Below are positions 1 to 64,000 of a stretch of 64,000 nucleotides of DNA, in pieces. A program made the position numbers and the translations under genes. Each line of letters starts with the position of its first letter. Position 1 is the first letter of the stretch. Under the pieces are notes generated by a model. That model did no database searches and was not told the origin of the DNA. It was given only the letters and a program-made list of their open reading frames with translations. The stretch lies in the NCBI RefSeq assembly GCF_002288825.1, contig NZ_NSLI01000003.1, positions 372,001 to 436,000 of the forward strand. The letters run 5' to 3'. Source of the DNA: Sphingomonas lenta. Its GTDB lineage: Bacteria; Pseudomonadota; Alphaproteobacteria; Sphingomonadales; Sphingomonadaceae.

Positions 1-1
1 C

Positions 2-1225
2 TTCTCGGGTGACGGGCGCACGATCGCGGTGGAGACGACGGGTTTCTGGGACGAAGCGTCGGCCCACGACTTCAACGAGCGCCCGGACGTGTACGCGTTC
101 GACAATCCGTTCCTCCCGAGCTCTCCGTCGAACCGCGCGCCCGAGCCGAAGGACGATGCGATCTCGGTCGGCGAGGACGCGGAGGTCCTGTTCGACGCGT
201 TGGCGAACGACGCGGACCCGGACGGCGACGCGATCAGGATCGTGGACGTCGCGGGCGGGGCGGTCGAGAACGGGTCCGTCTGGCTGACCGCCGACGGCCG
301 CATCGGCGTCCGCCCGGTCGCCGGCCTGGGGCTGGGCGAGGGCGAGACCTTGGACCAGGTGGTGACCTACACGGTGCGGGACGCGCGCGGCGCGACCGGG
401 ACGGCGCAGCTGACCGTCAACGTGACGGGCGCGAACGACGCGCCGCTGGCGGTCGCCGACGCGATCGCGGTGGCGGAGGACGCGACCTCCGCCAACCTCT
501 GGGACGCGCTGCTGGCGAACGACTCGGACCCTGACATGAACGACACGCGCACCATCGTATCGGTGGACGCGACCGGGTCGCTGGGCGGGGTCGTGTTCGA
601 CGCGACGGCGCGCACGCTGCGCTACGTCGCGTCCGGCTTCGACGCCCTCGAGGCGGGACAGACCGCCGCCGACACCTTCACCTATACGATCCGCGACGCC
701 GCCGGCCAGCTCAGCACCGCCACGGTGACCGCCACCGTGACCGGCGTCGCGGAAGGCGACGGCTGGATCTACGGGACGCCGCTCACGGATCGTCTCCAGG
801 GCGGCGTGGGCGACGACCGGATCGCGGGCCTCGCGGGCGCCGACACCCTGCTCGGCGGCGGTGGCGACGACGTGCTCGTCGGCGGCGCGGGCTCGGACGT
901 GATGACCGGGGGATCGGGGCGCGACGTGTTCCTGTTCGACGCCGCGGGTCCGGGCGGGCGCGACCGGATCACCGACTTCGACGCCGGCGACTTCCTCGTC
1001 TCCCGCGCCGCGCTGCCCGACGGCAACCGCGACGGGCGCATCGACTCGGGGGGCGACCGGGTGTTCAACTTCGGCGACGGCACGGTCGCGATCACGACGG
1101 CGAACGGCGCGGCCGTGCGCTCGCTCGAGTATGACGGCGTGTTCCGGAAGGACGGCGTGGACTACCATGTCTACAGCCTGCTGCGCAGCACGGCCGATCC
1201 GCTGACGGCGCTCGACAACCTCTGA
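2..1225 (+). CDS. C-terminal part of a secreted RTX/cadherin-like repeat protein (5' end outside window)
   Basis: The reading frame is open from base 2, so the gene starts upstream of the window; the GTG at 29 is probably internal. Two VCBS/cadherin-like modules are visible (about 150-440 and 450-760), each beginning with an acidic 'EDA' stretch and ending in a 'YTVRDA' or 'YTIRDA' strand followed by TVTV-type strands. Glycine-aspartate nonapeptide repeats of the hemolysin-type Ca2+-binding class follow at about 790-940 (GGxGDD, GLAGADTL, GGAGSDVM), then a short C-terminal domain. Such repeats fold on Ca2+ outside the cell and mark type I secretion substrates; the ABC/HlyD/TolC operon at 3150-7913 is the obvious candidate exporter. 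The enzymatic part, if any, lies outside the window. Confidence 0.8.
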   Translation, partial: FSGDGRTIAVETTGFWDEASAHDFNERPDVYAFDNPFLPSSPSNRAPEPKDDAISVGEDAEVLFDALANDADPDGDAIRIVDVAGGAVENGSVWLTADGRIGVRPVAGLGLGEGETLDQVVTYTVRDARGATGTAQLTVNVTGANDAPLAVADAIAVAEDATSANLWDALLANDSDPDMNDTRTIVSVDATGSLGGVVFDATARTLRYVASGFDALEAGQTAADTFTYTIRDAAGQLSTATVTATVTGVAEGDGWIYGTPLTDRLQGGVGDDRIAGLAGADTLLGGGGDDVLVGGAGSDVMTGGSGRDVFLFDAAGPGGRDRITDFDAGDFLVSRAALPDGNRDGRIDSGGDRVFNFGDGTVAITTANGAAVRSLEYDGVFRKDGVDYHVYSLLRSTADPLTALDNL

Positions 1226-1363
1226 CGAGGGTGCGCGGGGGTTCCCGCCGCATGCCGGGCCCGGTCGCGACGGCGATCGGGCCCGTTCGCGCGCTACTCA
1301 TGCACGTTGACGCCGGCGCTCGGAATGTGGCACTCGGCCCGAACAGCGCGACGCCGTCGTCCC

Positions 1364-1437
1364 GCGGGTGTAGCTCAATGGTAGAGCAGAAGCTTCCCAA
1401 GCTTACGACGAGGGTTCGATTCCCTTCACCCGCTCCA
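1364..1437 (+). tRNA. tRNA-Gly, anticodon CCC
   Basis: A 74-nt cloverleaf including an encoded CCA end. The acceptor stem GCGGGTG (1364-1370) pairs with CACCCGC; the D arm is GCTC/GAGC. The anticodon loop TTCCCAA carries CCC, and the T arm contains GGTTCGATTCC. The lowest anticodon-stem pair is a G/A mismatch. The anticodon reads GGG glycine codons. Confidence 0.95.
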
Positions 1438-1609
1438 GCTTCCCCGGCGATCTAGCGCGCACCCTCCCGACACCCCGTCCCGAATTGATGCGGCCTTTTC
1501 GCGCGCCGGCCGCATCGGGTCATTGAACTGTCACCCGCCCGACCTAATCGCTGGCCGATCAAGAGCCGGGGCGTCGTCGCCACCTGGCCTGCAGGGAGCA
1601 GCGTGAACC

Positions 1610-1660
1610 ATGCCGACCAGCGTCTTCGTGAACGAATTCCATTACGACAACGCCGGGTCC
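1610..1660 (+). pseudogene. N-terminal scrap of a lamin-tail-domain type secreted protein
   Basis: ATG at 1610, with GGGAGC about 16 nt upstream, opens a frame whose first ~16 residues (TSVFVNEFHYDNAG) match the usual start of lamin-tail/extracellular-nuclease proteins. Those continue with an acidic turn and a beta sandwich. Here the similarity stops after the glycine at 1655-1657, and the DNA continues as a different gene in another frame. I read it as the 5' remnant of a deleted gene. The identification rests on a short motif. Confidence 0.5.
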
Positions 1661-1847
1661 GTACCAGGCGATCGAGGGCGCGGACGCGCTGGCGATCGTG
1701 ACCGAGTGGGACGCGTTCCGCGCGCTCGACCTCGGGCGCGTCAAGTCGCTGCTCAACGAGCCGGTGCTGGTCGACCTGCGCAACATCTACAATCCCCATG
1801 AAGTGGAGGCCGCGGGCTTCGCCTATACCGGCGTGGGCCGGCGATGA
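1659..1847 (+). pseudogene. C-terminal fragment of UDP-glucose 6-dehydrogenase
   Basis: From about 1659 the frame reads YQAIEGADALAIVTEWDAF and then a stretch ending in VDLRNIYNP...GFAYTGVGR, stop at 1845-1847. This is the characteristic end of the UDP-glucose/GDP-mannose dehydrogenase C-terminal domain. About 60 codons remain of a normally ~430-codon gene, with no start codon of their own; the catalytic Cys and NAD domain are missing. The stop overlaps the ATG of the next gene (ATGA), so this end is the original operon junction: UDP-glucose dehydrogenase normally makes UDP-glucuronate for an epimerase of the type encoded next. Confidence 0.75.
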
Positions 1848-2830
1848 GCCTTCGGCCCGACCCCGTTCTGGTCACGGGCGCGGCGGGCTTCATCGGCCAC
1901 GCCGTCGCGCATCGGCTGCTCGGGCGCGGCGAGCGCGTGATCGGGCTCGATATCGTCAACGACTATTACGACGTCGGGCTCAAGGAGGCGCGGCTCTCCA
2001 CGCTGAACGGCCACGCGGCGTTCGACTTCCACCGGATCGACGTCGCGGACGCCGACCAGGTCGCGGCGCTGGTCCGCGACGCGGGGGTGCGTCGGGTCGT
2101 CCACCTCGCCGCGCAAGCGGGGGTCCGTTACAGCCTGGAAAACCCGTTCGCCTATCAGCGGTCGAACCTTCAAGGCCATCTCGCCGTACTGGAGGCCTGC
2201 CGCCACGCGCCCGGCTTCGAGCATCTCGTTTACGCCTCGTCGAGCTCCGTCTACGGCGACAAGCCGATGGGCGGCGAGGGGTTCACCGAGGACGAGCCGG
2301 CGACGGCGCCCGTATCGTTCTACGCGGCGACCAAGCGCGCGTGCGAGCTGATGAGCGCGAGCTACGCGGCCCTGTACAAATTCCCGCAGACGGGGCTGCG
2401 CTTCTTCACCGTCTACGGCCCCTGGGGGCGGCCGGACATGGCGATCTTCGGCTTCACCCGTAAAATACTCTCCGGGGAGCCGATCGAGGTCTATGGCGAG
2501 GGGCGCATGGCGCGCGACTTCACCTATATCGACGACATCGTCGACGGCGTGGTCGGCGCGCTCGATCGGGCACCGGCGTCGGGTGAGCACCGCGTCCTCA
2601 ACATCGGCGACAGCCATCCGGTCGGACTAATGGACATGATCGGCAGCCTCGAGCGTGCGCTAGGCCGCGAGGCGGTCAAGATTATGCGTCCCATGCAGCC
2701 GGGCGACGTGACCGCGACGTTCGCCGACGTGTCGCGGCTGCGCGCGCTGACCGGCTATCGGCCGCGCGTCATGCTCGACGAGGGCATCGATCGTTTCGTG
2801 AGCTGGTATCGCGAGTTCTACCGGGCCTGA
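1844..2830 (+). CDS. NAD-dependent sugar-nucleotide epimerase (UDP-glucuronate 4-epimerase-like)
   Basis: 328 aa extended short-chain dehydrogenase. The NAD-binding GAAGFIG lies at residues 12-18, Ser residues in ASSSSVYG near 132-137, and the catalytic YAATK at 160-164 (Tyr160, Lys164). It resembles the CapI/LpsL group that interconverts UDP-glucuronate and UDP-galacturonate for surface polysaccharides, which fits the UDP-glucose dehydrogenase remnant directly upstream. The start overlaps that remnant's stop by 4 nt. Because the upstream gene is truncated, both the promoter and the substrate supply of this gene are uncertain. Exact substrate is inferred. Confidence 0.85.
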   Translation: MSLRPDPVLVTGAAGFIGHAVAHRLLGRGERVIGLDIVNDYYDVGLKEARLSTLNGHAAFDFHRIDVADADQVAALVRDAGVRRVVHLAAQAGVRYSLENPFAYQRSNLQGHLAVLEACRHAPGFEHLVYASSSSVYGDKPMGGEGFTEDEPATAPVSFYAATKRACELMSASYAALYKFPQTGLRFFTVYGPWGRPDMAIFGFTRKILSGEPIEVYGEGRMARDFTYIDDIVDGVVGALDRAPASGEHRVLNIGDSHPVGLMDMIGSLERALGREAVKIMRPMQPGDVTATFADVSRLRALTGYRPRVMLDEGIDRFVSWYREFYRA

Positions 2831-2885
2831 GCCGCGGTCGATCAACCAGAGCTGATTGTAAATCTTTGCTTAGTTAACACACTGT

Positions 2886-2908
2886 ATAGCAGAGCGGATT
2901 TCTGCTAT
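2886..2908. promoter_or_regulatory. 8-bp inverted repeat in an AT-rich leader
   Basis: ATAGCAGA (2886-2893) and TCTGCTAT (2901-2908) form a perfect dyad with a 7-nt spacer, in the AT-rich gap 2831-2940 upstream of the small membrane-protein gene at 2941. It could be an operator or a leader hairpin; no T-run follows. Confidence 0.35.
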
Positions 2909-2940
2909 CCCATGATCATCCATAATAAATGGGGGCGATC

Positions 2941-3129
2941 ATGTCGGTTTTGATGGGCATCGCGCTGTTCTGGTTGGCGATCGCGGCCATCAACTTCGCG
3001 ATCCTCATCGGCGCGCGATACTCGGTACGGCTCTACGACGCCCTATACGGTCCGCAACCGATCGAGGTTCCGGTCGAGCGCCGCCCCATCGCCGCCGCCA
3101 ATGAGACGGAGATACGGCTCGCCGCCTGA
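2941..3129 (+). CDS. Small single-span membrane protein, unknown function
   Basis: 62 aa from the ATG at 2941, which is preceded by GGGGG at the proper distance; an in-frame ATG at 2929 would add four residues. A hydrophobic segment (about residues 2-25, rich in Ile, Ala and Leu) is followed by a charged tail with a YDALYG motif and Pro/Arg-rich end. It stands alone between the epimerase and the convergent tolC-like gene, behind an AT-rich leader with a dyad. I do not recognise the family. Confidence 0.55.
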   Translation: MSVLMGIALFWLAIAAINFAILIGARYSVRLYDALYGPQPIEVPVERRPIAAANETEIRLAA

Positions 3130-3149
3130 GCGCGGCGTAGGCGGACGGC

Positions 3150-4766
3150 TCAGCGGCGCGTCAGCGGCGGCAGTGCAGGCTCGGCCTTGAGCACCGGCGG
3201 CTCGGTCTCGAGCCGGCCCGCCGGGTCGCGGATCGGACGATCGGACCGGTTGTCGCGCACAACCAAACCTTCGAGCGAAGACAGGGCGGGGGTGATGAGC
3301 GGTATATCGCCCTTGCCGCGCACACGCTCGAAGTTCTCGGTGGGGTCGTAGGCGCGGATATCCGGCACGAGCAGCGGCCCTTCGAGCCGGCCCATGGCGG
3401 CGAGCAGGTTGGCGCGCGCGATATACTCGTTCGCCTGCACGGTGATGAGGTTGAGGCGGGTGTTCAGCAGGTCGCGCAACAGGTCGAGCACGTCGAGCGT
3501 CGTCCGCGCGCCCGCCTTTTCCTGCTCCAGCGCGCCCTCATAGGCGCGCCGCGCGGCGTCCTCCGCGCGGGTGTAGTTCACGATCGCCGCGCGCGCGGCG
3601 GTCAGCTGGCTCCAACTCGACCCCACGCCCAGACGTACGTCGCGCAGCGCCTGGTCGATCAGTCGCCAATCGGCCTCGTTCGCCTCCAGCGCGGCGCGCT
3701 CGTTGGCGCGGCGCAGCCCCGAGTCGATGAGTGGCATCGAGAAGGTCAGGTCGCCGCGCAGCTGCGTCGTGCGCAGGTCGCTGGAGTAGGGCGTCGTGGT
3801 GCCATAGGCGGCGCTGCCGCGCAGGTCGAGGCGCGGGCGCTGCTCGGCGCGCGCGGCCGCGACGCCGGCGCGCGAGATCTTCTCGCGCGACTGGGCGGCG
3901 CGGATCAGCGCGCTGTTGACCTCGGCATAGTCGTAGGCGGCCTCCACGGTTTCCGCGCCGAGCGGCAGCGGCTCGGGCTCGGCCAACTCGATGGCGGCGG
4001 GGGCGCCCACGGCGTTCAGAAAGTCGGCGCGGCTCGCGTTGAGGCGACCCTGGGCCTCCAGGAGCTGCGCCCGGCCGAGCTCGACGCGCGTTTCGATCTG
4101 CTGAAGGTCGGTCGACGTGATCTCGCGCACGCGGAAGCGCTCGGCGGAGTCGCGGTACTGGCGACCGAGAAGGTCGAGGTTCTGCTGCGAGATGTTGACG
4201 AAATTCGTCTCGCGCTGAACGGAGACGAACGCGGTCACCACGTCGAGGAGGATCTGCGCCTCCTGAAGCCGCAGCGAGTCGCGACCCAGCGCGATCTCCG
4301 CGCGCGCCTGCTCCTCCGCGCTACGCAGGCGGCCGAAGGTGAAGAGCGGCTGGTTAAAGACGGCCTGCGCCGTGTTCGAGAAACCCTGACGGCCGTTAAA
4401 GGTGCGCGGCAGGATCTCGAACCGGTCGCGCTGATAGGATTGCGCCGCGGCCAGGTCGAGCTGCGGCCCGAACTGCGCGCGCGCGGCGGGCAGGCGGTTG
4501 TCGGTCGACCGGAGGCTCGCGCGCTGGGCGAGCAGGTTGGGATTGGTCGAATAGGCGACGGCGATCGCCTCGCGCAGCGTCGCCACGGGCTGGGCGACGG
4601 GACGCGCCGCCACGGCGGGATCGGCCTGCTCGGGCAGGCTAGGCGCGTAGACGGGCGGACGCGGCCCCGTGGGGATGCCGTCCTGCTGTGCGGCGGCCGC
4701 GCTCGCCATCGCGGCGAGCGAGGCCGCTCCCATGACGGCGCAGCGCCGTCCCCCCTTCGTAAACAC
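3150..4766 (-). CDS. TolC-family outer-membrane channel of a type I secretion system
   Basis: 538 aa, last gene of the minus-strand secretion operon, 16 nt after the hlyD-like gene. A signal peptide is visible (Arg-rich start, hydrophobic core, cleavage near AAAAQQ). The long alternating helical repeats are rich in Ala, Arg and Gln and include the typical TolC phrases NPNLLAQRA, LRLQEAQILLDV and a second repeat with VGSSWSQLTAA. It should trimerise into the outer-membrane barrel plus periplasmic tunnel that docks to the adaptor. The start is a GTG at 4766 with GAGGG upstream; an ATG at 4733 is the alternative. A proline-rich tail of ~70 residues extends beyond the channel core. Confidence 0.9.
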   Translation of the reverse strand: MFTKGGRRCAVMGAASLAAMASAAAAQQDGIPTGPRPPVYAPSLPEQADPAVAARPVAQPVATLREAIAVAYSTNPNLLAQRASLRSTDNRLPAARAQFGPQLDLAAAQSYQRDRFEILPRTFNGRQGFSNTAQAVFNQPLFTFGRLRSAEEQARAEIALGRDSLRLQEAQILLDVVTAFVSVQRETNFVNISQQNLDLLGRQYRDSAERFRVREITSTDLQQIETRVELGRAQLLEAQGRLNASRADFLNAVGAPAAIELAEPEPLPLGAETVEAAYDYAEVNSALIRAAQSREKISRAGVAAARAEQRPRLDLRGSAAYGTTTPYSSDLRTTQLRGDLTFSMPLIDSGLRRANERAALEANEADWRLIDQALRDVRLGVGSSWSQLTAARAAIVNYTRAEDAARRAYEGALEQEKAGARTTLDVLDLLRDLLNTRLNLITVQANEYIARANLLAAMGRLEGPLLVPDIRAYDPTENFERVRGKGDIPLITPALSSLEGLVVRDNRSDRPIRDPAGRLETEPPVLKAEPALPPLTRR

Positions 4767-4782
4767 CTCTAGCCCTCGACGG

Positions 4783-6129
4783 TCAGTTGTTGTCGTTGAA
4801 CGATCGCGCCAGCTGGTCGCTGAGCGGTTTGGTAAGATAGGACAGCATCGAGCGGTTGCCCGTCTCGATATAGACTTCCGCCGGCATGCCCGGCTTGAGC
4901 TGGATGCGGCGTTGCTGCGACAGCGCGGCCTCGTCGATCTCCAGGCGTACCTGGTAGTAGCTGGCGCCCGTCCGCTCCTCGTCGGTGCGCTCGGCGGCGA
5001 CCACGGCGACGCGGCCCGGAATCTCGGGCGTGCTGGTCGCGCTGAAGGCGGAGAAGCGGATGCGCGCGGGCTGGCCGGCGCGCACTTGATCGATATCGGC
5101 GGGGCTGACCATTGCCTCGACCACGAGCTTGTCGTCGTCCGGCACGATCTCCATGATCGTCTCCGCGGGCCTCACCACGTCGCCGATCGTCGCGAAGGCG
5201 AGCTTGTCCACCGTGCCCGCATAAGGCGCGCGGATGACCGAGCGCTCCTGGACGTCGCCGGCCGACACCGAGCGGACCTGCTGCTGGTTCAGCGCGGCGT
5301 TGACCTGGGCGAGCTGCGTGCCCGCCTCCGAGCGGCGCGTTTGACCGAGCTGGATCAGCTGCTCGCGCGCCTCCGTGATGCGCGCCTGGGTTTGCGCGAT
5401 CTGCGCGTTCAACGCGGCGATCTGCCCTTGCAGGTCGACCTGGGTGCGCTCGAGCTGGTTCAGGCGGCTGATCGTGACCAGGTCCTTTTCCCAGAGGTCC
5501 CTCACGCCCTTGCGCTCCGGTTCGATGAGCGCCGTCTGCTGGCGCATCGCGTTGATCTGCGCGCCATAGCTGGCGATCTGCTGCTCATTCTGCGCGATAC
5601 GGGCGGTGAGCTGGGCGCGGATGCCCGCCTGCTCGGCCTGGCGGATAGCGAACAGCTTCTGCTCGTCGGCCAGCGCCTTGCGCGCGCCGGGGTCGTTGCG
5701 GCGGAGCTCGGCCGGGATCGACATGCCGGACGCGCCGAGGCGCTCGGCCTCGAGCCGCGCTCGCTGGGCGAGGAGCTGATCGACCGACAGCTCGGACAGC
5801 TGCGCGTCGGCGCCGGAGACGGTGTCGTCCAGGCGCATCAGGATCTCGCCCTTTTCGACATGGTCGCCGTTCTTGACGTAGATCTCGGAGATGATGCCGC
5901 CCGTGGGGTGCGCGACGCGCTTGACGCGCGACTCCACGGCCACGGACCCGCCGCCCATGACCGCGCCGCCGATGGGCACGAAGGCGGCGGCCGAGCCGAT
6001 GCCGAACACCAGCACCGCGATGGCGATGAGCGCCAGCCGCAGCTTGCCGCGGATGGTCGTCTCGGGATCATAGGACGGCCCGCCATAGGGCACGAGCTGT
6101 CCGGAAAGGGCGGGAAGTCGTGTGGCCAT
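4783..6129 (-). CDS. HlyD-family periplasmic adaptor of a type I secretion system
   Basis: About 448 aa. An N-terminal cytoplasmic tail, one transmembrane segment (about 30-52), a biotinyl-lipoyl half-motif followed by KNGDHVEKGEIL, and long coiled-coil hairpin arms rich in Gln, Ala, Arg and Glu. A second lipoyl half (RAPYAGTVDKL) and the C-terminal beta-barrel with the family signature GMPAEVYIETG follow. It bridges the ABC exporter to TolC. The ATG at 6129 has GAGGAGG upstream at good spacing and lies 5 nt after the ABC gene's stop; a TTG at 6138 is less likely. The three genes form an operon. Confidence 0.92.
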   Translation of the reverse strand: MATRLPALSGQLVPYGGPSYDPETTIRGKLRLALIAIAVLVFGIGSAAAFVPIGGAVMGGGSVAVESRVKRVAHPTGGIISEIYVKNGDHVEKGEILMRLDDTVSGADAQLSELSVDQLLAQRARLEAERLGASGMSIPAELRRNDPGARKALADEQKLFAIRQAEQAGIRAQLTARIAQNEQQIASYGAQINAMRQQTALIEPERKGVRDLWEKDLVTISRLNQLERTQVDLQGQIAALNAQIAQTQARITEAREQLIQLGQTRRSEAGTQLAQVNAALNQQQVRSVSAGDVQERSVIRAPYAGTVDKLAFATIGDVVRPAETIMEIVPDDDKLVVEAMVSPADIDQVRAGQPARIRFSAFSATSTPEIPGRVAVVAAERTDEERTGASYYQVRLEIDEAALSQQRRIQLKPGMPAEVYIETGNRSMLSYLTKPLSDQLARSFNDNN

Positions 6130-6134
6130 GTCTC

Positions 6135-7913
6135 TCAAGCCTCCTCGGCCGCGGCCGGCGCGGCCGCCGGGCCGCCGCCGGCGACCGCCGCGCTACGCTG
6201 GTGCTCGCGGATGGGCACGGGCCGGGCGGTAATCTTGGCCAACACCTCGTCGCGCGGACCGAACGCCTCGATGCGGCCCTCGCGCATAAAGCAAACCTTG
6301 TTGACCTGGGCAAGCGCGGAGGGGCGGTGCGCGATCAGCACCGCGATGCCGCCGCGGTCGCGGATCGCCCGCACCGCGCGCTCCAGCGCCTGCTCGCCGG
6401 CGGCGTCCAGGTTCGAGTTGGGCTCGTCGAGCAGCACCAGGAACGGGTCGCGGTAGAGCGCGCGGGCGAGGCCGATGCGCTGGCGCTGGCCGGCGGACAG
6501 CTCGGAGCCGTCCGCGCCCACGGGCGTCTCATAACCCTGCGGCAGCGACACGATCATCTCGTGCACGCCCGCGACCTGGGCGGCGGCGATCACCGCCTCC
6601 GAGTCCGGCTCGGGTTCGAAGCGGGAGATGTTCTGGGCGACCGTGCCCTCCAGCAGCTCCACCGTCTGAGGGAGGTAGCCGATGAACTCGCCGAGCGAGT
6701 CGGGGTGCCACTGGTCGAGCGTCGCGCCGTCGAGGCGTACCGCGCCGCGCGCCGGCCGCCACACGCCGATCAGCGCGCGGCCGAGCGACGTCTTACCGGC
6801 GGCGCTGGGCCCGATCACGCCGAGCGCGTCGCCCGCCTCCAGCCGGAAGTCGGCATTCTGGACGGTGACGCGCTGGGTGCCCGGGGGCGCCACCACCAGC
6901 TGCTGCACGAGGAGCTCGCGGGTGGGGCGGGGCAGGATGGTCGACACGGCCGGCTCGCCCGGCACGCGGCCGAGCAGGTCGGCGAGCCGCGCCCAGCCCT
7001 GGCGCGCGGCGGAGAAGTTGCGCCAGTTCGCGATGGCGCCGTCCACCGGCGCGAGCGCGCGGCCGGCGAGGATGGAGGAGGCGAAGATCACGCCGCCGCT
7101 GGCCTCGCCATCGATCACGAGGAGCGCGCCCACCGTCAGCACCAGCGACTGGAGCAGCAACCGGAAGACGCGGCCGATGCCGCCCAGCACGCCGACCGCG
7201 CGGCCCATGCGGTCGTTGGCGGCGAGGAACTGGTCGTTGATCTCCGCCCAGCGCTCCTGCATCCGGGTGCGCATGCCGAGCGCGGAGAGCACCTCCACGT
7301 GGCGCAGGTTCGACTCTGCGGCGCCGTTGCGCAGCGCCGAGAGCTGCGTCAGCGCCGCCACGGGCTGGCGCGTGCGGCGGTCGGTCAGCGCCGTCAGCGC
7401 GATCAGGATGATGGCGCCCACCAGCGCGGTCACGCCCAGCCAGTAGTGGAGCATGAACAGGATCAGGAGGAAGAACAGGATCCAGGGCAGGTCGATCAGC
7501 GCCGCCGGCCCGGCGCTGGCGAGGAAGCCGCGGACCTGGTCGAGGTCGCGCATGACGGTTAAGCCGTCGCCCGGCATCCTGGCGCCGCGCAGCCGCGCCT
7601 CGGCGATGGCGCCCTGGACGCGCAGCGCGAGCTGACGGTCGAGCCCGGCGGCGACGTCGGACAGGATGCGCTGGCGCATCGTGTCGAACAAGCCCTGGAA
7701 CGCGTACACCACGACCAACAGGGCGAGCAGCGAGAGCAGGGTGGGCACGCTGTTGCTGGGCAGCACCGAGTCGTACACCATCATCATGTAGATGGAGCCG
7801 GCGAGCAGCAGCACGTTGAGCACGGCGCTCAAGATCGCGACCGTGATGAAGGCGGTGCGGTAGCGCGCCACCGCCGCTTTGAGTTCGTTCCGCCCGCCGT
7901 TCAAACCCGTCAT
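6135..7913 (-). CDS. Type I secretion ABC transporter (permease-ATPase fusion)
   Basis: 592 aa half-transporter of the PrtD/HlyB class. The membrane domain occupies about residues 20-300. The nucleotide-binding domain has Walker A GPSAAGKT (368-375), signature LSAGQRQR (472-479), Walker B LVLLDEP (491-497) and the switch His529. There is no N-terminal C39 peptidase or peptidase-like domain, as in exporters of RTX proteins with an uncleaved C-terminal signal. It is the first gene of the operon with the adaptor and TolC-like genes and likely energises export of RTX proteins such as the one at the window start. Confidence 0.93.
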   Translation of the reverse strand: MTGLNGGRNELKAAVARYRTAFITVAILSAVLNVLLLAGSIYMMMVYDSVLPSNSVPTLLSLLALLVVVYAFQGLFDTMRQRILSDVAAGLDRQLALRVQGAIAEARLRGARMPGDGLTVMRDLDQVRGFLASAGPAALIDLPWILFFLLILFMLHYWLGVTALVGAIILIALTALTDRRTRQPVAALTQLSALRNGAAESNLRHVEVLSALGMRTRMQERWAEINDQFLAANDRMGRAVGVLGGIGRVFRLLLQSLVLTVGALLVIDGEASGGVIFASSILAGRALAPVDGAIANWRNFSAARQGWARLADLLGRVPGEPAVSTILPRPTRELLVQQLVVAPPGTQRVTVQNADFRLEAGDALGVIGPSAAGKTSLGRALIGVWRPARGAVRLDGATLDQWHPDSLGEFIGYLPQTVELLEGTVAQNISRFEPEPDSEAVIAAAQVAGVHEMIVSLPQGYETPVGADGSELSAGQRQRIGLARALYRDPFLVLLDEPNSNLDAAGEQALERAVRAIRDRGGIAVLIAHRPSALAQVNKVCFMREGRIEAFGPRDEVLAKITARPVPIREHQRSAAVAGGGPAAAPAAAEEA

Positions 7914-7989
7914 GTAAACCCCGTACCGCGCTTCCGAAGCCAGCGAACTGGCCGCGGCGCCGTCCCGCCCCGTCTAGCCTAATCAGTGG

Positions 7990-8017
7990 ACGTCGGCGGA
8001 GCGAAGCCGCCGTACGT
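7990..8017. other. Hairpin in the metK / secretion-operon gap
   Basis: In the 222-bp gap 7914-8135, ACGTCGGCGG pairs with CCGCCGTACGT across a 7-nt loop with one bulged base. It lies downstream of metK and upstream of the ABC gene, both on the minus strand. No U-run follows, so it is not a clear intrinsic terminator. An AT-richer patch at about 8020-8050 may hold the secretion operon's promoter. No gene is seen in this gap. Confidence 0.35.
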
Positions 8018-8135
8018 GATCCGACCTTATTGATTTTCGCCAATTTCCGCCAGTCGTTTCCGACGAGCTGCGACGGGCTGGACGAAAAGGACGGTTTTCG
8101 GCGCGGGCGGGGACGGCGTCGGGGCCGGCCCCGGC

Positions 8136-9359
<1,224 letters not shown>

Positions 9360-9373
9360 CGACGGTCCCAGCT

Positions 9374-9395
9374 GATATAAAGAAAGCTTTATATG
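9374..9395. promoter_or_regulatory. Dyad ATATAAAG-N4-CTTTATAT in the metK leader
   Basis: ATATAAAG (9375-9382) and CTTTATAT (9387-9394) form a perfect 8-bp inverted repeat ending 15 nt before the metK start. Palindromes of the type CATATAAAG...CTTTATATG have been described as operators of SAM/SAH-responsive ArsR-type regulators (SahR/SamR) on methionine-cycle genes; that comparison is from memory. As RNA it would be an AU-rich hairpin close to the ribosome site. It does not look like a SAM riboswitch. Confidence 0.5.
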
Positions 9396-9400
9396 AGCCG

Positions 9401-11011
9401 TTAGCGGCGGCGGGCGCGGAAGGCAACGGCTCCGAGGAGGAGCGCGAGTTCCACGATGAGCGCGAGGAGGTTGCCCAGCCGCGCGAAGAGCGTGGGCGGG
9501 AGCGGCGGCGGGACCGGCAGCTCAATCGCGCCGGCCGTCTCATGCGGGATCGTGGCGAGGAGACGACCGTCGGCGGCGATAATTGCGGAGATGCCCGTGG
9601 GCGTCGCGCGGATGATGGGCAGCCCCTCCTCAATCGCGCGCATGCGGGCCTGCGCCAAGTGCTGGGGTGGGCCCCATTTCCCAAACCAGGCGTCGTTCGA
9701 CGGGTTGAAGATGAAGCTGGGGCGCTGCCGGTCGTCGACGACCTCGCCGGAGAAGATGATCTCGTAGCAGAGCTGCATGCCCACGGGGCCGAGGCCGGGC
9801 AGGGCTAGGTTGTGCGGGCCGGGGCCGGGCGAGAAGTCGAAGTCGCCGGGGACGAGGCGGCGGAGGCCTAAGGGCTCGAGCAGCCAGGGCATGGGCAGAT
9901 ACTCGCCATAGGGGACGAGGTGCGCCTTGTCGTAGCGGCCGATCAGCCGGCCCCTGGCGTCGATCGCGAAGACGGAGTTCGTCGCGGACGCGATGCGCTC
10001 GTCGGGCGTGAACTCCAATGCGGTGCCGCCGGTTACGACGAGGTCGCGGGGGCCGAGCACGCTGGCGATGCGCCGCCTGGTCCAGGGCGCGGGGCGGCCG
10101 GCATAGACCCAGCCGGGATAGCCGTCCTCGAGCAGGTCGCGCACGACGCCCTCCGGCCAGACGACAAGGCGCTGGCGCGGGCCGGGTTCGCCCGAGCGCT
10201 CCAGCAGCGCGCGGAGCACCCGCTCGCCGTCGTCGGGGCCGCGCTCGTGCTGGCCGATATTGGGCTGCACCACGCGGACGAGCGGGCCGCCGGGCACGGC
10301 GTCGGGCGCGCGGGTGAGCGGGGCGGACAGCGCGGCGAGCGCGGTCACGCCCAAGCCGATCGCGGGCATCGTCCAGCGGCGGCGGAGCAGGAGCAGGAGG
10401 CTGACTGCCAGCGCGACGGTGAGGCCGGAGAGGGCGTAGGTGCCGACCCAGGCGGAGAGCCGGGCGACGCCGATGACCGGTAGCCAGACGACCGAGACGG
10501 GGTCCCAGGCGTAGCCGGTGAACAGGACGCCGCGGAGGTACTCGGTGGCGATCCAGGCGGCGCCGAAGGCGAGCACATAAGGCGTGTCGGCCTTCTTACC
10601 GCGGAAGCGCCAGGCAATCCCCGCCGCCATCGCTGGATAGACTGCCAGATAGACGGCGAGCGCGACCGCGGCGAAATAGCCGAGCACAGGCGGCATCGCG
10701 TCCTGGAAATCGAAGGCGTGCTGGAACCAGTTGTTGTTGACGGTGAAATGCCCGACGCCGAACGCGTAACCGCGCCACAGCGCCGACTTCAGCGAAGGCG
10801 CGTGGTGGACGATCCACGCCCAGGCGGCGAGGCAGAGGAGCGTCAGCGGCCAGAGCTGGAGCGGCGCGAACCCGGTCGCGGCGATCGCGCCGAGAGCCAA
10901 GGACAGGAGGGCGGGATAGCGGAGCACGCCGCCGCTATGGGGTGCGTTCGTTACGCCCGCAATGCCGGGGACGGCGCGCTGCGGACCGCCGGATGCCGGG
11001 CGGAAGTTCAC
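9401..11011 (-). CDS. lnt: Apolipoprotein N-acyltransferase
   Basis: 536 aa from a GTG at 11011; a GTG at 10927 (28 residues shorter, just before the first membrane span) is a good alternative because the extra N-terminus is unlike known Lnt. Several membrane spans occupy residues 30-225. A nitrilase-like domain follows with the Glu-Lys-Cys triad visible as VVWPEG (Glu287), [15 protein letters not shown] (Lys362) and MQLCYEI (Cys415). It adds the third acyl chain to lipoproteins in the inner membrane. It lies directly upstream of metK; in relatives it is often linked to corC and ybeY, which here lie 7 kb away. Confidence 0.92.
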
Positions 11012-11298
11012 GACTTGGACGTCATTGACACGGGATCGCCTATCTCTGGCCTCCTACCTCGGTCGCGAGCAGGTCGGGTCGGCGCTATGTCGTTGATCAC
11101 GCAGGATTAAGAGCGCGTCGGCGAGTTTGACAAGCATTGACGCCCGGCGAGGGCGGGAAGCAGTGGGTGAGGCGAGGCGGCCGCGCATCCGACAGCTTGG
11201 ATCAGAAAGCGCGGCTGTAGGACAGCCCCAAGCCGCGAGGCCGCTCGGAGAATGTGGAAGGGCGTGACGCGTGGGCGTGGGTGGCTTATCGTCGGGTC

Positions 11299-11739
11299 AT
11301 GACCTTGCGACCGTTCCACCTCGCCTTTCCCGTCCACGACCTCGACGCGGCGCGCGCCTTTTACGGGGGCGTGCTCGGGTGCGGGGAGGGGCGGTCGAGC
11401 GACAGCTGGATCGACTTCGACCTGTTCGGGCATCAGATCGTGGCGCATCTCGACCCCTCAGCGCGGGCCGTTGCGGTCGAGAACGCGGTGGACGGGCATC
11501 ATGTGCCGGTGCCGCATTTCGGCGTGGTGCTGCGGATGGAGGACTGGGAGACGCTGGCCGAGCGGGTGCGCGCGGCGGGGGTGCGGTTCGGGATCGAGCC
11601 GCATGTGCGCTTCAAGGGCCAGGCGGGCGAGCAGGCGACGATGTTCTTTCTCGACCCCAGCGGCAACGCGCTGGAGTTCAAAGCCTTCGCCGACGACGCG
11701 ATGATCTTCGCGACCGAGCTCAAGAAGGTGGCGGCGTGA
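11299..11739 (+). CDS. VOC (glyoxalase/bleomycin-resistance-like) family protein
   Basis: 146 aa from the ATG at 11299. The first beta-alpha-beta unit reads [19 protein letters not shown], typical of vicinal-oxygen-chelate proteins with His as first metal ligand. The second half contains [18 protein letters not shown] and ends with [15 protein letters not shown], the Glu being the usual last ligand. One chain holds two modules, so one metal site per chain or dimer is expected. The substrate cannot be told. Its stop overlaps the GTG of the next gene (GTGA), implying coupling. The 287-bp gap before it holds no gene. Confidence 0.8.
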
Positions 11740-12038
11740 GCGCGCCGGTCGAGGTCGACCTGCCGCACCAGCTGGGGCGCGAGGAGGCGCGGCGGCGCAT
11801 CGAGCGGAGCTTCGGCAAGCTGTCGGGCTGGATACCGGGCGGGCAGGTGACCGAGCATCGCTGGGAAGGCGATACGCTGACCTTCACCGTCGCGGCGATG
11901 GGGCAGCGGGTGCATGCGCGGCTCGACGTGCGCGACGCGCTGGTCCACGCGCGGATCGAGCTGCCGCCGATGCTGGGGATGTTCGCGGGGCAGATCGGGG
12001 CGGCACTCAAGGCGAACGGGCCTAAATTGCTGCGCTAG
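11736..12038 (+). CDS. Polyhydroxyalkanoic acid system family protein
   Basis: 100 aa from a GTG overlapping the upstream stop. It opens with [17 protein letters not shown], continues with [16 protein letters not shown] and ends in a Pro-rich segment with [16 protein letters not shown]. This pattern belongs to the small PHA_gran_rgn family (TIGR02610 type), often found in polyhydroxyalkanoate producers; its biochemical role is not established. No PHA synthase or phasin gene is in the window. The stop codon TAG lies inside the start of a dispersed repeat. Confidence 0.7.
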
Positions 12039-12129
12039 GGCGCACGCGCCGAGCGCAGCTCGAAGCGAGACGCCCAAGCACGGCCGGCGGGGCCGAGGCA
12101 CCGTCCGACGACGCGGCTTTGCCGCGGCG
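12037..12129 (+). repeat. Dispersed intergenic repeat, copy 1 (inverted copy at 57882-57974)
   Basis: About 93 bp match the reverse complement of 57882-57974 with only about a dozen differences by eye. Shared blocks include GGGCGCACGCGCCGAGCG, GAAGCGAGACGCCC and CGACGACGCGGCTTTGCCGC. Both copies sit just after a gene end. It encodes no recognisable protein and looks like a mobilisable or REP-like repeat of this genome. Confidence 0.7.
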
Positions 12130-12187
12130 GGCCAGTTCACTCCAACGTAGCGGACTGCCCCTCTCCCCTCGCTGCTGCGCAGCTTCG

Positions 12188-12212
12188 CCCCTCTCCCCAG
12201 AGGGGAGAGGGG
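12188..12212. terminator. GC-rich 11-bp hairpin between convergent genes
   Basis: CCCCTCTCCCC (12188-12198) and GGGGAGAGGGG (12202-12212) form a perfect stem with a 3-nt loop immediately next to the stop codon (12214-12216) of the minus-strand gene. Genes converge here. The stem is strong but lacks a T-run on either strand, so it may be a repeat-derived barrier rather than a classical terminator. Confidence 0.45.
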
Positions 12213-12213
12213 G

Positions 12214-13554
12214 TTAGCGCGCCGCTTGCTGTTGGGGTGCGCTGACTCGCCAGATCACGTTGCCTACGTCGTCAGCCACCAGCAGCGCCCCCGTCCGGTC
12301 CGCCTCCACCCCTACAGGCCGCCCGCGCGCCTTGCCGTCCGCCGTCAGGAACCCCGTCAGCAGGTCCACGGGCTTCGCGCCGCGGACGGGGAAGCCGTTG
12401 GGGCCAAAGGGTACGTAGACGACCTTGTAGCCCGACGGCGGCTTCCTGTTCCACGAGCCGTGCTCGCCGACGATCGCGCCCTGGGCGAAGCGGGGGCCGA
12501 GCCGGAGGCCGTCGGTGAAGGTCAGGCCGAGCGCGGCGACGTGCGGGCCCAGCGCATAGTCGGGGCGCTTGCTGTACTGCTGGAGCGCGGGGTTGCGGGG
12601 CTCGACGCGGCGGTCGGGATAGCCGCCCCAATAATACCAGGGCCAGCCGAAATGGTCGCCCAGGCCGACCTGCGTCAGGTAATCGGGCACGAGGTCGGAG
12701 CCGAGCATGTCGCGCTCGTTGACGACGACCCAGGGCTCGTTGTTCTGCGGGTTCACCGCCATGCCGACGGGATTGCGCAGGCCCGCCGCGAAGACGCGCC
12801 AGCGTTTGTCCTCCGGCCAGACTTGGAGGATGTTGGCGCGGTAGCGTTCGCGCTCCAGCCCCTTCTCGGCGATGTTGGAGTCGGAGCCGACGGAGACGAG
12901 CAATGTCCGGCCGTCGGGCGCGACGATGACGTCGCGGGTCCAGTGGTTGCCGGCCGGGTTGAGCCTCACCACCAGCTCGGGACGGGCGGTGATGCGCGTC
13001 TGGCCGTCCTGGTAGGGCACGCGGACCAGCGCATCGGTGTTGGCGACGTAGAGCGATCCCAAGTGCAGCACCATGCCGAAGGGCGAGTTGAGCCCCGTCA
13101 TGAAGGGCGTCTTGAGCTCGGCCACGCCGTCGCCGTCGGCGTCGCGGAGCAGGGTGATGCGGTTCGCCGACGGCGTGCCGGCTCCCGCACGGCCCATGAG
13201 GAAGCGCATCACGCGGTCGACGAGGCTGCGCTGCGGGCGCGGCGGCGAGTTGGTCTCGGCGACGAGCACGTCGCCGTTGGGCAGGCGGTAGAGCCAGCGC
13301 GGGTGGTCGAGCCCGGAGGCGAAGGCCTGGACCTGGAGGCCGGCGGGCGCGACGGGGCGGGCGGAGCCCCAGCCCACGGGCTCGGCGATCTCGACGGTGG
13401 GGATCGACTGGACGCGCGGCTCGCCGATCTGCGGGCGGACGCCGGCGACGGCCTCGACGGGAAGGCGCGCGGTGTCGGGCCAGGCGAGCCAGGCGAAGAT
13501 GCCGCCTCCGGCGACGGCCAGGAGGGCGAGGACGATCAGGATGCGGCGGAGCAT
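12214..13554 (-). CDS. Sorbosone-dehydrogenase-family (PQQ-type beta-propeller) protein
   Basis: 446 aa. An N-terminal hydrophobic segment (about 5-25) serves as signal anchor. A six-bladed propeller of the soluble glucose/sorbosone dehydrogenase type follows: LDHPRWLYRLPNGDVLVAETN, LLVSVGSDSNI, and a late block containing HGSWNRKPPSGYKVVYVPF. Family members oxidise sugars or aldoses in the periplasm with PQQ. No PQQ biosynthesis genes are in the window, so enzyme activity is inferred from family only. It sits between katG and convergent small genes, with a palindromic repeat element on its upstream side. Confidence 0.8.
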   Translation of the reverse strand: MLRRILIVLALLAVAGGGIFAWLAWPDTARLPVEAVAGVRPQIGEPRVQSIPTVEIAEPVGWGSARPVAPAGLQVQAFASGLDHPRWLYRLPNGDVLVAETNSPPRPQRSLVDRVMRFLMGRAGAGTPSANRITLLRDADGDGVAELKTPFMTGLNSPFGMVLHLGSLYVANTDALVRVPYQDGQTRITARPELVVRLNPAGNHWTRDVIVAPDGRTLLVSVGSDSNIAEKGLERERYRANILQVWPEDKRWRVFAAGLRNPVGMAVNPQNNEPWVVVNERDMLGSDLVPDYLTQVGLGDHFGWPWYYWGGYPDRRVEPRNPALQQYSKRPDYALGPHVAALGLTFTDGLRLGPRFAQGAIVGEHGSWNRKPPSGYKVVYVPFGPNGFPVRGAKPVDLLTGFLTADGKARGRPVGVEADRTGALLVADDVGNVIWRVSAPQQQAAR

Positions 13555-13597
13555 GGGAGAGAGGTAGGCGGGGAGGGGCGTGTAGGAAAGGCGTTAA

Positions 13598-13740
13598 ATC
13601 CTCCCCTGAAAGGGGAGGTGGCGCAAAGCGCCGGAGGGGTGTTCCCGGTCGCGAGCGTAGCGTCACGCTCGCGACCGGGGACACCCCTCCACCACCGGCC
13701 CAAGTGGGCCGGCGGTCCCCCTCCCCTTTCAGGGGAGGAT
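13598..13740. repeat. 143-bp compound palindromic element
   Basis: The ends are a perfect 21-bp inverted repeat (13598-13618 and 13720-13740), and each end is itself a palindrome (CTCCCCT-GAA-AGGGGAG). Inside, the arm starting GGAGGGGTGT at about 13632 pairs with one ending ACACCCCTCC at about 13690, followed by the small hairpin CCGGCCC-AAGT-GGGCCGG. The element lies between katG and the sorbosone-type gene, both on the minus strand. A related element lies at 39298-39435. No coding content. Confidence 0.8.
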
Positions 13741-13751
13741 CAAGTAGGCGC

Positions 13752-15995
13752 TCAGCTGCGCTGAGCGGCTGCGCGCTTCAGGTCGAAACGGTCGGCGTTC
13801 ATGACTTTCACCCACGCCGCCGCGAAGTCGCGCACGAACTTCTGGCCCGCGTCGGCCATCGCATAGACCTCCGCCAGCGCACGTAGCTGGGAGTTGGAGC
13901 CGAACACCAGGTCGGTGCGCGACGCCGTCCAGCGGGGCTCGTGGGTGATACGGTCGGTGCCGACGAACTCCTCGTCCGACTCCTCGCTGACCTGCTTCCA
14001 AGCGGTGCGCATCTCGAGCAGGTGGACGAAGAAGTCGTTGGTCAGCGTGCCGAGCCGGTCGGTGAACTGGCCGTGCTTCTCCGCCTTGGGGTGGTTGGCG
14101 CCCAGCACGCGCAGGCCGCCGACCAGCACCGTCATCTCGGGCGCGGTGAGGCCGAGCAGCTGCGCGCGGTCGACCATCAGCTCCTCGGTCGGCACGTTGT
14201 AGCGGACCTGGAGATAGTTGCGGAAGCCGTCGGCCTTGGGCTCGAGCACCGCGAAGTTCTCCGGGTCGGTCTGCTCCTCCAGCGCGTCGACGCGGCCCGG
14301 CGTGAACGGCACCTCGACCGCGTGGCCCGCGGCGGCCGCCGCGCGCTCCACGCCCACCGAGCCGCCCAGCACGATGAGGTCGGCGATCGAGACCTTCTTG
14401 CCCTGGTCGGCGACGCGGGCGTCGAACTCGGCCTTGATGCGCTCATAGACGGCGAGGACGCGGGACAGCTCCGCCGGCTCGTTCACCTCCCAGTCGCGCT
14501 GCGGCGCGAAGCGGATGCGCGCGCCATTGGCGCCGCCGCGGCAGTCCGACTGGCGGAAGGTCGAGGCCGACGCCCAGGCGGTCTTGACGAGGTCCTGCAC
14601 CGACAGGCCGGAGTCGATAATGGCGAGGCGGAGGCCCGCCACGTCGTTGTCGTCGATCGGCTGGTAGTCGGCCTCAGGCAGCGGGTCCTGCCACAGGAAG
14701 TCCTCGGCCGGCACCTCCGGCCCGAGGTAGCGGCTCTTCGGCCCCATGTCGCGGTGGCAGAGCTTAAACCACGCCTCCGCCCAGGCCCGGCCGAAATAGT
14801 CGGGGTCGGCGCGGAACTTCTCCATGATCTGCCGGAAGCCGGGATCGACCTTGAGCGCCATGTCGGCGGTCGACATCATGGTCGGGACGCGCTTGTTCGG
14901 CGTGTGCGCGGCGGGCGCCTGCGTCTCCTCCGGGTTGCCGGCGGGCTGCCACTGCCAGGAGCCGGCGGGCGACTTCACCAGCTCATACTCGTGGTCGAGC
15001 AGCATGTCGAAGTACGTCATGTCCCATTGGGTCGGCGTGGGCGTCCAGGAGCCCTCCAGGCCCGAGGTGATGGTGTGGTCGCCCATGCCGCTCTCGTGGC
15101 TGGACGACCAGCCCAGGCCCTGCATGGCGATGTCCGCGCCTTCCGGCTCGGCGCCGACATGGTGCTTGGGGTCCGCGGCGCCGTGCGCCTTGCCGAAGGT
15201 GTGGCCGCCGGCGGTCAGCGCCGCGGTCTCCTCGTCGGTCATGCCCATGGCGTTGAACGTCGCGCGGAGGTCGCGCGCGGAGCCGACGGGGTCGGGCTTG
15301 CCGCCCGGACCCTCGGGATTGACGTAGATGAGGCCGTGCTGGATCGCGGCGAGCGGCGTCTCGAGCGTGAGCCCCGCCTCGTCGTCGATGCGCGTCTGGC
15401 CGAGCCACTCCTCCTCGGTGCCCCAATAAACGTGCTCGGGCTCGAACACGTCGGCGCGGCCGCCGCCGAAGCCGAGCACGGGCCCGCCCATCGACTCGAT
15501 CGCGACGTTGCCCGCCAGGATGAAGAGGTCGGCCCAGCTGAGCGCGGCGCCGTATTTCTGCTTGACCGGCCAGAGCAGGCGGCGGGCCTTGTCGAGGTTG
15601 CCGTTGTCCGGCCAGGAGTTGAGCGGGGCGAAGCGCTGCTGGCCCGACGACGAGCCGCCGCGGCCGTCGCCGGTGCGGTAGGTGCCGGCCGCGTGCCACG
15701 CCATGCGGATGAAGAACGGGCCGTAATGACCGTAATCGGCGGGCCACCAGGGCTGGCTGTCGGTCATCAGCGCGGTGAGGTCGCGCTTGACCGCCTGGTA
15801 GTCGAGCTTGAGGAACGCCTCCGCGTAATCGAAGTCGTCGCCGTACGGGTTGGGCGTGCCCGGGTTGGAGCGCAGGATCTCCAGGCTGAGCTGCTCGGGC
15901 CACCAGTCGCGGCTGGTCTGGCCGAGCAGGCGGCGCATGGCGGCGGGCTGCTTCTGCGGATCGTTGATGGGGCTGGTCGAGGTGATGGCGTCCAT
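13752..15995 (-). CDS. katG: Catalase-peroxidase (HPI)
   Basis: 747 aa from the ATG at 15995 with GGAG 8 nt upstream; a TTG further up is unlikely. It is a two-domain haem peroxidase that destroys H2O2 and acts as a broad peroxidase. The distal site is [11 protein letters not shown] (Arg97, Trp100, His101). The Trp100-Tyr224-Met250 adduct residues align with those of known KatG. The proximal haem ligand is in [10 protein letters not shown] (His265). The C-terminal half is the usual duplicated domain without haem. There is no oxyR next door; oxidative-stress control is expected but not shown. Confidence 0.97.
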
Positions 15996-16367
15996 GGTCG
16001 GGGCTCCATTATCGCGGGGGCGCGGATGGTTTCGCAATTATGCCCGGCGGTCAGATTTATCGAGCGATTTAATCCGATCCTGTTCAGCGAACCACTCGAT
16101 TAACGAGGGCTGCGGCGGCCGATTTCGGTGGGACGCGATAGGGATCGACCGACAAGTTGACGCGGGTTGATGCGTGGACGGCGTTCGACCCGGCCAAGCA
16201 AACTGGAGAAGCCCGGAAATCCGCGCTGCGCGTACCGGCGAGCAGCCACGGTCTCGGCGTGAACGGCGCGTAGGTGGTGTATCGGTGGCGCGTCGGCGGC
16301 GCGCAGAGGTGGCCTCAGTAGCGCGCGCGAGCCGCGTCGATGTCGCCCGTTTGTAGCGTCGGTGTCG

Positions 16368-16565
16368 CGTCGCAGAGGCGGACGAGCGCCCGACGCTGCG
16401 CGCGGTCGCCGCCACCGTGCCGCAGCGCGCGAGCGCGGCCACGAAGGCGCGCTGCACCTTCGATGTCCATCCGTTCGCGCCGCGGTACGCGGTCCGGACG
16501 GGGGTGAAGAGGAGGAGGCCGTCGGGCGCGTCCTCCGGGTTTGGGGCCGAGTCGTTCTGGTACAT
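16368..16565 (-). pseudogene. Decayed HTH-domain gene (N-terminal remnant)
   Basis: From an ATG at 16565 about 66 codons read like the N-terminus of a sphingomonad HTH protein: GLLLFTPVR, then NGWTSKVQRAFVAALARCGTVAATARSVG, which resembles 'NGWTPERQRAFIEALAxxGSVxxAAxxVGM'. After VGRSSASA the sequence becomes low-complexity Arg/Thr and the family continuation cannot be found in any frame. I judge it a pseudogene. The rest of the 800-bp stretch 15996-16808 contains nothing else I can support. Confidence 0.45.
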
Positions 16566-16808
16566 AGCGGGAACGCTGACACGAGTGGGGGCTTGTAGGA
16601 AAGCCCCGAAGCGGTGCGCCCGCTTGTTTTGTTCGCGGAGGCGCAGAGGCGCGGAAAGAGTCAAGAAGCGGGTTTGCCCTCCACCGGACGGGCAGGGATC
16701 ACCAATCGGTTGGGCCTGTCCCGCCTTGCAGTCTTCAACCAGCAAACAGTCGATCCTTGGTGCGCCCTCACCTGGCAAGAAGCGCAATCCCGGCTCAAAG
16801 CCGTGAAA

Positions 16809-17192
16809 ATGAGAGAAGTAGGAAGTCTCTTTCCGACTTATTACGGACACAAGGTCGTGCGGTATGCTGCCGACGTGCGTGATGCTTGGCTCAGGTTACG
16901 TGGCGAGCTGACGATGATCTTGGTGATCGGCGGCATCTTCGCCGCGTTTATCGCCGCCAGCGTCTACTCGCAGATCGGACCCGCCAAGGATGAATATGGT
17001 GAGGTGGTCAGATTTGGAAGCTATGCGCACGACTTGGGGAACAGGCCGACGCTGATCGTGCGTACTGTTGATGGCCGGCAGCACGAGCTTAAAGCATCAC
17101 CGGAATCGTTGCGTCACTGCGAAGTCGGTGGGAGCGTACGGCTCGTCCGAAAGGCACATAGCTTGCGGGTGGACCCGCGAGGCTGCCAGTAG
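16809..17192 (+). CDS. Hypothetical single-span membrane protein
   Basis: 127 aa from the ATG at 16809; a later ATG at 16914 would leave only the membrane part. A cytoplasmic N-terminus of ~35 residues with Tyr and Arg is followed by a hydrophobic span (ILVIGGIFAAFIAASVY) and a soluble domain of ~75 residues containing RPTLIVRTVDGRQHELKAS and a single CEVGG. The C-terminal part resembles a small beta domain. No ribosome site stands out. Codon use is less GC-biased than in neighbouring housekeeping genes. I do not recognise the family. Confidence 0.5.
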   Translation: MREVGSLFPTYYGHKVVRYAADVRDAWLRLRGELTMILVIGGIFAAFIAASVYSQIGPAKDEYGEVVRFGSYAHDLGNRPTLIVRTVDGRQHELKASPESLRHCEVGGSVRLVRKAHSLRVDPRGCQ

Positions 17193-17280
17193 CGCTGAAC
17201 ATCCCCGTTTCACCTATTGCGGACTTTCCGGCAGATCGCCCTTCAAATGTGCGTACCGCTCTGACAAGTTTGACGCCCGT

Positions 17281-17718
17281 TCAGTAAGCTTCTGCTTCGG
17301 CGGTCGTCACTCGCGACCAGAACAATGCGGTCATGATGGCCACCAGCGGCGACCAGAGCGCGAGCGCTATCACCCATCCGCCGTCGCGCAACGTCAATGC
17401 CGCTAACGGAGAATGGTTGGTGGGATCGGGATGCGGCACCGCTTCTTCCAGAAAGGTCAGCACAGCAACGGAGAGGACCACGGCAAGGAGAAGGGCCGAT
17501 AGGTAGCAAGCCCAACTGCGCCACCCGAAGCGCTCCAAGACGATGGTGATAGGCGGGGCTGTGACCCACATGAACCCGTAGCTGAGTGCGAATGCGATCG
17601 CGATGCTGGCGAGCGCGTCGGAGAGGCCGAAACGTGGCTCCACCAGGAACACGCTTAGGAACAGGAACACGGGGGCCGGCGCGACGAGTAGTGCCGCAAG
17701 AACACGTTTCATCATCAT
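17281..17718 (-). CDS. Hypothetical four-span membrane protein
   Basis: 145 aa, starting at one of three consecutive ATGs (17710-17718) with CGAGG upstream; an ATG at 17754 would add 12 residues. Four hydrophobic segments are visible at roughly residues 5-22, 32-52, 66-87 and 113-133, joined by short loops. One loop carries EEAVPHPDPTNHSP. No catalytic motif is visible and no homologue comes to mind. It lies alone between the preceding unknown gene (convergent) and the corC group. Confidence 0.5.
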   Translation of the reverse strand: MMMKRVLAALLVAPAPVFLFLSVFLVEPRFGLSDALASIAIAFALSYGFMWVTAPPITIVLERFGWRSWACYLSALLLAVVLSVAVLTFLEEAVPHPDPTNHSPLAALTLRDGGWVIALALWSPLVAIMTALFWSRVTTAEAEAY

Positions 17719-17910
17719 ATCTGAACCTCGGGATCGCTGACGCCTGGCGTACATCGTGGGCCGACCCCTAATGGCGCAGGTGCGTGCAGGTAGGATGCAC
17801 CTTCTGTCCGCTTTCCACCCTTAGCGGACGTCAGTCGACCCATCGTCCTGCCTTGCCTGCTCTGCATCCGTCGCCGTGCGGGCGCTCCGCTGTGATCGCG
17901 TGGACGACGA

Positions 17911-17938
17911 TGGACCCCGGAACAAGTCCGGGGTGACG
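17911..17938. repeat. Solo copy of the 28-bp GTCACCCCGGACTTG-type repeat
   Basis: This hairpin unit (TGGACCCCGGAACAAGTC and on to GTGACG) recurs in pairs at 24903-25037 and, in variant form, at 26169-26273 and 61534-61638. Here only one copy is seen, in the 306-bp gap 17719-18024, which holds no gene. The unit itself is an imperfect palindrome around ACAAGT. Confidence 0.7.
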
Positions 17939-18024
17939 GGTGGGGCACGTGGTGCCGCGGAGGCGCCGACTAGTCAGCTGGAAGAAGCTCGGCCCGCCTT
18001 CAGCCGAAGCTCTGCGTTCCGTGC

Positions 18025-18930
<906 letters not shown>

Positions 18931-18940
18931 GGTGGTTCGT

Positions 18941-19450
18941 TCAGTCCTCGCGCACCAGATAGGGATCGGGCAGGCCCAGGGACGCCAGCGCGTCGCGCTC
19001 GATCGCCTCCATGGCTTGCCCCTCCTCCTCGGTCATGTGGTCATATCCTAGCAGATGCAGGACCCCGTGCACCAGCAGGTGCGTGGCGTGGTCGGCGACG
19101 CCGATGCCGCGCTCCGCCGCTTCGCCCGCACAGACGCCGTGGGCGAGGACGATGTCGCCCAAGAGGACCTCGCCGTCGTCCGAGTTCTGCGTGACCGTCT
19201 GGAGGAGGTCGGGCTGGATCATGGGAAAGGAGAGGACATTGGTCGGCTTGTCCTTGCCCCGGTACTGGCGGTTGAGCGCGTGCACCTCCGCGTCCGACGC
19301 GAGGCGGACGGAGATCTCGATCAGCGTAGGGGAGGCGAGGAGTTCGCCGTAGGGCGTGCGCTCGATCGCGGCGCGGGCGGCGCGTTCGGCGAGCGCGTCC
19401 CAGTCCCCGTCCGGCCAGGGGTCCTCGCGGGAGAGGGCGATCTCGATCAC
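18941..19450 (-). CDS. ybeY: rRNA maturation endoribonuclease YbeY
   Basis: 169 aa from a GTG that overlaps the phoH stop (GTGA). The zinc site HGVLHLLGYDH (His128, His132, His138) and the upstream TNVLSFP block are diagnostic. YbeY is a metal-dependent endoRNase acting in 16S rRNA 3'-end maturation and 70S quality control. It lies between phoH and corC as in most proteobacteria. Confidence 0.95.
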   Translation of the reverse strand: MIEIALSREDPWPDGDWDALAERAARAAIERTPYGELLASPTLIEISVRLASDAEVHALNRQYRGKDKPTNVLSFPMIQPDLLQTVTQNSDDGEVLLGDIVLAHGVCAGEAAERGIGVADHATHLLVHGVLHLLGYDHMTEEEGQAMEAIERDALASLGLPDPYLVRED

Positions 19451-20448
19451 GCGTTCGGGCCCTCATAGGCTTCGACGATGCGGCCGACGATCGGGTGGCG
19501 CACCACGTCCGCGGCCGAGAAGCGGCTCATGGCGATGCCCTCCACGCCTTCCAGTCGGCGCACCGCGTCGGCGAGGCCGGAGGCGGCGACGCCGCCGGGT
19601 ATGTCGACCTGGTTGGGGTCGCCGCAGATCACCATGCGGCTGTTCTGGCCGAAGCGGGTGAGGAACATCTTCATCTGAGCTGGCGTGGTGTTCTGCGCCT
19701 CGTCGAGAATAACGAAGGCGTCCGCCAAGGTCCGGCCACGCATGAAGGCGATGGGGGCGATCTCGATCTCGCCGGAGCTGATCCGGCGCTCGACCTGTTC
19801 GGCGGGAAGGCAGTCGTAAAGTGCATCGTACAAGGGCCGGAGATAGGGGTCGACCTTCTCCTTCATGTCGCCCGGCAGGAAGCCCAGCCGCTCGCCCGCC
19901 TCGACCGCGGGGCGCGAGAGGATGAGGCGCTGAACGGAGCCGGTGATGAGCTGCGCGACGGCTTGGGCGACCGCGACGTAGGTCTTGCCGGTGCCGGCCG
20001 GGCCGAGCGCGAAGATCATGTCGTTGTTGGTCAGCGCGCGCATGTATGCGGCCTGCGCGGGGGTGCGGGGCACGATCGTCTTCTTGCGCGTGCGGATCAT
20101 GATGCCGGGCACGCGGTCGGCGGCCTCGGCGCGGACGATGCCGTCGAGCACGGGCTCCGACGCCATCGCAATCGACGCGTCGACGAGCCCCGTGTCGACC
20201 TCCTCGCCGCGGCCGACGCGGGCATAGAGGTCCTGGAGCACGTCGCGCGCGAGCGCCACCTGCTCCGCCGACCCTTCGAGCTGTACCCGGTTGCCCCTGG
20301 CGGTGACGTAGACGCCTAAGCGGTTCTCCAGCGCGACGAGGTTCTGGTCGTATTGCCCGAACAAGGCGGCCAGGTGCTGGGGGCGCTCGAACACCAGCTC
20401 GACGCGGGAACGGTCGCCGGACTGGGCGGGGACGGGTTTGCGACTCAT
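19447..20448 (-). CDS. phoH: PhoH-family ATPase
   Basis: 333 aa. An N-terminal KH-like region (about 15-75) is followed by the PhoH ATPase domain with Walker A GPAGTGKT (149-156), the FAL/VAVA context, and a Walker B-type VILDEAQN. It belongs to the PhoL/YbeZ group that partners YbeY in RNA metabolism. It is first in a tightly overlapping operon with ybeY and corC on the minus strand. The Pho-regulon name is historical and no pho box is seen. Confidence 0.93.
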   Translation of the reverse strand: MSRKPVPAQSGDRSRVELVFERPQHLAALFGQYDQNLVALENRLGVYVTARGNRVQLEGSAEQVALARDVLQDLYARVGRGEEVDTGLVDASIAMASEPVLDGIVRAEAADRVPGIMIRTRKKTIVPRTPAQAAYMRALTNNDMIFALGPAGTGKTYVAVAQAVAQLITGSVQRLILSRPAVEAGERLGFLPGDMKEKVDPYLRPLYDALYDCLPAEQVERRISSGEIEIAPIAFMRGRTLADAFVILDEAQNTTPAQMKMFLTRFGQNSRMVICGDPNQVDIPGGVAASGLADAVRRLEGVEGIAMSRFSAADVVRHPIVGRIVEAYEGPNA

Positions 20449-20508
20449 GCGGCTCCTTGGGTTGGATGGCCCAAGTGGGAACGTACGAGCCGCGCGAAAA
20501 GGCGCAAG

Positions 20509-21195
20509 CTAGCGGGCGAGCCAGTCGCGCATCGCGGCGGTGACGGCGTCCGGGCGCTCCAGCGTGGACAGGTGGCCGCTGCCGGGAACTTGCACCAGCG
20601 TCGCGTGCGGGATCGCGTCCGCCATCTCGCGCGCCACGGCGGGCGGGGTGAGCGCGTCCTCCTCGCCGACCAGCACGAGAGTGGGGACGGCGATCTGGAA
20701 GAGCATCGGCCGAGAGTCGGGCCTTGCGGCGATCGCGCGCTGCTGGCGGCGATAGGCGTCCGCGCCCACGCGCTCGCCCATCGCGACCACCGCGCGCCGG
20801 AGCTCGGACGACGCGCCGGCCGCGAGCAAGGTATCGAGCCCGGCCTGCATCACGCCGCCCATGCCGATCCGGTCCAGGGCGGCGACGGTGTCGGCGCGCT
20901 TCTCCGCCTGTTCGGGCGTGTCGGGGCGGGCGCTGGTGTCGAGCAGCGCGAGCTTCTGCACGCGCTCGGGCGCCTGGCGCATGATCTCGAAGGCGAGATA
21001 GCCGCCCATCGACAGGCCGGCGAGCGCGAAGCGATCCGGCGCGTCGGCGAGGACGCGCGCGGCCATGGCGGGGAGGCTGTCGTCCTGAAGCGTGTCCGCC
21101 ACTCGCATGTCGGCGGGACCCGATAGGGCGGTGAGCTGCGGCGCCCACAATCCTTCGTCGCAGGCGAGGCCGGGCAGCAGGACGAGCGGGGTCAT
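20509..21195 (-). CDS. Alpha/beta-fold hydrolase
   Basis: 228 aa. The oxyanion region is [12 protein letters not shown] (7-17), the nucleophile elbow GLSMGG has Ser62, the acid is probably in [10 protein letters not shown], and the His is in [13 protein letters not shown]. It resembles small esterase/lactonase-type alpha/beta hydrolases with a minimal cap. The start overlaps the miaB stop by 4 nt (ATGA), so the two are probably translated together, although a metabolic link is not obvious. The substrate is unknown. Confidence 0.8.
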
Positions 21196-22496
21196 GCGGC
21201 GAGCCTCACGCGCTCGACGCCCGCAAGCGAGTTCGGGTCCGCGCGGACCAGCTCGACCTCGACCAGGTCGCCGACCTGCGCGTCGGTGTGAAGGTGCACC
21301 GACTGCAGCCAGGGCGACTTGCCGAGCATCTGGCCGGGGAGCTTGCCGCGGCGCTCGATCAGGACTTGGCAGGTGCGGCCGACGCTCTCGGCATTGAACG
21401 CGTGCTGGTCGCGGTTGAGCGCGCTCTGTAAACGCTGGAGGCGCTCGTCCATCACCTCGGGCGAGACCTGCGCGTCCATGTCGGCGGCGGGCGTGCCGGG
21501 GCGGGGGCTGTACTTGAACGAGAAGGCTTGGGCGTAGCGTACCTCGTCGACGAGGCTCAGCGTGTCGGCGAACTCGGCCTCCGTCTCGCCGGGGAAGCCG
21601 ACGATGAAGTCGCCTGACAGCGCGATGTCGGGCCGCGCCGCGCGGACGCGATCGAGCAGGCGGAGATAGCTGTCGCGGCCGTGCGAGCGGTTCATCGCCT
21701 TGAGCACGCGGTCGTTGCCCGCCTGCACGGGCAGGTGAAGGAAGGGCATGAGCTTCTCGACGTCGCGGTGCGCGTCGATCAGGCCTTGGCTCATGTCGTT
21801 GGGGTGGCTCGTCGTGTAGCGGATGCGCGCCAGGCCGGGCAGCCGGTCGAGCGCGCGGATCAGGTCGTGGAGGCTACGGCCGTCGTCTTCCCAGGCGTTG
21901 ACGTTCTGCCCGAGCAGCGTGATCTCCTTGGCGCCCGCGTCGACCAGCGCGCGCGCTTCGTCGAGGATCTGGTTCCAAGGCCGCGAGACCTCCGCGCCAC
22001 GGGTGTAGGGGACGACGCAGTAGGTGCAGAACTTGTCGCAGCCTTCCTGCACCGTCAGGAAGGCGCTCGGGCCGACGCGGCGGCGGTTCGGCAGCGCGCC
22101 GAACTTGCTGGCGATCGGCATATCGGTGTCGAGCGCGGGCGCGCCCTTGGCGGCTTGCGCGACCAGCTCGGGCAGGTTGTGGTAGGTCTGCGGGCCGACG
22201 ACCACGTCCACCTTGGCGCGGCGCACGATCTCCTCGCCTTCCGCCTGCGCGACGCAGCCGGCCACCGCGATCATCGGCTTGCGGCCGCCTTTCCGGAGGC
22301 GGCCGATGTCCGAATAGACCTTCTCCGTCGCCCGCTCGCGGATGTGGCAGGTGTTGAGAATCACCAGATCGGCCGCGCCCGCGTCGTCGGTCGGCGCGAG
22401 GCCCCGGGCGGCCATCAGCTCGCCCATGCGCTCGCCGTCATAGACGTTCATCTGGCAGCCGAAGGACTTGACGTGAAAGGTTTTCGGGTCGGTCAT
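21192..22496 (-). CDS. miaB: tRNA-2-methylthio-N6-dimethylallyladenosine synthase
   Basis: 434 aa from the ATG at 22496. A radical-SAM methylthiotransferase that modifies A37 of UNN-reading tRNAs. The N-terminal cluster ligands are Cys14 (SFGCQMN), Cys50 ([11 protein letters not shown]) and Cys81. The radical-SAM motif is in [16 protein letters not shown] (Cys153, Cys157, Cys160), and a TRAM domain ends the protein. It is divergent from the lipoprotein gene at 22666. Confidence 0.96.
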
Positions 22497-22665
22497 CGCG
22501 GGCGCCCTGTACCTCTTTCGGCGACGCTCCGAAAGCGCCGGGAAATTACCTCCGATTCGGAGCGATCCGGTTGGCGGGCGGAAAGCGCGAGATAGGCTGT
22601 TCATCGACGCGGGTACCGTCCGGAGCCGCGCAAGGGGAGCACGCAAGCCGGTCGACGGGGGTGAA

Positions 22666-23622
22666 ATGAGAAAAGTCATGATGGTAGCGTTCGCGGGCGC
22701 GCTGGGCGGATGCGGCGCGTTCGGCGCGCAACCGGTCGCCTGCACGGCGGAGAGCGCGGCGGAGCCGGTGGTCGGCATCGTCCGTGAGCAGTTGGAGAAG
22801 CGGCTCGCCGACGAGCTGAAGAACGGCGACGGCAAGCGGATGGTGTCGCTGGCGAACATCCGCGCCAGCGTCGGCGAGCTGCTGATCGAACTGACGGACG
22901 TGCGCACGTCCAAGAAGGACCCGAACAGCACCAAGCGGTTCTGCGCGGCGACGCTGGCGGTGAAGTTCCCGGCCGACATGCTCACCGACGCCGACCGCGC
23001 GCGCGACTCGGCGGGGATGGGCGACGTGTCCGACCTGGCGGACGAGAACGACGTCGGGCGGGAGGCGAACCGCTTCACCACGCCCATCGAGTTCGAGATT
23101 CAGCCCACCGACGACGGGTCGAAGGTGTTCGCCGAGACGGCGACCGATAACGCGATGTTCGCCTTCGCGAGCGAGGTGGTTGGCGCGGGGCTGATGCGCT
23201 CGCGTCTCGAGAACGCCAAGCGCGAGGAGCAGCAGGCGCAGGCGGCCGCCTCCGCCGAGCAGGATGCGGCGCTGGCCGAGCAGCGCCAGGCCAATCTCGC
23301 TTCGGTGCGCACCGACAACCAGCTGGCGGCGCAGACGATCGGGGCGATGTGGAAGGCGCTCGATTCCGGCACGCGCCAGCAGCTGCTACCCGTACAGCGC
23401 GCTTGGATCCGCAAGAAGGACGCGGATTGCCGCGTGGAGGCGGCGTCCGCCTCGACGGACCCGGCGGAGATGGAGTCGGCGCGCGTCGCCTGCGACACGC
23501 GGGCTACGCGCGAGCGGATCGACTGGCTATCGCAGTACCGCAGCGCCGAGCCGGTCTACGCGCCGACGCCGGCACCTGCGTCGACGAGCGACACGGACGC
23601 GTACGATCGGACGGACATCTAG
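22666..23622 (+). CDS. Lipoprotein with C-terminal LprI/DUF1311-like domain
   Basis: 318 aa. The signal peptide ends in the lipobox LGGC with the acylated Cys at about residue 16. The middle region (about 25-170) is of unknown fold, followed by an Ala/Gln/Glu-rich helical linker (about 180-215). The C-terminal ~90 residues match lysozyme-inhibitor LprI/DUF1311 proteins: a Trp-Arg-rich helix ([13 protein letters not shown]) and a second Cys ([14 protein letters not shown]) that can form the conserved disulfide. A periplasmic role against lysozyme is possible but unproven. It is transcribed divergently from miaB. Confidence 0.65.
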
Positions 23623-23633
23623 CCGGTCGTCGC

Positions 23634-24383
23634 TTAGGCAGCTGCCAAGCGCGCGCCGTTCGCGCGGATCGCTTCGACGATTCGGCCGCGCGCTTCGGCG
23701 GATATGGCTTTACGGTCGCCGGCCGTGCCTGGGTCGAAAGGCTCGAGCAGGTGCACGGTGAGGGGAACTACGCCCGAGCGGCCCAGGATACGCAGGCCGT
23801 TGCTGATCCCGTGCTCGCCCGTGGCCTCGGTCCAGGCGATCTCCGGGGCGGCGGGGCCGTAGTCGACGAAAACCGGCTGCACGATTACGCCGGGCGGGGG
23901 TGGGTCGAGCGCCTGGAAGAGGGCGGGCTTGAAAGGCAAAAGCGTGACGCCGTCGCTCGTCGTGCCTTCGGGGAAGATGGCGACGGGGCCGGCCTCCAGC
24001 GCTCGGCGGGTGTCTGCGATCTGTTGCGGGATGGCGGCGCGGCTGGTGCGGTCGACGAAGACCGTGCGGTTGAGGCGGCAGAGCCAGCCGACGAGCGGGA
24101 CGCTCGCGAGTTCGGCCTTGGCGAGGAAGGCCGCGCCCGTCGCGCCGCCGATCACCATAATATCGAGCCAGCTGCAATGATTGGCGACGATGAGGACGCG
24201 GCCGCGCGGGGGCGGGGCGGTCCAGCGCGCGCGGACGCCGACGATCCAAGCGACGCCGCCGAGAAAACGGGGCGGCCAGGGGGAGGGGAGGCGCAGCAGT
24301 CGCCACGTCCCATGCGCGGCGACGCAGAAGAGGAGCCAGCCGACGAGCCCGAGGAGGCGGGCGGCGATGCGGAGGGCTCTCAC
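23634..24383 (-). CDS. plsC: Lysophospholipid (1-acylglycerol-3-phosphate) acyltransferase family protein
   Basis: 249 aa from a GTG overlapping the fur stop (GTGA). An N-terminal membrane-associated helix (about 8-30) is followed by the acyltransferase motifs NHCSWLD (His69-X4-Asp74), FPEGTTSDG for glycerolphosphate binding, and a third block VQPVFVDYG. It would acylate lysophosphatidate or a similar lysolipid at the inner membrane. Coupling to fur is a local arrangement; specificity beyond the family is uncertain. Confidence 0.85.
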   Translation of the reverse strand: MRALRIAARLLGLVGWLLFCVAAHGTWRLLRLPSPWPPRFLGGVAWIVGVRARWTAPPPRGRVLIVANHCSWLDIMVIGGATGAAFLAKAELASVPLVGWLCRLNRTVFVDRTSRAAIPQQIADTRRALEAGPVAIFPEGTTSDGVTLLPFKPALFQALDPPPPGVIVQPVFVDYGPAAPEIAWTEATGEHGISNGLRILGRSGVVPLTVHLLEPFDPGTAGDRKAISAEARGRIVEAIRANGARLAAA

Positions 24384-24802
24384 CCCTTGCGGTCTAGCGC
24401 GACGCCGTAGAGCTCCATACGGTGGTCGACGAGGCGAAAGCCGAGCTTCTCGGCGATCGCTTTCTGCAGCTGCTCGAGTTCGGGATCGACGAACTCGATC
24501 ACGCGGCCCGTCTCCACGTCGATCAGGTGGTCGTGGTGCGCCACGTCCGCCGGCTCATAGCGCGATCGGCCGTCGCCGAAATCGTGGCGGTCGAGGATGC
24601 CTGCCTCCTCGAACAGGCGCACGGTGCGGTACACGGTGGCGATGGAGATGCCCGGGTCGATCGCGGACGCGCGGGCGTAGACCTTCTCCACGTCCGGGTG
24701 GTCCTCCGCTTCCGACAGGACGCGCGCGATGACGCGGCGCTGTTCGGTAATGCGCAAGCCTTTCTGGTTGCAGAGTGTTTCGAGGTCGATCTTGCGCGCC
24801 AT
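24380..24802 (-). CDS. fur: Fur-family transcriptional regulator
   Basis: 140 aa from the ATG at 24802. The winged-helix DNA-binding half has the recognition segment ISIATVYRTVRLFEEAG (52-68); the metal site HHDHLIDVETG spans 89-99. There is no C-terminal CxxC pair, so the structural zinc site of many Fur proteins is absent, as in the alphaproteobacterial Fur/Mur group. It represses iron (or Mn) uptake genes when loaded with metal. Its upstream region carries a Fur-box-like sequence (24865-24880), suggesting autoregulation. Confidence 0.9.
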   Translation of the reverse strand: MARKIDLETLCNQKGLRITEQRRVIARVLSEAEDHPDVEKVYARASAIDPGISIATVYRTVRLFEEAGILDRHDFGDGRSRYEPADVAHHDHLIDVETGRVIEFVDPELEQLQKAIAEKLGFRLVDHRMELYGVALDRKG

Positions 24803-24864
24803 GATGTAACGTCCGGAAAACTGGTCCCGGCAACATAGGCGTTCGGCCTTGTTGCGAAAAGCGC

Positions 24865-24880
24865 TACCGACTCGCAATAA
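24865..24880. promoter_or_regulatory. Fur-box-like sequence upstream of fur
   Basis: On the minus strand TTATTGCGAGTCGGT resembles the TTGCGAATCATT half of Fur boxes in gamma- and alphaproteobacteria. The core CGACTCGCAA recurs exactly in front of the suf operon (36378-36387). It lies about 65 nt before the fur start. Confidence 0.35.
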
Positions 24881-24902
24881 GGGCGGGTTACCTTCTTCTT
24901 CT

Positions 24903-25037
24903 CGTCACCCCGGACTTGTTCCGGGGTCCATCGTGGGGCGTGCGATACGGCGCAGGGGCGTGCAAGGCCGTCTGATCCCATACCCGTCAGCGGTCCGCGT
25001 GGACAACGATGGACCCCGGAACAAGTCCGGGGTGACG
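24903..25037. repeat. Inverted pair of 28-bp repeats (135-bp unit)
   Basis: The 28-bp unit at 24903-24930 and its exact reverse complement at 25010-25037 flank about 79 bp. Each unit is also an imperfect palindrome. It fills most of the gap between fur and rimI, which both lie on the minus strand. Related units are at 17911, 26169-26273 and 61534-61638. No coding content. Confidence 0.8.
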
Positions 25038-25045
25038 GAGGAGGG

Positions 25046-25525
25046 TCAGTAAGTCCGGTCCAGCGCTAGGCTGTAGGTATGCGCGTCGTGGAGGTCGCCG
25101 CCGACGCCGCGGTAGTAGCCGCGCCGCTCGCCCACTTTGGCGAAGCCGTGGTCGGCGTAGAGGCGGGCGGCGGGGTTGCCGGAGCGGACCTCCAGGTGGA
25201 GCTTGCCGCAGCCCGCCCCGCGCGCTTCGGCGATCGCGGCGCGTAGCAGCGCGCCACCGACGCCGCGGCCGCGATGCGCGCGCGACACGGCGAGGAGGAG
25301 CAGCTCGGACTCGTCGGCGATGCGGCGCGTCATCGCGAAGCCGGCGGGCTCGTCGTCCATCTCGGCGAGCAGCAGCGAGACGCCGGGCAGCGCGAGCACG
25401 CCCAAACACTGGTTGCGCGTCCAGGCCTCGCCGTACGCCGGATCGAACGCGTCGGCCATGAGCGCGTCCACCGCGCCGATGTCGCGCGCGCCGGCGGTGC
25501 GTAGGGTGAGTGCCCGCGTCGCCAT
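25046..25525 (-). CDS. rimI: Ribosomal-protein alanine N-acetyltransferase (GNAT)
   Basis: 159 aa from the ATG at 25525, whose last base overlaps the tsaB stop. GNAT fold with the acetyl-CoA loop RGRGVGGALL (about 81-90), preceded by LLLLAVSRAHRG and followed by LHLEVRSGNPAARLYADHGF, the RimI hallmark. It acetylates N-terminal Ala of ribosomal protein S18 in E. coli; the target here is inferred. Coupling with tsaB is a widely conserved arrangement. Confidence 0.88.
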   Translation of the reverse strand: MATRALTLRTAGARDIGAVDALMADAFDPAYGEAWTRNQCLGVLALPGVSLLLAEMDDEPAGFAMTRRIADESELLLLAVSRAHRGRGVGGALLRAAIAEARGAGCGKLHLEVRSGNPAARLYADHGFAKVGERRGYYRGVGGDLHDAHTYSLALDRTY

Positions 25526-26157
25526 CAGGCCGCCTTGACCTTCGCGTCGGGCGCGCGGCCGTAGAGCGGGCGAGGGGGCAGGGAGGCGAGCGTAGGGGGC
25601 AGCCGCCACGCCTCGCCCGCGTCTGGCAGGAGGTCGGCGGCGTCGAGGTCGGGTCGGAGCGCCAGCAATCGGTGGACGCCCGATCCGGCGAGCGGCGTGT
25701 CGCTCAGCCGTTCGATCGCGGTGTCGGGTTTCAGGCTGGCCATGTCGCCCATCGGCAGGAGGTCCCGGTCGTAGGTCCGCACGAAGACCTCACCATGTCC
25801 GCCTTCGAGCACCGCCGCAACCCGTTGGATGTCGGGCCGCGGCGCGATTGCCTGGGCCGCGACGAGCGCGAGCGAGGAGTAGCCGCGGACAGGTACGTCC
25901 CAGCCGAGGCCCAGCGCGCGGGCGGCGGCGAGGCCGACGCGGACGCCGGTGAAGCTGCCCGGGCCGCAGTCGACGAGCACGGCGTCGGCCCGCCCGCCGC
26001 CCGGCAGCTCGGCGATCATGGGCAGGAGGCGCTCGGCATGGCCGCGGCCGACCTCGTCGTAGAGGCGCGCGACCGGCTGTCCGTCCGCGAGGAGTGCGAC
26101 GGAGCAGGCTACGGTGGCGGTGTCGATGACTAGGGTGCGGGGAGGGGGTGCGGCCAT
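25525..26157 (-). CDS. tsaB: tRNA threonylcarbamoyladenosine biosynthesis protein TsaB
   Basis: 210 aa, ASKHA-fold protein. The N-terminus LVIDTATVACSVAL, the RLYDEVGRGHAERLLPMI block with the conserved His, and the GPGSFTGVRVGLAAARAL motif identify TsaB/YeaZ. It activates TsaD in making t6A37 on ANN-reading tRNAs; it is a non-catalytic partner. It is the first gene of a two-gene operon with rimI. Confidence 0.94.
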   Translation of the reverse strand: MAAPPPRTLVIDTATVACSVALLADGQPVARLYDEVGRGHAERLLPMIAELPGGGRADAVLVDCGPGSFTGVRVGLAAARALGLGWDVPVRGYSSLALVAAQAIAPRPDIQRVAAVLEGGHGEVFVRTYDRDLLPMGDMASLKPDTAIERLSDTPLAGSGVHRLLALRPDLDAADLLPDAGEAWRLPPTLASLPPRPLYGRAPDAKVKAA

Positions 26158-26168
26158 TCTACCATTCT

Positions 26169-26273
26169 CGTCACTCCGGACTTGATCCGGGGTCCATGCG
26201 CGGCACCTATGTTCGCGAAGGCGCTTGCGAACAAGCGGACGCGCGTGGATGCCGGATCAAGTCCGGCATGACG
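26169..26273. repeat. Inverted pair of GTC(A)CTCCGGACTTGATCC-type repeats
   Basis: Unit 26169-26196 and its degenerate inverted partner 26246-26273 enclose a small hairpin (GTTCGC at about 26210 with GCGAAC). This fills the gap between tsaB and the nitroreductase gene, both on the minus strand. Same family as 24903-25037 but with diverged arms. Confidence 0.7.
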
Positions 26274-26294
26274 GCAGTAGAGAAGTGAGGTTGC

Positions 26295-26906
26295 TCAGAC
26301 GATCCGGTTAAACCGCTCGAACGCGGGTCGGGGGCTGCGATCGAAGATGGTCGACGGATCGCCGTAGCCCAGCGTGGATATGAAGTTCGTCGTCACGCGC
26401 GGCTGGTCGGCGAAGAACGCACGGTCGACGGCCTCGCGGTCGAACCCCGACATCGGTCCCGTGTCCAACCCCAGCGCGCGGGCGGCGAGGATGAAATAGG
26501 CGCCCTGGAGCGAGGAGTTGCGGAACGCGGACGCCTCGCGCGCGGCCTGGTCGCCGGTGAACCAGCTGCGCGCGTCGGTGTGGGGGAAGAGCTCGGGCAG
26601 GTGCTCGTGGAACTCCAGGTCCATGCCGATCACGACGCTGACCGGGGCTTTCCGGATCTTCTCGCCGTTGGTGCCGCTGGCGCAGGCGGCGAGGCGTTCC
26701 TTCGCGTCCTGCGTCATGCACCAGACGAAGCGGGCGGGCGACTGGTTGGCCGAGGTCGGGCCCATCTTCACCAGGTCGTAGAGCGCGCGGACCTGATCCT
26801 CGGTGACGGGGCGGTCGAGGAAGCCGTTGTAGGTGCGGGCTTCGACGAAGAGCTGGTTCAGCGCGGCAGCATGGAGCGGTTCGCGGGAGTGGGGCTCGCG
26901 CGTCAT
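26295..26906 (-). CDS. Nitroreductase-family protein, malonic-semialdehyde-reductase (RutE)-like
   Basis: 203 aa from the ATG at 26906, overlapping the NifU-type gene's stop (ATGA). It has the FMN-binding nitroreductase fold of the short RutE/YdfG-type group: ARTYNGFLDRPV, LVKMGPTSANQSPARFVW, and the late block TNFISTLGYGDP. It may reduce malonic semialdehyde or other enals and nitro compounds; no other rut genes are present, so the name is by similarity only. Confidence 0.82.
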   Translation of the reverse strand: MTREPHSREPLHAAALNQLFVEARTYNGFLDRPVTEDQVRALYDLVKMGPTSANQSPARFVWCMTQDAKERLAACASGTNGEKIRKAPVSVVIGMDLEFHEHLPELFPHTDARSWFTGDQAAREASAFRNSSLQGAYFILAARALGLDTGPMSGFDREAVDRAFFADQPRVTTNFISTLGYGDPSTIFDRSPRPAFERFNRIV

Positions 26907-27487
26907 ACCGCGCGGACCTCGGTCACCTCGGGGACGTAGTAGCGGAGCAGCTGCTCGATGCCGTTCTTGAGCGTCGCGGTGGACGACGGGCAGCCCGAGC
27001 AGGCGCCCTGCATGCGGAGGAACACCTTGCCCTTGTCGAAGCCGCGATAGACGATGTCGCCGCCGTCGTTCGCCACCGCGGGCCGCACGCGCGTGTCGAT
27101 CAGCTCGCGGATCTGGGCCACGATGTCGGCGTCGGCGGGATCGTCGGCGAAGTCCTCCTCCGCGGGCGGCACGCTGAAGCCGGCGGCGCTGGGGCCGTGG
27201 AACAGCGGCATCTCGGCCGAGAAATGGTCGAGCAGGATCGCGAGCACGTCCGGCTTGAGGCTCGCCCAATCGACGCCGGGTGCGGCGGTGACCGACACGA
27301 AGTCGCGGCCGAAGAACACGCCCGTCACGTCGCCTAAGCCGAAGATGGCCTCGGCGAGCGGGCTCGCCTCCGCCTCCTCGGGCGTGGCGAAATCGCGCGT
27401 GCCGGCGTCCATGACGGTGCGGCCGGGCAGGAACTTGAGCGTCGCCGGATTGGGCGTGGTCTCGGTCTCGATCAGCATGCGCGCCAT
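26903..27487 (-). CDS. NifU/Nfu-type iron-sulfur cluster carrier
   Basis: 194 aa. The N-terminal Nfu domain begins IETETTPNPATLKFLPG (about 4-21). The C-terminal NifU-like domain holds the CSGC cluster site (Cys163, Cys166) and ends in a helix and short tail. Nfu proteins take [4Fe-4S] clusters from the SUF scaffold to target enzymes in the cytoplasm; the suf operon lies 9 kb away. Overlap with the downstream nitroreductase suggests cotranslation. The exact start could be three codons later. Confidence 0.9.
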   Translation of the reverse strand: MARMLIETETTPNPATLKFLPGRTVMDAGTRDFATPEEAEASPLAEAIFGLGDVTGVFFGRDFVSVTAAPGVDWASLKPDVLAILLDHFSAEMPLFHGPSAAGFSVPPAEEDFADDPADADIVAQIRELIDTRVRPAVANDGGDIVYRGFDKGKVFLRMQGACSGCPSSTATLKNGIEQLLRYYVPEVTEVRAV

Positions 27488-27594
27488 GTGGCGCGGGCGG
27501 GGCGGGGGATCAAGGAAAGGAAAGCTTGGGCGCCCCCCGGAATCACGGCCAAGTCACTGGCGGTTCAGGTTCCCGATCCCTAAACAGGGCCGGT

Positions 27595-30492
27595 ATGGCG
27601 TTTTTCCCGCGCGCGCTCCGCGTCTCGTTCCTCCCCCTTCTCCTCGGGTTAGGTCTCCCCGCCTTCGGGCAGCAGGCGGGGCCTGCGCAGCAGGTCGCGC
27701 CGCTCGCGGCCGCGCCCAAGGCGCAGACGCCGCCGGGCGTCGATCCGGCGCCCTGGCTGTTCAAGGGATCGGACATCCCGCCCGACCCGGCCTGGAGTTT
27801 CGGGACGCTGCCCAACGGCGTACGCTACGCCGTGCGCAAGAACGGCGTGCCGCCGGGGCAGGTCGCGGTGCGCGTGCGCATCGACGCGGGGTCGCTCCAT
27901 GAGACGGATGCCGAGCGCGGCTACGCGCATTTCCTGGAGCACCTGACGTTCCGCGGCTCGCGCCACGTGCCCGACGGCGAGGCCAAGCGCGTGTGGCAGC
28001 GGCTGGGCGCGACCTTCGGCTCGGACTCGAACGCGCAGACCACGCCGACGCAGACGCTCTACAAGCTCGACCTGCCGGGCGCGACGCCGCAGGGGCTGGA
28101 CGAGAGCCTCAAGATCCTGGCGGGCATGGTCGCGGCGCCCACCATCACCGACGCCTCCGTCAATGCCGAGCGCCCGGTGGTGCTCGCCGAGCAGCGCGAG
28201 CAGCCCGGGCCGCAGGTGCGGATCAGCGACACGATCCGGCAGACCTTCTTCGCGGGGCAGCCGCTCGCCGACCGCTCGCCGATCGGTTCGGTGAAGACGC
28301 TGGAGGGTGCGACCGGCAAGTCGATGGCCGCGTTCCACGGGCGCTGGTACCGGCCGGACCGTACGGTGGTGATCATCTCGGGCGACATGGACCCGAGCGT
28401 GTTCGCGGCGGGCGTCGCCCGGCACTTTGGCGAGTGGAAGGCCTCCGGCCCTGCCCCGCGCGAGCCCGATTTCGGCAAGCCCGACCCGTCGCAGCCCGCC
28501 ACCCAGACGATCGCCGAGCCCGGCCTGCCGACCCTGGTCGCGATGGCGGTGGTCCGGCCCTGGACCTACCGGGACGACACGATCGAGTTCAACCAGCGCC
28601 GCATGGTCGATACGCTCGCCGCGCGCGTCATCAGCCGCCGGCTCGAGCAGCGCGCGCGGGCGGGCGGCAGCTTCCTCCAGGCGGGCGTGTCGGTCGACGA
28701 CGTGTACCGGTCGGGCAACGCCACGTCGGTCAACATCGTGCCCGTGGGCGACGACTGGGCGACAGCGCTCAAGGACGTGCGCGCGGTGATTGCCGACGCG
28801 AAGACCACGCCGCCGACGCAAGGAGAGATCGACCGCGAGCTCGCCGACTACGATACGGCGCTCCGGACGCAGGTCGAGACCGCGCGCGTCGAGGCGGGCG
28901 CGCGCCAGGCGGACGACATCGCGGAGGCGTTGGAGATCCGCGAGGTCGTGGCCGGCCCTGAGACGTCCTACGGCATCTTCAAGGGCGCGCGGGCGAAGAA
29001 CATGTTCACGCCGGCCGCGATCCTTCAGTCGACCAAGAAGATCTTCGACGGCGTCACCCGCGCGGTCGTCAACACGCGCCAGCCCGACCCGACCGCGCAG
29101 GCCAAGCTTGAACAGGCGCTCAAGGCCGATGTGACGGGCCTGGCGGGCCGGCGCGCGCAGGCGCGCAACGTCAGCTTCGCCGACCTGCCCGCGCTGGGCG
29201 CGCCCGGCCGCGTGACCTCGCGCGTCCGGGAGGAAGGGCTGGAGCTGGAGCGCGTAACGTTCAGCAACGGCACGCGGCTGCTGCTCTTCACCAACTCGGG
29301 CGAGACGGGCCGCGTGTACGTGCGCGTGCGCTTCGGCGGCGGGCGCAACGCGCTTCCCGTCGATCGGCAGACGCCGGCCTGGGCGGGCGAGCTCGCGCTG
29401 GTGGCGAGCGGCATCGGCAAGCTCGACCAGAACGACCTGGAGAGCCTCGTCGCGGGCCGCCGCGTCGGGTTCGACTTCGACGTGGGCGACGACGCGTTCT
29501 CGTTCAACGCGATGACCAACTCGGCCGACCTGGCCGACCAGCTTCGGCTGTTCGCGGCCAAGCTCGCCGCGCCGGGCTGGGACGCCGCGCCCGTCCAGCG
29601 CGCCCGCGCGGTCGCGCAGGCCGCCAGCCGAGGTTACGACGCGTCGCCCGACGGCGTGATCGGCCGCGAGCTCGACGGACTGCTGCGCGACGGCGACCCG
29701 CGCTGGACCGCGCCGACGCCGGAGCAGATCGAGCGGCTCAACGCCGCCGACTTCCGCCGTCTATGGGAGCCGCTGCTGCAACAGGGGCCGATCGAGGTCT
29801 CGGTATTCGGCGACGTGGCGCCCGACGCCGCGATCGACGCGGTGGCGAAGAGCTTCGGCGCGCTGAAGCCCCGCTCGACGACGCCCGTGCCGGCCAAGCC
29901 CGTGCGTTTCCCCGCGCACGTCGCCAGCCCCGTGGTCCGCACGCACACCGGCCCCGACAACCAAGCCGCGGCGGTGATCGCCTGGCCGACGGGCGGCGGG
30001 ATCGAGGGCATCGCGGAGAGCCGCCGCCTCGACGTGCTGGCCCAGGTGTTCAGCGACCGGCTGTTCGAGCGGCTGCGCCAGGCGGAGGGCGCGAGCTACT
30101 CGCCCCAGGTGCAGAGCCAATGGCCCGTCGGCCTGCCCAGCGGCGGCCGCCTGATCGCGGTGGGCCAGGTGACGCCCGACCGCGTGCCGCTCTTCTTCCG
30201 CATGGCGCGAGAGATCGCCGCCGATCTGGCCGCGCGCCCGATCGCCAAGGACGAGCTCGACCGCATTCTCAGGCCCATGGGCCAGTACATCCTGCGCGCG
30301 TCGAGCGGGAACCAGTTCTGGATGCAGCAGCTCGCCGGCGCCGCCTACGACCAGCGCCGCGTGGAGGCGACCAAGCGCGTGGCGGAGGATTATGTCACGG
30401 TGACGCCCGAGCTGCTCCAGCAGACCGCGGCGAAGTATTTGCAGCCGGAGCGGGACTGGACCATGGCGGTGCTGCCGAAGGGGGCGAGGTAG
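27595..30492 (+). CDS. M16-family zinc metallopeptidase (insulinase/pitrilysin type)
   Basis: 965 aa from the ATG at 27595. The signal peptide ends near AFGQQ. The first M16 domain carries the inverted zinc motif HFLEH (His112, Glu115, His116), followed downstream by a Glu in the NAERPVVLAEQRE region. Inactive M16 domains make up the second half (for example RVYVRVRFGGGRNALP). Its length is typical of two-part-repeat periplasmic peptidases that degrade peptides in the cell envelope. It stands alone between the divergent Nfu operon and a repeat. Confidence 0.88.
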   Translation: MAFFPRALRVSFLPLLLGLGLPAFGQQAGPAQQVAPLAAAPKAQTPPGVDPAPWLFKGSDIPPDPAWSFGTLPNGVRYAVRKNGVPPGQVAVRVRIDAGSLHETDAERGYAHFLEHLTFRGSRHVPDGEAKRVWQRLGATFGSDSNAQTTPTQTLYKLDLPGATPQGLDESLKILAGMVAAPTITDASVNAERPVVLAEQREQPGPQVRISDTIRQTFFAGQPLADRSPIGSVKTLEGATGKSMAAFHGRWYRPDRTVVIISGDMDPSVFAAGVARHFGEWKASGPAPREPDFGKPDPSQPATQTIAEPGLPTLVAMAVVRPWTYRDDTIEFNQRRMVDTLAARVISRRLEQRARAGGSFLQAGVSVDDVYRSGNATSVNIVPVGDDWATALKDVRAVIADAKTTPPTQGEIDRELADYDTALRTQVETARVEAGARQADDIAEALEIREVVAGPETSYGIFKGARAKNMFTPAAILQSTKKIFDGVTRAVVNTRQPDPTAQAKLEQALKADVTGLAGRRAQARNVSFADLPALGAPGRVTSRVREEGLELERVTFSNGTRLLLFTNSGETGRVYVRVRFGGGRNALPVDRQTPAWAGELALVASGIGKLDQNDLESLVAGRRVGFDFDVGDDAFSFNAMTNSADLADQLRLFAAKLAAPGWDAAPVQRARAVAQAASRGYDASPDGVIGRELDGLLRDGDPRWTAPTPEQIERLNAADFRRLWEPLLQQGPIEVSVFGDVAPDAAIDAVAKSFGALKPRSTTPVPAKPVRFPAHVASPVVRTHTGPDNQAAAVIAWPTGGGIEGIAESRRLDVLAQVFSDRLFERLRQAEGASYSPQVQSQWPVGLPSGGRLIAVGQVTPDRVPLFFRMAREIAADLAARPIAKDELDRILRPMGQYILRASSGNQFWMQQLAGAAYDQRRVEATKRVAEDYVTVTPELLQQTAAKYLQPERDWTMAVLPKGAR

Positions 30493-30527
30493 GGGGCTCG
30501 GCACCTCTCTCCCCCAAATCTCACTTT

Positions 30528-30673
30528 CTACTTCCCCGGCACAGGCCGGGGCCCAGGCACGGTGCCCTCACTTTGGCGGGAGTACCCGTCGCATTGGGCT
30601 CCGCTACGGACGCTAGGTGCCCTTGCTTGGGAGCGCACCGTGACTGGGCCCCGGCCTTCGCCGGGGAAGGTAG
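30528..30673. repeat. Inverted repeat pair between convergent genes (146 bp)
   Basis: The arm at 30528-30560 (CTTCCCCGGCACAGGCCGGG inside) and the arm at 30636-30673 (CCGGCCTTCGCCGGGGAAG inside) are imperfect inverted copies. Each arm is itself a hairpin. It lies in the 209-bp gap between the M16 peptidase and the acyl-CoA ligase, which converge, so it may act as a bidirectional terminator. Confidence 0.7.
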
Positions 30674-30701
30674 AAGAGAGATCGGATCGAGGACGCGCCC
30701 T

Positions 30702-32492
30702 TTACCCCCGGTACAGCCCGTCCAGCCTTCCCCCGTACACGCCTTTGAGCACGTGGCGTCTGATCTTCATCGATGGGGTCATCTGCTCGTTCTCGATCGT
30801 GAAAGGCTCGTCGGCGATCACGAAGCGGCGGACGCGTTCGATGACGGACAGGTCCTTGTTGACGCGCTCCACCGCGGCCGAGAGTGCAGCGCGGTAAGTC
30901 GGGTTCTCGGCCAAGGCGGCGAAATTGCACGACGCACCCTCGCGCGCGCAGAAGCCCTGCGTCCACTCGGCGTCGGGCACGACCACCGCGACCATGTAAG
31001 GCCGGCGGTCGCCGTAGATCATGGCTTGGGCGATTTCGGGTTGGAGGGTCAACATCCCCTCAACCTTCTGTGGTGCGACGTTGTCGCCCTTGTCGTTGAC
31101 GATAAGGTCCTTTTTGCGGTCGGTGATCTTGATGCGGCCGTGGTCGTCGATCAGGCCGATGTCGCCGGTGTGGAGCCACCCGTCCTTGAGCACGCGCGCG
31201 GTCTCGGCGTCGTTCCGCCAGTAGCCGTGCATCACCAGCTCGCCGCGAACCAGGATCTCGCCGTCCTCGGCGATCCGCACCTCGGTGTCGTCCAGCGGCG
31301 GGCCGACCGTGTCCATGCGCACGCCCGCGCGCGGCCGGTTGCACGAGATGACGGGCGCAGCCTCCGTCTGGCCATAGCCCTGAAGCAGGGTCACGCCCAG
31401 CGAGTGGAAGAATACGCCCACGTCCGGGTTCAAGGGCGCGCCGCCCGACACCATCGCCTTGATCCGCCCGCCGAACTTCTTGGCCACCTTGGGCTTGAAC
31501 AGCGTGTCGACGAGGAGCTTGGTCGCGCGGTCACCGATCCCGAGCGTGCCCTCATAGTCCTTGCGGCCGACCTCGAGCGCCTTGTCGAGCATCCATTGCG
31601 ACAAGCGGCCCCCTTTCTCGATCGCCTTGCCGATGCGCTGGTGCAGCACCTCGAACAGGCGCGGCACCACGAACATCAAGGTGGGGCGGACCTCCTCCAT
31701 GTTGCTGGCGAGCTTCTCCAGCCCCTCGGCGTAGTAGATCTCGCCGCCGACGCCGATCGGGAAGAACTGGCCGCCGGTGTGCTCATAGGCGTGCGAGAGT
31801 GGCAGGAAGGAGAGGAAGACCTCCGGATCGGCGATGCCGAAGTCTTCCGCGATCACGGCGGTGCAGCCGGCCACGTTGTGCAGGATCGCGCCGTGATGCT
31901 GTTGCACGCCGCGCGGGGAGCCGCCCGTGCCGCTGGTGTAGATGATGCACGCCAGATCGGAACGTTCGAAGTCGGCGGCGCGCGCGGCCTCCGCCGGGTC
32001 GGCGGGGTGGCCCGCGATGAGGTCGCGCCACGCGTGGAAGGCGACGCCCGTCTGACCGATGCGCATCTCGTCGATGCCGATGACGACCTGCGCGGTGGAC
32101 GCGCGCACGACGGCGGGCATCAGCGTCTTGGCGAGCTTGGCGGTCGAGACGATCACCGCCTTGGCGCCCGAATTCTCGATGATGTGCGCGTGGTCGCGTT
32201 CGGTGTTGGTGGTGTAGGCGGGCACCGTCACCGCGCCCGCGGCCATGATGGCGATGTCGGCGATCAGCCATTCCGGCCGGTTCTCCGACACCAGCATGAC
32301 GCGGTCGCCGCGCTCCACGCCGATCGCGCGCAGGCCCGCCGCTAGGCTGGCGACCTGGCGCGCGGCCTCGGCCCAGCTGGTCGACGTCCATTTGCCGCCG
32401 GTCTTGCGCCACAGAAACGGCTTGTCGCCCCGGGCGGCCGCCCGCGCGAAGAACATCGCGACGAGGTTGGGGAAATGCTCCAGTTTGTCCAT
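30702..32492 (-). CDS. AMP-dependent long-chain acyl-CoA synthetase (FadD15-like)
   Basis: 596 aa adenylate-forming enzyme. The phosphate loop IIYTSGTGGSPRGV spans 183-196, where the usual second Thr is Gly and Lys is Arg. Other motifs are GYGQTEAAPVISCN, the ribose-binding YWRNDAETARVLKDGWLHTGDIG and KITDRKKDLIVNDKGDNVAPQ. It activates fatty acids at the inner membrane, like FadD15 proteins with an AMP-binding-enzyme C-terminal cap. The next gene upstream (ggt) is 37 nt away on the same strand. The loop variant is common in this subgroup. Confidence 0.88.
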   Translation of the reverse strand: MDKLEHFPNLVAMFFARAAARGDKPFLWRKTGGKWTSTSWAEAARQVASLAAGLRAIGVERGDRVMLVSENRPEWLIADIAIMAAGAVTVPAYTTNTERDHAHIIENSGAKAVIVSTAKLAKTLMPAVVRASTAQVVIGIDEMRIGQTGVAFHAWRDLIAGHPADPAEAARAADFERSDLACIIYTSGTGGSPRGVQQHHGAILHNVAGCTAVIAEDFGIADPEVFLSFLPLSHAYEHTGGQFFPIGVGGEIYYAEGLEKLASNMEEVRPTLMFVVPRLFEVLHQRIGKAIEKGGRLSQWMLDKALEVGRKDYEGTLGIGDRATKLLVDTLFKPKVAKKFGGRIKAMVSGGAPLNPDVGVFFHSLGVTLLQGYGQTEAAPVISCNRPRAGVRMDTVGPPLDDTEVRIAEDGEILVRGELVMHGYWRNDAETARVLKDGWLHTGDIGLIDDHGRIKITDRKKDLIVNDKGDNVAPQKVEGMLTLQPEIAQAMIYGDRRPYMVAVVVPDAEWTQGFCAREGASCNFAALAENPTYRAALSAAVERVNKDLSVIERVRRFVIADEPFTIENEQMTPSMKIRRHVLKGVYGGRLDGLYRG

Positions 32493-32529
32493 CAGCCCTC
32501 TCCTGCGCGCCCGTGTACCCGGGCGTCGC

Positions 32530-34194
32530 TCATGGAATCAGCGCGGTCCCGACGCTGCGCGGATCGGCGGCGCCCCGCCAGCCCGCCGCCGTCAGCTCCG
32601 CCGCGTTCGCCTTCAGCCCCAGCGAGTCGACGCGTACGCGGTGGCCGAGCCGCTCCAGCTCGGGCTTCAGCGCCTCGCGCGCGGTGCCCTGTTCGAGGAT
32701 CAGGCCGTCGCGGCTGAAATAGATCAGGCCCTCGCCGATCGCTTGTTGCGCCGGCATGCCCCAGTCGAGATGCGCGATCAGCGCTTTGGCGACCTGCATG
32801 ATGATCGTCTTGCCGCCCGCGGCGCCGACGGTGAAGACGGGCTTGCCGGACGCGTCGTAGACGATGGTGGGCGACATGGACGATAGCGGGCGCTTGCCGC
32901 CTTGGACGCGGTTGGCGACGGGCAGGCCGCCCACCTCGGGCGCGTGTGTAAAGTCGGTGAGCTCGTTGTTGAGGACCAGGCCGTTCGCGACGACGTTGCT
33001 GCCGAACGCGCTCTCGACGGTCGAGGTGACGGTGGCGACGTTGCCGGCGGCGTCGACCGCGATGAAGTGGGTGGTGCCGGCGGGCTCCGTCTGCACCGCG
33101 GGCCTGCGCGCGGGCGCGCCCGGCGGATTGCCGGCGGGGTAGGCGCCGAGCGCGCGCAGCGGCGAGATCAGGCGCGAGCGGCGCTGGAGGTAGCCGCGGT
33201 CGACGAGCCCGCGCACGGGCACGGCCACGAAATCCGCGTCGCCCAGATACTTCTCGCGGTCGGCATAGGCGAGCTGCATCGCTTCGGCGATCAGGTGCCA
33301 TGACTGGGCGTTGTTGGGCCCCAGCGCCTTGAGGTCGAACCGCTCCAGCATGCCGAGGATGCCGAGCACGGTGGTCGCTCCGCTAGAGGGCGGGCCCATG
33401 CCGCAGATGCGCCACATGCGGTAGCGGCCGCACACCGGCGGGCGCTCCTTGGCGCGGTAGGCGGCGAAGTCGGCGGCCGTCATGTCGCCGGGCGCGCCCC
33501 TGCTCGCGTTCACCGCGGCGACGAGCGCCTGGGCGTTGGGACCGTTGTAGAAGGCGTCCGGCCCCTCCGCCGCGATCCGGCGCAGGAGCGCCGCGAGCGC
33601 GGGATTGCGCAGCGTCGATCCTTCCGCGACGGGCTTGCCGTCGGGCGCGTAGATCGCGCGGATGGCGGGGAAGTCGCCCCAGGCGGGCGCGAGCTGCGCC
33701 GACCGCGCGGCGAGCGGCGCGGTGACCTGGAAGCCGCCGTCCGCTAATCGGATCGCCGGCTCGAATAGGCGGGGCCAGGCGAGCTTGCCCCATTTGCGGT
33801 GCGCCATCGCCATCAGGCGGACGTTGCCCGGCACGCCGACCGACCGGCCGCTCAGCACCGCCTGGCGATAGGGCATGGGCTTGCCGTCGGGCCCGAGGAA
33901 ACGCTGCGGCGTGGCGGCCGCCGGCGCGGTCTCGCGGCCGTCGATCGTCTGGAGCTTGCGCGCCTTCGCGTCGTGGTGGAGGATGAAGCCGCCGCCGCCG
34001 ATGCCGGACGATTGCGGCTCGACCACGGTCAACGCCAGCATCATCGCCAGGGCCGCGTCGGCCGCGCTGCCGCCGGCGCGCAGGATTTCCTGGCCCGCTT
34101 GGCTGGCGCGCGGATCGGCGGAGGTGACGGCGCCCTGCGCCAGCGCGGGCAACGGCAGGATGAACGCGAACAGCGCGAGAAGGTAACGGATCAT
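32530..34194 (-). CDS. ggt: Gamma-glutamyltransferase
   Basis: 554 aa precursor. A signal peptide (residues 1-20, ALAQ end) exports it to the periplasm. The Ntn-hydrolase autoprocessing site is AGTTHF, with Thr374 as the new N-terminus and nucleophile of the small subunit. The later GGKTIIMQVAKAL block and the early SSGIGGGGF substrate loop agree. It cleaves the gamma-glutamyl bond of glutathione and related compounds. The gene may be cotranscribed with the downstream acyl-CoA ligase. Confidence 0.93.
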   Translation of the reverse strand: MIRYLLALFAFILPLPALAQGAVTSADPRASQAGQEILRAGGSAADAALAMMLALTVVEPQSSGIGGGGFILHHDAKARKLQTIDGRETAPAAATPQRFLGPDGKPMPYRQAVLSGRSVGVPGNVRLMAMAHRKWGKLAWPRLFEPAIRLADGGFQVTAPLAARSAQLAPAWGDFPAIRAIYAPDGKPVAEGSTLRNPALAALLRRIAAEGPDAFYNGPNAQALVAAVNASRGAPGDMTAADFAAYRAKERPPVCGRYRMWRICGMGPPSSGATTVLGILGMLERFDLKALGPNNAQSWHLIAEAMQLAYADREKYLGDADFVAVPVRGLVDRGYLQRRSRLISPLRALGAYPAGNPPGAPARRPAVQTEPAGTTHFIAVDAAGNVATVTSTVESAFGSNVVANGLVLNNELTDFTHAPEVGGLPVANRVQGGKRPLSSMSPTIVYDASGKPVFTVGAAGGKTIIMQVAKALIAHLDWGMPAQQAIGEGLIYFSRDGLILEQGTAREALKPELERLGHRVRVDSLGLKANAAELTAAGWRGAADPRSVGTALIP

Positions 34195-34234
34195 CGCGGC
34201 GGGACCCTAACGGCGTGGGGGCCGCGCGCAAGCG

Positions 34235-35275
34235 TTACGCTGCGTCCGCCCCTACGGCATCCGCCACGCTCGCGAACCCGTCGCGCGCGAGCAGCGCGTC
34301 GAGGTCGCGGGCGATGCGGGCGAGCAGGCCGGGACCGTCGAAGACCAGGGCCGTGTAGAGCTGCACTAGGCTCGCGCCCGCCCGGATGCGCGCGTAGGCG
34401 TCCGCACCCGAGCCGATCCCGCCCACGCCGACCAGCGGCAGCGCACCGCCGGTCGCCCGACGGAAGTCGGCGAGCCGCTGTGCGGCGAGGTCGCGCAAGG
34501 GGCGGCCCGACAGCCCGCCGGCCTCCGCCGCACATCGTGAGCGCAGGCCGGGCCGCGTGACCGTGGTGTTGCCGACCACCAGCGCGTCCAGCCCATGTTT
34601 CAGCGCCGCGGCCGCGATCTCCTCGACGTTGGCGTAGTCGAGGTCGGGCGCGACCTTCAGGAATAGCGGCGTCGCGCCCTTGGCCTTGCGCGTGACGGCG
34701 AGCAGCTCGTCGAGCGCCGCGCCGTGCTGCAGGTCGCGCAGGCCGGGCGTGTTAGGCGAGCTGATGTTGATGGTGACGTAGTCCGCGACCGCCGCCGCGC
34801 GGGCCACGCCCAGCGCATAGTCGGCGATGCGGTCGGTGGAGTTTTTGTTCGCGCCGACGTTGATGCCCAGCACGCCGGCCCGCCGCGCCGCGCGGGCGCG
34901 CGCGAGCCCCGCCTCCAGCCCGCGATTGTTGAAGCCCAGCCTGTTCACCACCGCCCCGTCCTCGACCAGGCGGAACATGCGGGGGCGGGGGTTGCCGGGC
35001 TGAGGCAGGGGGGTGAGCGTGCCGATCTCCACCGATCCGGCCCCTAACGCGAACAGCCCGTCGATCGCGCGGCCGTCCTTGTCGAGCCCCGCCGACACGC
35101 CGACGGGATTGGGGAAGTCGAGGCCCGCCACCCTGATCCCCAGCCGCGGCGACGTGACGGGCCTGCGCCCCAGCGGCGTCCCCACCTTGGCCCATGCCGC
35201 GAGCGAGGCGACCGTCAGGTCGTGCGCACGTTCGGGAGGGAGCGCGAACAACATCGGGCGAAGCGGGTGGATCAT
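34235..35275 (-). CDS. pyrD: Dihydroorotate dehydrogenase (quinone), class 2
   Basis: About 346 aa from the ATG at 35275; an ATG at 35287 and a TTG at 35311 are alternatives and no ribosome site decides. FMN barrel enzyme of pyrimidine synthesis using the quinone pool. Signatures: VGVSAGLDKDGRAIDG, VVNRLGFNNRGLEAG, ISSPNTPGLRDLQ (its Ser is the usual class 2 catalytic base) and the phosphate block PLVGVGGIGSGADAYARIRAGASLVQ. An N-terminal amphipathic helix (LRPMLFALPPERAHDL) for membrane contact is present, as expected for class 2. Confidence 0.95.
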   Translation of the reverse strand: MIHPLRPMLFALPPERAHDLTVASLAAWAKVGTPLGRRPVTSPRLGIRVAGLDFPNPVGVSAGLDKDGRAIDGLFALGAGSVEIGTLTPLPQPGNPRPRMFRLVEDGAVVNRLGFNNRGLEAGLARARAARRAGVLGINVGANKNSTDRIADYALGVARAAAVADYVTINISSPNTPGLRDLQHGAALDELLAVTRKAKGATPLFLKVAPDLDYANVEEIAAAALKHGLDALVVGNTTVTRPGLRSRCAAEAGGLSGRPLRDLAAQRLADFRRATGGALPLVGVGGIGSGADAYARIRAGASLVQLYTALVFDGPGLLARIARDLDALLARDGFASVADAVGADAA

Positions 35276-35393
35276 GCCCTTCGCCATCGCATCGCATCGT
35301 TGCTGCGTCAAAAAAGCGACGGAAACGTATGTTTACGTCGAATCCGTACAATAAAACCGTTGGAAAATTTCGCATACAGTAGCTGCGACCCGA

Positions 35394-35461
35394 GGGACGG
35401 GCCGAAAGGCCCCGTTCCGATCCTAACGGCCCGATCCTCGGAAGGGGGTCGGGCCGCTTTT
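35394..35461 (+). ncRNA. Candidate small structured RNA with two hairpins and a terminator
   Basis: In the 238-bp gap between pyrD and the AraC-type gene two hairpins stand in tandem. The first, 35394-35418, has a 10-bp stem with one bulge closed by a GAAA (GNRA) tetraloop. The second, 35427-35456, has an 11-bp GC-rich stem followed by C and TTTT. The GNRA loop plus intrinsic terminator are marks of a transcribed RNA on the plus strand; the 5' end is unknown and could lie in the AT-richer stretch 35310-35390. It may be a free small RNA or an attenuator for the AraC-type gene. Confidence 0.45.
35427..35461 (+). terminator. Intrinsic terminator upstream of the AraC-type gene
   Basis: CGGCCCGATCC (35427-35437) pairs with GGGTCGGGCCG (35446-35456, one G-T pair) across an 8-nt loop, followed by CTTTT. 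It ends 53 nt before the AraC-family start codon, so it would stop transcripts starting in the pyrD/AraC gap. Confidence 0.6.
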
Positions 35462-35513
35462 CATGCCGCCGTGTCGCCAAAGTCGCTGGTACGTCCGAAG
35501 GGGGTGTCTTGCG

Positions 35514-36374
35514 ATGAACGGGATGGAACTGGACTATGCGGTGCCGGCGCCGGACCTCGCGCCGTATGTGACGCTGTTCTACCGCTTCCGGGCCGAGGTG
35601 CCGCTGTTCGAGGACGTGGAACGCGCCGACCACGCGCAGTTCCGTTTCCGCCTGTCGCCGGGCGTGGCGACCTATCGCTTCGCGACCGGCCCCGAATATC
35701 GCGCGCCGGCCATCCACTTTCTCGGCGCGACCTGCTCGCCTACCCGTACGCGCGCCGAAGGGCCGGTGCTCGTCTTCGGCATGGGGGTGACCCCGCTCGG
35801 CTGGGCGGCGATGCTGGGCCTGGACGCGTCGGCGGGCGCGAGCCGGGTGATCGATGCGGAGGCCGCGCTCGGCCCCTGCGTGCGCGAGACGGCCGACAGG
35901 CTGCGCGCCGCCGCCGATCAGGGGGTGGACGCGATGGTGAGGGAGGCGGAGCCGCTGCTGCGCGGCCTAGTCGCGCACGGCGACGACCGTACCGCGACCT
36001 TCTGCGAGGCGGTGGACAAGTGGCTGAGCGGCGCGCCGTCGCCCGTGCTCACCGAGCTGCTCGACGCGACGGGCATGACGCTCCGCCAGGCCGAGCGGCG
36101 TTGCAAGCAGCTCTACGGCCTCGCGCCCAAGGCGCTGGCGCGCAAGTACCGCGCGCTCCGGGCCGCCAACGCCATCGCCGTGCGCGACGTGTCGACCGAC
36201 CAGATCGTCGCGGAAGGCTTCTACGACCAGAGCCACCTCATTCGCGAGCTCAAGCAGTTCATCGGCCGCACGCCCGGCCAGATCCGCGCCGATCCCGGCC
36301 CGCTCGCGCGGCTGACGATCGACCAGCGGCGCGCGCTGCACGGCCGCGTGGCGCCCATCATCTCCGACACCTGA
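35514..36374 (+). CDS. AraC-family transcriptional regulator
   Basis: 286 aa from the ATG at 35514 (AAGGGGG about 10 nt upstream). The N-terminal ~180 residues form an effector domain of the DUF6597/cupin-like kind (LDYAVPAPDLAPYVTLFYRFR). The C-terminal AraC DNA-binding domain reads GMTLRQAERRCKQLYGLAPKAL for helix-turn-helix 1 and DQIVAEGFYDQSHLIRELKQFIGRTPGQI for the second, a classical AraC/XylS signature. The regulated genes are unknown. Its stop codon overlaps a Fur-like box in front of the suf operon. Confidence 0.88.
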   Translation: MNGMELDYAVPAPDLAPYVTLFYRFRAEVPLFEDVERADHAQFRFRLSPGVATYRFATGPEYRAPAIHFLGATCSPTRTRAEGPVLVFGMGVTPLGWAAMLGLDASAGASRVIDAEAALGPCVRETADRLRAAADQGVDAMVREAEPLLRGLVAHGDDRTATFCEAVDKWLSGAPSPVLTELLDATGMTLRQAERRCKQLYGLAPKALARKYRALRAANAIAVRDVSTDQIVAEGFYDQSHLIRELKQFIGRTPGQIRADPGPLARLTIDQRRALHGRVAPIISDT

Positions 36375-36387
36375 TAACGACTCGCAA
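36372..36387. promoter_or_regulatory. Fur-box-like sequence upstream of the suf operon
   Basis: TGATAACGACTCGCAA reads TTGCGAGTCGTTATCA on the other strand, close to Fur-box sequences. The 10-base core CGACTCGCAA is identical to that upstream of fur (24868-24877). It lies 75-90 nt before the sufR start, a sensible place for iron control of SUF. Confidence 0.4.
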
Positions 36388-36432
36388 CAAAGCGGGAACG
36401 GTTGACCGGCCCCGCCCGCATCGCCATCTGCC

Positions 36433-36455
36433 AATCGGAACAGATCGGTCCGATT
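36433..36455. promoter_or_regulatory. 23-bp dyad directly upstream of sufR (candidate autoregulatory operator)
   Basis: AATCGGA (36433-36439) and TCCGATT (36449-36455) are perfect inverted repeats with a 9-nt spacer. The dyad ends 6 nt before the ATG of the Rrf2-family gene. Rrf2 proteins bind dyads of this size, so this is a likely operator. No Shine-Dalgarno is visible between it and the ATG, so the start may be weakly translated or leaderless. Confidence 0.5.
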
Positions 36456-36461
36456 AGCACC

Positions 36462-36904
36462 ATGCGCCTTTCCTCCCTCGCCGACTACGCCGTCGTGCTG
36501 ATGTCAGCGGCCGCCCGCCATTGCGGGGCGACCGCTCGGCTGAACGCGAGCGTGCTCGCCGCGGAAACGGGCGTGCCGCTGCCGACCGCGCAGAAGCTGG
36601 TGAGTCGCCTGTCGGCCGCGGGTCTGCTCCAGAGCGCGCGCGGCACGGGCGGCGGCTTCCGGCTCGCTAGGCCTGCCGCCGCAATCAGCCTCGCCGACAT
36701 CGTGGAGGCGGTGGAGGGGCCGATCGCGCTTACCACGTGCGTCGATCACGAGCGCGACGATTGCGCGCTCGACCACCACTGCTCCGTCAAGCCGCACTGG
36801 GGCGTCGTCAACCAGGCCGTCCGTTCCGCGCTGGCGAACGTCAGCCTCGTCCAGCTCTCGACCGCGCCCGCCGCTTCGGCGCAGCGCCTGAAGGTACTCG
36901 CATA

Positions 36905-36905
<1 letters not shown>
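36462..36905 (+). CDS. sufR: Rrf2-family regulator of SUF iron-sulfur assembly
   Basis: 147 aa from the ATG at 36462. The winged helix-turn-helix reads [14 protein letters not shown], then [22 protein letters not shown] (35-56) and the [12 protein letters not shown] wing. Three cysteines (Cys93, Cys101, Cys107) are spaced as in IscR/SufR-type sensors and should bind an Fe-S cluster. It is the first gene of the suf operon and probably represses it when clusters suffice. Its stop overlaps the sufB ATG (TAATG). The name follows the alphaproteobacterial usage and does not refer to the cyanobacterial SufR family. Confidence 0.9.
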
Positions 36906-38364
<1,459 letters not shown>

Positions 38365-38368
<4 letters not shown>

Positions 38369-38550
38369 GCGACGCGGGAAGCGAGGCGGATGTCGGAAGC
38401 TACATCCGACAGCTCGGGCATGAAGGCAAAGTACGGCTTGCCGAGGACGGGAAGACGCCGCTGCTGCCGCTCCGTGTCGAGGCACGTGGTGCCCCCGTCG
38501 AGACCGCACACCAACATATAATCAGGAAGTCTGATGCTTCAGATCGATAA
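38365..38550 (+). CDS. Small ORF between sufB and sufC, unknown
   Basis: 61 aa. The ATG at 38365 overlaps the sufB stop (ATGA) and the ORF runs 17 nt into sufC, so it fills exactly the 165-bp space between them. The predicted protein begins with an acidic Ser/Glu/Asp stretch, then [21 protein letters not shown] and a basic tail, without Cys or membrane segments. Coupling to sufB speaks for translation; its conservation is unknown to me, and it could be filler or a decayed gene. Confidence 0.45.
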
Positions 38551-39277
38551 TCTCCACGCCGAAATCGACGGCAAGCCGATCCTCAAAGGCCTGACTCTCT
38601 CCGTGAGCGCGGGCGAGGTGCACGCGATCATGGGGCCGAACGGGGCGGGCAAGTCGACGCTGGGCTATGTGCTGGGCGGCCGCCCCGGCTACGAGGTCAC
38701 GGACGGTTCCGTAACGTTCGACGGGCGGGATCTGCTCGGGATGGAGCCGCACGAGCGCGCCGCCGCCGGGCTGTTCCTCGGCTTCCAATATCCGGTCGAG
38801 ATCCCCGGCGTGTCGAACGTCCAGTTCCTGCGCGAGTCGCTGAACGCGCAACGCGCTAGCCGCGATGAGAAGCCGCTCTCCGGGGGCGAGTTTCTGAAGC
38901 TCGCCCGCGCGGAGGCCGCCAAGCTCGACATAAACGCCGAGATGCTGAAGCGCCCCGTCAATGTCGGCTTCTCCGGCGGCGAGAAGAAGCGCAACGAGAT
39001 GGTGCAGATGGGGATCATTGATCCCAAGCTCGCCATCCTCGACGAGACGGACAGCGGCCTCGACATCGACGCGCTCCGCATCGTCGGCGAGGGCATCAAC
39101 CGCGTCATGAGGCGGCCGGACAAGGCGGTGGTGCTGATCACCCACTATGAGCGCCTGCTCGAGTATGTCGCGCCCGACTTCGTCCACGTCCTCGTCGACG
39201 GCCGCGTCGTTCGCTCGGGCGATATCGAGCTCGCCCGCGAGCTGGAGCGCGAGGGCTACGGGGCGGTGTCGGCGTGA
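38534..39277 (+). CDS. sufC: Fe-S cluster assembly ATPase SufC
   Basis: 247 aa ABC-type soluble ATPase. Walker A GPNGAGKST (34-42), the typical SufC signature FSGGEKKRNEM, and Walker B LAILDETDSGLDIDALR. It powers conformational change in the SufBCD complex. AGGAAG lies just upstream of the ATG at 38534. A 165-bp gap filled with a palindromic repeat separates it from sufD. Confidence 0.97.
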   Translation: MLQIDNLHAEIDGKPILKGLTLSVSAGEVHAIMGPNGAGKSTLGYVLGGRPGYEVTDGSVTFDGRDLLGMEPHERAAAGLFLGFQYPVEIPGVSNVQFLRESLNAQRASRDEKPLSGGEFLKLARAEAAKLDINAEMLKRPVNVGFSGGEKKRNEMVQMGIIDPKLAILDETDSGLDIDALRIVGEGINRVMRRPDKAVVLITHYERLLEYVAPDFVHVLVDGRVVRSGDIELARELEREGYGAVSA

Positions 39278-39297
39278 TCTGTGCATCCAACCAAATC

Positions 39298-39435
39298 TTC
39301 CCCCGCCCACGGCGGGGGAGGGGGACCGCCGCAGGCGGTGGAGGGGGAGCAACGGGATGCGGCATCGTCCTGTATCCCCTCCACCACGCCGCAAGCGGCG
39401 CGGTCCCCCTCCCCCGCTGTAAGCGGGGGAGGAGT
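39298..39435. repeat. Compound palindromic element inside the suf operon
   Basis: About 138 bp made of nested inverted repeats: CCCCCGCCCACGGCGGGGG at about 39299-39317 and CCCCCGCTGTAAGCGGGGG at about 39413-39431 as outer hairpins. GGGGGACCGCCGCAGGCGG lies opposite CCGCAAGCGGCGCGGTCCCC further in. It resembles the element at 13598-13740 and lies between sufC and sufD, where any transcript of the operon must cross it. Confidence 0.8.
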
Positions 39436-39442
39436 TAAGCTT

Positions 39443-40513
39443 ATGACCCTTCTCACTCTCCCCTCCACCCGCCAGGAGGCGTTCCGCTGGACGGACGTCG
39501 ACGGCATTGCGGCCGCCGCGTCGCTGCCGCGCGCCGACGCGGGACCGGCGGACGCGTTCTGGCTCGACCTGCCGGGCGACCGTCTGCTGTTCGTCGACGG
39601 CGAGCTTCACGCTTCCTCGCGGCTCGGGCGCGCCGAGCTCGCGGAGGTGGCCGCGTCCGACCACCCGCTGGGCAGCCGGGCGTCGGGCCGCGGTTGGCGG
39701 CTCGCGCTGTCGGCGGATGCGGTCGCCGACCCGGTGCAGGTCGTCCACCTCTCCACCGGCGGCGACAACCACCTCGCCGCCGAGATCCTGCTCGCCGACG
39801 ACGCGGTAGGCACCGTGGTCGAGACCTATGCGGGTCGCGGCTGGGCCAATCGCTTCGCGCGGCTCACGCTCGGTAAGGCGGCACGCCTCCAGCGCGCGGT
39901 GCGGCTGTTGCAGGACGAGGGCTTCGCCTCCACGCGCGACGAGGCCGAGCTGGGCACGGGCGCTAGCCTCGTCCAGATCGCGCTCGGCGCGGGCGGCGCG
40001 GGCAGCCGCATCGACGCGCAGGTCGTGGCGGGCGAGGGCGCCTTCGCCGAGTTCGGCGGCGCGCTGCTCACCCGCGGTACGCAGAAGCAGGAATGCGCGG
40101 TCGCGGTCCGCCACGCCGAGCCCAATGGGCAGAGCCGCCAATACTGGCGCGCCGTCGCCGCCGACCAATCGGCCGCGAGCCTTGCCGCCCGCGTCGAGGT
40201 CGCGCGCCACGCGCAGAAGACCGACGGCGAGCAGTCGCTTCGCGGCATCCTGCTGAAGCGCACCGCGACGGTGAACCTCAAGCCCGAGCTGGAGATCTTC
40301 GCCGACGACGTGAAGTGCGCGCACGGCGCCACGGTCGGCGAGCTGGACGAGCGCGCGCTGTTTTACATGCAGTCGCGCGGCGTGCCGCGGGCGCGGGCGC
40401 AGGCGATCCTGACGCGCGCCTTCGTCGCCGACGCGATCGAGCGGATCGGGAACGAGGTGGTCGCGGACGCCTTCATGGCCGACGCCGACGCTTGGCTGGA
40501 GCGTGCGCTGTGA
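39443..40513 (+). CDS. sufD: Fe-S cluster assembly protein SufD
   Basis: 356 aa from the ATG at 39443 with GGAGGAG 8 nt upstream. The N-terminal part is variable. The beta-helix core contains VVHLSTGGDNHLAAEILLADDA and the conserved end block KPELEIFADDVKCAHGATVGELDERALFYMQSRG, which holds the Cys/His residues used in SufBD. It is somewhat shorter than E. coli SufD. Its strong own ribosome site may compensate for the repeat before it. The stop overlaps the sufS GTG. Confidence 0.93.
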   Translation: MTLLTLPSTRQEAFRWTDVDGIAAAASLPRADAGPADAFWLDLPGDRLLFVDGELHASSRLGRAELAEVAASDHPLGSRASGRGWRLALSADAVADPVQVVHLSTGGDNHLAAEILLADDAVGTVVETYAGRGWANRFARLTLGKAARLQRAVRLLQDEGFASTRDEAELGTGASLVQIALGAGGAGSRIDAQVVAGEGAFAEFGGALLTRGTQKQECAVAVRHAEPNGQSRQYWRAVAADQSAASLAARVEVARHAQKTDGEQSLRGILLKRTATVNLKPELEIFADDVKCAHGATVGELDERALFYMQSRGVPRARAQAILTRAFVADAIERIGNEVVADAFMADADAWLERAL

Positions 40514-41727
40514 CGGACGTGCTCGCCGCGGAGCGGCCGCTCGACACCGTGCACGACTTCCCCGCCATCCCGGCGGGCTGGGCGTATCTCGACACGGCGG
40601 CCACCGCGCAGAAGCCGCGGCCCGTCATCGACGCGATCGCGCGGGCTTATGGCGAGACCTACGCCACCGTGCATCGCGGCGTGTACCAGCGTTCGGCCGA
40701 CATGACGCTGGCCTACGAGGCCGCGCGGCGGCGCGTGGCGGAGTTCGTGGGCGCGGGTTCGCCCAACGAGATCGTCTTCGTCCGCGGTGCCACGGAGGCG
40801 ATCAACCTCGTCGCGACCTGCTGGGCCGCCCAGCAGCTCAAGAGCGGCGACCGCGTCCTCCTGTCGATGCTCGAGCACCATTCGAACATCGTGCCGTGGC
40901 AGATGGCGGCCGAACGGGTGGGTGCGGCGATCGACGTCGTCCCGCTCACGTCCGACGGTCGCATCGATCTCGATGCGATGGAGCGGATGATCACGCCCGC
41001 CCACAAGATGGTCGCGCTGGCGCATGTATCCAACGTGCTGGGCAGCGTCTTGGACGGCCGCCGCGCGTCCGAGATCGCGCACTCCGTCGGCGCCAGGATC
41101 CTGCTCGACGGCTGCCAGGCGGTGCCGCGCATGCCGGTTGACGTGGCGGCGCTCGGCTGCGACTTCTACGTCTTCTCCGCGCACAAGCTTTACGGTCCTA
41201 CCGGCATCGGCGCGCTCTGGGCGAGGCCTGAGCTGCTGGACGCCATGCCCCCTTGGCAGGGCGGCGGTGCGATGATCGATCGCGTCACGTTTCAGCGCAC
41301 CACCTACGCGCCGCCGCCCGGCCGGTTCGAGGCGGGGACGCCGCACATCGTCGGCGCGCTGGGGATGGCGGCGGCGATCGACTATGTGGAGGGGATCGGG
41401 CTCGACCGCATTCACGCGCACGAGGCCGCGCTGGTGAAGGACGCGCGCGAGGCGTTGTCGCAGTTCAACAGCGTGCGCCTGCTCGGGCCGGAGGACTCGG
41501 CCGGCATCGTCTCATTCACGGTCGAAGGGGTGCATCCGCACGACGTCGGCACCATATTGGACGAGGGCCGGGTGGCGATCCGCGCGGGCCACCACTGCGC
41601 GCAGCCGCTGATGGATGCGCTGGGGCTCGACGCGACGGCGCGGGCCAGCTTCGGCGTGTACAATGGCCCGGAGGACATCGAAGCGCTGGCGCGGGGCTTG
41701 GAGCGGGTGACGAGGATTTTCGGATGA
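40510..41727 (+). CDS. sufS: Cysteine desulfurase SufS
   Basis: 405 aa from a GTG overlapping the sufD stop. PLP-dependent class V enzyme of group II: EHHSNIVPWQ, DGCQAVPRMPVD, the PLP lysine in FSAHKLYGPTGIG (Lys226), and the persulfide cysteine in RAGHHCAQPLM (Cys363). It takes sulfur from cysteine for cluster assembly. No SufE/SufU partner gene is present in the window; SufT and SufA follow directly. Confidence 0.96.
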   Translation: MTDVLAAERPLDTVHDFPAIPAGWAYLDTAATAQKPRPVIDAIARAYGETYATVHRGVYQRSADMTLAYEAARRRVAEFVGAGSPNEIVFVRGATEAINLVATCWAAQQLKSGDRVLLSMLEHHSNIVPWQMAAERVGAAIDVVPLTSDGRIDLDAMERMITPAHKMVALAHVSNVLGSVLDGRRASEIAHSVGARILLDGCQAVPRMPVDVAALGCDFYVFSAHKLYGPTGIGALWARPELLDAMPPWQGGGAMIDRVTFQRTTYAPPPGRFEAGTPHIVGALGMAAAIDYVEGIGLDRIHAHEAALVKDAREALSQFNSVRLLGPEDSAGIVSFTVEGVHPHDVGTILDEGRVAIRAGHHCAQPLMDALGLDATARASFGVYNGPEDIEALARGLERVTRIFG

Positions 41728-42182
41728 GCGAGCGGTTCACCGTGGAAGAGGTCGACAGCGTCGAGACGCCGCCGAAGGCGCGCGTGGAGGACGCGCGCGA
41801 GACGTTCGAGCGCAAGCGCGATTACCTGGACGGCTTCCTGTCGCAGAAGCCGCGGGCGGAACTGAAAGGCGAACCCGGCGGCGCGCTGTACGAAGGCGTC
41901 GTCGAGGCGCTCAAGGAGATCTACGATCCCGAGATCCCGGTCAACATCTACGACCTGGGGCTGATCTATGGGGTCGAGGTGACGGAGGACGGCCACGCGG
42001 TCGTCACCATGACGCTGACCACGCCGCACTGCCCCGTCGCCGAGTCGATGCCGGGGGAGGTGGAGCTGCGCGTGTCGGCGGTGCCGGGCATCGCCACCGC
42101 CGAGGTCAACCTCGTCTGGGACCCGCCCTGGGACCCGCAGAAGATGTCGGACGAGGCGAAGCTCGAACTGGGAATGCTGTGA
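41724..42182 (+). CDS. sufT: SUF-system MIP18/DUF59 protein (SufT)
   Basis: 152 aa from the ATG at 41724 (ATGA overlap with sufS). An N-terminal charged extension of ~50 residues precedes the MIP18 domain: EALKEIYDPEIPVNIYDLGLIYGVEV, TLTTPHCPVAESMPGEVE with the single conserved Cys, and VWDPPWDPQKMSDEAKLELG. DUF59 proteins help deliver Fe-S clusters. Position between sufS and sufA is the common alphaproteobacterial arrangement. Confidence 0.93.
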   Translation: MSERFTVEEVDSVETPPKARVEDARETFERKRDYLDGFLSQKPRAELKGEPGGALYEGVVEALKEIYDPEIPVNIYDLGLIYGVEVTEDGHAVVTMTLTTPHCPVAESMPGEVELRVSAVPGIATAEVNLVWDPPWDPQKMSDEAKLELGML

Positions 42183-42535
42183 TGGCCACAACGCTCCGCC
42201 CGCGCCCCGCAGCGCTCAACCTGACGCCCTCGGCGCACGCGCGCATCGCCGACCTCATGTCGCGCGCGCCGGACGGGGCGGTGGGCGTCAAGCTCTCCAC
42301 GCCGCGCCGTGGCTGCTCGGGGCTCGCCTATTCGGTCGATTACGTCACTGAGGCCAAGCCGTTCGACGAGCGCATCGACACGCCCGGCGGCACGCTGTTC
42401 GTCGACGGCGGGTCGATCCTGTACCTCGTCGGCAGCACGATGGATTGGGTCGAGGACGACTTCACCGCGGGCTTCGTGTTCCAGAACCCCAACGCCAAGG
42501 GCGCGTGCGGCTGCGGCGAGAGCTTTACGGTTTAG
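42182..42535 (+). CDS. sufA: A-type iron-sulfur carrier (SufA/IscA family)
   Basis: 117 aa from the ATG at 42182 (TGATG overlap with sufT). HesB-like fold with the three conserved cysteines Cys45 (RGCSGLAY) and Cys109/Cys111 (ACGCGESF). It carries nascent [2Fe-2S]/[4Fe-4S] clusters from SufBCD to targets. It is the last gene of the suf operon; its end overlaps by 11 nt the end of a convergent DUF2059 gene. Confidence 0.94.
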   Translation: MATTLRPRPAALNLTPSAHARIADLMSRAPDGAVGVKLSTPRRGCSGLAYSVDYVTEAKPFDERIDTPGGTLFVDGGSILYLVGSTMDWVEDDFTAGFVFQNPNAKGACGCGESFTV

Positions 42536-42968
42536 GACAGAGCTTGCCCGTCTGCTTGCAGTAGGCGGTACGTATGCCGTTCTTCAGGTCCATGTCGCGG
42601 CCCATCTTCGCCTGGGCGGCCGCGATCGCGGGCAGCTCCGCGGCGCGGTAGCGCGCGGCGGCGGGGCTGCGGTTGAAGGCGAGCACGGCGCGCATGTCCT
42701 CGATCGAGAGCCGGCGGGCATATTCCTCGCCCATCGCCGCGTAGAGCCGGGCCGAGCCGGCGGCGAAGGTCGACGCGCCCACCTTTCTGAGCTCGGCCCG
42801 TTCGCCCTCCGACAGCTCGGGATGCTCGGCGACCAGATCCTCGGTGTCCTTGGCCGCGATAGCGGGCGCGATGGACGCGAGCGTTCCCGACCGCGCCACC
42901 TCTTCGCCCAGGGACAGCGCTTCGGCGGACGGCGCGGCCTGCGCCAGCAGCAGGGCCAGGATCAGCAT
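42525..42968 (-). CDS. DUF2059-domain periplasmic protein
   Basis: 147 aa from the ATG at 42968. A short signal peptide (MLILALLLAQAAPSA) is followed by an all-helical domain with LYAAMGEEYARRLSIEDMRAVLAFNRSPAAARYRA, the pattern of DUF2059. Two C-terminal cysteines (YCKQTGKLC) may form a disulfide. Function unknown. It converges on and overlaps the end of sufA, so it has its own transcription. Confidence 0.75.
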   Translation of the reverse strand: MLILALLLAQAAPSAEALSLGEEVARSGTLASIAPAIAAKDTEDLVAEHPELSEGERAELRKVGASTFAAGSARLYAAMGEEYARRLSIEDMRAVLAFNRSPAAARYRAAELPAIAAAQAKMGRDMDLKNGIRTAYCKQTGKLCPKP

Positions 42969-43026
42969 GGGAAGCGCCTCCGAGCATCGTTGCGGAGGCG
43001 AGACTAACCGCGGCCGCGGGCGGCGG

Positions 43027-43300
43027 CTAGGGCGTGTACTCGACCCCCGCATGGGCCATCACGGAGCCGAAAAGGGCCGGCAGGTAGGAGCGAGGAGGAG
43101 GCGATGCACTCGCATCGTCGACGACGAGCGACGCCCCTGCCGGCCCTTTTCGGCCCGCCGCTCCGCGGTCGCCCGGAGAGGGCCAGGGGCGGCGTCGGAC
43201 GGCTTGCGCGTAGCTTCAGCTACGCGTCTGCGCCGCCCTCCTTGCCCCTGGCCCTCTCCGGGCGATGCTGGCCCATGCGGGGGTCGAGTACACGCCCTAG
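43027..43300. mobile_element. MITE-like element with 32-bp terminal inverted repeats and nested hairpins
   Basis: The ends 43027-43058 and 43269-43300 are perfect 32-bp inverted repeats beginning CTAGGGCGTGTACTCGACCC. Two large internal hairpins lie between: arms 43066-43084/43136-43154 (19 bp, perfect) and 43171-43190/43244-43263 (20 bp, perfect). The second contains a smaller hairpin CGCGTAGCT-TC-AGCTACGCG. There is no transposase or other ORF inside. The element behaves like a miniature inverted-repeat transposable element or a very large palindromic repeat. Its right end supplies the stop codon of the neighbouring gene. Confidence 0.8.
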
Positions 43301-43638
43301 GGTCTCAGCGCCGCGTCGTCGCCGTCGCCCAGCTCCTCGTCGTCGAGCTCGTCCTCGTCGAAATCCTCCTGAAGATCGTCCTCGGCCATGTCCTCCTCGT
43401 CCATGTCGACGTCGTCGTCGGTGTCGCCGACCTCGCCGTCTTCCATGTCGAGTTCGTCGAGCGGCTCCTCGTCCAGGTCCTCGTCGCCGAGATCGGGGTC
43501 GAGGTCGGTGAGGATGGTGCCGTCGGTCGGGCCGTCGCGCGTCGCCTCCAGGATCTCGGCGCGCTGGCTCTCGTCGTAACCTTCCTCGTCGAACGTGTCG
43601 TCGCCCGAACCCATGCCGGGCTGGCGCAATCCCGCCAT
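43297..43638 (-). CDS. Hyper-acidic small protein, unknown
   Basis: 113 aa from the ATG at 43638 (GGAGG about 8 nt upstream). The first ~50 residues are ordinary (GMGSGDDTFDEEGYDESQ, then AEILEATRDGPTDGTILTD). The rest is almost only Asp, Glu, Leu and Gly in repeats such as DEDLDEEPLDELD. The stop TAG lies within the terminal CTAG of the MITE-like element, so the C-terminus may have been altered by its insertion. No function can be assigned; such acidic tails bind basic proteins or cations in other systems. Confidence 0.65.
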   Translation of the reverse strand: MAGLRQPGMGSGDDTFDEEGYDESQRAEILEATRDGPTDGTILTDLDPDLGDEDLDEEPLDELDMEDGEVGDTDDDVDMDEEDMAEDDLQEDFDEDELDDEELGDGDDAALRP

Positions 43639-43783
43639 AGCCTGCCTCCACATATCGCGGAGTTCCGCTCCGCTCGCCAAGCTAACATCGGTCAAGGGCC
43701 GGCGGTTCCATGAGCGGACGGCCTGTTCCCGGAAGCCGCGCGCGTCTATATGGCCGCCATCCTTCTGTAACGGACGCTTCCAC

Positions 43784-44740
43784 ATGCTCGACACGCCGTC
43801 GGCCCAGGTGCCGACCCTCTCTTTGAACCAGCAGGCGACGGACCCGCAGGGCTTCGCCGACCAGCTGGGCCAGTCGTTCCGTCGCTTCGGCTTCGCGATC
43901 GTCGCCGACCACGGCATTCCCGACGATCTGATCGCGCGCGCCTGGGACCAGACCAAGAAGCTGTTCGAGCTGCCGGAGGAGGAGAAGCGGCGCTATCACG
44001 TGCCCGGCGGCGGCGGGGCTCGCGGCTACACGCCGTTCAAGACGGAGATCGCCAAGGACGCGAAGGTGGTCGACCTCAAGGAATTCTGGCACGTCGGGCG
44101 CGAGCTGCCGGAGGGGCACCGCTATGCCGACACCATGGCGCCCAATATCTGGCCGGAGCGCCCGGAAGGGTTTCGCGACACGTTCATCGAGCTGTTCGGC
44201 GCGTTCGACACGGCGGGCGACAAGCTGCTGTCGGGCATTGCGCGCCACCTCGGGCTGGAGGACCGCTGGTTCGACCGGGCGGTGAAGGACGGCAATTCGG
44301 TGCTGCGCCTGCTCCACTATCCGCCGATCCCGGCCGACGCGGAGGGCGTGCGCGCCGGCGCGCATGAGGACATCAACCTCATCACGCTGCTGCTCGGCGC
44401 GGAGGAGGCGGGGCTCGAGCTCCTCGACCGCGACTCCGGACGCTGGCTGGCGGTCAAGCCGCCGGAGGGCGCGATGGTCGTGAACGTCGGCGACATGCTG
44501 CAGCGGCTGACCAACCACGTGCTGCCGTCGACCACGCACCGCGTCGTCAACCCGCCGCCCGAGCGCCGCGGCCATTCGCGCTATTCCATGCCCTTCTTCC
44601 TGCACCCGGCGCCCGACTTCCTGATCGAGTCGCTGGAGGGCACGGTGACGGCGGAGAACCCGAACCGTTATCCCACGCCGATCACCGCGCACGATTACTT
44701 GCACGAGCGGCTGGTCGAGATCGGGCTGATCAAGAAGTAG
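43784..44740 (+). CDS. Isopenicillin-N-synthase-like 2OG-Fe(II) oxygenase
   Basis: 318 aa from the ATG at 43784. The N-terminal DIOX domain contains FRRFGFAIVADHGIPDDL. The C-terminal catalytic domain has the iron ligands His194 and Asp196 (AHEDINLITLL) and His252 (STTHRVVNP), plus the 2-oxoglutarate-binding RYS pair Arg266/Ser268. Family members hydroxylate or oxidise small molecules in the cytoplasm; the substrate is unknown and no secondary-metabolite cluster surrounds it. Confidence 0.88.
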   Translation: MLDTPSAQVPTLSLNQQATDPQGFADQLGQSFRRFGFAIVADHGIPDDLIARAWDQTKKLFELPEEEKRRYHVPGGGGARGYTPFKTEIAKDAKVVDLKEFWHVGRELPEGHRYADTMAPNIWPERPEGFRDTFIELFGAFDTAGDKLLSGIARHLGLEDRWFDRAVKDGNSVLRLLHYPPIPADAEGVRAGAHEDINLITLLLGAEEAGLELLDRDSGRWLAVKPPEGAMVVNVGDMLQRLTNHVLPSTTHRVVNPPPERRGHSRYSMPFFLHPAPDFLIESLEGTVTAENPNRYPTPITAHDYLHERLVEIGLIKK

Positions 44741-44746
44741 GCCGCG

Positions 44747-45088
44747 GTGGCCGGGCGCGTCCGGCGCAAGCTCGGCCTGGCGCAGGCCGAGGAGCTCGCC
44801 GCGCGCGAGGTCGAGCCCGGTGTCTGCGCCCTCTGCGGGCGGCCGCTGGGGGCGAAGGTGGAGTGGCACCACTTGGTCCCGAAGTCGGAGGGCGGGCGGG
44901 TGACCGCGCCCGTCCATCCGATCTGCCACCGCACGATCCACGCTTTGGTGTCGAACAAGGACCTGGCGGGCGAGTACGCCGACGTCGACGCGCTCCGCGC
45001 CCGGCCGGACGTGCAGCGCTACCTCCGCTGGATCGCCGACAAGCCGCCCGACTTCCACGCGCCGACGCGGCGGTCGCGGGGCGAGTAG
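44747..45088 (+). CDS. HNH-motif endonuclease-like protein
   Basis: 113 aa from a GTG at 44747, 6 nt after the oxygenase stop. A zinc-ribbon type HNH fold: CALCGRPLG (first Cys pair), WHHLVPKSEGG (catalytic His pair) and PICHRTIHAL (second Cys/His). The C-terminal end is basic. Such small free-standing HNH proteins may be nucleases, but cleavage cannot be concluded from the motif alone. Confidence 0.75.
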   Translation: MAGRVRRKLGLAQAEELAAREVEPGVCALCGRPLGAKVEWHHLVPKSEGGRVTAPVHPICHRTIHALVSNKDLAGEYADVDALRARPDVQRYLRWIADKPPDFHAPTRRSRGE

Positions 45089-45096
45089 CGCGGCGG

Positions 45097-45114
45097 AAGT
45101 ACACTAAAGTACAC
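45097..45114. promoter_or_regulatory. Direct repeat AAGTACAC x2, 10-bp period
   Basis: AAGTACAC occurs at 45097-45104 and 45107-45114, one DNA turn apart, just after the HNH gene in the 293-bp gap 45089-45381. Direct repeats at this spacing often bind a regulator on one face. AGTACACGCC also matches the inner part of the MITE-like element's end. The rest of the gap holds no gene. Confidence 0.3.
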
Positions 45115-45319
45115 GCCAAGAACGCCGCGGCGCGCGTCCGCCGTCCGACTCGGGCGGGCGGAATCGGATCGGCTTAGCTTCGCATACTTCGCGCCCGTTC
45201 GGACATTTCGTTGCTCCCTTGCGCAACACTATCACGTGCGGCTCGGGCTAGTTCTCGACAGGGTCAAAGAGCGAGCCGCGAGGCTGGCCGGCGATCTCCA
45301 ACATTGCAAGCGGGCGGCC

Positions 45320-45348
45320 TTGACCCGGAACTCGCCCGGTGATGTTAT
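45320..45348 (+). promoter_or_regulatory. Sigma70-like promoter of the exbD-type gene
   Basis: TTGACC (45320-45325), a 17-nt spacer and TGTTAT (45343-45348) lie 34 nt before the ATG at 45382. The following GTTATGTTGTAAC (45345-45357) is an imperfect dyad that slightly resembles Zur-type operators. Confidence 0.45.
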
Positions 45349-45381
45349 GTTGTAACTGGAACAGCACAGGAGAGGTCAGCC

Positions 45382-45792
45382 ATGCGCCGCAATCCCGCCT
45401 TCGCTCTCGAGCATCGCCCGATGGGCGAGCTCAACATCACGCCGCTGATCGACGTGATGCTGGTGCTCTTGGTCATGTTCATCCTGGCGGTGCCGGCGGC
45501 GACGCACGAGGTGGAGGTGGACCTGCCGCAGGGCGGTACGCCGCCGCTGGATCGGGTGGAGCACCGGCTGGAGCTGCTGCGCGACGGGAGCCTGAGGCTG
45601 GACGGCGTCGCGATGACGGACAGCGCGGCCGCGGCGCGGCTGCGGGCGCTGGCGGATGACCCCAAGGCGCTGCTCGTGTTCCGGGCGGACGGGCAGGCGC
45701 GCTACGAGCGGGCGGACCAGGTGCTGGCCGAGGTGAAGCGGGCGGGCGTGACGCGGCTAGGGTTCGAGGGGCTGGCGGCGTTCAGGCAATAG
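45382..45792 (+). CDS. ExbD/TolR-family biopolymer transport protein
   Basis: 136 aa from the ATG at 45382 (GGAGAGG upstream). A short cytoplasmic N-terminus precedes one membrane span with the essential aspartate in LNITPLIDVMLVLLVMFI. The periplasmic domain begins EVEVDLPQGG and ends VKRAGVTRLGFEG. ExbD proteins couple the proton gradient to TonB- or TolA-type partners. No ExbB or TonB gene is nearby, so this copy is an orphan that must use partners encoded elsewhere. Confidence 0.88.
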   Translation: MRRNPAFALEHRPMGELNITPLIDVMLVLLVMFILAVPAATHEVEVDLPQGGTPPLDRVEHRLELLRDGSLRLDGVAMTDSAAAARLRALADDPKALLVFRADGQARYERADQVLAEVKRAGVTRLGFEGLAAFRQ

Positions 45793-45823
45793 GGGCGGGC
45801 AGACGCTCCGCCCCAGTCGCCGA

Positions 45824-46540
45824 TCATGTCGCGGGCGCCTCCTCCGTGAAGCCGGCCTGCGTTTCAGGGCGTCGTTTAAGGCTGGCGATCTCCCAGCTCT
45901 TGATAAGCCAGAATGCGGAGAAGACATAGATGCCGGCGACCTCGATAGCAAAGACGAGGTATGACTTCTCCTGCGCCGGAAAGAACTGATGAATGATCCA
46001 GATGCTTGCTGGAACGGCGATCATTAACGTTCCAAGCGTCTTGTATGCCCGCGCGAACCAAGCGCGCCGATTCGGATCGTCAATATGCCTCAGCGTTTCG
46101 GCCGAGCGAAATACGCAGACGTAGGCGATAAGCAAGAAGAACAGGACCGCGCTGGTTCCGTGGATGTAACCGGTCCAAGTAGTCCGCGCGCCTTCGGGCC
46201 ACGTCATCGGGAAGAGCGCGATCAGCACAGCCGCGATACCTGCGCAGTTAAGCGCGATATTTTCCTTCGTCGAATAGCCGCGGTAGAAATGAAGAAAAGC
46301 GCCGATCGCGCAGAGCACGCCGACGAACACGTCGCGCAGCGCTCCGTTATCGAAGTGATAATAGGCGCTGATCGAACTCTGTAGCTGCGTCGGCCCGCCT
46401 GCGATCCAGAGGACGATGAGAAAAGCGATCGCGATCCCCGCCAGACCGCGGCGCAGCGAGAAGTAGCTGGACGAAATGTTGTGAGGGTCGTCGGCGTGCG
46501 GCACGACTGCCGGGAACGGGTCGGCGATGTTGGTGGCCAT
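45824..46540 (-). CDS. Multi-span membrane protein, paralogue A
   Basis: 238 aa. About six hydrophobic segments follow a short cytoplasmic N-terminus. Motifs: ISSSYFSLRRGLAGIAIAF, SSISAYYHFDNGALRDVFVGV, FLHFYRGYSTKENIALN. The same phrases occur in the next gene upstream (46915-47634), so these are tandem paralogues. The His, Asp and Arg of the SAYYH...RDVFVG block sit at a membrane edge and could form a site. I do not recognise a characterised family. Composition is less GC-rich than paralogue B. Confidence 0.6.
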   Translation of the reverse strand: MATNIADPFPAVVPHADDPHNISSSYFSLRRGLAGIAIAFLIVLWIAGGPTQLQSSISAYYHFDNGALRDVFVGVLCAIGAFLHFYRGYSTKENIALNCAGIAAVLIALFPMTWPEGARTTWTGYIHGTSAVLFFLLIAYVCVFRSAETLRHIDDPNRRAWFARAYKTLGTLMIAVPASIWIIHQFFPAQEKSYLVFAIEVAGIYVFSAFWLIKSWEIASLKRRPETQAGFTEEAPAT

Positions 46541-46914
46541 AGTGTCTCCTCCTCTTTCGAGGGAGCCGCGGGAGAGGGTTCTGCAACCCGAACCGGTCCT
46601 TCTTCGCCGAAGCTGATCCCTGATCTTCAGCGTACGCCCGAACGGCCGCTGCGACCAGCGAGATCAGGTCCGAAACAGACCTATTCGGGGCCGATAGCGA
46701 GGAGGCACGCACGTTCTCGGGGTCATGCGCTCGGTCCCGCCGGTCTCATGCCACGCTGCGGACCGGCGCGCAGTCGCGCCATCTGAGAGATGAAGCGGCA
46801 GCGCGGCATTTCCGGCGAGCTTCAGGCGGGCAGGCTCGATTATCTAAATCGGCTCTCAGGAGTGAAGCGGCGGGAGGCGACCGTAGTGCGGGCTGGGCTG
46901 AGCCGACGGCGCGC
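46541..46914. other. 374-bp gap without a gene
   Basis: Between the two paralogous membrane-protein genes, both on the minus strand. I see no coding sequence, tRNA, terminator or clear repeat. Any promoter for paralogue A should lie here. Confidence 0.5.
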
Positions 46915-47634
46915 TCACTGCCGCTCCAGCACCGCGATCTCGCGGCTTTTGACGAGCCAAAAGGCGGCGAAGACGTAGACGCCGGCGGCCTCGACGAAGA
47001 ACAGGAAGGGCGGGTCCTCGCGCCGGGGTAGGAGGAGGTGCACGCCCAGCACCGTGAGCGGCAGCAGCACCATGAGCAGGCCCAGCAGGCGGTAGGTCCG
47101 GCGGAACGCGGCGGCGCGCGCCTGGTCGCGCATCAGCGCTAGCGTGTCGCCCGAGCGGAAGAGCGGGACGTAGGCGATGAGGAGGAAGAAGGTGATCGCG
47201 GCGGCGTTGTGGACGAGCCCCACGGGCGTGTCGCGCGCGCCCGGCGGCCAATCCATCGGTGCGAGCGCCACCGCGACCGCGGCCAGCCCCGCGCCGTTCA
47301 GCGCCCAGTCCTCCGCGGTCGAGTAGCCGCGATAGAGGAGCAGGAACGCGCCGATCGCCCAGAGCACGCCCACGAACACGTCGCGCGTCGGCCCGCCGCC
47401 GTCGCTGTGGTAATAGGCCGAGAGCGACCCCTGCACCGAGTCCGCGCCGCCGATGATCCAGAGCGCGACCGGAAAGGCGAAGGCGAGCAGCGCCATGCCG
47501 CGACGGAGCATGAAGTAGCTGGCCGAGATATTGGCGAGGATGTCGTCCGCCTTGTCCGGCGGGAGATTACCGGGGGCGGGCGGGGGTGGTTTGTGCGGGT
47601 GGACGAGGGAGGCGCAGACGTCTTCGGGGGTCAT
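46915..47634 (-). CDS. Multi-span membrane protein, paralogue B
   Basis: 239 aa. A Pro-rich N-terminal tail (HKPPPPAPGNLPP) precedes about six membrane spans. Motifs shared with paralogue A: ISASYFMLRRGMALLAFAF, GSLSAYYHSDGGGPTRDVFVGV, LYRGYSTAEDWALNGAG, and a last span VYVFAAFWLVKSREIA. GC-rich codon use is typical of this genome, unlike paralogue A. Function unknown. It lies 5 nt from the end of the DUF3037 gene, on the same strand. Confidence 0.6.
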   Translation of the reverse strand: MTPEDVCASLVHPHKPPPPAPGNLPPDKADDILANISASYFMLRRGMALLAFAFPVALWIIGGADSVQGSLSAYYHSDGGGPTRDVFVGVLWAIGAFLLLYRGYSTAEDWALNGAGLAAVAVALAPMDWPPGARDTPVGLVHNAAAITFFLLIAYVPLFRSGDTLALMRDQARAAAFRRTYRLLGLLMVLLPLTVLGVHLLLPRREDPPFLFFVEAAGVYVFAAFWLVKSREIAVLERQ

Positions 47635-47639
47635 CCGAC

Positions 47640-48539
47640 CTAGTTCAGATTCAGCTTGTGCTGCACACTCGCGTGAAAACGCGTATCGTGAAGCGAGCCA
47701 CCTTTTTTCTCTAGTGGTGTAGCTAGCGATGAAAGTTGCGTGATCAGCTTGTTGCGATCATCGATACTAGCCCAATTAATTAGCTTGGTTCCTTGATGCG
47801 CTGCTGCTTCTAGCGATGGCATGGCGATGCGCTCAACTGCAGCAGATGCCTCATAGACTAGTCGTGACTCTGTAGCGCTTTCCCCAAAGGTCATTCTAGC
47901 TTGCTCTAGCACAAGTGCAGAAACGGCGATGTCAGCAACAACCTTTCGGGCTGGGATGTCCTCACTTGAAGCATCTACTGTCTCGACTACATGCATAGAA
48001 CCATTACGAAGAACAAAATCAGCTAGCAGGCCTTCAGCAATTTGGTAATTTGGCACCACGCGATGTGCAGTAATATCTTCGCCCTTTCGCGCTAGAACGC
48101 GTTCGGAGCGAAAGGCCGATCTCAAAATGCTTACAAGCTTCGTCCTTTTTCGTGTTAGCTTCAAGCGCGCAGGCTCGGGTTCTACCAGATTGCGCAAGAG
48201 TTTAGAGGCCCACTCCTCGTAATTAGTGGCAGTCAACGCCACAAAAGGTAAAGGATTGGAGAAGTGCAAGGGGCTTAACGCGTTTAGCATTTCTACGCGC
48301 GAGGTTGTCTCAACGCGACCTTGTTTCCGCGATAAGGCATCAAGCTCTTGAAGCTGCTTTAGTAACGCGCGCAACTTATCTGGATCCAGGGCTGCTGAGA
48401 GCGCACGAAGTTTGTCGAGACGTCGTGGGACTCGGATGTCGATCCCATCTTCTGAGAAGATTGCCACAGCCGTGTTCAACCGCTCATCCCGAGCCGAGTC
48501 GGTGAGCTGCACTACGGCATATTCATATTTGCCACTCAT
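47640..48539 (-). CDS. DUF3037-family protein
   Basis: 299 aa. The N-terminus YEYAVVQLTDSARDERLNTAVAIF is the DUF3037 signature; a Leu/Arg/Lys-rich helical region (about 40-75) and a longer C-terminal domain follow. It starts 17 nt inside the end of the HipA-like kinase gene, so translation is coupled. Both genes are visibly AT-richer than their surroundings and use rarer codons, suggesting horizontal transfer. DUF3037 proteins are known as frequent neighbours of HipA-like kinases; their job is unknown and a substrate or antidote role is conjecture. Confidence 0.8.
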   Translation of the reverse strand: MSGKYEYAVVQLTDSARDERLNTAVAIFSEDGIDIRVPRRLDKLRALSAALDPDKLRALLKQLQELDALSRKQGRVETTSRVEMLNALSPLHFSNPLPFVALTATNYEEWASKLLRNLVEPEPARLKLTRKRTKLVSILRSAFRSERVLARKGEDITAHRVVPNYQIAEGLLADFVLRNGSMHVVETVDASSEDIPARKVVADIAVSALVLEQARMTFGESATESRLVYEASAAVERIAMPSLEAAAHQGTKLINWASIDDRNKLITQLSSLATPLEKKGGSLHDTRFHASVQHKLNLN

Positions 48540-49266
48540 GCGTTATGCGCGCTTGCAGCGACGCGATACGGGCATTCCGCCGAGCATCTGACCACGCGTC
48601 ACTGAGTCCCTCTTTCTGCTCTCGATCAATCCAATCCTCAGGCATTTCGCCTAAGATACGTTGAACCACATTCCCTGGCACCGCTGCAATCCGGCTGAGC
48701 ATCTCATACGCCGAGTCGAGGTGGATGCCGTGTAGGTTGCGGACGGTGCGCCCTACCTTCACTGTGTTCTCGTTATCAACGGGAAACCGGTCGTTCTGGA
48801 GGCTCAGCATGCGAGCAGCCGCAAAATCGATGCCGCAGATTCGCTGGAGTCCCCCGTCGCGGTAAAGGACAAAATTCCGGAGCGTGCGATCCGGATTGTC
48901 GATGAAGAGGTCGTACGTCCATAGGCCTGCGAGGTAGCGGCCTAGCCATGGAAACGGCCTTCCTGTTTCGTCATGTTGTGCTCTCGTGAGGTACACTGCC
49001 AGTTCGACCTCATCGGCCACCGATCTTGGGCTAAGTGATCCGAAAAAGGTATCGCCACTATCGTTCTCAATGATGGCGCAATCTGCGACAGAGATGCCAA
49101 GGTGGCTGGCCATTCGTGTGCAGAACCATTCCGTTGCCCGAACCCTGCGTCCGCCGACATCGTCTTTACAATAGTATAGCCCTCCATCGTCCGTTATGCA
49201 GCGAAACGCTAGGTCGGCTCCGATAGGAAGATTAGGTAAAGGGGTGCTGATCCTCCTATTAAACAT
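48523..49266 (-). CDS. HipA-like protein kinase
   Basis: 247 aa from the ATG at 49266; a TTG at 49356 would add 30 residues. HipA_2-type kinase fold: the LYYCKDDVGGR strand with Lys34, RATEWFCTRMASHLGI with Glu46, the catalytic loop IDNPDRTLRNF (Asp126, Asn131) and the metal-binding GIDFAAA (Asp147). It lacks the HipA N-terminal subdomain and no HipB-type HTH gene is next to it; the partner is the overlapping DUF3037 gene. By analogy it may phosphorylate a translation factor or tRNA synthetase, but no target can be read from sequence. Confidence 0.75.
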   Translation of the reverse strand: MFNRRISTPLPNLPIGADLAFRCITDDGGLYYCKDDVGGRRVRATEWFCTRMASHLGISVADCAIIENDSGDTFFGSLSPRSVADEVELAVYLTRAQHDETGRPFPWLGRYLAGLWTYDLFIDNPDRTLRNFVLYRDGGLQRICGIDFAAARMLSLQNDRFPVDNENTVKVGRTVRNLHGIHLDSAYEMLSRIAAVPGNVVQRILGEMPEDWIDREQKEGLSDAWSDARRNARIASLQARITHEWQI

Positions 49267-49371
49267 GCCAATCTGTTGGGGTCCGGACACGCGTGTACCT
49301 TCGCCAAGCCACACCGGCGGCGCAAGATCAGATCGAAAGCGACTCTCTGAAGGCAACGCGCGTCCCCAACT

Positions 49372-50436
49372 TTATTCGGCAGCCACACCCGCTCGCGAGA
49401 ACATATCCCCACCGGCGTCCGCCACACCCGCATCCTCGTTCGCCGCGGCGCGGCTCTTCGCCTTCTGGCGCTTGTCGAACGAGTCCCACACGTCGTTCCA
49501 CTGGCCCTTGGTCGCGGCCTTGGAATATTCGGTCGCGCGGGTTTCGAAGAAGTTTGCGTGCTCGACGCCGTTGAGGAGCGGGGTGAGCCAGGGGATCGGG
49601 TGCTCGTCGATCATGTAGATCGGCTTCAGGCCCAGCTGGCCCATGCGCCAGTCGGCGATGTAGCGGATGTACTTCTTGATGTCCTTGGCGGTCATGCCGT
49701 TGACCGGGCCCATCTCGAAGGCGAGGTCGATGAACGCGTCCTCCAGGCGGATGGTCGTCTGGCATACGTCGGCGATGTCGTCCTTGACCGCCTTGGTCAG
49801 GCAGTTCCGCTCCTTGGTGAAGGCGTGGAACAGGCGGATGATGCCCTCGCAGTGGAGGCTCTCGTCGCGGACCGACCAGCTGACGATCTGGCCCATGCCC
49901 TTCATCTTGTTGAAACGCGGGAAGTTCATCAGCATCGCGAAGCTCGCGAAGAGCTGCACGCCCTCTGTGAAGCCGCCGAACATGGCGAGCGTGCGGGCGA
50001 TGTCCTCGTCATTGTCGACGCCGAACTTCTGTAGATAGTCGTGCTTGTCCTTGAGCTCGCCGTATTCGAGGAACGCGCCGTACTCGGATTCGGGCATGCC
50101 GATCGTGTCGAGCAGGTGGCTGTAGGCGGCGATGTGCACCGTCTCCATGTTGGAGAACGCGGTCAGCATCATCTTGATCTCGGTCGGCTTGAACACGCGG
50201 CCGTATTTCTCGTGGTAGCAGTCCTGCACCTCGACATCGGCTTGCGTGAAGAAGCGGAAGATCTGGGTGAGCAGGTTGCGCTCCTGCCCGTCGAGCTTCT
50301 GCGCCCAGTCGCGGCAGTCCTCGCCCAATGGCACCTCTTCGGGGAGCCAGTGGAGCTGCTGCTGGCGCTTCCAATACTCGAACGCCCAGGGATACTCGAA
50401 GGGCTTGTACTGCTTGGAGGCTTGGAGGAGGGGCAT
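49372..50436 (-). CDS. nrdB: Ribonucleoside-diphosphate reductase beta subunit (class Ia)
   Basis: 354 aa from the ATG at 50436 with GGAGGAG upstream. It provides the diiron-tyrosyl radical for dNTP synthesis. Metal ligands and radical site are visible: Asp67, then METVHIAAYSHLL with Glu98, His101 and radical Tyr105, and VRDESLHCEG for the second Glu/His pair. The C-terminal tail that docks to NrdA is present (DAGGDMFSRAG). It lies downstream of nrdA, separated by two tiny membrane ORFs. Confidence 0.96.
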   Translation of the reverse strand: MPLLQASKQYKPFEYPWAFEYWKRQQQLHWLPEEVPLGEDCRDWAQKLDGQERNLLTQIFRFFTQADVEVQDCYHEKYGRVFKPTEIKMMLTAFSNMETVHIAAYSHLLDTIGMPESEYGAFLEYGELKDKHDYLQKFGVDNDEDIARTLAMFGGFTEGVQLFASFAMLMNFPRFNKMKGMGQIVSWSVRDESLHCEGIIRLFHAFTKERNCLTKAVKDDIADVCQTTIRLEDAFIDLAFEMGPVNGMTAKDIKKYIRYIADWRMGQLGLKPIYMIDEHPIPWLTPLLNGVEHANFFETRATEYSKAATKGQWNDVWDSFDKRQKAKSRAAANEDAGVADAGGDMFSRAGVAAE

Positions 50437-50450
50437 GGTGGTACTCCGGG

Positions 50451-50621
50451 TCAGAAATAGAAGTCGATCAGGATGACGGCGGAAAGGGCCAGGAGAGGCA
50501 GCGCGACCATCCGCACGATCCTGGCGTCGCCGAGGAAAGCCTTGGCGAACAGGTGCGGGAACAGCAGACTGCCCACGCTGTACGCGAGGACCATCCAGTA
50601 GAGGACGGGTTCGCGCTTCAT
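50451..50621 (-). CDS. Small membrane protein between nrdA and nrdB (56 aa)
   Basis: 56 codons, ATG at 50621 overlapping the stop of the previous small ORF (ATGA) and ending 14 nt before nrdB. Two hydrophobic segments (YWMVLAYSVGSLLF and MVALPLLALSAVILI) are separated by a short basic loop with AKAFLGDARIVR. Tight packing in the nrd operon favours real translation. No family recognised. Confidence 0.5.
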   Translation of the reverse strand: MKREPVLYWMVLAYSVGSLLFPHLFAKAFLGDARIVRMVALPLLALSAVILIDFYF

Positions 50622-50815
50622 GGCGCCGTGCTCCAGCGGTGGAGCGCGGTGGCATAGGCGAAGAGCATGAGACTGCCGGCGGCCGCCATGGTGCCGGCGA
50701 TGAGGTGGGCGTAGCGGCCGCGCTCGGACCGGCCGCGCAGGCGCGCGAACAGAACGATCGCGACGAGGGCAAAGACGGTCGCGACCGCGTACATGATGAC
50801 GGTACCTGTGCTCAT
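50618..50815 (-). CDS. Small membrane protein between nrdA and nrdB (65 aa)
   Basis: 65 aa with two membrane spans (VIMYAVATVFALVAIVLFA and LIAGTMAAAGSLMLFAYA) around a basic loop RLRGRSERGRYA. It overlaps the next small ORF by 4 nt. These two ORFs form a coupled pair inserted between nrdA and nrdB. Function unknown; possibly unrelated passengers of the operon. Confidence 0.55.
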   Translation of the reverse strand: MSTGTVIMYAVATVFALVAIVLFARLRGRSERGRYAHLIAGTMAAAGSLMLFAYATALHRWSTAP

Positions 50816-50889
50816 GCGCTGCCCACCTCGTGTTCCGCCGCGCCGTCAGACGGGACCGCTACGCGGCCCCGCTGCCCGCCGCGACGACT

Positions 50890-50915
50890 CCTTGGCTTGC
50901 TTGCGCAAGCCAAGG
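50890..50915. other. 10-bp hairpin just after nrdA
   Basis: CCTTGGCTTG (50890-50899) and CAAGCCAAGG (50906-50915) form a perfect stem with a 6-nt loop, 11 nt after the nrdA stop. No T-run follows on the minus strand. It may protect or process the nrdA message, adjusting subunit ratio. The arm sequence GCTTGG/CCAAGC also occurs in the last codons of nrdA. Confidence 0.45.
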
Positions 50916-50926
50916 GCGTCCGCACC

Positions 50927-52840
50927 TCATTGGCAAGCCAAGCACTCGTCATAGTCGGTGCTCTCGCCCAAATCGAAGCGCGGCTTGTCGATCGTGTTGT
51001 CCGCCTCGACGCCGCCCTGGCCCTCGGCACCCGCGAAGCCCGCGCGCTGCACTGACTTAGAGCGGAGATAGTAGAGCGACTTGATGCCGAGCTCCCAGGC
51101 GCGGAAGTGGAGCATGAGGAGGTCCCACTTCTCCACGTCGGCGGGGATGAACAGGTTCAGTGACGCCGACTGGTCGATATAGGGCGTGCGGTCGGCGGCG
51201 AGCTCGATCAGCCAGCGCTGGTCGATCTCGAAGCTGGTCTTGTACACGTCCTTCTCGTCGGCCGACAGGAAGTCGAGGTGCTGGACGGAGCCGCCATGCT
51301 CCAGGATCGAGTTCCACACCGCGTCGGCGTTCTTGGACTTCTCGATCAGCAGCTTCTCGAGATACGGGTTCTTGACCGCGAAGGAGCCCGACAGCGTCTT
51401 GTGCGTGTAGATGTTGGCCGGGATGGGCTCGATGCACGCGGACGTGCCGCCGCAGATGATGGAGATGGACGCGGTGGGCGCGATCGCCATCTTGCAGCTG
51501 AAGCGCTCCATCACGCCCACGTCCGCGGCGTCGGGGCAGGGGCCGCGCTCGTGGGCGAGCACCATCGACGCCTCGTTCACCTGGGCGTTGATGTGCTTGA
51601 AGATCTTGAGGTTCCAAGACTTGGCCATCGCGCCCTCGAAGGGGAGGCCGCGCGCCTGGAGGAAGGAGTGGAAGCCCATGACGCCCAGACCCACCGACCG
51701 CTCGCGCGCGGCGGAGTAGGCGGCGCGCTCCATGCCGGGCTCGGCGCGGTCGATGTAGTCCTGGAGCACGTTGTCGAGGAAGCGCATCACGTCCTCGATG
51801 AAGCGGCGATCGTCCTTCCACTCGTCCCAGGTCTCGAGGTTGAGCGAGGAGAGGCAGCACACCGCGGTCCGGTCGTTGCCGAGATGGTCCTTGCCCGTCG
51901 GCAGCGTGATCTCCGAGCAGAGGTTCGAGGTCGAGACCTTGAGGCCCAGCTCGCGGTGATGCTTGGGCATCGCCTTGTTCACATGGTCGGAGAAGACGAT
52001 GTAGGGCTCGCCGGTCGCGAGGCGGGTCTCGACGAGCTTCTGGAACAAGGCGCGGGCGTCGACCTTGCCGCGGACACTGCCGTCCTTGGGCGACTTCAAC
52101 TCCCACTCCGCGCCGTCGCGCACTGCCTCCATGAACGCGTCGGGGATGAGCACGCCGTGATGGAGGTTGAGCGCCTTGCGGTTGAAGTCGCCCGAAGGCT
52201 TCCGGATCTCCAGGAACTCCTCGATCTCGGGATGCGAGATGTCGAGGTAGCAAGCGGCGGAACCGCGGCGGAGCGAGCCCTGGCTGATGGCGAGCGTGAG
52301 GCTGTCCATCACGCGGACGAAGGGGATGATGCCGCTGGTCTTGCCGTTAAGGCCGACGGGCTCGCCGATGCCGCGGACGTTACCCCAATAGGTGCCGATG
52401 CCGCCGCCGCGCGACGCGAGCCAGACATTCTCGTTCCAGGTCTCGACGATGCCGTCCAGGCTGTCGGGGACCGAGTTCAGGTAGCAGCTGATCGGAAGGC
52501 CGCGCCCGGTGCCGCCGTTCGACAGCACGGGGGTCGCCGGCATGAACCAGAGGCGCGAGATATAGTCGTAGAGCCGCTGCGCGTGCTCCTGGTCGTCGGC
52601 ATAAGCCGAGGCCACGCGGACGAACAGGTCCTGGATCGTCTCGCCGGGGAGAAGGTATCGGTCCTTCAGCGTCTCCTTGCCGAAGTCGGTCAGGAGCCCG
52701 TCGCGGCCGTGGTCGACCTCGAGCGGGAAGGGGCGCTTGGCGGGCGCCTTCGCCTGGTTGGGGGCGGCGGCGCTCGCCGCCGGGCTCTCCATCGTCTCCG
52801 TGCTCACGTTCTCGGCCCCTTGCGTGTCGCGAAAATCCAT
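50927..52840 (-). CDS. nrdA: Ribonucleoside-diphosphate reductase alpha subunit (class Ia, short form)
   Basis: 637 aa. Catalytic ten-strand barrel with the redox cysteine in PISCYLNS (Cys119), the radical cysteine in STSNLCSEI (Cys308), the second redox cysteine in AVCCLSSLN (328/329), and the C-terminal shuttle pair ECLACQ. The N-terminus is a Pro/Ala-rich tail of ~40 residues with no ATP-cone, so dATP overall inhibition through that domain is absent in this subunit. It is first in a unit with two small ORFs and nrdB. Confidence 0.96.
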   Translation of the reverse strand: MDFRDTQGAENVSTETMESPAASAAAPNQAKAPAKRPFPLEVDHGRDGLLTDFGKETLKDRYLLPGETIQDLFVRVASAYADDQEHAQRLYDYISRLWFMPATPVLSNGGTGRGLPISCYLNSVPDSLDGIVETWNENVWLASRGGGIGTYWGNVRGIGEPVGLNGKTSGIIPFVRVMDSLTLAISQGSLRRGSAACYLDISHPEIEEFLEIRKPSGDFNRKALNLHHGVLIPDAFMEAVRDGAEWELKSPKDGSVRGKVDARALFQKLVETRLATGEPYIVFSDHVNKAMPKHHRELGLKVSTSNLCSEITLPTGKDHLGNDRTAVCCLSSLNLETWDEWKDDRRFIEDVMRFLDNVLQDYIDRAEPGMERAAYSAARERSVGLGVMGFHSFLQARGLPFEGAMAKSWNLKIFKHINAQVNEASMVLAHERGPCPDAADVGVMERFSCKMAIAPTASISIICGGTSACIEPIPANIYTHKTLSGSFAVKNPYLEKLLIEKSKNADAVWNSILEHGGSVQHLDFLSADEKDVYKTSFEIDQRWLIELAADRTPYIDQSASLNLFIPADVEKWDLLMLHFRAWELGIKSLYYLRSKSVQRAGFAGAEGQGGVEADNTIDKPRFDLGESTDYDECLACQ

Positions 52841-53180
52841 ACGCCGCGCTCCCGTCTTTCCCTGTTTTGTTCCGAATCGCCGGCGCGCACCTCTCCTATC
52901 ACCGGAGTCGCCCCCGGCGAGAACAAAAGGTGATCATGTGCGTACCGTCGATCCGCTCGACCCAGTGCCGTCTATAACGCTTGCACCAGCACTTGGGTCC
53001 TCTCCCGAAACGAACCGCAACAGATTGTGGAAATCCGCCACGCGATGCAAGGGGGTGAATAGGTCGTCAACCGGACCGAAGACGGGGCGACCGGGTCCGC
53101 GACGCGCGGATTTCCGCCGGGTCCGCGATCCGCAAGGGAACGGAGCTGGAACGAAAATAATTAGATGTGGAAGGACCGGT
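52841..53180. other. Region upstream of nrdA without a gene
   Basis: 340 bp between nrdA (minus strand) and the RNA-like element. It should hold the nrdA promoter; I cannot point to convincing NrdR boxes. No ORF with supportable content, tRNA or repeat is visible. Confidence 0.4.
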
Positions 53181-53183
53181 CCG

Positions 53184-53280
53184 GTTCCGCTTGCCGGAAC
53201 GGGGCCGATGCGGTAACGACGTCGTGCGGACCGGGCCCCTCTGGCGGCGGCTTTTCAGCCCCCCGCGATGTCGGACCGCA
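53184..53280 (+). promoter_or_regulatory. Structured RNA-like element, copy 1 (upstream of the DUF465 gene)
   Basis: Architecture: hairpin GTTCCG/CGGAAC (53184-53200), then stem P1 TGCGGACCG (53225-53233) with CGGACCGCA (53272-53280). P1 encloses conserved block CCGGGCCCCTCTGGCG (53231-53246), a variable hairpin GGCT-TTTC-AGCC, and conserved block CCGCGATGTCGG (53263-53274). Copy 2 at 53608-53694 has the same two blocks but different, compensating stem sequences. This is the pattern of a conserved RNA motif. It lies 96 nt before the DUF465 start. Confidence 0.6.
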
Positions 53281-53375
53281 TCGAGCGTGCTCGGTGCCGG
53301 TTCGGGGCGACGTCGCTCCCCCACCACTCGGAAGGCCGAGCGCCTCGATCTGTCGCAAGCACGATGGAGAGGTGG

Positions 53376-53591
53376 ATGACCAACTATGTCGATCGGTTGA
53401 GGAAGGCGCACCAGGCCCTGTCGGACGCGATCCGTCGCGAGGCCGCGAGGCCGGGCGCGGACATGCTCGCGCTGGCGGTGCTGAAGAAGCGGCGGCTGCT
53501 GATCAAGGACCGGTTATCGGCGCTGCTGCGCGAAGCGACGGGCCTGCGCACCGTGCGCCGCGCGCGCGCCCGGCGCATGCAGCGCGCTTGA
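53376..53591 (+). CDS. DUF465 (YdcH-like) small helical protein
   Basis: 71 aa from the ATG at 53376 (GGAGAGG upstream); an in-frame ATG at 53268 inside the RNA-like element would add 36 low-quality residues. A helical hairpin with LRKAHQALSDAIRREA and LAVLKKRRLLIKDRLSALL, the DUF465 pattern. Members are short coiled-coil proteins of unknown function. It lies between the two RNA-like elements, upstream of terC, and is probably in the same transcript. Confidence 0.75.
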   Translation: MTNYVDRLRKAHQALSDAIRREAARPGADMLALAVLKKRRLLIKDRLSALLREATGLRTVRRARARRMQRA

Positions 53592-53607
53592 CGGAGGTCT
53601 GAACCCG

Positions 53608-53694
53608 TCGCCGGTCCGACCGGGACCGGCGGCCACCAATGATCCGGGCCCCTCTGGCGACCGTCCGAGCCGACGGCCGCGATGTCGGATCGCA
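53608..53694 (+). promoter_or_regulatory. Structured RNA-like element, copy 2 (upstream of terC)
   Basis: Hairpin CCGGTCC/GGACCGG (53608-53632), then P1 GATCCG (53641-53646) pairing with CGGATC (53686-53691). The identical block CCGGGCCCCTCTGGCG lies at 53644-53659, a variable hairpin CCGTC/GACGG at 53661-53676, and CCGCGATGTCGG at 53677-53688. Compared with copy 1, stem bases change in pairs (G-C to A-T and others) while the blocks stay identical. It ends 6 nt before the AGGAGG of terC, well placed to control translation. It does not look like the yybP-ykoY manganese riboswitch that precedes terC-type genes elsewhere. Confidence 0.65.
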
Positions 53695-53711
53695 CTGACG
53701 AGGAGGCTTTG

Positions 53712-54704
53712 ATGGATTGGCTCTTCGCCGAGTTCCTCGGCACGCCCGCCTGGATGTGGCTGGGCTTTCTGGGCGTCGTGGCGGCGCTGCTCGCGCTGGA
53801 CCTGGGCGTTCTCCACCGCAAGCGGCGCGAGATCGGCGTGGGGGAGAGCCTGATGCTCTCCGCCTTCTACATCGCGCTGGGGCTAAGCTTCGGCGGCTGG
53901 GTCTGGTGGTACATGGGCCCGGACGCGGGCATGAACTACATCACCGGCTTCGTGGTCGAGAAGAGCCTGGCGATGGACAACGTGTTCGTGATCGCCATGA
54001 TCTTCGGCTATTTCGCGATCCCGAGGGCGTACCAGCACCGCGTGCTCTTCTGGGGTGTGCTGGGCGTGATCGTGCTGCGCGCGATCATGATCGGGCTGGG
54101 CGCGACGCTCGTCGAGCGGTTCGAATGGGTGCTCTACGTCTTCGCGGCCTTTCTGATCGCGACGGGCGTCAAGATGTGGATGATGGCGGACAAGGAGTAT
54201 GACGTGGGCGCGTCGCCCGTGCTCCGCTGGGTTCGGCGGCGGTTCCGCGTGACGGACGGGCTGGAGGGCGAGCGCTTCTTCGTGAGCCGCGCCGATCCGG
54301 CCACGGGCCGCGTCCGCCGCTACGCCACGCCCTTGTTCCTGGCGCTCATCATGATCGAGTTCGTGGACGTGGTGTTCGCGGTCGACTCGGTGCCGGCCAT
54401 CTTCGCCATCACCACCGACCCGTTCATCGTCTACACGTCCAACATCTTCGCCATCCTGGGGCTGCGCGCGCTCTACTTCGCGCTGTCCGCCATGGTGGCG
54501 CGGTTCCACTATCTCAAATACGCGCTGTCCGTGCTCCTGATGTTCATCGGCTCCAAGATCTTCGCCGCCGACCTGCTCGGCCTCGATAAGGTGCCGCCGG
54601 CCGTGTCGCTGTCGGTCACCTTCGCCATCCTGGGCGCGGGCGTCGCCTACTCGCTGTGGAGGACGCGCGACCGGCCGTACGGGCCGGCGGAGGCGCGACG
54701 ATGA
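53712..54704 (+). CDS. TerC/Alx-family membrane protein
   Basis: 330 aa from the ATG at 53712 with AGGAGG 5 nt upstream. About eight to nine membrane spans; the family aspartates are visible in ALLALDLGVLHRK, SLAMDNVFVIAMIF and EFVDVVFAVDSVPAIFAIT. A large cytoplasmic loop lies near residues 160-195. Alx/MeeF-type TerC proteins export Mn2+ and are often under metal-responsive RNA control; here a new RNA-like element precedes it. No ter operon is present, so tellurite resistance is not implied. It is coupled to a 35-aa peptide downstream. Confidence 0.92.
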   Translation: MDWLFAEFLGTPAWMWLGFLGVVAALLALDLGVLHRKRREIGVGESLMLSAFYIALGLSFGGWVWWYMGPDAGMNYITGFVVEKSLAMDNVFVIAMIFGYFAIPRAYQHRVLFWGVLGVIVLRAIMIGLGATLVERFEWVLYVFAAFLIATGVKMWMMADKEYDVGASPVLRWVRRRFRVTDGLEGERFFVSRADPATGRVRRYATPLFLALIMIEFVDVVFAVDSVPAIFAITTDPFIVYTSNIFAILGLRALYFALSAMVARFHYLKYALSVLLMFIGSKIFAADLLGLDKVPPAVSLSVTFAILGAGVAYSLWRTRDRPYGPAEARR

Positions 54705-54808
54705 GCTACGACCGGTTCAGAGCGCTGCTGCTGACGGGCTGGGCGGCGTCCGCGGCGCTGTTGCTGACGCTGGCGCTGGCGGTCGGGACCGCGGCGGAGC
54801 GCGTCTAG
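54701..54808 (+). CDS. 35-aa single-span membrane peptide coupled to TerC
   Basis: 35 codons; the ATG at 54701 overlaps the terC stop (ATGA). A charged start MSYDRFR is followed by a Leu/Ala-rich span (ALLLTGWAASAALLLTLALA) and a short tail. The size and coupling resemble small transporter-associated membrane peptides. Its last codons overlap the end of the convergent mliC-like gene. Unrecognised; translation is inferred from the overlap. Confidence 0.5.
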   Translation: MSYDRFRALLLTGWAASAALLLTLALAVGTAAERV

Positions 54809-55119
54809 GCGGCGGGCGCGACGCAGTCGAGCGGCGCGCCGTTCGCCGGCGTCCAGCTGATCCGCGTGGGCTCGCCGCTGAGCGTGCCCGCCTCGCCCGC
54901 GTAGAGGAAGCCCGTCTCGGCGCGGCGCTGCGGCAGCTCGACGACGCGCCCGTTCGGCTCGACCAGGCGGGCGCGGCGATCGAGGAAGGTGGCGGTGACG
55001 GACGCGCCCGTCTGGCAGCGGAACATGACGGTGCGCGGGTCGGGCAGGTTGACGGGGCGGAGCGGCATGCAGCCCGCGAGCGGCAGAATGACGAGGATCA
55101 GGCGGGCGTGGCTGGGCAT
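54805..55119 (-). CDS. MliC-family lipoprotein (C-type lysozyme inhibitor)
   Basis: 104 aa from the ATG at 55119 with AAGGAGAT upstream. The signal peptide ends in the lipobox LAGC (Cys at about 17). The mature beta-barrel starts MFRCQTGASVTATFLD and ends GAPLDCVA; the two Cys should form the MliC disulfide. MliC proteins sit in the outer membrane and block C-type lysozyme. A basic patch replaces part of the usual inhibitor loop, so inhibition is not certain. Confidence 0.78.
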   Translation of the reverse strand: MPSHARLILVILPLAGCMPLRPVNLPDPRTVMFRCQTGASVTATFLDRRARLVEPNGRVVELPQRRAETGFLYAGEAGTLSGEPTRISWTPANGAPLDCVAPAA

Positions 55120-55262
55120 GGTGATCTCCTTCGGTTCGGGCCTGTCTAAGCGCTCCGCCGCGATCGGGGAACGCCCGCCCGCAGCGCCGAGCCGCGGATT
55201 CCAGGGTGGGGCCGTCGAACAGCGCGTGGCCCCGGCGCAGCATGTCGCGGGCGCCGCCGCGG

Positions 55263-56216
55263 TCACGACCGCGCCCGCACCCAATCGACCAGCGCGCGCT
55301 TGAGCGCGGGCGCCACCGAATAGTCGGTGAGCTTCGAATAGTCGGTGACGCCCGGCGGGTTGGGCGTGAGCAGATGGCCGACCTCCGGCAGCGCGACATA
55401 GTCGACCTGCACGTTGCCCGCGCTGCGCATCGCCTCGGCGAGCCGGCGGCCCTGGGGCGGGGTGACCTGCCAATCCTCCATCGACTCCAGGATCAGCGCG
55501 GGCTTGGTGACGGCGCGGGCCGCCGCTTCGCCGTCATAGTCGAGGAGGTCGGCGAGCGAGGGTCGCGACTCCATGAACGCGATGTCCTTGGCGTAGGCCT
55601 CCGCGACGGCGGCCTCCCATTCGGCGTTGGTCTGGCCCGGCTTGCGCGGCGTCTCGATGCGGACCTGCCCGCGCATCATCTCACGGCCGGACAGGGCGGG
55701 CGCGCCCGCGACGGCGATGCCCGCCACCAGCGGGTCGGTCGCGGCGAGGCGCATCGCGAACACCGCGCCCTCGCTGTGGCCGAACACGTAGACGCGGCGG
55801 CGGTCGACGCCCGGCTGCTCGGCGGCGCGGTGCAGGATGAGCTGCGCGTCGGCCTGGAGGTCGAGCGAGCGCGCGACCTTGTGGTCGCCGGTGGACAGGC
55901 CCGTGTTGCGCTCGTCGAAGCGGACCACGCCGACGCCCGCCGAGAGCAGCGCCTGCGCCAGATCGTCGTGCGGACGGTAGCGGCCGTCGAAGCCCGAGAA
56001 GTCGCGCGACTGGCGGCCGGTGCCGCTGATCAGCATGACGACGGGCGCGTCGCCCCGCGCGTCGGCGGGAAGCAGCAGTTCGCCCGCCATCCGGTGCCCC
56101 TGCGGTGAGAGGGCGGCGAGCTCCGTCCACTTCGCCGCGGCCACGGCGGGTGCGGGGGCGGGCGGGGTGACTGCGGCTTCGGGCGAGAGCATGGCGGCGG
56201 CGAAGAGCAGCAACAT
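55263..56216 (-). CDS. Secreted alpha/beta hydrolase (serine esterase/peptidase-like)
   Basis: 317 aa from the ATG at 56216. A signal peptide of ~20 residues and a Pro/Ala linker precede an alpha/beta hydrolase domain: VVMLISGTGRQSRDF (oxyanion strand), GVVRFDERNTGLSTG, nucleophile VFGHSEGA (Ser148), acid in ILESMEDWQVTPP and His in LPEVGHLL. It resembles periplasmic dienelactone-hydrolase/peptidase-like proteins; substrate unknown. It is divergent from the fumarase gene. Confidence 0.8.
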   Translation of the reverse strand: MLLLFAAAMLSPEAAVTPPAPAPAVAAAKWTELAALSPQGHRMAGELLLPADARGDAPVVMLISGTGRQSRDFSGFDGRYRPHDDLAQALLSAGVGVVRFDERNTGLSTGDHKVARSLDLQADAQLILHRAAEQPGVDRRRVYVFGHSEGAVFAMRLAATDPLVAGIAVAGAPALSGREMMRGQVRIETPRKPGQTNAEWEAAVAEAYAKDIAFMESRPSLADLLDYDGEAAARAVTKPALILESMEDWQVTPPQGRRLAEAMRSAGNVQVDYVALPEVGHLLTPNPPGVTDYSKLTDYSVAPALKRALVDWVRARS

Positions 56217-56357
56217 GGACGACCTCCGAGCTGTTATAGGATGGTGATACACTCGCTGACCGTCCGGCGGAACGGCGGCTCGGGCGGCTTCGTCGCAATT
56301 TGGGCGAAGAGGCGCGGCGTTGCGCGCGCCGACGCGGCCGCGCTACAGCCCCGCGCC

Positions 56358-57875
56358 ATGACCATCATCCGCGAAGCAGACCTGATCGAGAGCGTCGCTG
56401 ACGCGCTGCAGTTCATCAGCTACTACCATCCCATGGATTACATCCGCGCGCTGGGCGAGGCGTACCGCGCCGAGAAGTCGCCGGCCGCCAAGGACGCGAT
56501 CGCGCAGATCCTGACCAACAGCCGCATGTGCGCGGAGGGGCACCGGCCGATCTGCCAGGACACCGGCATCGTCACCGTGTTCGTGCGCTGGGGGCAGGAG
56601 TGCCGGCTGGAGTCGGCGCGGAGCCTACAGGAGGTGATCGACGAGGGCGTGCGCCGCGCCTATCTCCATCCGGAGAATCGCTTACGCGCCTCCATCCTTG
56701 CCGACCCGGCCTTCACGCGGCGCAATACCAAGGACAACACGCCCTCCGTGCTACACGTCGAGATGGTGCCGGGCGCGACGGTGTCGATCGACGTCGCGGC
56801 CAAGGGCGGCGGGTCGGAGAACAAGTCCAAGTTCAAGATGATGAACCCGTCCGATTCGATCGTGGACTGGGTGCTGGAGATGGTGCCGCAGATGGGCGCG
56901 GGCTGGTGCCCGCCCGGCATGCTGGGCATCGGCATCGGCGGCACCGCGGAGAAGGCGATGCTGCTCGCCAAACAGTCGCTGATGGGCCAGATCGACATGG
57001 GCGTTCTAAAGGAGCGGGGCCCACGCGACGACCTGGAGGCGCTCCGGATCGAGATCTTCGACAAGGTCAACGCGCTGGGCATCGGCGCGCAAGGGCTGGG
57101 CGGGCTGGCGACGATCCTGGACGTCAAGATCCTCGACTGGCCGACGCACGCAGCGTCCAAGCCCGTCGCCATGATCCCCAACTGCGCTGCGACGCGCCAC
57201 GCGCATTTCACGCTCGACGGATCGGGGCCGGTCTATCTGGAGCCGCCAAAGCTGTCGGAATGGCCGGAGGTGAACTGGACGCCCGACAAGGCGGCGATCC
57301 GGGTCGACCTCGATACGCTCACGCCGGAGGTGGTGCGGAGCTGGAAGCAGGGCGACCGGCTGCTCCTGAACGGCAGGATGCTCACCGGCCGCGACGCCGC
57401 GCACAAGCGGATCAAGGACATGCTCGACCGGGGCGAGCAGTTGCCCGTCGAGTTCCGCGGGCGCGTGATCTACTATGTCGGTCCCGTCGATCCGGTCGGC
57501 GAAGAGGTGGTCGGCCCGGCCGGCCCCACCACCGCCACGCGCATGGACAAGTTCACGCGGATGATGCTCGAGCAGGGCCTGCTCGCCATGGTCGGCAAGG
57601 CGGAGCGCGGGCCGGCGGCGGTCGACGCGATCCGGGACCACCGGTCGGCGTATCTGATGGCGGTGGGGGGCGCGGCCTATCTCGTCGCGCGGGCGATAAA
57701 AGGGTCGAAGGTCGTCGGCTTCGAGGACCTCGGCATGGAGGCGATCTACGAGTTCGAGGTGGAGGACTTCCCCGTCACCGTCGCGGTGGATGCGGAGGGG
57801 GAGAATGTGCACCGGCTCGCGCCGCTCGCGTGGCGGAAGCGGATCGCGGAGGAGGGGTTGTTGCAACCGGCCTGA
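56358..57875 (+). CDS. Fumarate hydratase, class I ([4Fe-4S])
   Basis: 505 aa from the ATG at 56358. The N-terminal all-helical domain and cluster ligand are in GHRPICQDTGIVTVFVRWG; two more Cys lie downstream (GAGWCPPGMLGIGIGG and MIPNCAATRHAHF). The C-terminal swivel domain has LLLNGRMLTGRDAAHKRIKDML. It hydrates fumarate to malate in the TCA cycle and depends on an oxygen-sensitive cluster, hence on the SUF system. The single-chain class I form (FumA/FumB type) is usual in this lineage. Confidence 0.94.
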   Translation: MTIIREADLIESVADALQFISYYHPMDYIRALGEAYRAEKSPAAKDAIAQILTNSRMCAEGHRPICQDTGIVTVFVRWGQECRLESARSLQEVIDEGVRRAYLHPENRLRASILADPAFTRRNTKDNTPSVLHVEMVPGATVSIDVAAKGGGSENKSKFKMMNPSDSIVDWVLEMVPQMGAGWCPPGMLGIGIGGTAEKAMLLAKQSLMGQIDMGVLKERGPRDDLEALRIEIFDKVNALGIGAQGLGGLATILDVKILDWPTHAASKPVAMIPNCAATRHAHFTLDGSGPVYLEPPKLSEWPEVNWTPDKAAIRVDLDTLTPEVVRSWKQGDRLLLNGRMLTGRDAAHKRIKDMLDRGEQLPVEFRGRVIYYVGPVDPVGEEVVGPAGPTTATRMDKFTRMMLEQGLLAMVGKAERGPAAVDAIRDHRSAYLMAVGGAAYLVARAIKGSKVVGFEDLGMEAIYEFEVEDFPVTVAVDAEGENVHRLAPLAWRKRIAEEGLLQPA

Positions 57876-57881
57876 GTTTAA

Positions 57882-57974
57882 GCGCCGCGGCAAAGCCGCG
57901 TCGTCGACCGTAGCTTCGCTACGCCGGCCGGGCTGGGGCGTCTCGCTTCAAGCTTCGCTCGGCGCGTGCGCCCT
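57882..57974 (-). repeat. Dispersed intergenic repeat, copy 2
   Basis: Reverse complement of the repeat at 12037-12129, about 85-90% identical by eye. This copy contains an extra inner palindrome GTAGC-GAA-GCTAC at about 57910-57922. It begins just after the fumarase stop. Confidence 0.7.
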
Positions 57975-57983
57975 GCGCATGTG

Positions 57984-58023
57984 AAAAGGACCTGCCGGGC
58001 GTCTCCCGACGACCCGACAGGCC
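57984..58023 (-). terminator. Intrinsic terminator (minus strand)
   Basis: Read on the minus strand, GGCCTGTCGGG pairs with CCCGGCAGGTCC (one bulge, one G-T), closing a loop, and is followed by TTTTCAC. It ends the short minus-strand unit starting near 58250. Confidence 0.6.
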
Positions 58024-58140
58024 CCTTTGCATGGTCAGCGGCCGGAGAGCTCCAGCCCGGGAGACCATGAAGCCGCTTTCGGTTCAGGCCGGACGCCTTG
58101 ATCGGGGAGGATGCCCCGAGCGCCCGAAACCGTTCGAACC

Positions 58141-58197
58141 TTAGCGGCCAGTCCCCCGAACGAACTGAACCGACCCCATTGCTGAACCATGAGACAT
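58141..58197 (-). CDS. 18-aa ORF behind a perfect Shine-Dalgarno
   Basis: ATG at 58197, 7 nt after GGAGG in AAAGGAGGTGATCC. The predicted peptide MSHGSAMGSVQFVRGTGR ends at TAA 58141-58143. The overlapping 51-aa frame from 58190 is the alternative. Which, if either, is translated cannot be decided from sequence. Confidence 0.35.
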   Translation of the reverse strand: MSHGSAMGSVQFVRGTGR

Positions 58198-58297
58198 CGG
58201 ATCACCTCCTTTCGCTTGTGGATAGCCAAATGCGGGTGTTCCCACCCGCCCGGTCAATGTGCGACGGGGTTCCGGGTTCCGCAAGAGGTGTTTGCGA

Positions 58298-58825
58298 TCA
58301 GCTGCGGCAGTCCTCGGTGACGCGTGCCACTTCGGGATAGGCGGGCACGACGAGCGGCGCTTGGCCCGAACGTTCCACGGTGAAACGCCCGCGGCTGAAG
58401 GCGAGCGCGTCGAGCAGCGGGTCGCTCGGCGTGAGCGCGGCGGCGGCGTAGGGGAGCGCGCCGCCCGTCGGTTGCAACGCGAGCTGGCGCGTGGCGCTGG
58501 TGGTGCGCAGCGTCGCCTGAGCCGGCTGCGTCCCGGCGACCGACAGGTAGACGCGCCGCTCGCCGAGGTCGCAGCGCAGCGTCAGGCGCGCGTCGGCGTT
58601 GGCGTCCCCGAACAGCGCCACGGAGCCGCGCGCGTCGCGGCGGTAGTTCCAGGTGCCGGGCGTCAGCGGCCAGTCGCGCCAGTCGGGGCCGAGCGCGGGC
58701 ACCGGCGGAGGCGGCGGGGTGGGCGCGGCGGCGACGGGCGTCGGGGCGGGCGCGGGCGCTGGCGGGCGGCTCGCGGGGACGCAGGCGACGATGAGGAGCG
58801 GGAGGAGGGTGACGGAACGCTTCAT
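58298..58825 (-). CDS. Hypothetical proline-rich lipoprotein
   Basis: 175 aa. The signal peptide ends in LIVAC (lipobox, Cys at 15), followed by a Pro/Ala linker of ~28 residues. A compact C-terminal domain begins WRDWPLTPGTWNYRRDARGSVALFG and contains a Cys in LRCDLGERRVYLSV and a last Cys near the end, possibly a disulfide. Function not recognised; the domain shape suggests a small beta-sandwich in the periplasm. Confidence 0.65.
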   Translation of the reverse strand: MKRSVTLLPLLIVACVPASRPPAPAPAPTPVAAAPTPPPPPVPALGPDWRDWPLTPGTWNYRRDARGSVALFGDANADARLTLRCDLGERRVYLSVAGTQPAQATLRTTSATRQLALQPTGGALPYAAAALTPSDPLLDALAFSRGRFTVERSGQAPLVVPAYPEVARVTEDCRS

Positions 58826-58929
58826 GGGCGTAGCCTAGGCGTAAGCGCTTCGGTCCCTCAAGCCCGGGCGCGTCGGAACCGGGCGTGGGCGAGGCCGGTT
58901 GAGGGACGGCAAGCAGGAGACCCCGATCG

Positions 58930-59295
58930 ATGGCCACGCCCGACGCCCCCACGCAGCAGCTCGCCCAAGCGGCGCTGTCCAGCAGCATGAAGGTGGAGAG
59001 CCGCGACGGCGACGTGACCGGCTCCGTCTACTCGTTCCTGGTGCACAAGGACTCGGGGCGCGTCACGCACGCGGTGCTCAGCCTCGGCGGCTTCCTGGGC
59101 GTCGGTAAGAGCTACTACCCGCTGCCCTTCGAGCTGCTGCAGTTTGACCCCGTGCGTGACCGCTACGTCGTCACGGTGGACAAGCGCATGCTGGAGGGCG
59201 GGCCGAGCTGGGCGTCGAACGCGCCGGTGTTCGACCAGGCGTACGCCGACCGGGTGGCGAGCTACTACGGGGTCAGGGCGGAGCGGCTGGCCTAG
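58930..59295 (+). CDS. PRC-barrel domain protein
   Basis: 121 aa from the ATG at 58930. A PRC-barrel core: SSSMKVESRDGDVTGSVYSFLVHKDSGRVTHAVLSLGGFLGVGKSYYPLPFELL pattern (residues about 18-70), then a charged tail with YADRVASYYGV. PRC-barrel proteins of this size occur in stress-related or envelope-associated contexts in alphaproteobacteria; the function here is unknown. It ends convergently with the oxidoreductase gene, overlapping by 4 nt. Confidence 0.78.
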   Translation: MATPDAPTQQLAQAALSSSMKVESRDGDVTGSVYSFLVHKDSGRVTHAVLSLGGFLGVGKSYYPLPFELLQFDPVRDRYVVTVDKRMLEGGPSWASNAPVFDQAYADRVASYYGVRAERLA

Positions 59296-60974
59296 GCCGC
59301 GGCGGGCACCGGGGCGGGGGCGAGGTACTGGTGGATGGACGATACGACCACCGATCCCTCGCCGACCGAGGAGGCGACGCGCTTGACGCTGCCTGAGCGC
59401 ACGTCGCCGATCGCGAACACGCCCGCCCGGCTGGTGGCGTAGGGCGACACCGCCGACACGCCGTCCGGGGCGTGGCCCGTGCGCACGAAGCCCTTGGCGT
59501 CGAGCTCCAGGCAGTCGGCGACCCAGTCGGTGTTGGGCTCGGCGCCGATCATCACGAACAGGTTGCCGATGTCCTTGGTCTCGGACGCACCCGTGTCGCG
59601 ATCGGTCCAGGTGACCCGGCGTAGGTACTTGTCGCCGTCGAGCGCGGTGATCTCGGTGCGCGCGTGAAGCGTGATCTTGGGCGACTGCTCGATGCGTTGG
59701 ACGAGGTAGTCGGACATAGTCTCAGCCAGCCCCGGCCCACGCACCAGGATGTGCACGTGGCCGACGGTGCGCGACAGGAACACCGCCGCCTGCCCCGCCG
59801 AGTTGCCGCCGCCGATCACCGCCACTTCCTCGCGGCCGCAGATCTGCTGCTCCAAGGCGGTCGCGGCGTAGTGGATGCCCGCACCCTCGAACCGCTCGTA
59901 ATTCTCGACCGCCAGCTTGCGGTAGCGGGCGCCGGTGGCGACCACGACGCTCCTCGCCTGGATCGCGCCGCCGTCGTCCAGCTCGAGGCGGAAAGGCTGG
60001 TCGTCGCAGGCGAGCCGGCGGACGCCGCGTGAGATGGCGAGGCGCGCCCCGAACTTCTGCGCCTGGATCTGCGCGCGGCCCGCCAGCGCCTGGCCGGAGA
60101 TGCCGGTGGGGAAGCCGAGATAGTTCTCGATCTTGGACGAGGTGCCCGCCTGGCCCCCGGGCGCGATGCTCTCGACCACCACCGTGTCCAACCCCTCGGA
60201 CGCGGCGTATACGGCCGCCGCGAGCCCGCCCGGCCCAGCGCCGACGACCGCGACGTCGAATACATGATCGGGATCGATCGCTTCCGTCAGCCCGAGCCGG
60301 TCGGCGAGTGCGGCGTTGGAGGGATTGCGCAGCACCGAATGGTCCGGGAGCATGACGACGGGCAGCGCGTCGTCGCCCACGTCCAGCCCGTTCAGCACGC
60401 GGCCCGTGTCCTCCACCTCCGCGTCGATCAAGCGGTGCGGGTAGCCGTTGCGGCTGAGGAAGCGCTGGAGCCGGAGCGTGTCGCCGTCATGCGCCGCGCC
60501 CACCAGCACCACGCCGCCCTGCGCGTAGCGGATCAGGCCCACGCGCCGGAGGATGAAGGCGCGCATGATGATCTCGCCGATGTCGGGCTCGGCGGTGATC
60601 AGGCGGCGGAACTCGGCGCGCGGCACGCGCAGCACGCGGCTGGGGCGGCCCGTGCGGCCCCAGACAAGGATCTCGCGATCGTTGAAGAGGTCGAGCTCGC
60701 CGGTGAACTGGCTGTCGCCATGGACGGTGAAGACGTTGGCGTTCCCGTCCTCGTCCAGGTCGTAGATCTCGATCGCGCCATCCACGACGACCCAGAAGTC
60801 GACGGAACGCTCGCCGCGCGAGAAGAGCACGGCGCCGGCCGGCAACGCCCGCTCCTCGCCATAGGGGCGGACGCGGTCCATCTGCTCGCGCGTGAGCTTC
60901 GGAAGGGTTTGCGCTTCGCGGGCGTACGGGTCGGTGGGGTCGACGCCCGCGACCTCGACGGGGTTCGTGCTCAT
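59292..60974 (-). CDS. Cyclic-nucleotide-binding domain fused to a thioredoxin-reductase-like flavoprotein
   Basis: 560 aa. The N-terminal cNMP-binding domain (about 30-150) has the DFWVVVDGAIEIYDLDEDGN pattern; a thioredoxin-like or linker part follows (about 160-230). The TrxR-like domain has VVGAGPGGLAAAVYA for FAD, KIENYLGFPTGISG, and a second GxGxxG in VAVIGGGNSAGQAAV. The CxxC redox pair of thioredoxin reductases is missing (only one Cys in QQICGREE), so it is not a normal thioredoxin reductase. It may reduce another substrate under cyclic-nucleotide or small-ligand control. Confidence 0.82.
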   Translation of the reverse strand: MSTNPVEVAGVDPTDPYAREAQTLPKLTREQMDRVRPYGEERALPAGAVLFSRGERSVDFWVVVDGAIEIYDLDEDGNANVFTVHGDSQFTGELDLFNDREILVWGRTGRPSRVLRVPRAEFRRLITAEPDIGEIIMRAFILRRVGLIRYAQGGVVLVGAAHDGDTLRLQRFLSRNGYPHRLIDAEVEDTGRVLNGLDVGDDALPVVMLPDHSVLRNPSNAALADRLGLTEAIDPDHVFDVAVVGAGPGGLAAAVYAASEGLDTVVVESIAPGGQAGTSSKIENYLGFPTGISGQALAGRAQIQAQKFGARLAISRGVRRLACDDQPFRLELDDGGAIQARSVVVATGARYRKLAVENYERFEGAGIHYAATALEQQICGREEVAVIGGGNSAGQAAVFLSRTVGHVHILVRGPGLAETMSDYLVQRIEQSPKITLHARTEITALDGDKYLRRVTWTDRDTGASETKDIGNLFVMIGAEPNTDWVADCLELDAKGFVRTGHAPDGVSAVSPYATSRAGVFAIGDVRSGSVKRVASSVGEGSVVVSSIHQYLAPAPVPAAA

Positions 60975-61054
60975 TCGGGTTCCTCCCCGCGTTCAGCAGC
61001 CCATGTAGGGCCGAAACGGTTGAGGCTCCAGTGCCGCCCGTGCGTTGCGGCCGC

Positions 61055-61531
61055 ATGACGAAGACCTCCTCGCGCGCCGCGCTGCTCCACGTCGCGATCC
61101 AGGACCTGCACGCGGGCAAGGCGGCGCAGGTCGAGCGGCTGCCGGCGTTGGCGGAAGCGGCGCGCGATCCGGCGCTAAAGGCGCTGCTCGCGGCCGAGGT
61201 GGAACGGGTGCGCGAGCAGGCGGCGCGGCTGGCGGAGGCGGGCGGCGACATGGGCGGGCCGGCGAACTTATGGATGGGCGGCATCCTCGACGACGCGGAG
61301 CGGGACGCGCGGACCCATCAGCCTGGGCCGCTGCTCGACGTGGCGCTGGTGGGCGCGGTCCGAAAGGCGAAGGCGGCGGAGATCGTGTCGTCCGAAACCG
61401 CGGTCGCGTTGGCGCGGGCGGAGGGGCTCGGTGCGATCGGGGCGGCGGTGGCGGCGAACCGGGCGGAGGAGGTGGAGAGCGACCGGGCGCTGAAGGAGCG
61501 GTTGGGGGTGCTGGCCGGCACCGCATCATGA
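61055..61531 (+). CDS. DUF892-like ferritin-fold protein
   Basis: 158 aa from the ATG at 61055. All-helical, Ala/Glu-rich: HVAIQDLHAGKAAQVERLPALAEAA, ALLAAEVERVREQAARLAE, and a third helix pair with GAVRKAKAAEIVSSETAVALA. The helix-bundle layout with Asp/Glu/His at mid-helix fits DUF892 (YciE/YciF-type), linked to stress in enterics. Metal ligands cannot be assigned with certainty. It is divergent from the oxidoreductase gene. Confidence 0.6.
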   Translation: MTKTSSRAALLHVAIQDLHAGKAAQVERLPALAEAARDPALKALLAAEVERVREQAARLAEAGGDMGGPANLWMGGILDDAERDARTHQPGPLLDVALVGAVRKAKAAEIVSSETAVALARAEGLGAIGAAVAANRAEEVESDRALKERLGVLAGTAS

Positions 61532-61533
61532 AC

Positions 61534-61638
61534 CGTCATGCCGGGCTTGACCCGGCATCCACGCGCGTCCGCTGCTCACGAGCGCACCGTCCGCAGACAA
61601 GGACGCGCATGGACCCCGGGTCAAGCCCAGGGTGACGG
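61534..61638. repeat. Inverted pair of GTCATGCCGGGCTTGACC-type repeats
   Basis: Unit 61534-61560 and its diverged inverted partner 61609-61638 flank GCGTCC...GGACGC complementary blocks. Same family as 24903-25037 and 26169-26273. It lies between convergent genes. Confidence 0.7.
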
Positions 61639-61659
61639 AGTGGGTTCGGTGCTAGGGCG

Positions 61660-62514
61660 CTACCGCCCCCGCCCGGCCATGGTCGGCTTGACCAGATGCT
61701 CGATGAAGTTGCGCAGCTCCAGCGACCGCCGATCGCGATTCGCCAGCTCGTCGTCTACCCCCAACCGCCAGCGCAGGTCGCGGCGATCCGGCTCGCGCGC
61801 GAGCGCGTCGAGGAGCGCGGATTGCAGCTCCACCTCGGCGCGGTCGCGCACCAGCCCGGCCTCGACCAGGTCGTCCGCGTCGCGGCGGAGCGCGGCGGCC
61901 ATGTCGGATAGCGGCAGCTCGGGATGGTATTGCACGCCCCAGAACACGCCCGGGCCCATGCGGATTTCCGCCGCCTGGACCTCCGTCTCGTTGTTGCGGG
62001 CCAAGAGCAGCGCGCCGTCGGGCAGCCGCTCGACCTCGTCGTTGTGGATGGTGATCGCATCCCAGGCGGGCGCGCGGCCGGCGAGCAGCGGGTGCGCGCG
62101 GCCCTGGTCGGTCGGCGTGATGCGGCGCGTGATCCCGGCCTCGCGCCGCTTGCCCATCGAGCGCACGACGCCGCCCGCCGCGGCGGCGGCGACCTGGAGC
62201 CCGGCGCAGGAGCCGAAAGACGGCGTGCCGCTGGCGAAGACGCGGCGCATGAACTCGATCTCGCGCCGAGCCTCCGGCGTGTCCTCGTAAACGTGGAGCG
62301 GCGAGCCGGTCAGGAACACTGCGTCGTAGCCGGCGAGCGTTTCCCGATCAGGAATTTCATCGTCCGCGTCTGCGGGGGTGGCGCGCTCCACCTCTGCCCC
62401 GGGCGCGAGCTGCAGCAACAAGTCGCGGAACGTCTCGCCCGAGCTACGCCCGACATTCGCGCGGCGGCGCTCGCGCGCGTCGGGCGGCTCGCTTTCCGCG
62501 ACGAGAAACCTCAT
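61660..62514 (-). CDS. Class I glutamine amidotransferase (GMP-synthase-like domain)
   Basis: 284 aa from the ATG at 62514. Triad visible: Cys103 in SFGSCAGLQVA, His197 and Glu199 in WGVQYHPELPL. An extra ~50 C-terminal residues are Arg/Asp/Leu-rich. Free-standing GATases of this type act on glutamine or gamma-glutamyl compounds; the partner synthase is not nearby. It overlaps the isochorismatase-type gene upstream by 4 nt (ATGA), so the two probably share a pathway. Confidence 0.82.
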   Translation of the reverse strand: MRFLVAESEPPDARERRRANVGRSSGETFRDLLLQLAPGAEVERATPADADDEIPDRETLAGYDAVFLTGSPLHVYEDTPEARREIEFMRRVFASGTPSFGSCAGLQVAAAAAGGVVRSMGKRREAGITRRITPTDQGRAHPLLAGRAPAWDAITIHNDEVERLPDGALLLARNNETEVQAAEIRMGPGVFWGVQYHPELPLSDMAAALRRDADDLVEAGLVRDRAEVELQSALLDALAREPDRRDLRWRLGVDDELANRDRRSLELRNFIEHLVKPTMAGRGR

Positions 62515-63131
62515 GCGCGGTCGATCCAATCCTTCAGCGTCATCTTCGTCGTGGGCGCGATCTCCGCCTTCATGCTGCCCCGCATGATCTCCAGCGCCCA
62601 TTCGGCGCGCTGGGCGTCGCTGGCGGCGGTGCAGTCCTCCGGCACCCACAGCTCATATTCGCGCATGTGCGCGTCGGCGGCGGTGAACAGGATGCAGATG
62701 TCGGCGGCGACGCCGGTGAGCACCAGCCGGCTCACCTCCAGGTGCGGCAGCAGCACGGGAAGGTTGGTCGCGTAGAAGCCGCTGAACTGCGGCTTGATGA
62801 TGAAGAAGTCGTCTGCGCGGGGCTCCAGCTTCTCGGCGAGCGCGCGGCCGCGGCTGTTGCGGCACATCTCGACCAGGCGCGAGCGCTCGGAATGCCACTG
62901 GTCGTAATTGTCGTTGACGTAGACGACGGGCACGCCTGCCTCTGTCGCTTCGTCGCGCAGGCGCGCGATCGCGTCGGCGGCGGCTTCGGCGGCGGGGCGC
63001 ATCTTCTCGCCGCCGCCGAAGTCGAGCGTGTTGAACATGTCGATGATGAGGAGCGCGGTGCGCCCGGCGGCGGGCTCGCGCTCGGTCGTGCACGCCTCGC
63101 CGCCGCTCTGGTCTTCGCCTTGTTCGGCCAT
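62511..63131 (-). CDS. Isochorismatase-family cysteine hydrolase
   Basis: 206 aa. Catalytic triad: Asp31 in LLIIDMFN, Lys113 in IIKPQFSGFY, Cys146 in GVAADICILFTAADAHM. The N-terminal 22 residues are an unusual Glu/Gln-rich extension. The family includes nicotinamidase and related amidases. Coupling to a glutamine amidotransferase hints at amide metabolism, but the substrate is unknown. Confidence 0.85.
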   Translation of the reverse strand: MAEQGEDQSGGEACTTEREPAAGRTALLIIDMFNTLDFGGGEKMRPAAEAAADAIARLRDEATEAGVPVVYVNDNYDQWHSERSRLVEMCRNSRGRALAEKLEPRADDFFIIKPQFSGFYATNLPVLLPHLEVSRLVLTGVAADICILFTAADAHMREYELWVPEDCTAASDAQRAEWALEIMRGSMKAEIAPTTKMTLKDWIDRA

Positions 63132-63158
63132 GCCAGGCCTAGCGCGTCATATCGGCGC

Positions 63159-63758
63159 TTAGTTCCCGGCGATCGCGGCGAGCTGCGCCTCGTTGGCGCG
63201 GGCCGCGTCCGTGCGCACCATCTCCGGGTCGAGCTCCGCGCCGACGGGGATGCCGTCGGTCACGACCACGGTGGTGCCGATGTCCGTCACCTCGAACAGC
63301 TTCTGGGCGAAGGCGGTGGGCAGGCGGATGCAGCCGTGCGACGCGGGGAAGCCCGGGTTGCGCCCCGCGTGGAGCGCGATCCCGTCCCAGGTCAGCCGCT
63401 GCATGTACGGCATGGCGACGCCGTAGATGTTGGACGTGTGCTTCTGCGCTTTTTGCAGGATAGGGAAGACGCCGGTGGGCGTATCGTCGCCCGGCTTGCC
63501 GGTGGAGACGGCGCTGGCCGCGACGAGCGCCTCGCCGCGATAGACGAAGGCGCGCTGGAGGGGGATGCTGATCACCACGGTCACCGGCTCGACGGAGCCG
63601 GTGTCGGCCCAGACGAACTTGCCGGGGGGAAGCTCGGCGGCGGCGACCTCGATCGCGACCGCTCCATCGCCGGACGACCCGTCATTGGCTTTCGCGTTCG
63701 CCGGGACCGCTCCCAGGGCCAACGCCGCTCCGATCATCACCTTGAACGCTGTACGCAT
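63159..63758 (-). CDS. L,D-transpeptidase (YkuD domain)
   Basis: 199 aa with a signal peptide (cleavage near ANAKA). The YkuD domain has VVISIPLQRAFVYRGEALV (start), GIALHAG with His130, and the catalytic SHGCIRLP (His141, Cys143, Arg145). It would form 3-3 crosslinks or attach proteins to peptidoglycan in the periplasm. It lacks extra peptidoglycan-binding modules. It is divergent from a gene starting at 63964, with about 205 bp between. Confidence 0.92.
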   Translation of the reverse strand: MRTAFKVMIGAALALGAVPANAKANDGSSGDGAVAIEVAAAELPPGKFVWADTGSVEPVTVVISIPLQRAFVYRGEALVAASAVSTGKPGDDTPTGVFPILQKAQKHTSNIYGVAMPYMQRLTWDGIALHAGRNPGFPASHGCIRLPTAFAQKLFEVTDIGTTVVVTDGIPVGAELDPEMVRTDAARANEAQLAAIAGN

Positions 63759-63963
63759 GATCTGAACCCTCGAACCGTTTCCCCTCCTCTCAAGCCGCAG
63801 AACGCGCTTCGTACTCGTTGGTGCCGACCCATATTTTTCGCGCCAGGATGGAACAAATCACGACGAACGGAGGCGAAGACAGGGCGACCTGCTCCGAAAC
63901 GATCGGAATTTCCGTGGCGGATCAGCTATATAAGTCGGACCGATAACGGGTGGGGATGCCTAG

Positions 63964-64000
63964 ATGCAGGAAGAATTCGACGTTCTGCACGCGCGCCGCG
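63964..64000 (+). CDS. Start of an unidentified gene (cut by the window end)
   Basis: ATG at 63964 with GGGGAT upstream opens a frame MQEEFDVLHARR that runs off the window. TATATA at 63927-63932 may be its -10 box; the small palindrome TCCG-TGG-CGGA lies at 63911-63921. Too short to identify. Confidence 0.35.
   Translation, partial: MQEEFDVLHARR

Follow-up and report, generated by a model that had tools for sequence, protein, structure and literature searches.

Two terC RNA elements before DUF465 and terC in Sphingomonas lenta: covarying structure, candidate expression platforms and a possible link to pH and ion homeostasis

The two structured elements that precede a DUF465 gene and a terC gene in Sphingomonas lenta are additional members of a catalogued RNA family, the terC RNA (RF03067). 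Both are located within the 64,000-nucleotide stretch of DNA analyzed here (hereafter, the window), and both matched the full 59-position Rfam model (positions 1-59) in a cmscan of the window, with 58.2 bits for copy 1 and 56.9 bits for copy 2 at a gathering cut-off of 39.9 bits. The founding description of the terC RNA was reportedly given by Weinberg and colleagues in 2017; the literature on the motif that we covered, which did not include that description, yielded no function for RF03067. This analysis contributes a wider set of targets, a reverse test and the expression platform presented below, with any overlap with the founding description left aside.

We propose that both elements act as cis-regulatory switches. 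According to this proposal, to which we give slightly less than an even chance and which draws on sequence comparison and folding predictions, the P1-P2 fold would form in response to a signal for which alkaline pH or a linked ion is the best candidate, and would expose the ribosome site, turning the gene ON. A broader reading is more doubtful and is put forward only tentatively: the terC RNA could form a class of ON riboswitches distinct from yybP-ykoY, which would sense pH or ions and run an alkaline and ion-homeostasis regulon (TerC, secreted carbonic anhydrases, NhaA, Na+/Ca2+ exchangers, and Bax1-I) across the Alphaproteobacteria. It would do so with two platforms: long leaders would use a four-helix exchange, and in short leaders the aptamer loop would directly capture the ribosome site. 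Both designs would stand in series in the window, one ahead of DUF465 and the other ahead of terC.

Identity and core structure of the two elements

Copy 1 (53223..53283, plus strand) is located between a divergent reading frame of 637 amino acids, whose upstream-side end is at 52840, and the DUF465 gene, and copy 2 (53636..53697, plus strand) between the DUF465 gene and the TerC gene. The DUF465 gene (53376..53591, plus strand; PF04325, E 1.6e-12) encodes a small 71 amino acid protein and starts about 100 nucleotides past the end of copy 1. Its ribosome-binding site, GGAGAGG (53366..53372, plus strand), was assigned from the sequence, the choice of start codon and the fold, in which it adjoins a local hairpin. 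The TerC gene (53712..54704, plus strand; PF03741, E 6.3e-53) encodes a membrane protein of 330 amino acids, an Alx-like length. Its start (ATG at 53712) is 24 nucleotides from copy 2, and its ribosome-binding site, GAGGAGG (53700..53706, plus strand), which folding without constraints predicts to be paired with GGCCCCUC, an invariant part of copy 2, is found just past the end of this element. Beyond the terC RNA, the sole family over its cut-off in the Rfam scan of the window was one tRNA.

A preliminary description, covering 53184..53694, had reported twin elements 410 bp apart with two long shared blocks, the second copy ending right before the terC ribosome site. This span was about right, the start-to-start spacing is 413 bp, and the position of copy 2 was correctly placed. 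Both blocks were found in both copies: CCGGGCCCCTCTGGCG at 53231-53246 (copy 1) and 53644-53659 (copy 2), and CCGCGATGTCGG at 53263-53274 (copy 1) and 53677-53688 (copy 2). The stems also pair as described, even though their letters differ. In copy 1, the P1 core is formed by 53228-53234 with 53271-53277, extending outward to 53225/53280, and P2 by 53244-53251 with 53259-53266, with an invariant internal loop (GCCCCUCUG / GAUG); in copy 2, P1 is formed by 53641-53647 with 53685-53691 and P2 by 53657-53664 with 53673-53680 (all plus strand). The window copies thus have the same P1, P2, internal loop and position upstream of terC as the terC RNA. The Rfam model stops after P1, and the platform of P3, anti-P1 and distal arm presented below falls outside it.

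The suggestion that this RNA is undescribed had to be abandoned, since both elements match RF03067, an outcome that the preliminary description had itself named as refuting. Its view of a structured, covarying and probably cis-regulatory RNA before terC agrees with that match and with the covariation of P1 and P2; further instances, the lack of which it had named as refuting, are many in the genus, family, class and phylum samples alike, and the metal- or pH-linked role that it considered is one that the downstream genes now found would fit.

Covariation was analyzed on 316 de-duplicated fuzzy matches in 301 fetched loci, a sample weighted to the window's own family, of which 296 elements with 293 distinct cores were kept. 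Most of the 20 dropped matches look like chance, but no fewer than two of them are true elements: the first lies at the edge of L154, and the second, in L264, has an Rfam match of 43.2 bits, over the cut-off. Over the 293 cores, standard pairs filled 754 of 879 cells for the three variable P2 pairs (0.858, compared to 0.429 on average and 0.478 at most when permuted) and 894 of 1172 cells for the four outer P1 pairs (0.763, compared to 0.577 on average and 0.610 at most), with permutations that ignore relatedness, and all four Watson-Crick types occur at each tested P1 and P2 pair. Judged from these sequences, pairing in P1 and P2 is in excess of chance, and this covariation indicates that the stems are conserved, as the preliminary description had supposed. 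One position, adjacent to the P1 core, does not pair: it was standard in 87 of 293 cores, the same as permuted, and presents a conserved A (260/293) opposite a mismatch. Of the 293 cores, 287 have an identical 5' loop block. Because neither copy was more stable than its dinucleotide shuffles (z -0.51 for copy 1 and -0.10 for copy 2), the evidence for structure is covariation, not stability.

Candidate expression platforms in long and short leaders

On the basis of sequence and prediction only, the long leaders, including that of copy 1, carry an expression platform with mutually exclusive helices. A hairpin P3 of at least six Watson-Crick pairs directly follows P1 in 91 of 122 long leaders (78 to 125 nucleotides), compared to 7.7% of shuffles; in copy 1 it corresponds to 53278..53297 (plus strand; GCAUCGAGC / GCUCGGUGC), with GCA common to it and the outer P1 3' strand. 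A distal arm located 20-odd to 50 nucleotides upstream of the start codon could form an alternative helix with the 5' arm of P3, as in copy 1, where CUCGAU (53344..53349, plus strand) is the complement of AUCGAG. Of 57 leaders, 40 have a distal arm that fits the 5' arm of P3, in the combinations AG-CT (16), GA-TC (15) and GG-CC (9), compared to 15.6 on average and 27 at most in 2000 permutations ignoring relatedness; the other 17 are mismatched, and a distal CGAT arm is absent from 36 of 93 leaders. Runs of at least 8 pairs between both arms were present in 27.5% of real leaders versus 1.1% with swapped partners. Finally, an anti-P1 segment (GGUUCGG in copy 1, 53299..53305, plus strand) can pair with the P1 3' strand (UCGGACC) to give an extended P3, as suggested by the fold and by an enrichment of 7-pair matches to the P1 3' strand, which were present in 20% of 99 leaders versus 1.1% of shuffles. 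Taken together, the P3, distal-arm and anti-P1 matches imply that P1, the extended P3 and the alternative helix would be mutually exclusive.

Folding of 106 long leaders predicts that formation of P1 exposes the ribosome site, which was unpaired at 0.369 with P1 favored versus 0.244 with P1 penalized; the mean difference of 0.125 compares to -0.006 in 318 shuffled leaders (Mann-Whitney p 9e-9, relatedness ignored). Since the ribosome site is more open when P1 is favored, the aptamer fold is predicted to turn the gene on. In soft-constraint folding of copy 1, the exchange of helices was strong, the alternative helix reaching 0.70 with P1 favored versus 0.08 with P1 penalized, but the ribosome site opened little (0.18 versus 0.12). 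Unaided, P1 was formed in 13% of the long-leader ensemble.

In the mechanism that we propose, alkaline pH or a linked ion, a signal that we infer from the genes controlled, would favor the P1-P2 fold. In long leaders, P1 is predicted by folding to compete with the extended P3 hairpin; where P1 wins, the freed 5' arm of P3 would take the distal arm, leaving the ribosome site on average more open. For short leaders like the one of copy 2, the prediction is that the ribosome site is paired by the invariant loop GGCCCCUCU itself as long as P1 is absent. The direction would be ON, with the aptamer fold turning on the gene.

The platform of the long leaders does not fit into the short leader of copy 2 or those of many terC genes. 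Within 62 short TerC leaders, 31% have a ribosome-site complement of at least 6 to the invariant block, versus 10-11% of controls, and in the 44 with a recognized site the pairing of ribosome site and invariant block was 0.53 versus 0.37 in controls. Coupling of this pairing to P1 was not significant in these short TerC leaders (p 0.09, n=44), and coupling between P1 and the ribosome site was absent in the other short leaders (p 0.40, n=25). For copy 2 itself, the unpaired value of the ribosome site went from 0.14 to 0.23 in the P1 folding comparison. It is likely that copy 2 pairs its ribosome site with the invariant loop, as modeled, with support that is weaker than for the long leaders.

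An intrinsic terminator was also considered as the platform and rejected. The scan of 52700-53800 gave a single terminator-like site (53016-53042, minus strand; shuffles mean 0.6), which is away from both elements and points away from them. No sigma-70-like promoter was found in the same interval (52700-53800).

Downstream genes and the candidate signal

Genes within 1.6 kb downstream of the 296 elements were labeled by tblastn with chosen representatives, on which Pfam was run; nine elements were left without a label (six with none and three with too little sequence). A TerC-superfamily gene follows 163 of the 296 elements, including 123 Alx-like TerC, 27 of a second TerC subtype (the representative of which has no CBS domain by Pfam) and 13 DUF475. 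DUF465 is the first gene behind 68 elements, in which role it is second only to TerC, and it often stands ahead of TerC or Bax1-I; PF04325 was matched by 51 of the 65 DUF465 candidates scanned out of these 68. Other elements are followed by Bax1-I (22/296), alpha-carbonic anhydrase (10/296), beta-carbonic anhydrase (6/296), a Na+/Ca2+ exchanger (10/296) or NhaA (4/296), and a P-type cation ATPase and a CitMHS-type transporter were single cases; TerB is also present. Many downstream genes have no stated link to pH, for example DUF465, Zn-ribbon, DUF4112, YegS, and Tim44, and for one cluster (c13) the name 'NTF2-like' found no Pfam support. The gene inventory of the terC RNA is hence wider than the name of the family implies. 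In five loci (L228, L246, L262, L263, and L265), a conserved frame of approximately 84 to 91 amino acids is located between the element and, mostly, a Na+/Ca2+ exchanger; the one member scanned had no Pfam match.

The reverse test started from the genes. The 119 same-family genomes contain 19 alpha-carbonic anhydrase genes, distributed in 18 genomes, and 10 of these 19, from nine genera, have an RF03067 match 164-248 nucleotides upstream of the domain start on the same strand, with a chance expectation of about 0.001 genes (a hand estimate from 101 matches over approximately 380 Mb). An eleventh case (G014) presents the element, NhaA and alpha-carbonic anhydrase in this order on one strand, in what looks like one operon. 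NhaA was found behind an element in three of the 119 genomes (G014, G054, and G099), so that most NhaA genes in these genomes are unlinked to the terC RNA. No alpha-carbonic anhydrase target was seen outside the family to which the window belongs. Beyond TerC, a target set that includes carbonic anhydrases, exchangers and NhaA, among others, points to pH and ion homeostasis as the field in which the terC RNA targets lie. Alkaline pH or a linked ion is our candidate signal because TerC/Alx, alpha- and beta-carbonic anhydrase, NhaA, the Na+/Ca2+ exchanger and Bax1-I are among the targets; together with the covarying platform, the target list would narrow the possible signals to pH, Mn2+, Ca2+, Na+ and bicarbonate.

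The obvious comparison is with yybP-ykoY (RF00080), which is likewise found before TerC/Alx and cation transporters. The elements share no sequence or structure match with it: RF00080 gave no match over its cut-off in the window, none at E up to 1 in 53100-53800, and none in the genome of the strain. A yybP-ykoY identity is thereby ruled out for the window elements, and the preliminary description was right to call them unlike that family. Alkaline pH and manganese act together on the alx and mntP leaders of E. coli; at the alx leader, a yybP-ykoY RNA, pH 8.5 alone gives a 3.5-fold induction and the highest level is reached with pH and manganese together, and Mn2+ binding is 17- to 22-fold tighter at alkaline pH (PMC9603457). 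By analogy, the terC RNA may work like yybP-ykoY does at alx without belonging to that family. Should alkaline pH or a linked ion prove to be the signal, the terC RNA would be another way for RNA to solve the problem handled by yybP-ykoY at E. coli alx, and a single RNA regulon would link carbonic anhydrases with TerC proteins and antiporters.

It could be argued that the terC RNA simply fills the role of yybP-ykoY through another fold, as a riboswitch for Mn2+ or for divalent cations in general that feels pH only through metal binding, a reading that we regard as rather unlikely. TerC, Na+/Ca2+ exchangers and P-type ATPases are families that are also under yybP-ykoY control, and four Na+/Ca2+ exchangers are located beside RF00080 in the genomes analyzed here; the tightening of Mn2+ binding at alkaline pH in E. 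coli would supply the link to pH (PMC9603457). However, carbonic anhydrases, NhaA and Bax1-I are not known as manganese genes, and RF00080, which is present in 45 of the 119 same-family genomes (28 over its cut-off), occupies other loci in these relatives, with none within 2 kb of the TerC genes listed (the nearest ones, in G107 and G084, are 2.5 kb and 3.3 kb away). The exchangers differ as well among those listed: the four beside RF00080 (G043, G028, G072, and G110) score 50-62 bits for PF01699, whereas at least seven behind the terC RNA (G006, G013, G019, G060, G062, G080, and G105), mostly with a small frame between, score 107-121 bits. Both RNAs thus appear, from these sequences, to sort onto two exchanger subtypes in the same bacterial family. 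This apparent division of the same transporter families, with different members for each RNA, argues against one common signal.

Another small ligand tied to the same physiology, such as bicarbonate or carbonate, Ca2+ or Na+, is in our view improbable, in that none of these ligands singly explains all the families seen, although carbonic anhydrases, Na+/Ca2+ exchangers and NhaA are all among the targets and Na+ riboswitches with pH-linked targets do exist (PMC9337991). The Na+-I riboswitch (DUF1646 motif) and the nhaA-I motif are comparable ion-linked RNA classes, found before antiporter genes and once orphan motifs (PMC9337991), but the window has no Rfam match to either over the cut-off. With little more than a slim chance, the leader could instead be bound by a regulatory protein, with the invariant loop as the protein site and P1-P2 as its scaffold: the core is small (59 positions), its loop is almost invariant, as in the 5' block, and one protein regulator could be common to many unrelated genes. 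The occurrence of the element outside the Alphaproteobacteria (6 of the 45 matching genomes of the phylum sample) speaks against such a regulator. Lastly, it is scarcely credible that the conserved ATG in GATGTCGG is the start codon of the downstream proteins and that its conservation is partly coding. This ATG opens a frame into the next gene in both window copies (53268-53591 and 53682-54704), but it is in frame in 71 of 261 elements and open into the gene in 33 of 261, no more than chance, and the frames that start from it are mostly short; a start codon inside the motif was rejected on these counts. We retain a switch that responds to alkaline pH or a linked ion as the preferred reading, at the strength given at the outset.

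Distribution of the terC RNA

The genome of the strain contains five terC RNA copies, two of them in the window. A third copy is located 287 nucleotides upstream of a second TerC gene, another copy precedes a DUF465-like gene followed by Bax1-I, and the fifth precedes a small frame without assignment. A match was present in 22 of 61 genomes of the genus sample (absent from 39), in 67 of 119 of the family sample (absent from 52), in 40 of 289 of the class sample and in 45 of 299 of the phylum sample, the latter including the six genomes of another class mentioned above. An exact-pattern scan of named genomes gave at least 119 stretches; the matches listed include Sphingomonas, Caulobacter, Rhizobium, Bradyrhizobium, Paracoccus, Methylobacterium, and Azospirillum within the Alphaproteobacteria, and Pseudomonas and Arenimonas outside this class. 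All 16 stretches that were rescanned are over the Rfam cut-off; the genes behind them include an alpha-carbonic anhydrase, NhaA, Bax1-I, a Na+/Ca2+ exchanger, a P-type ATPase and a CitMHS gene.

One record, under the title Bacillus subtilis SK6B4 (L113), has a terC RNA of 61.8 bits in a leader that resembles those of the Rhizobium records, and is probably mislabeled or contaminated. In three genomes of the class sample (loci L162, L171, and L179), divergent pairs of terC RNAs are found 114 to 150 nucleotides apart, one before TerC and the other before DUF4112. In a genome of the same genus (locus L187), the order seen in the window, that is element, DUF465, element and TerC, recurs with a 300-nucleotide gap between the elements.
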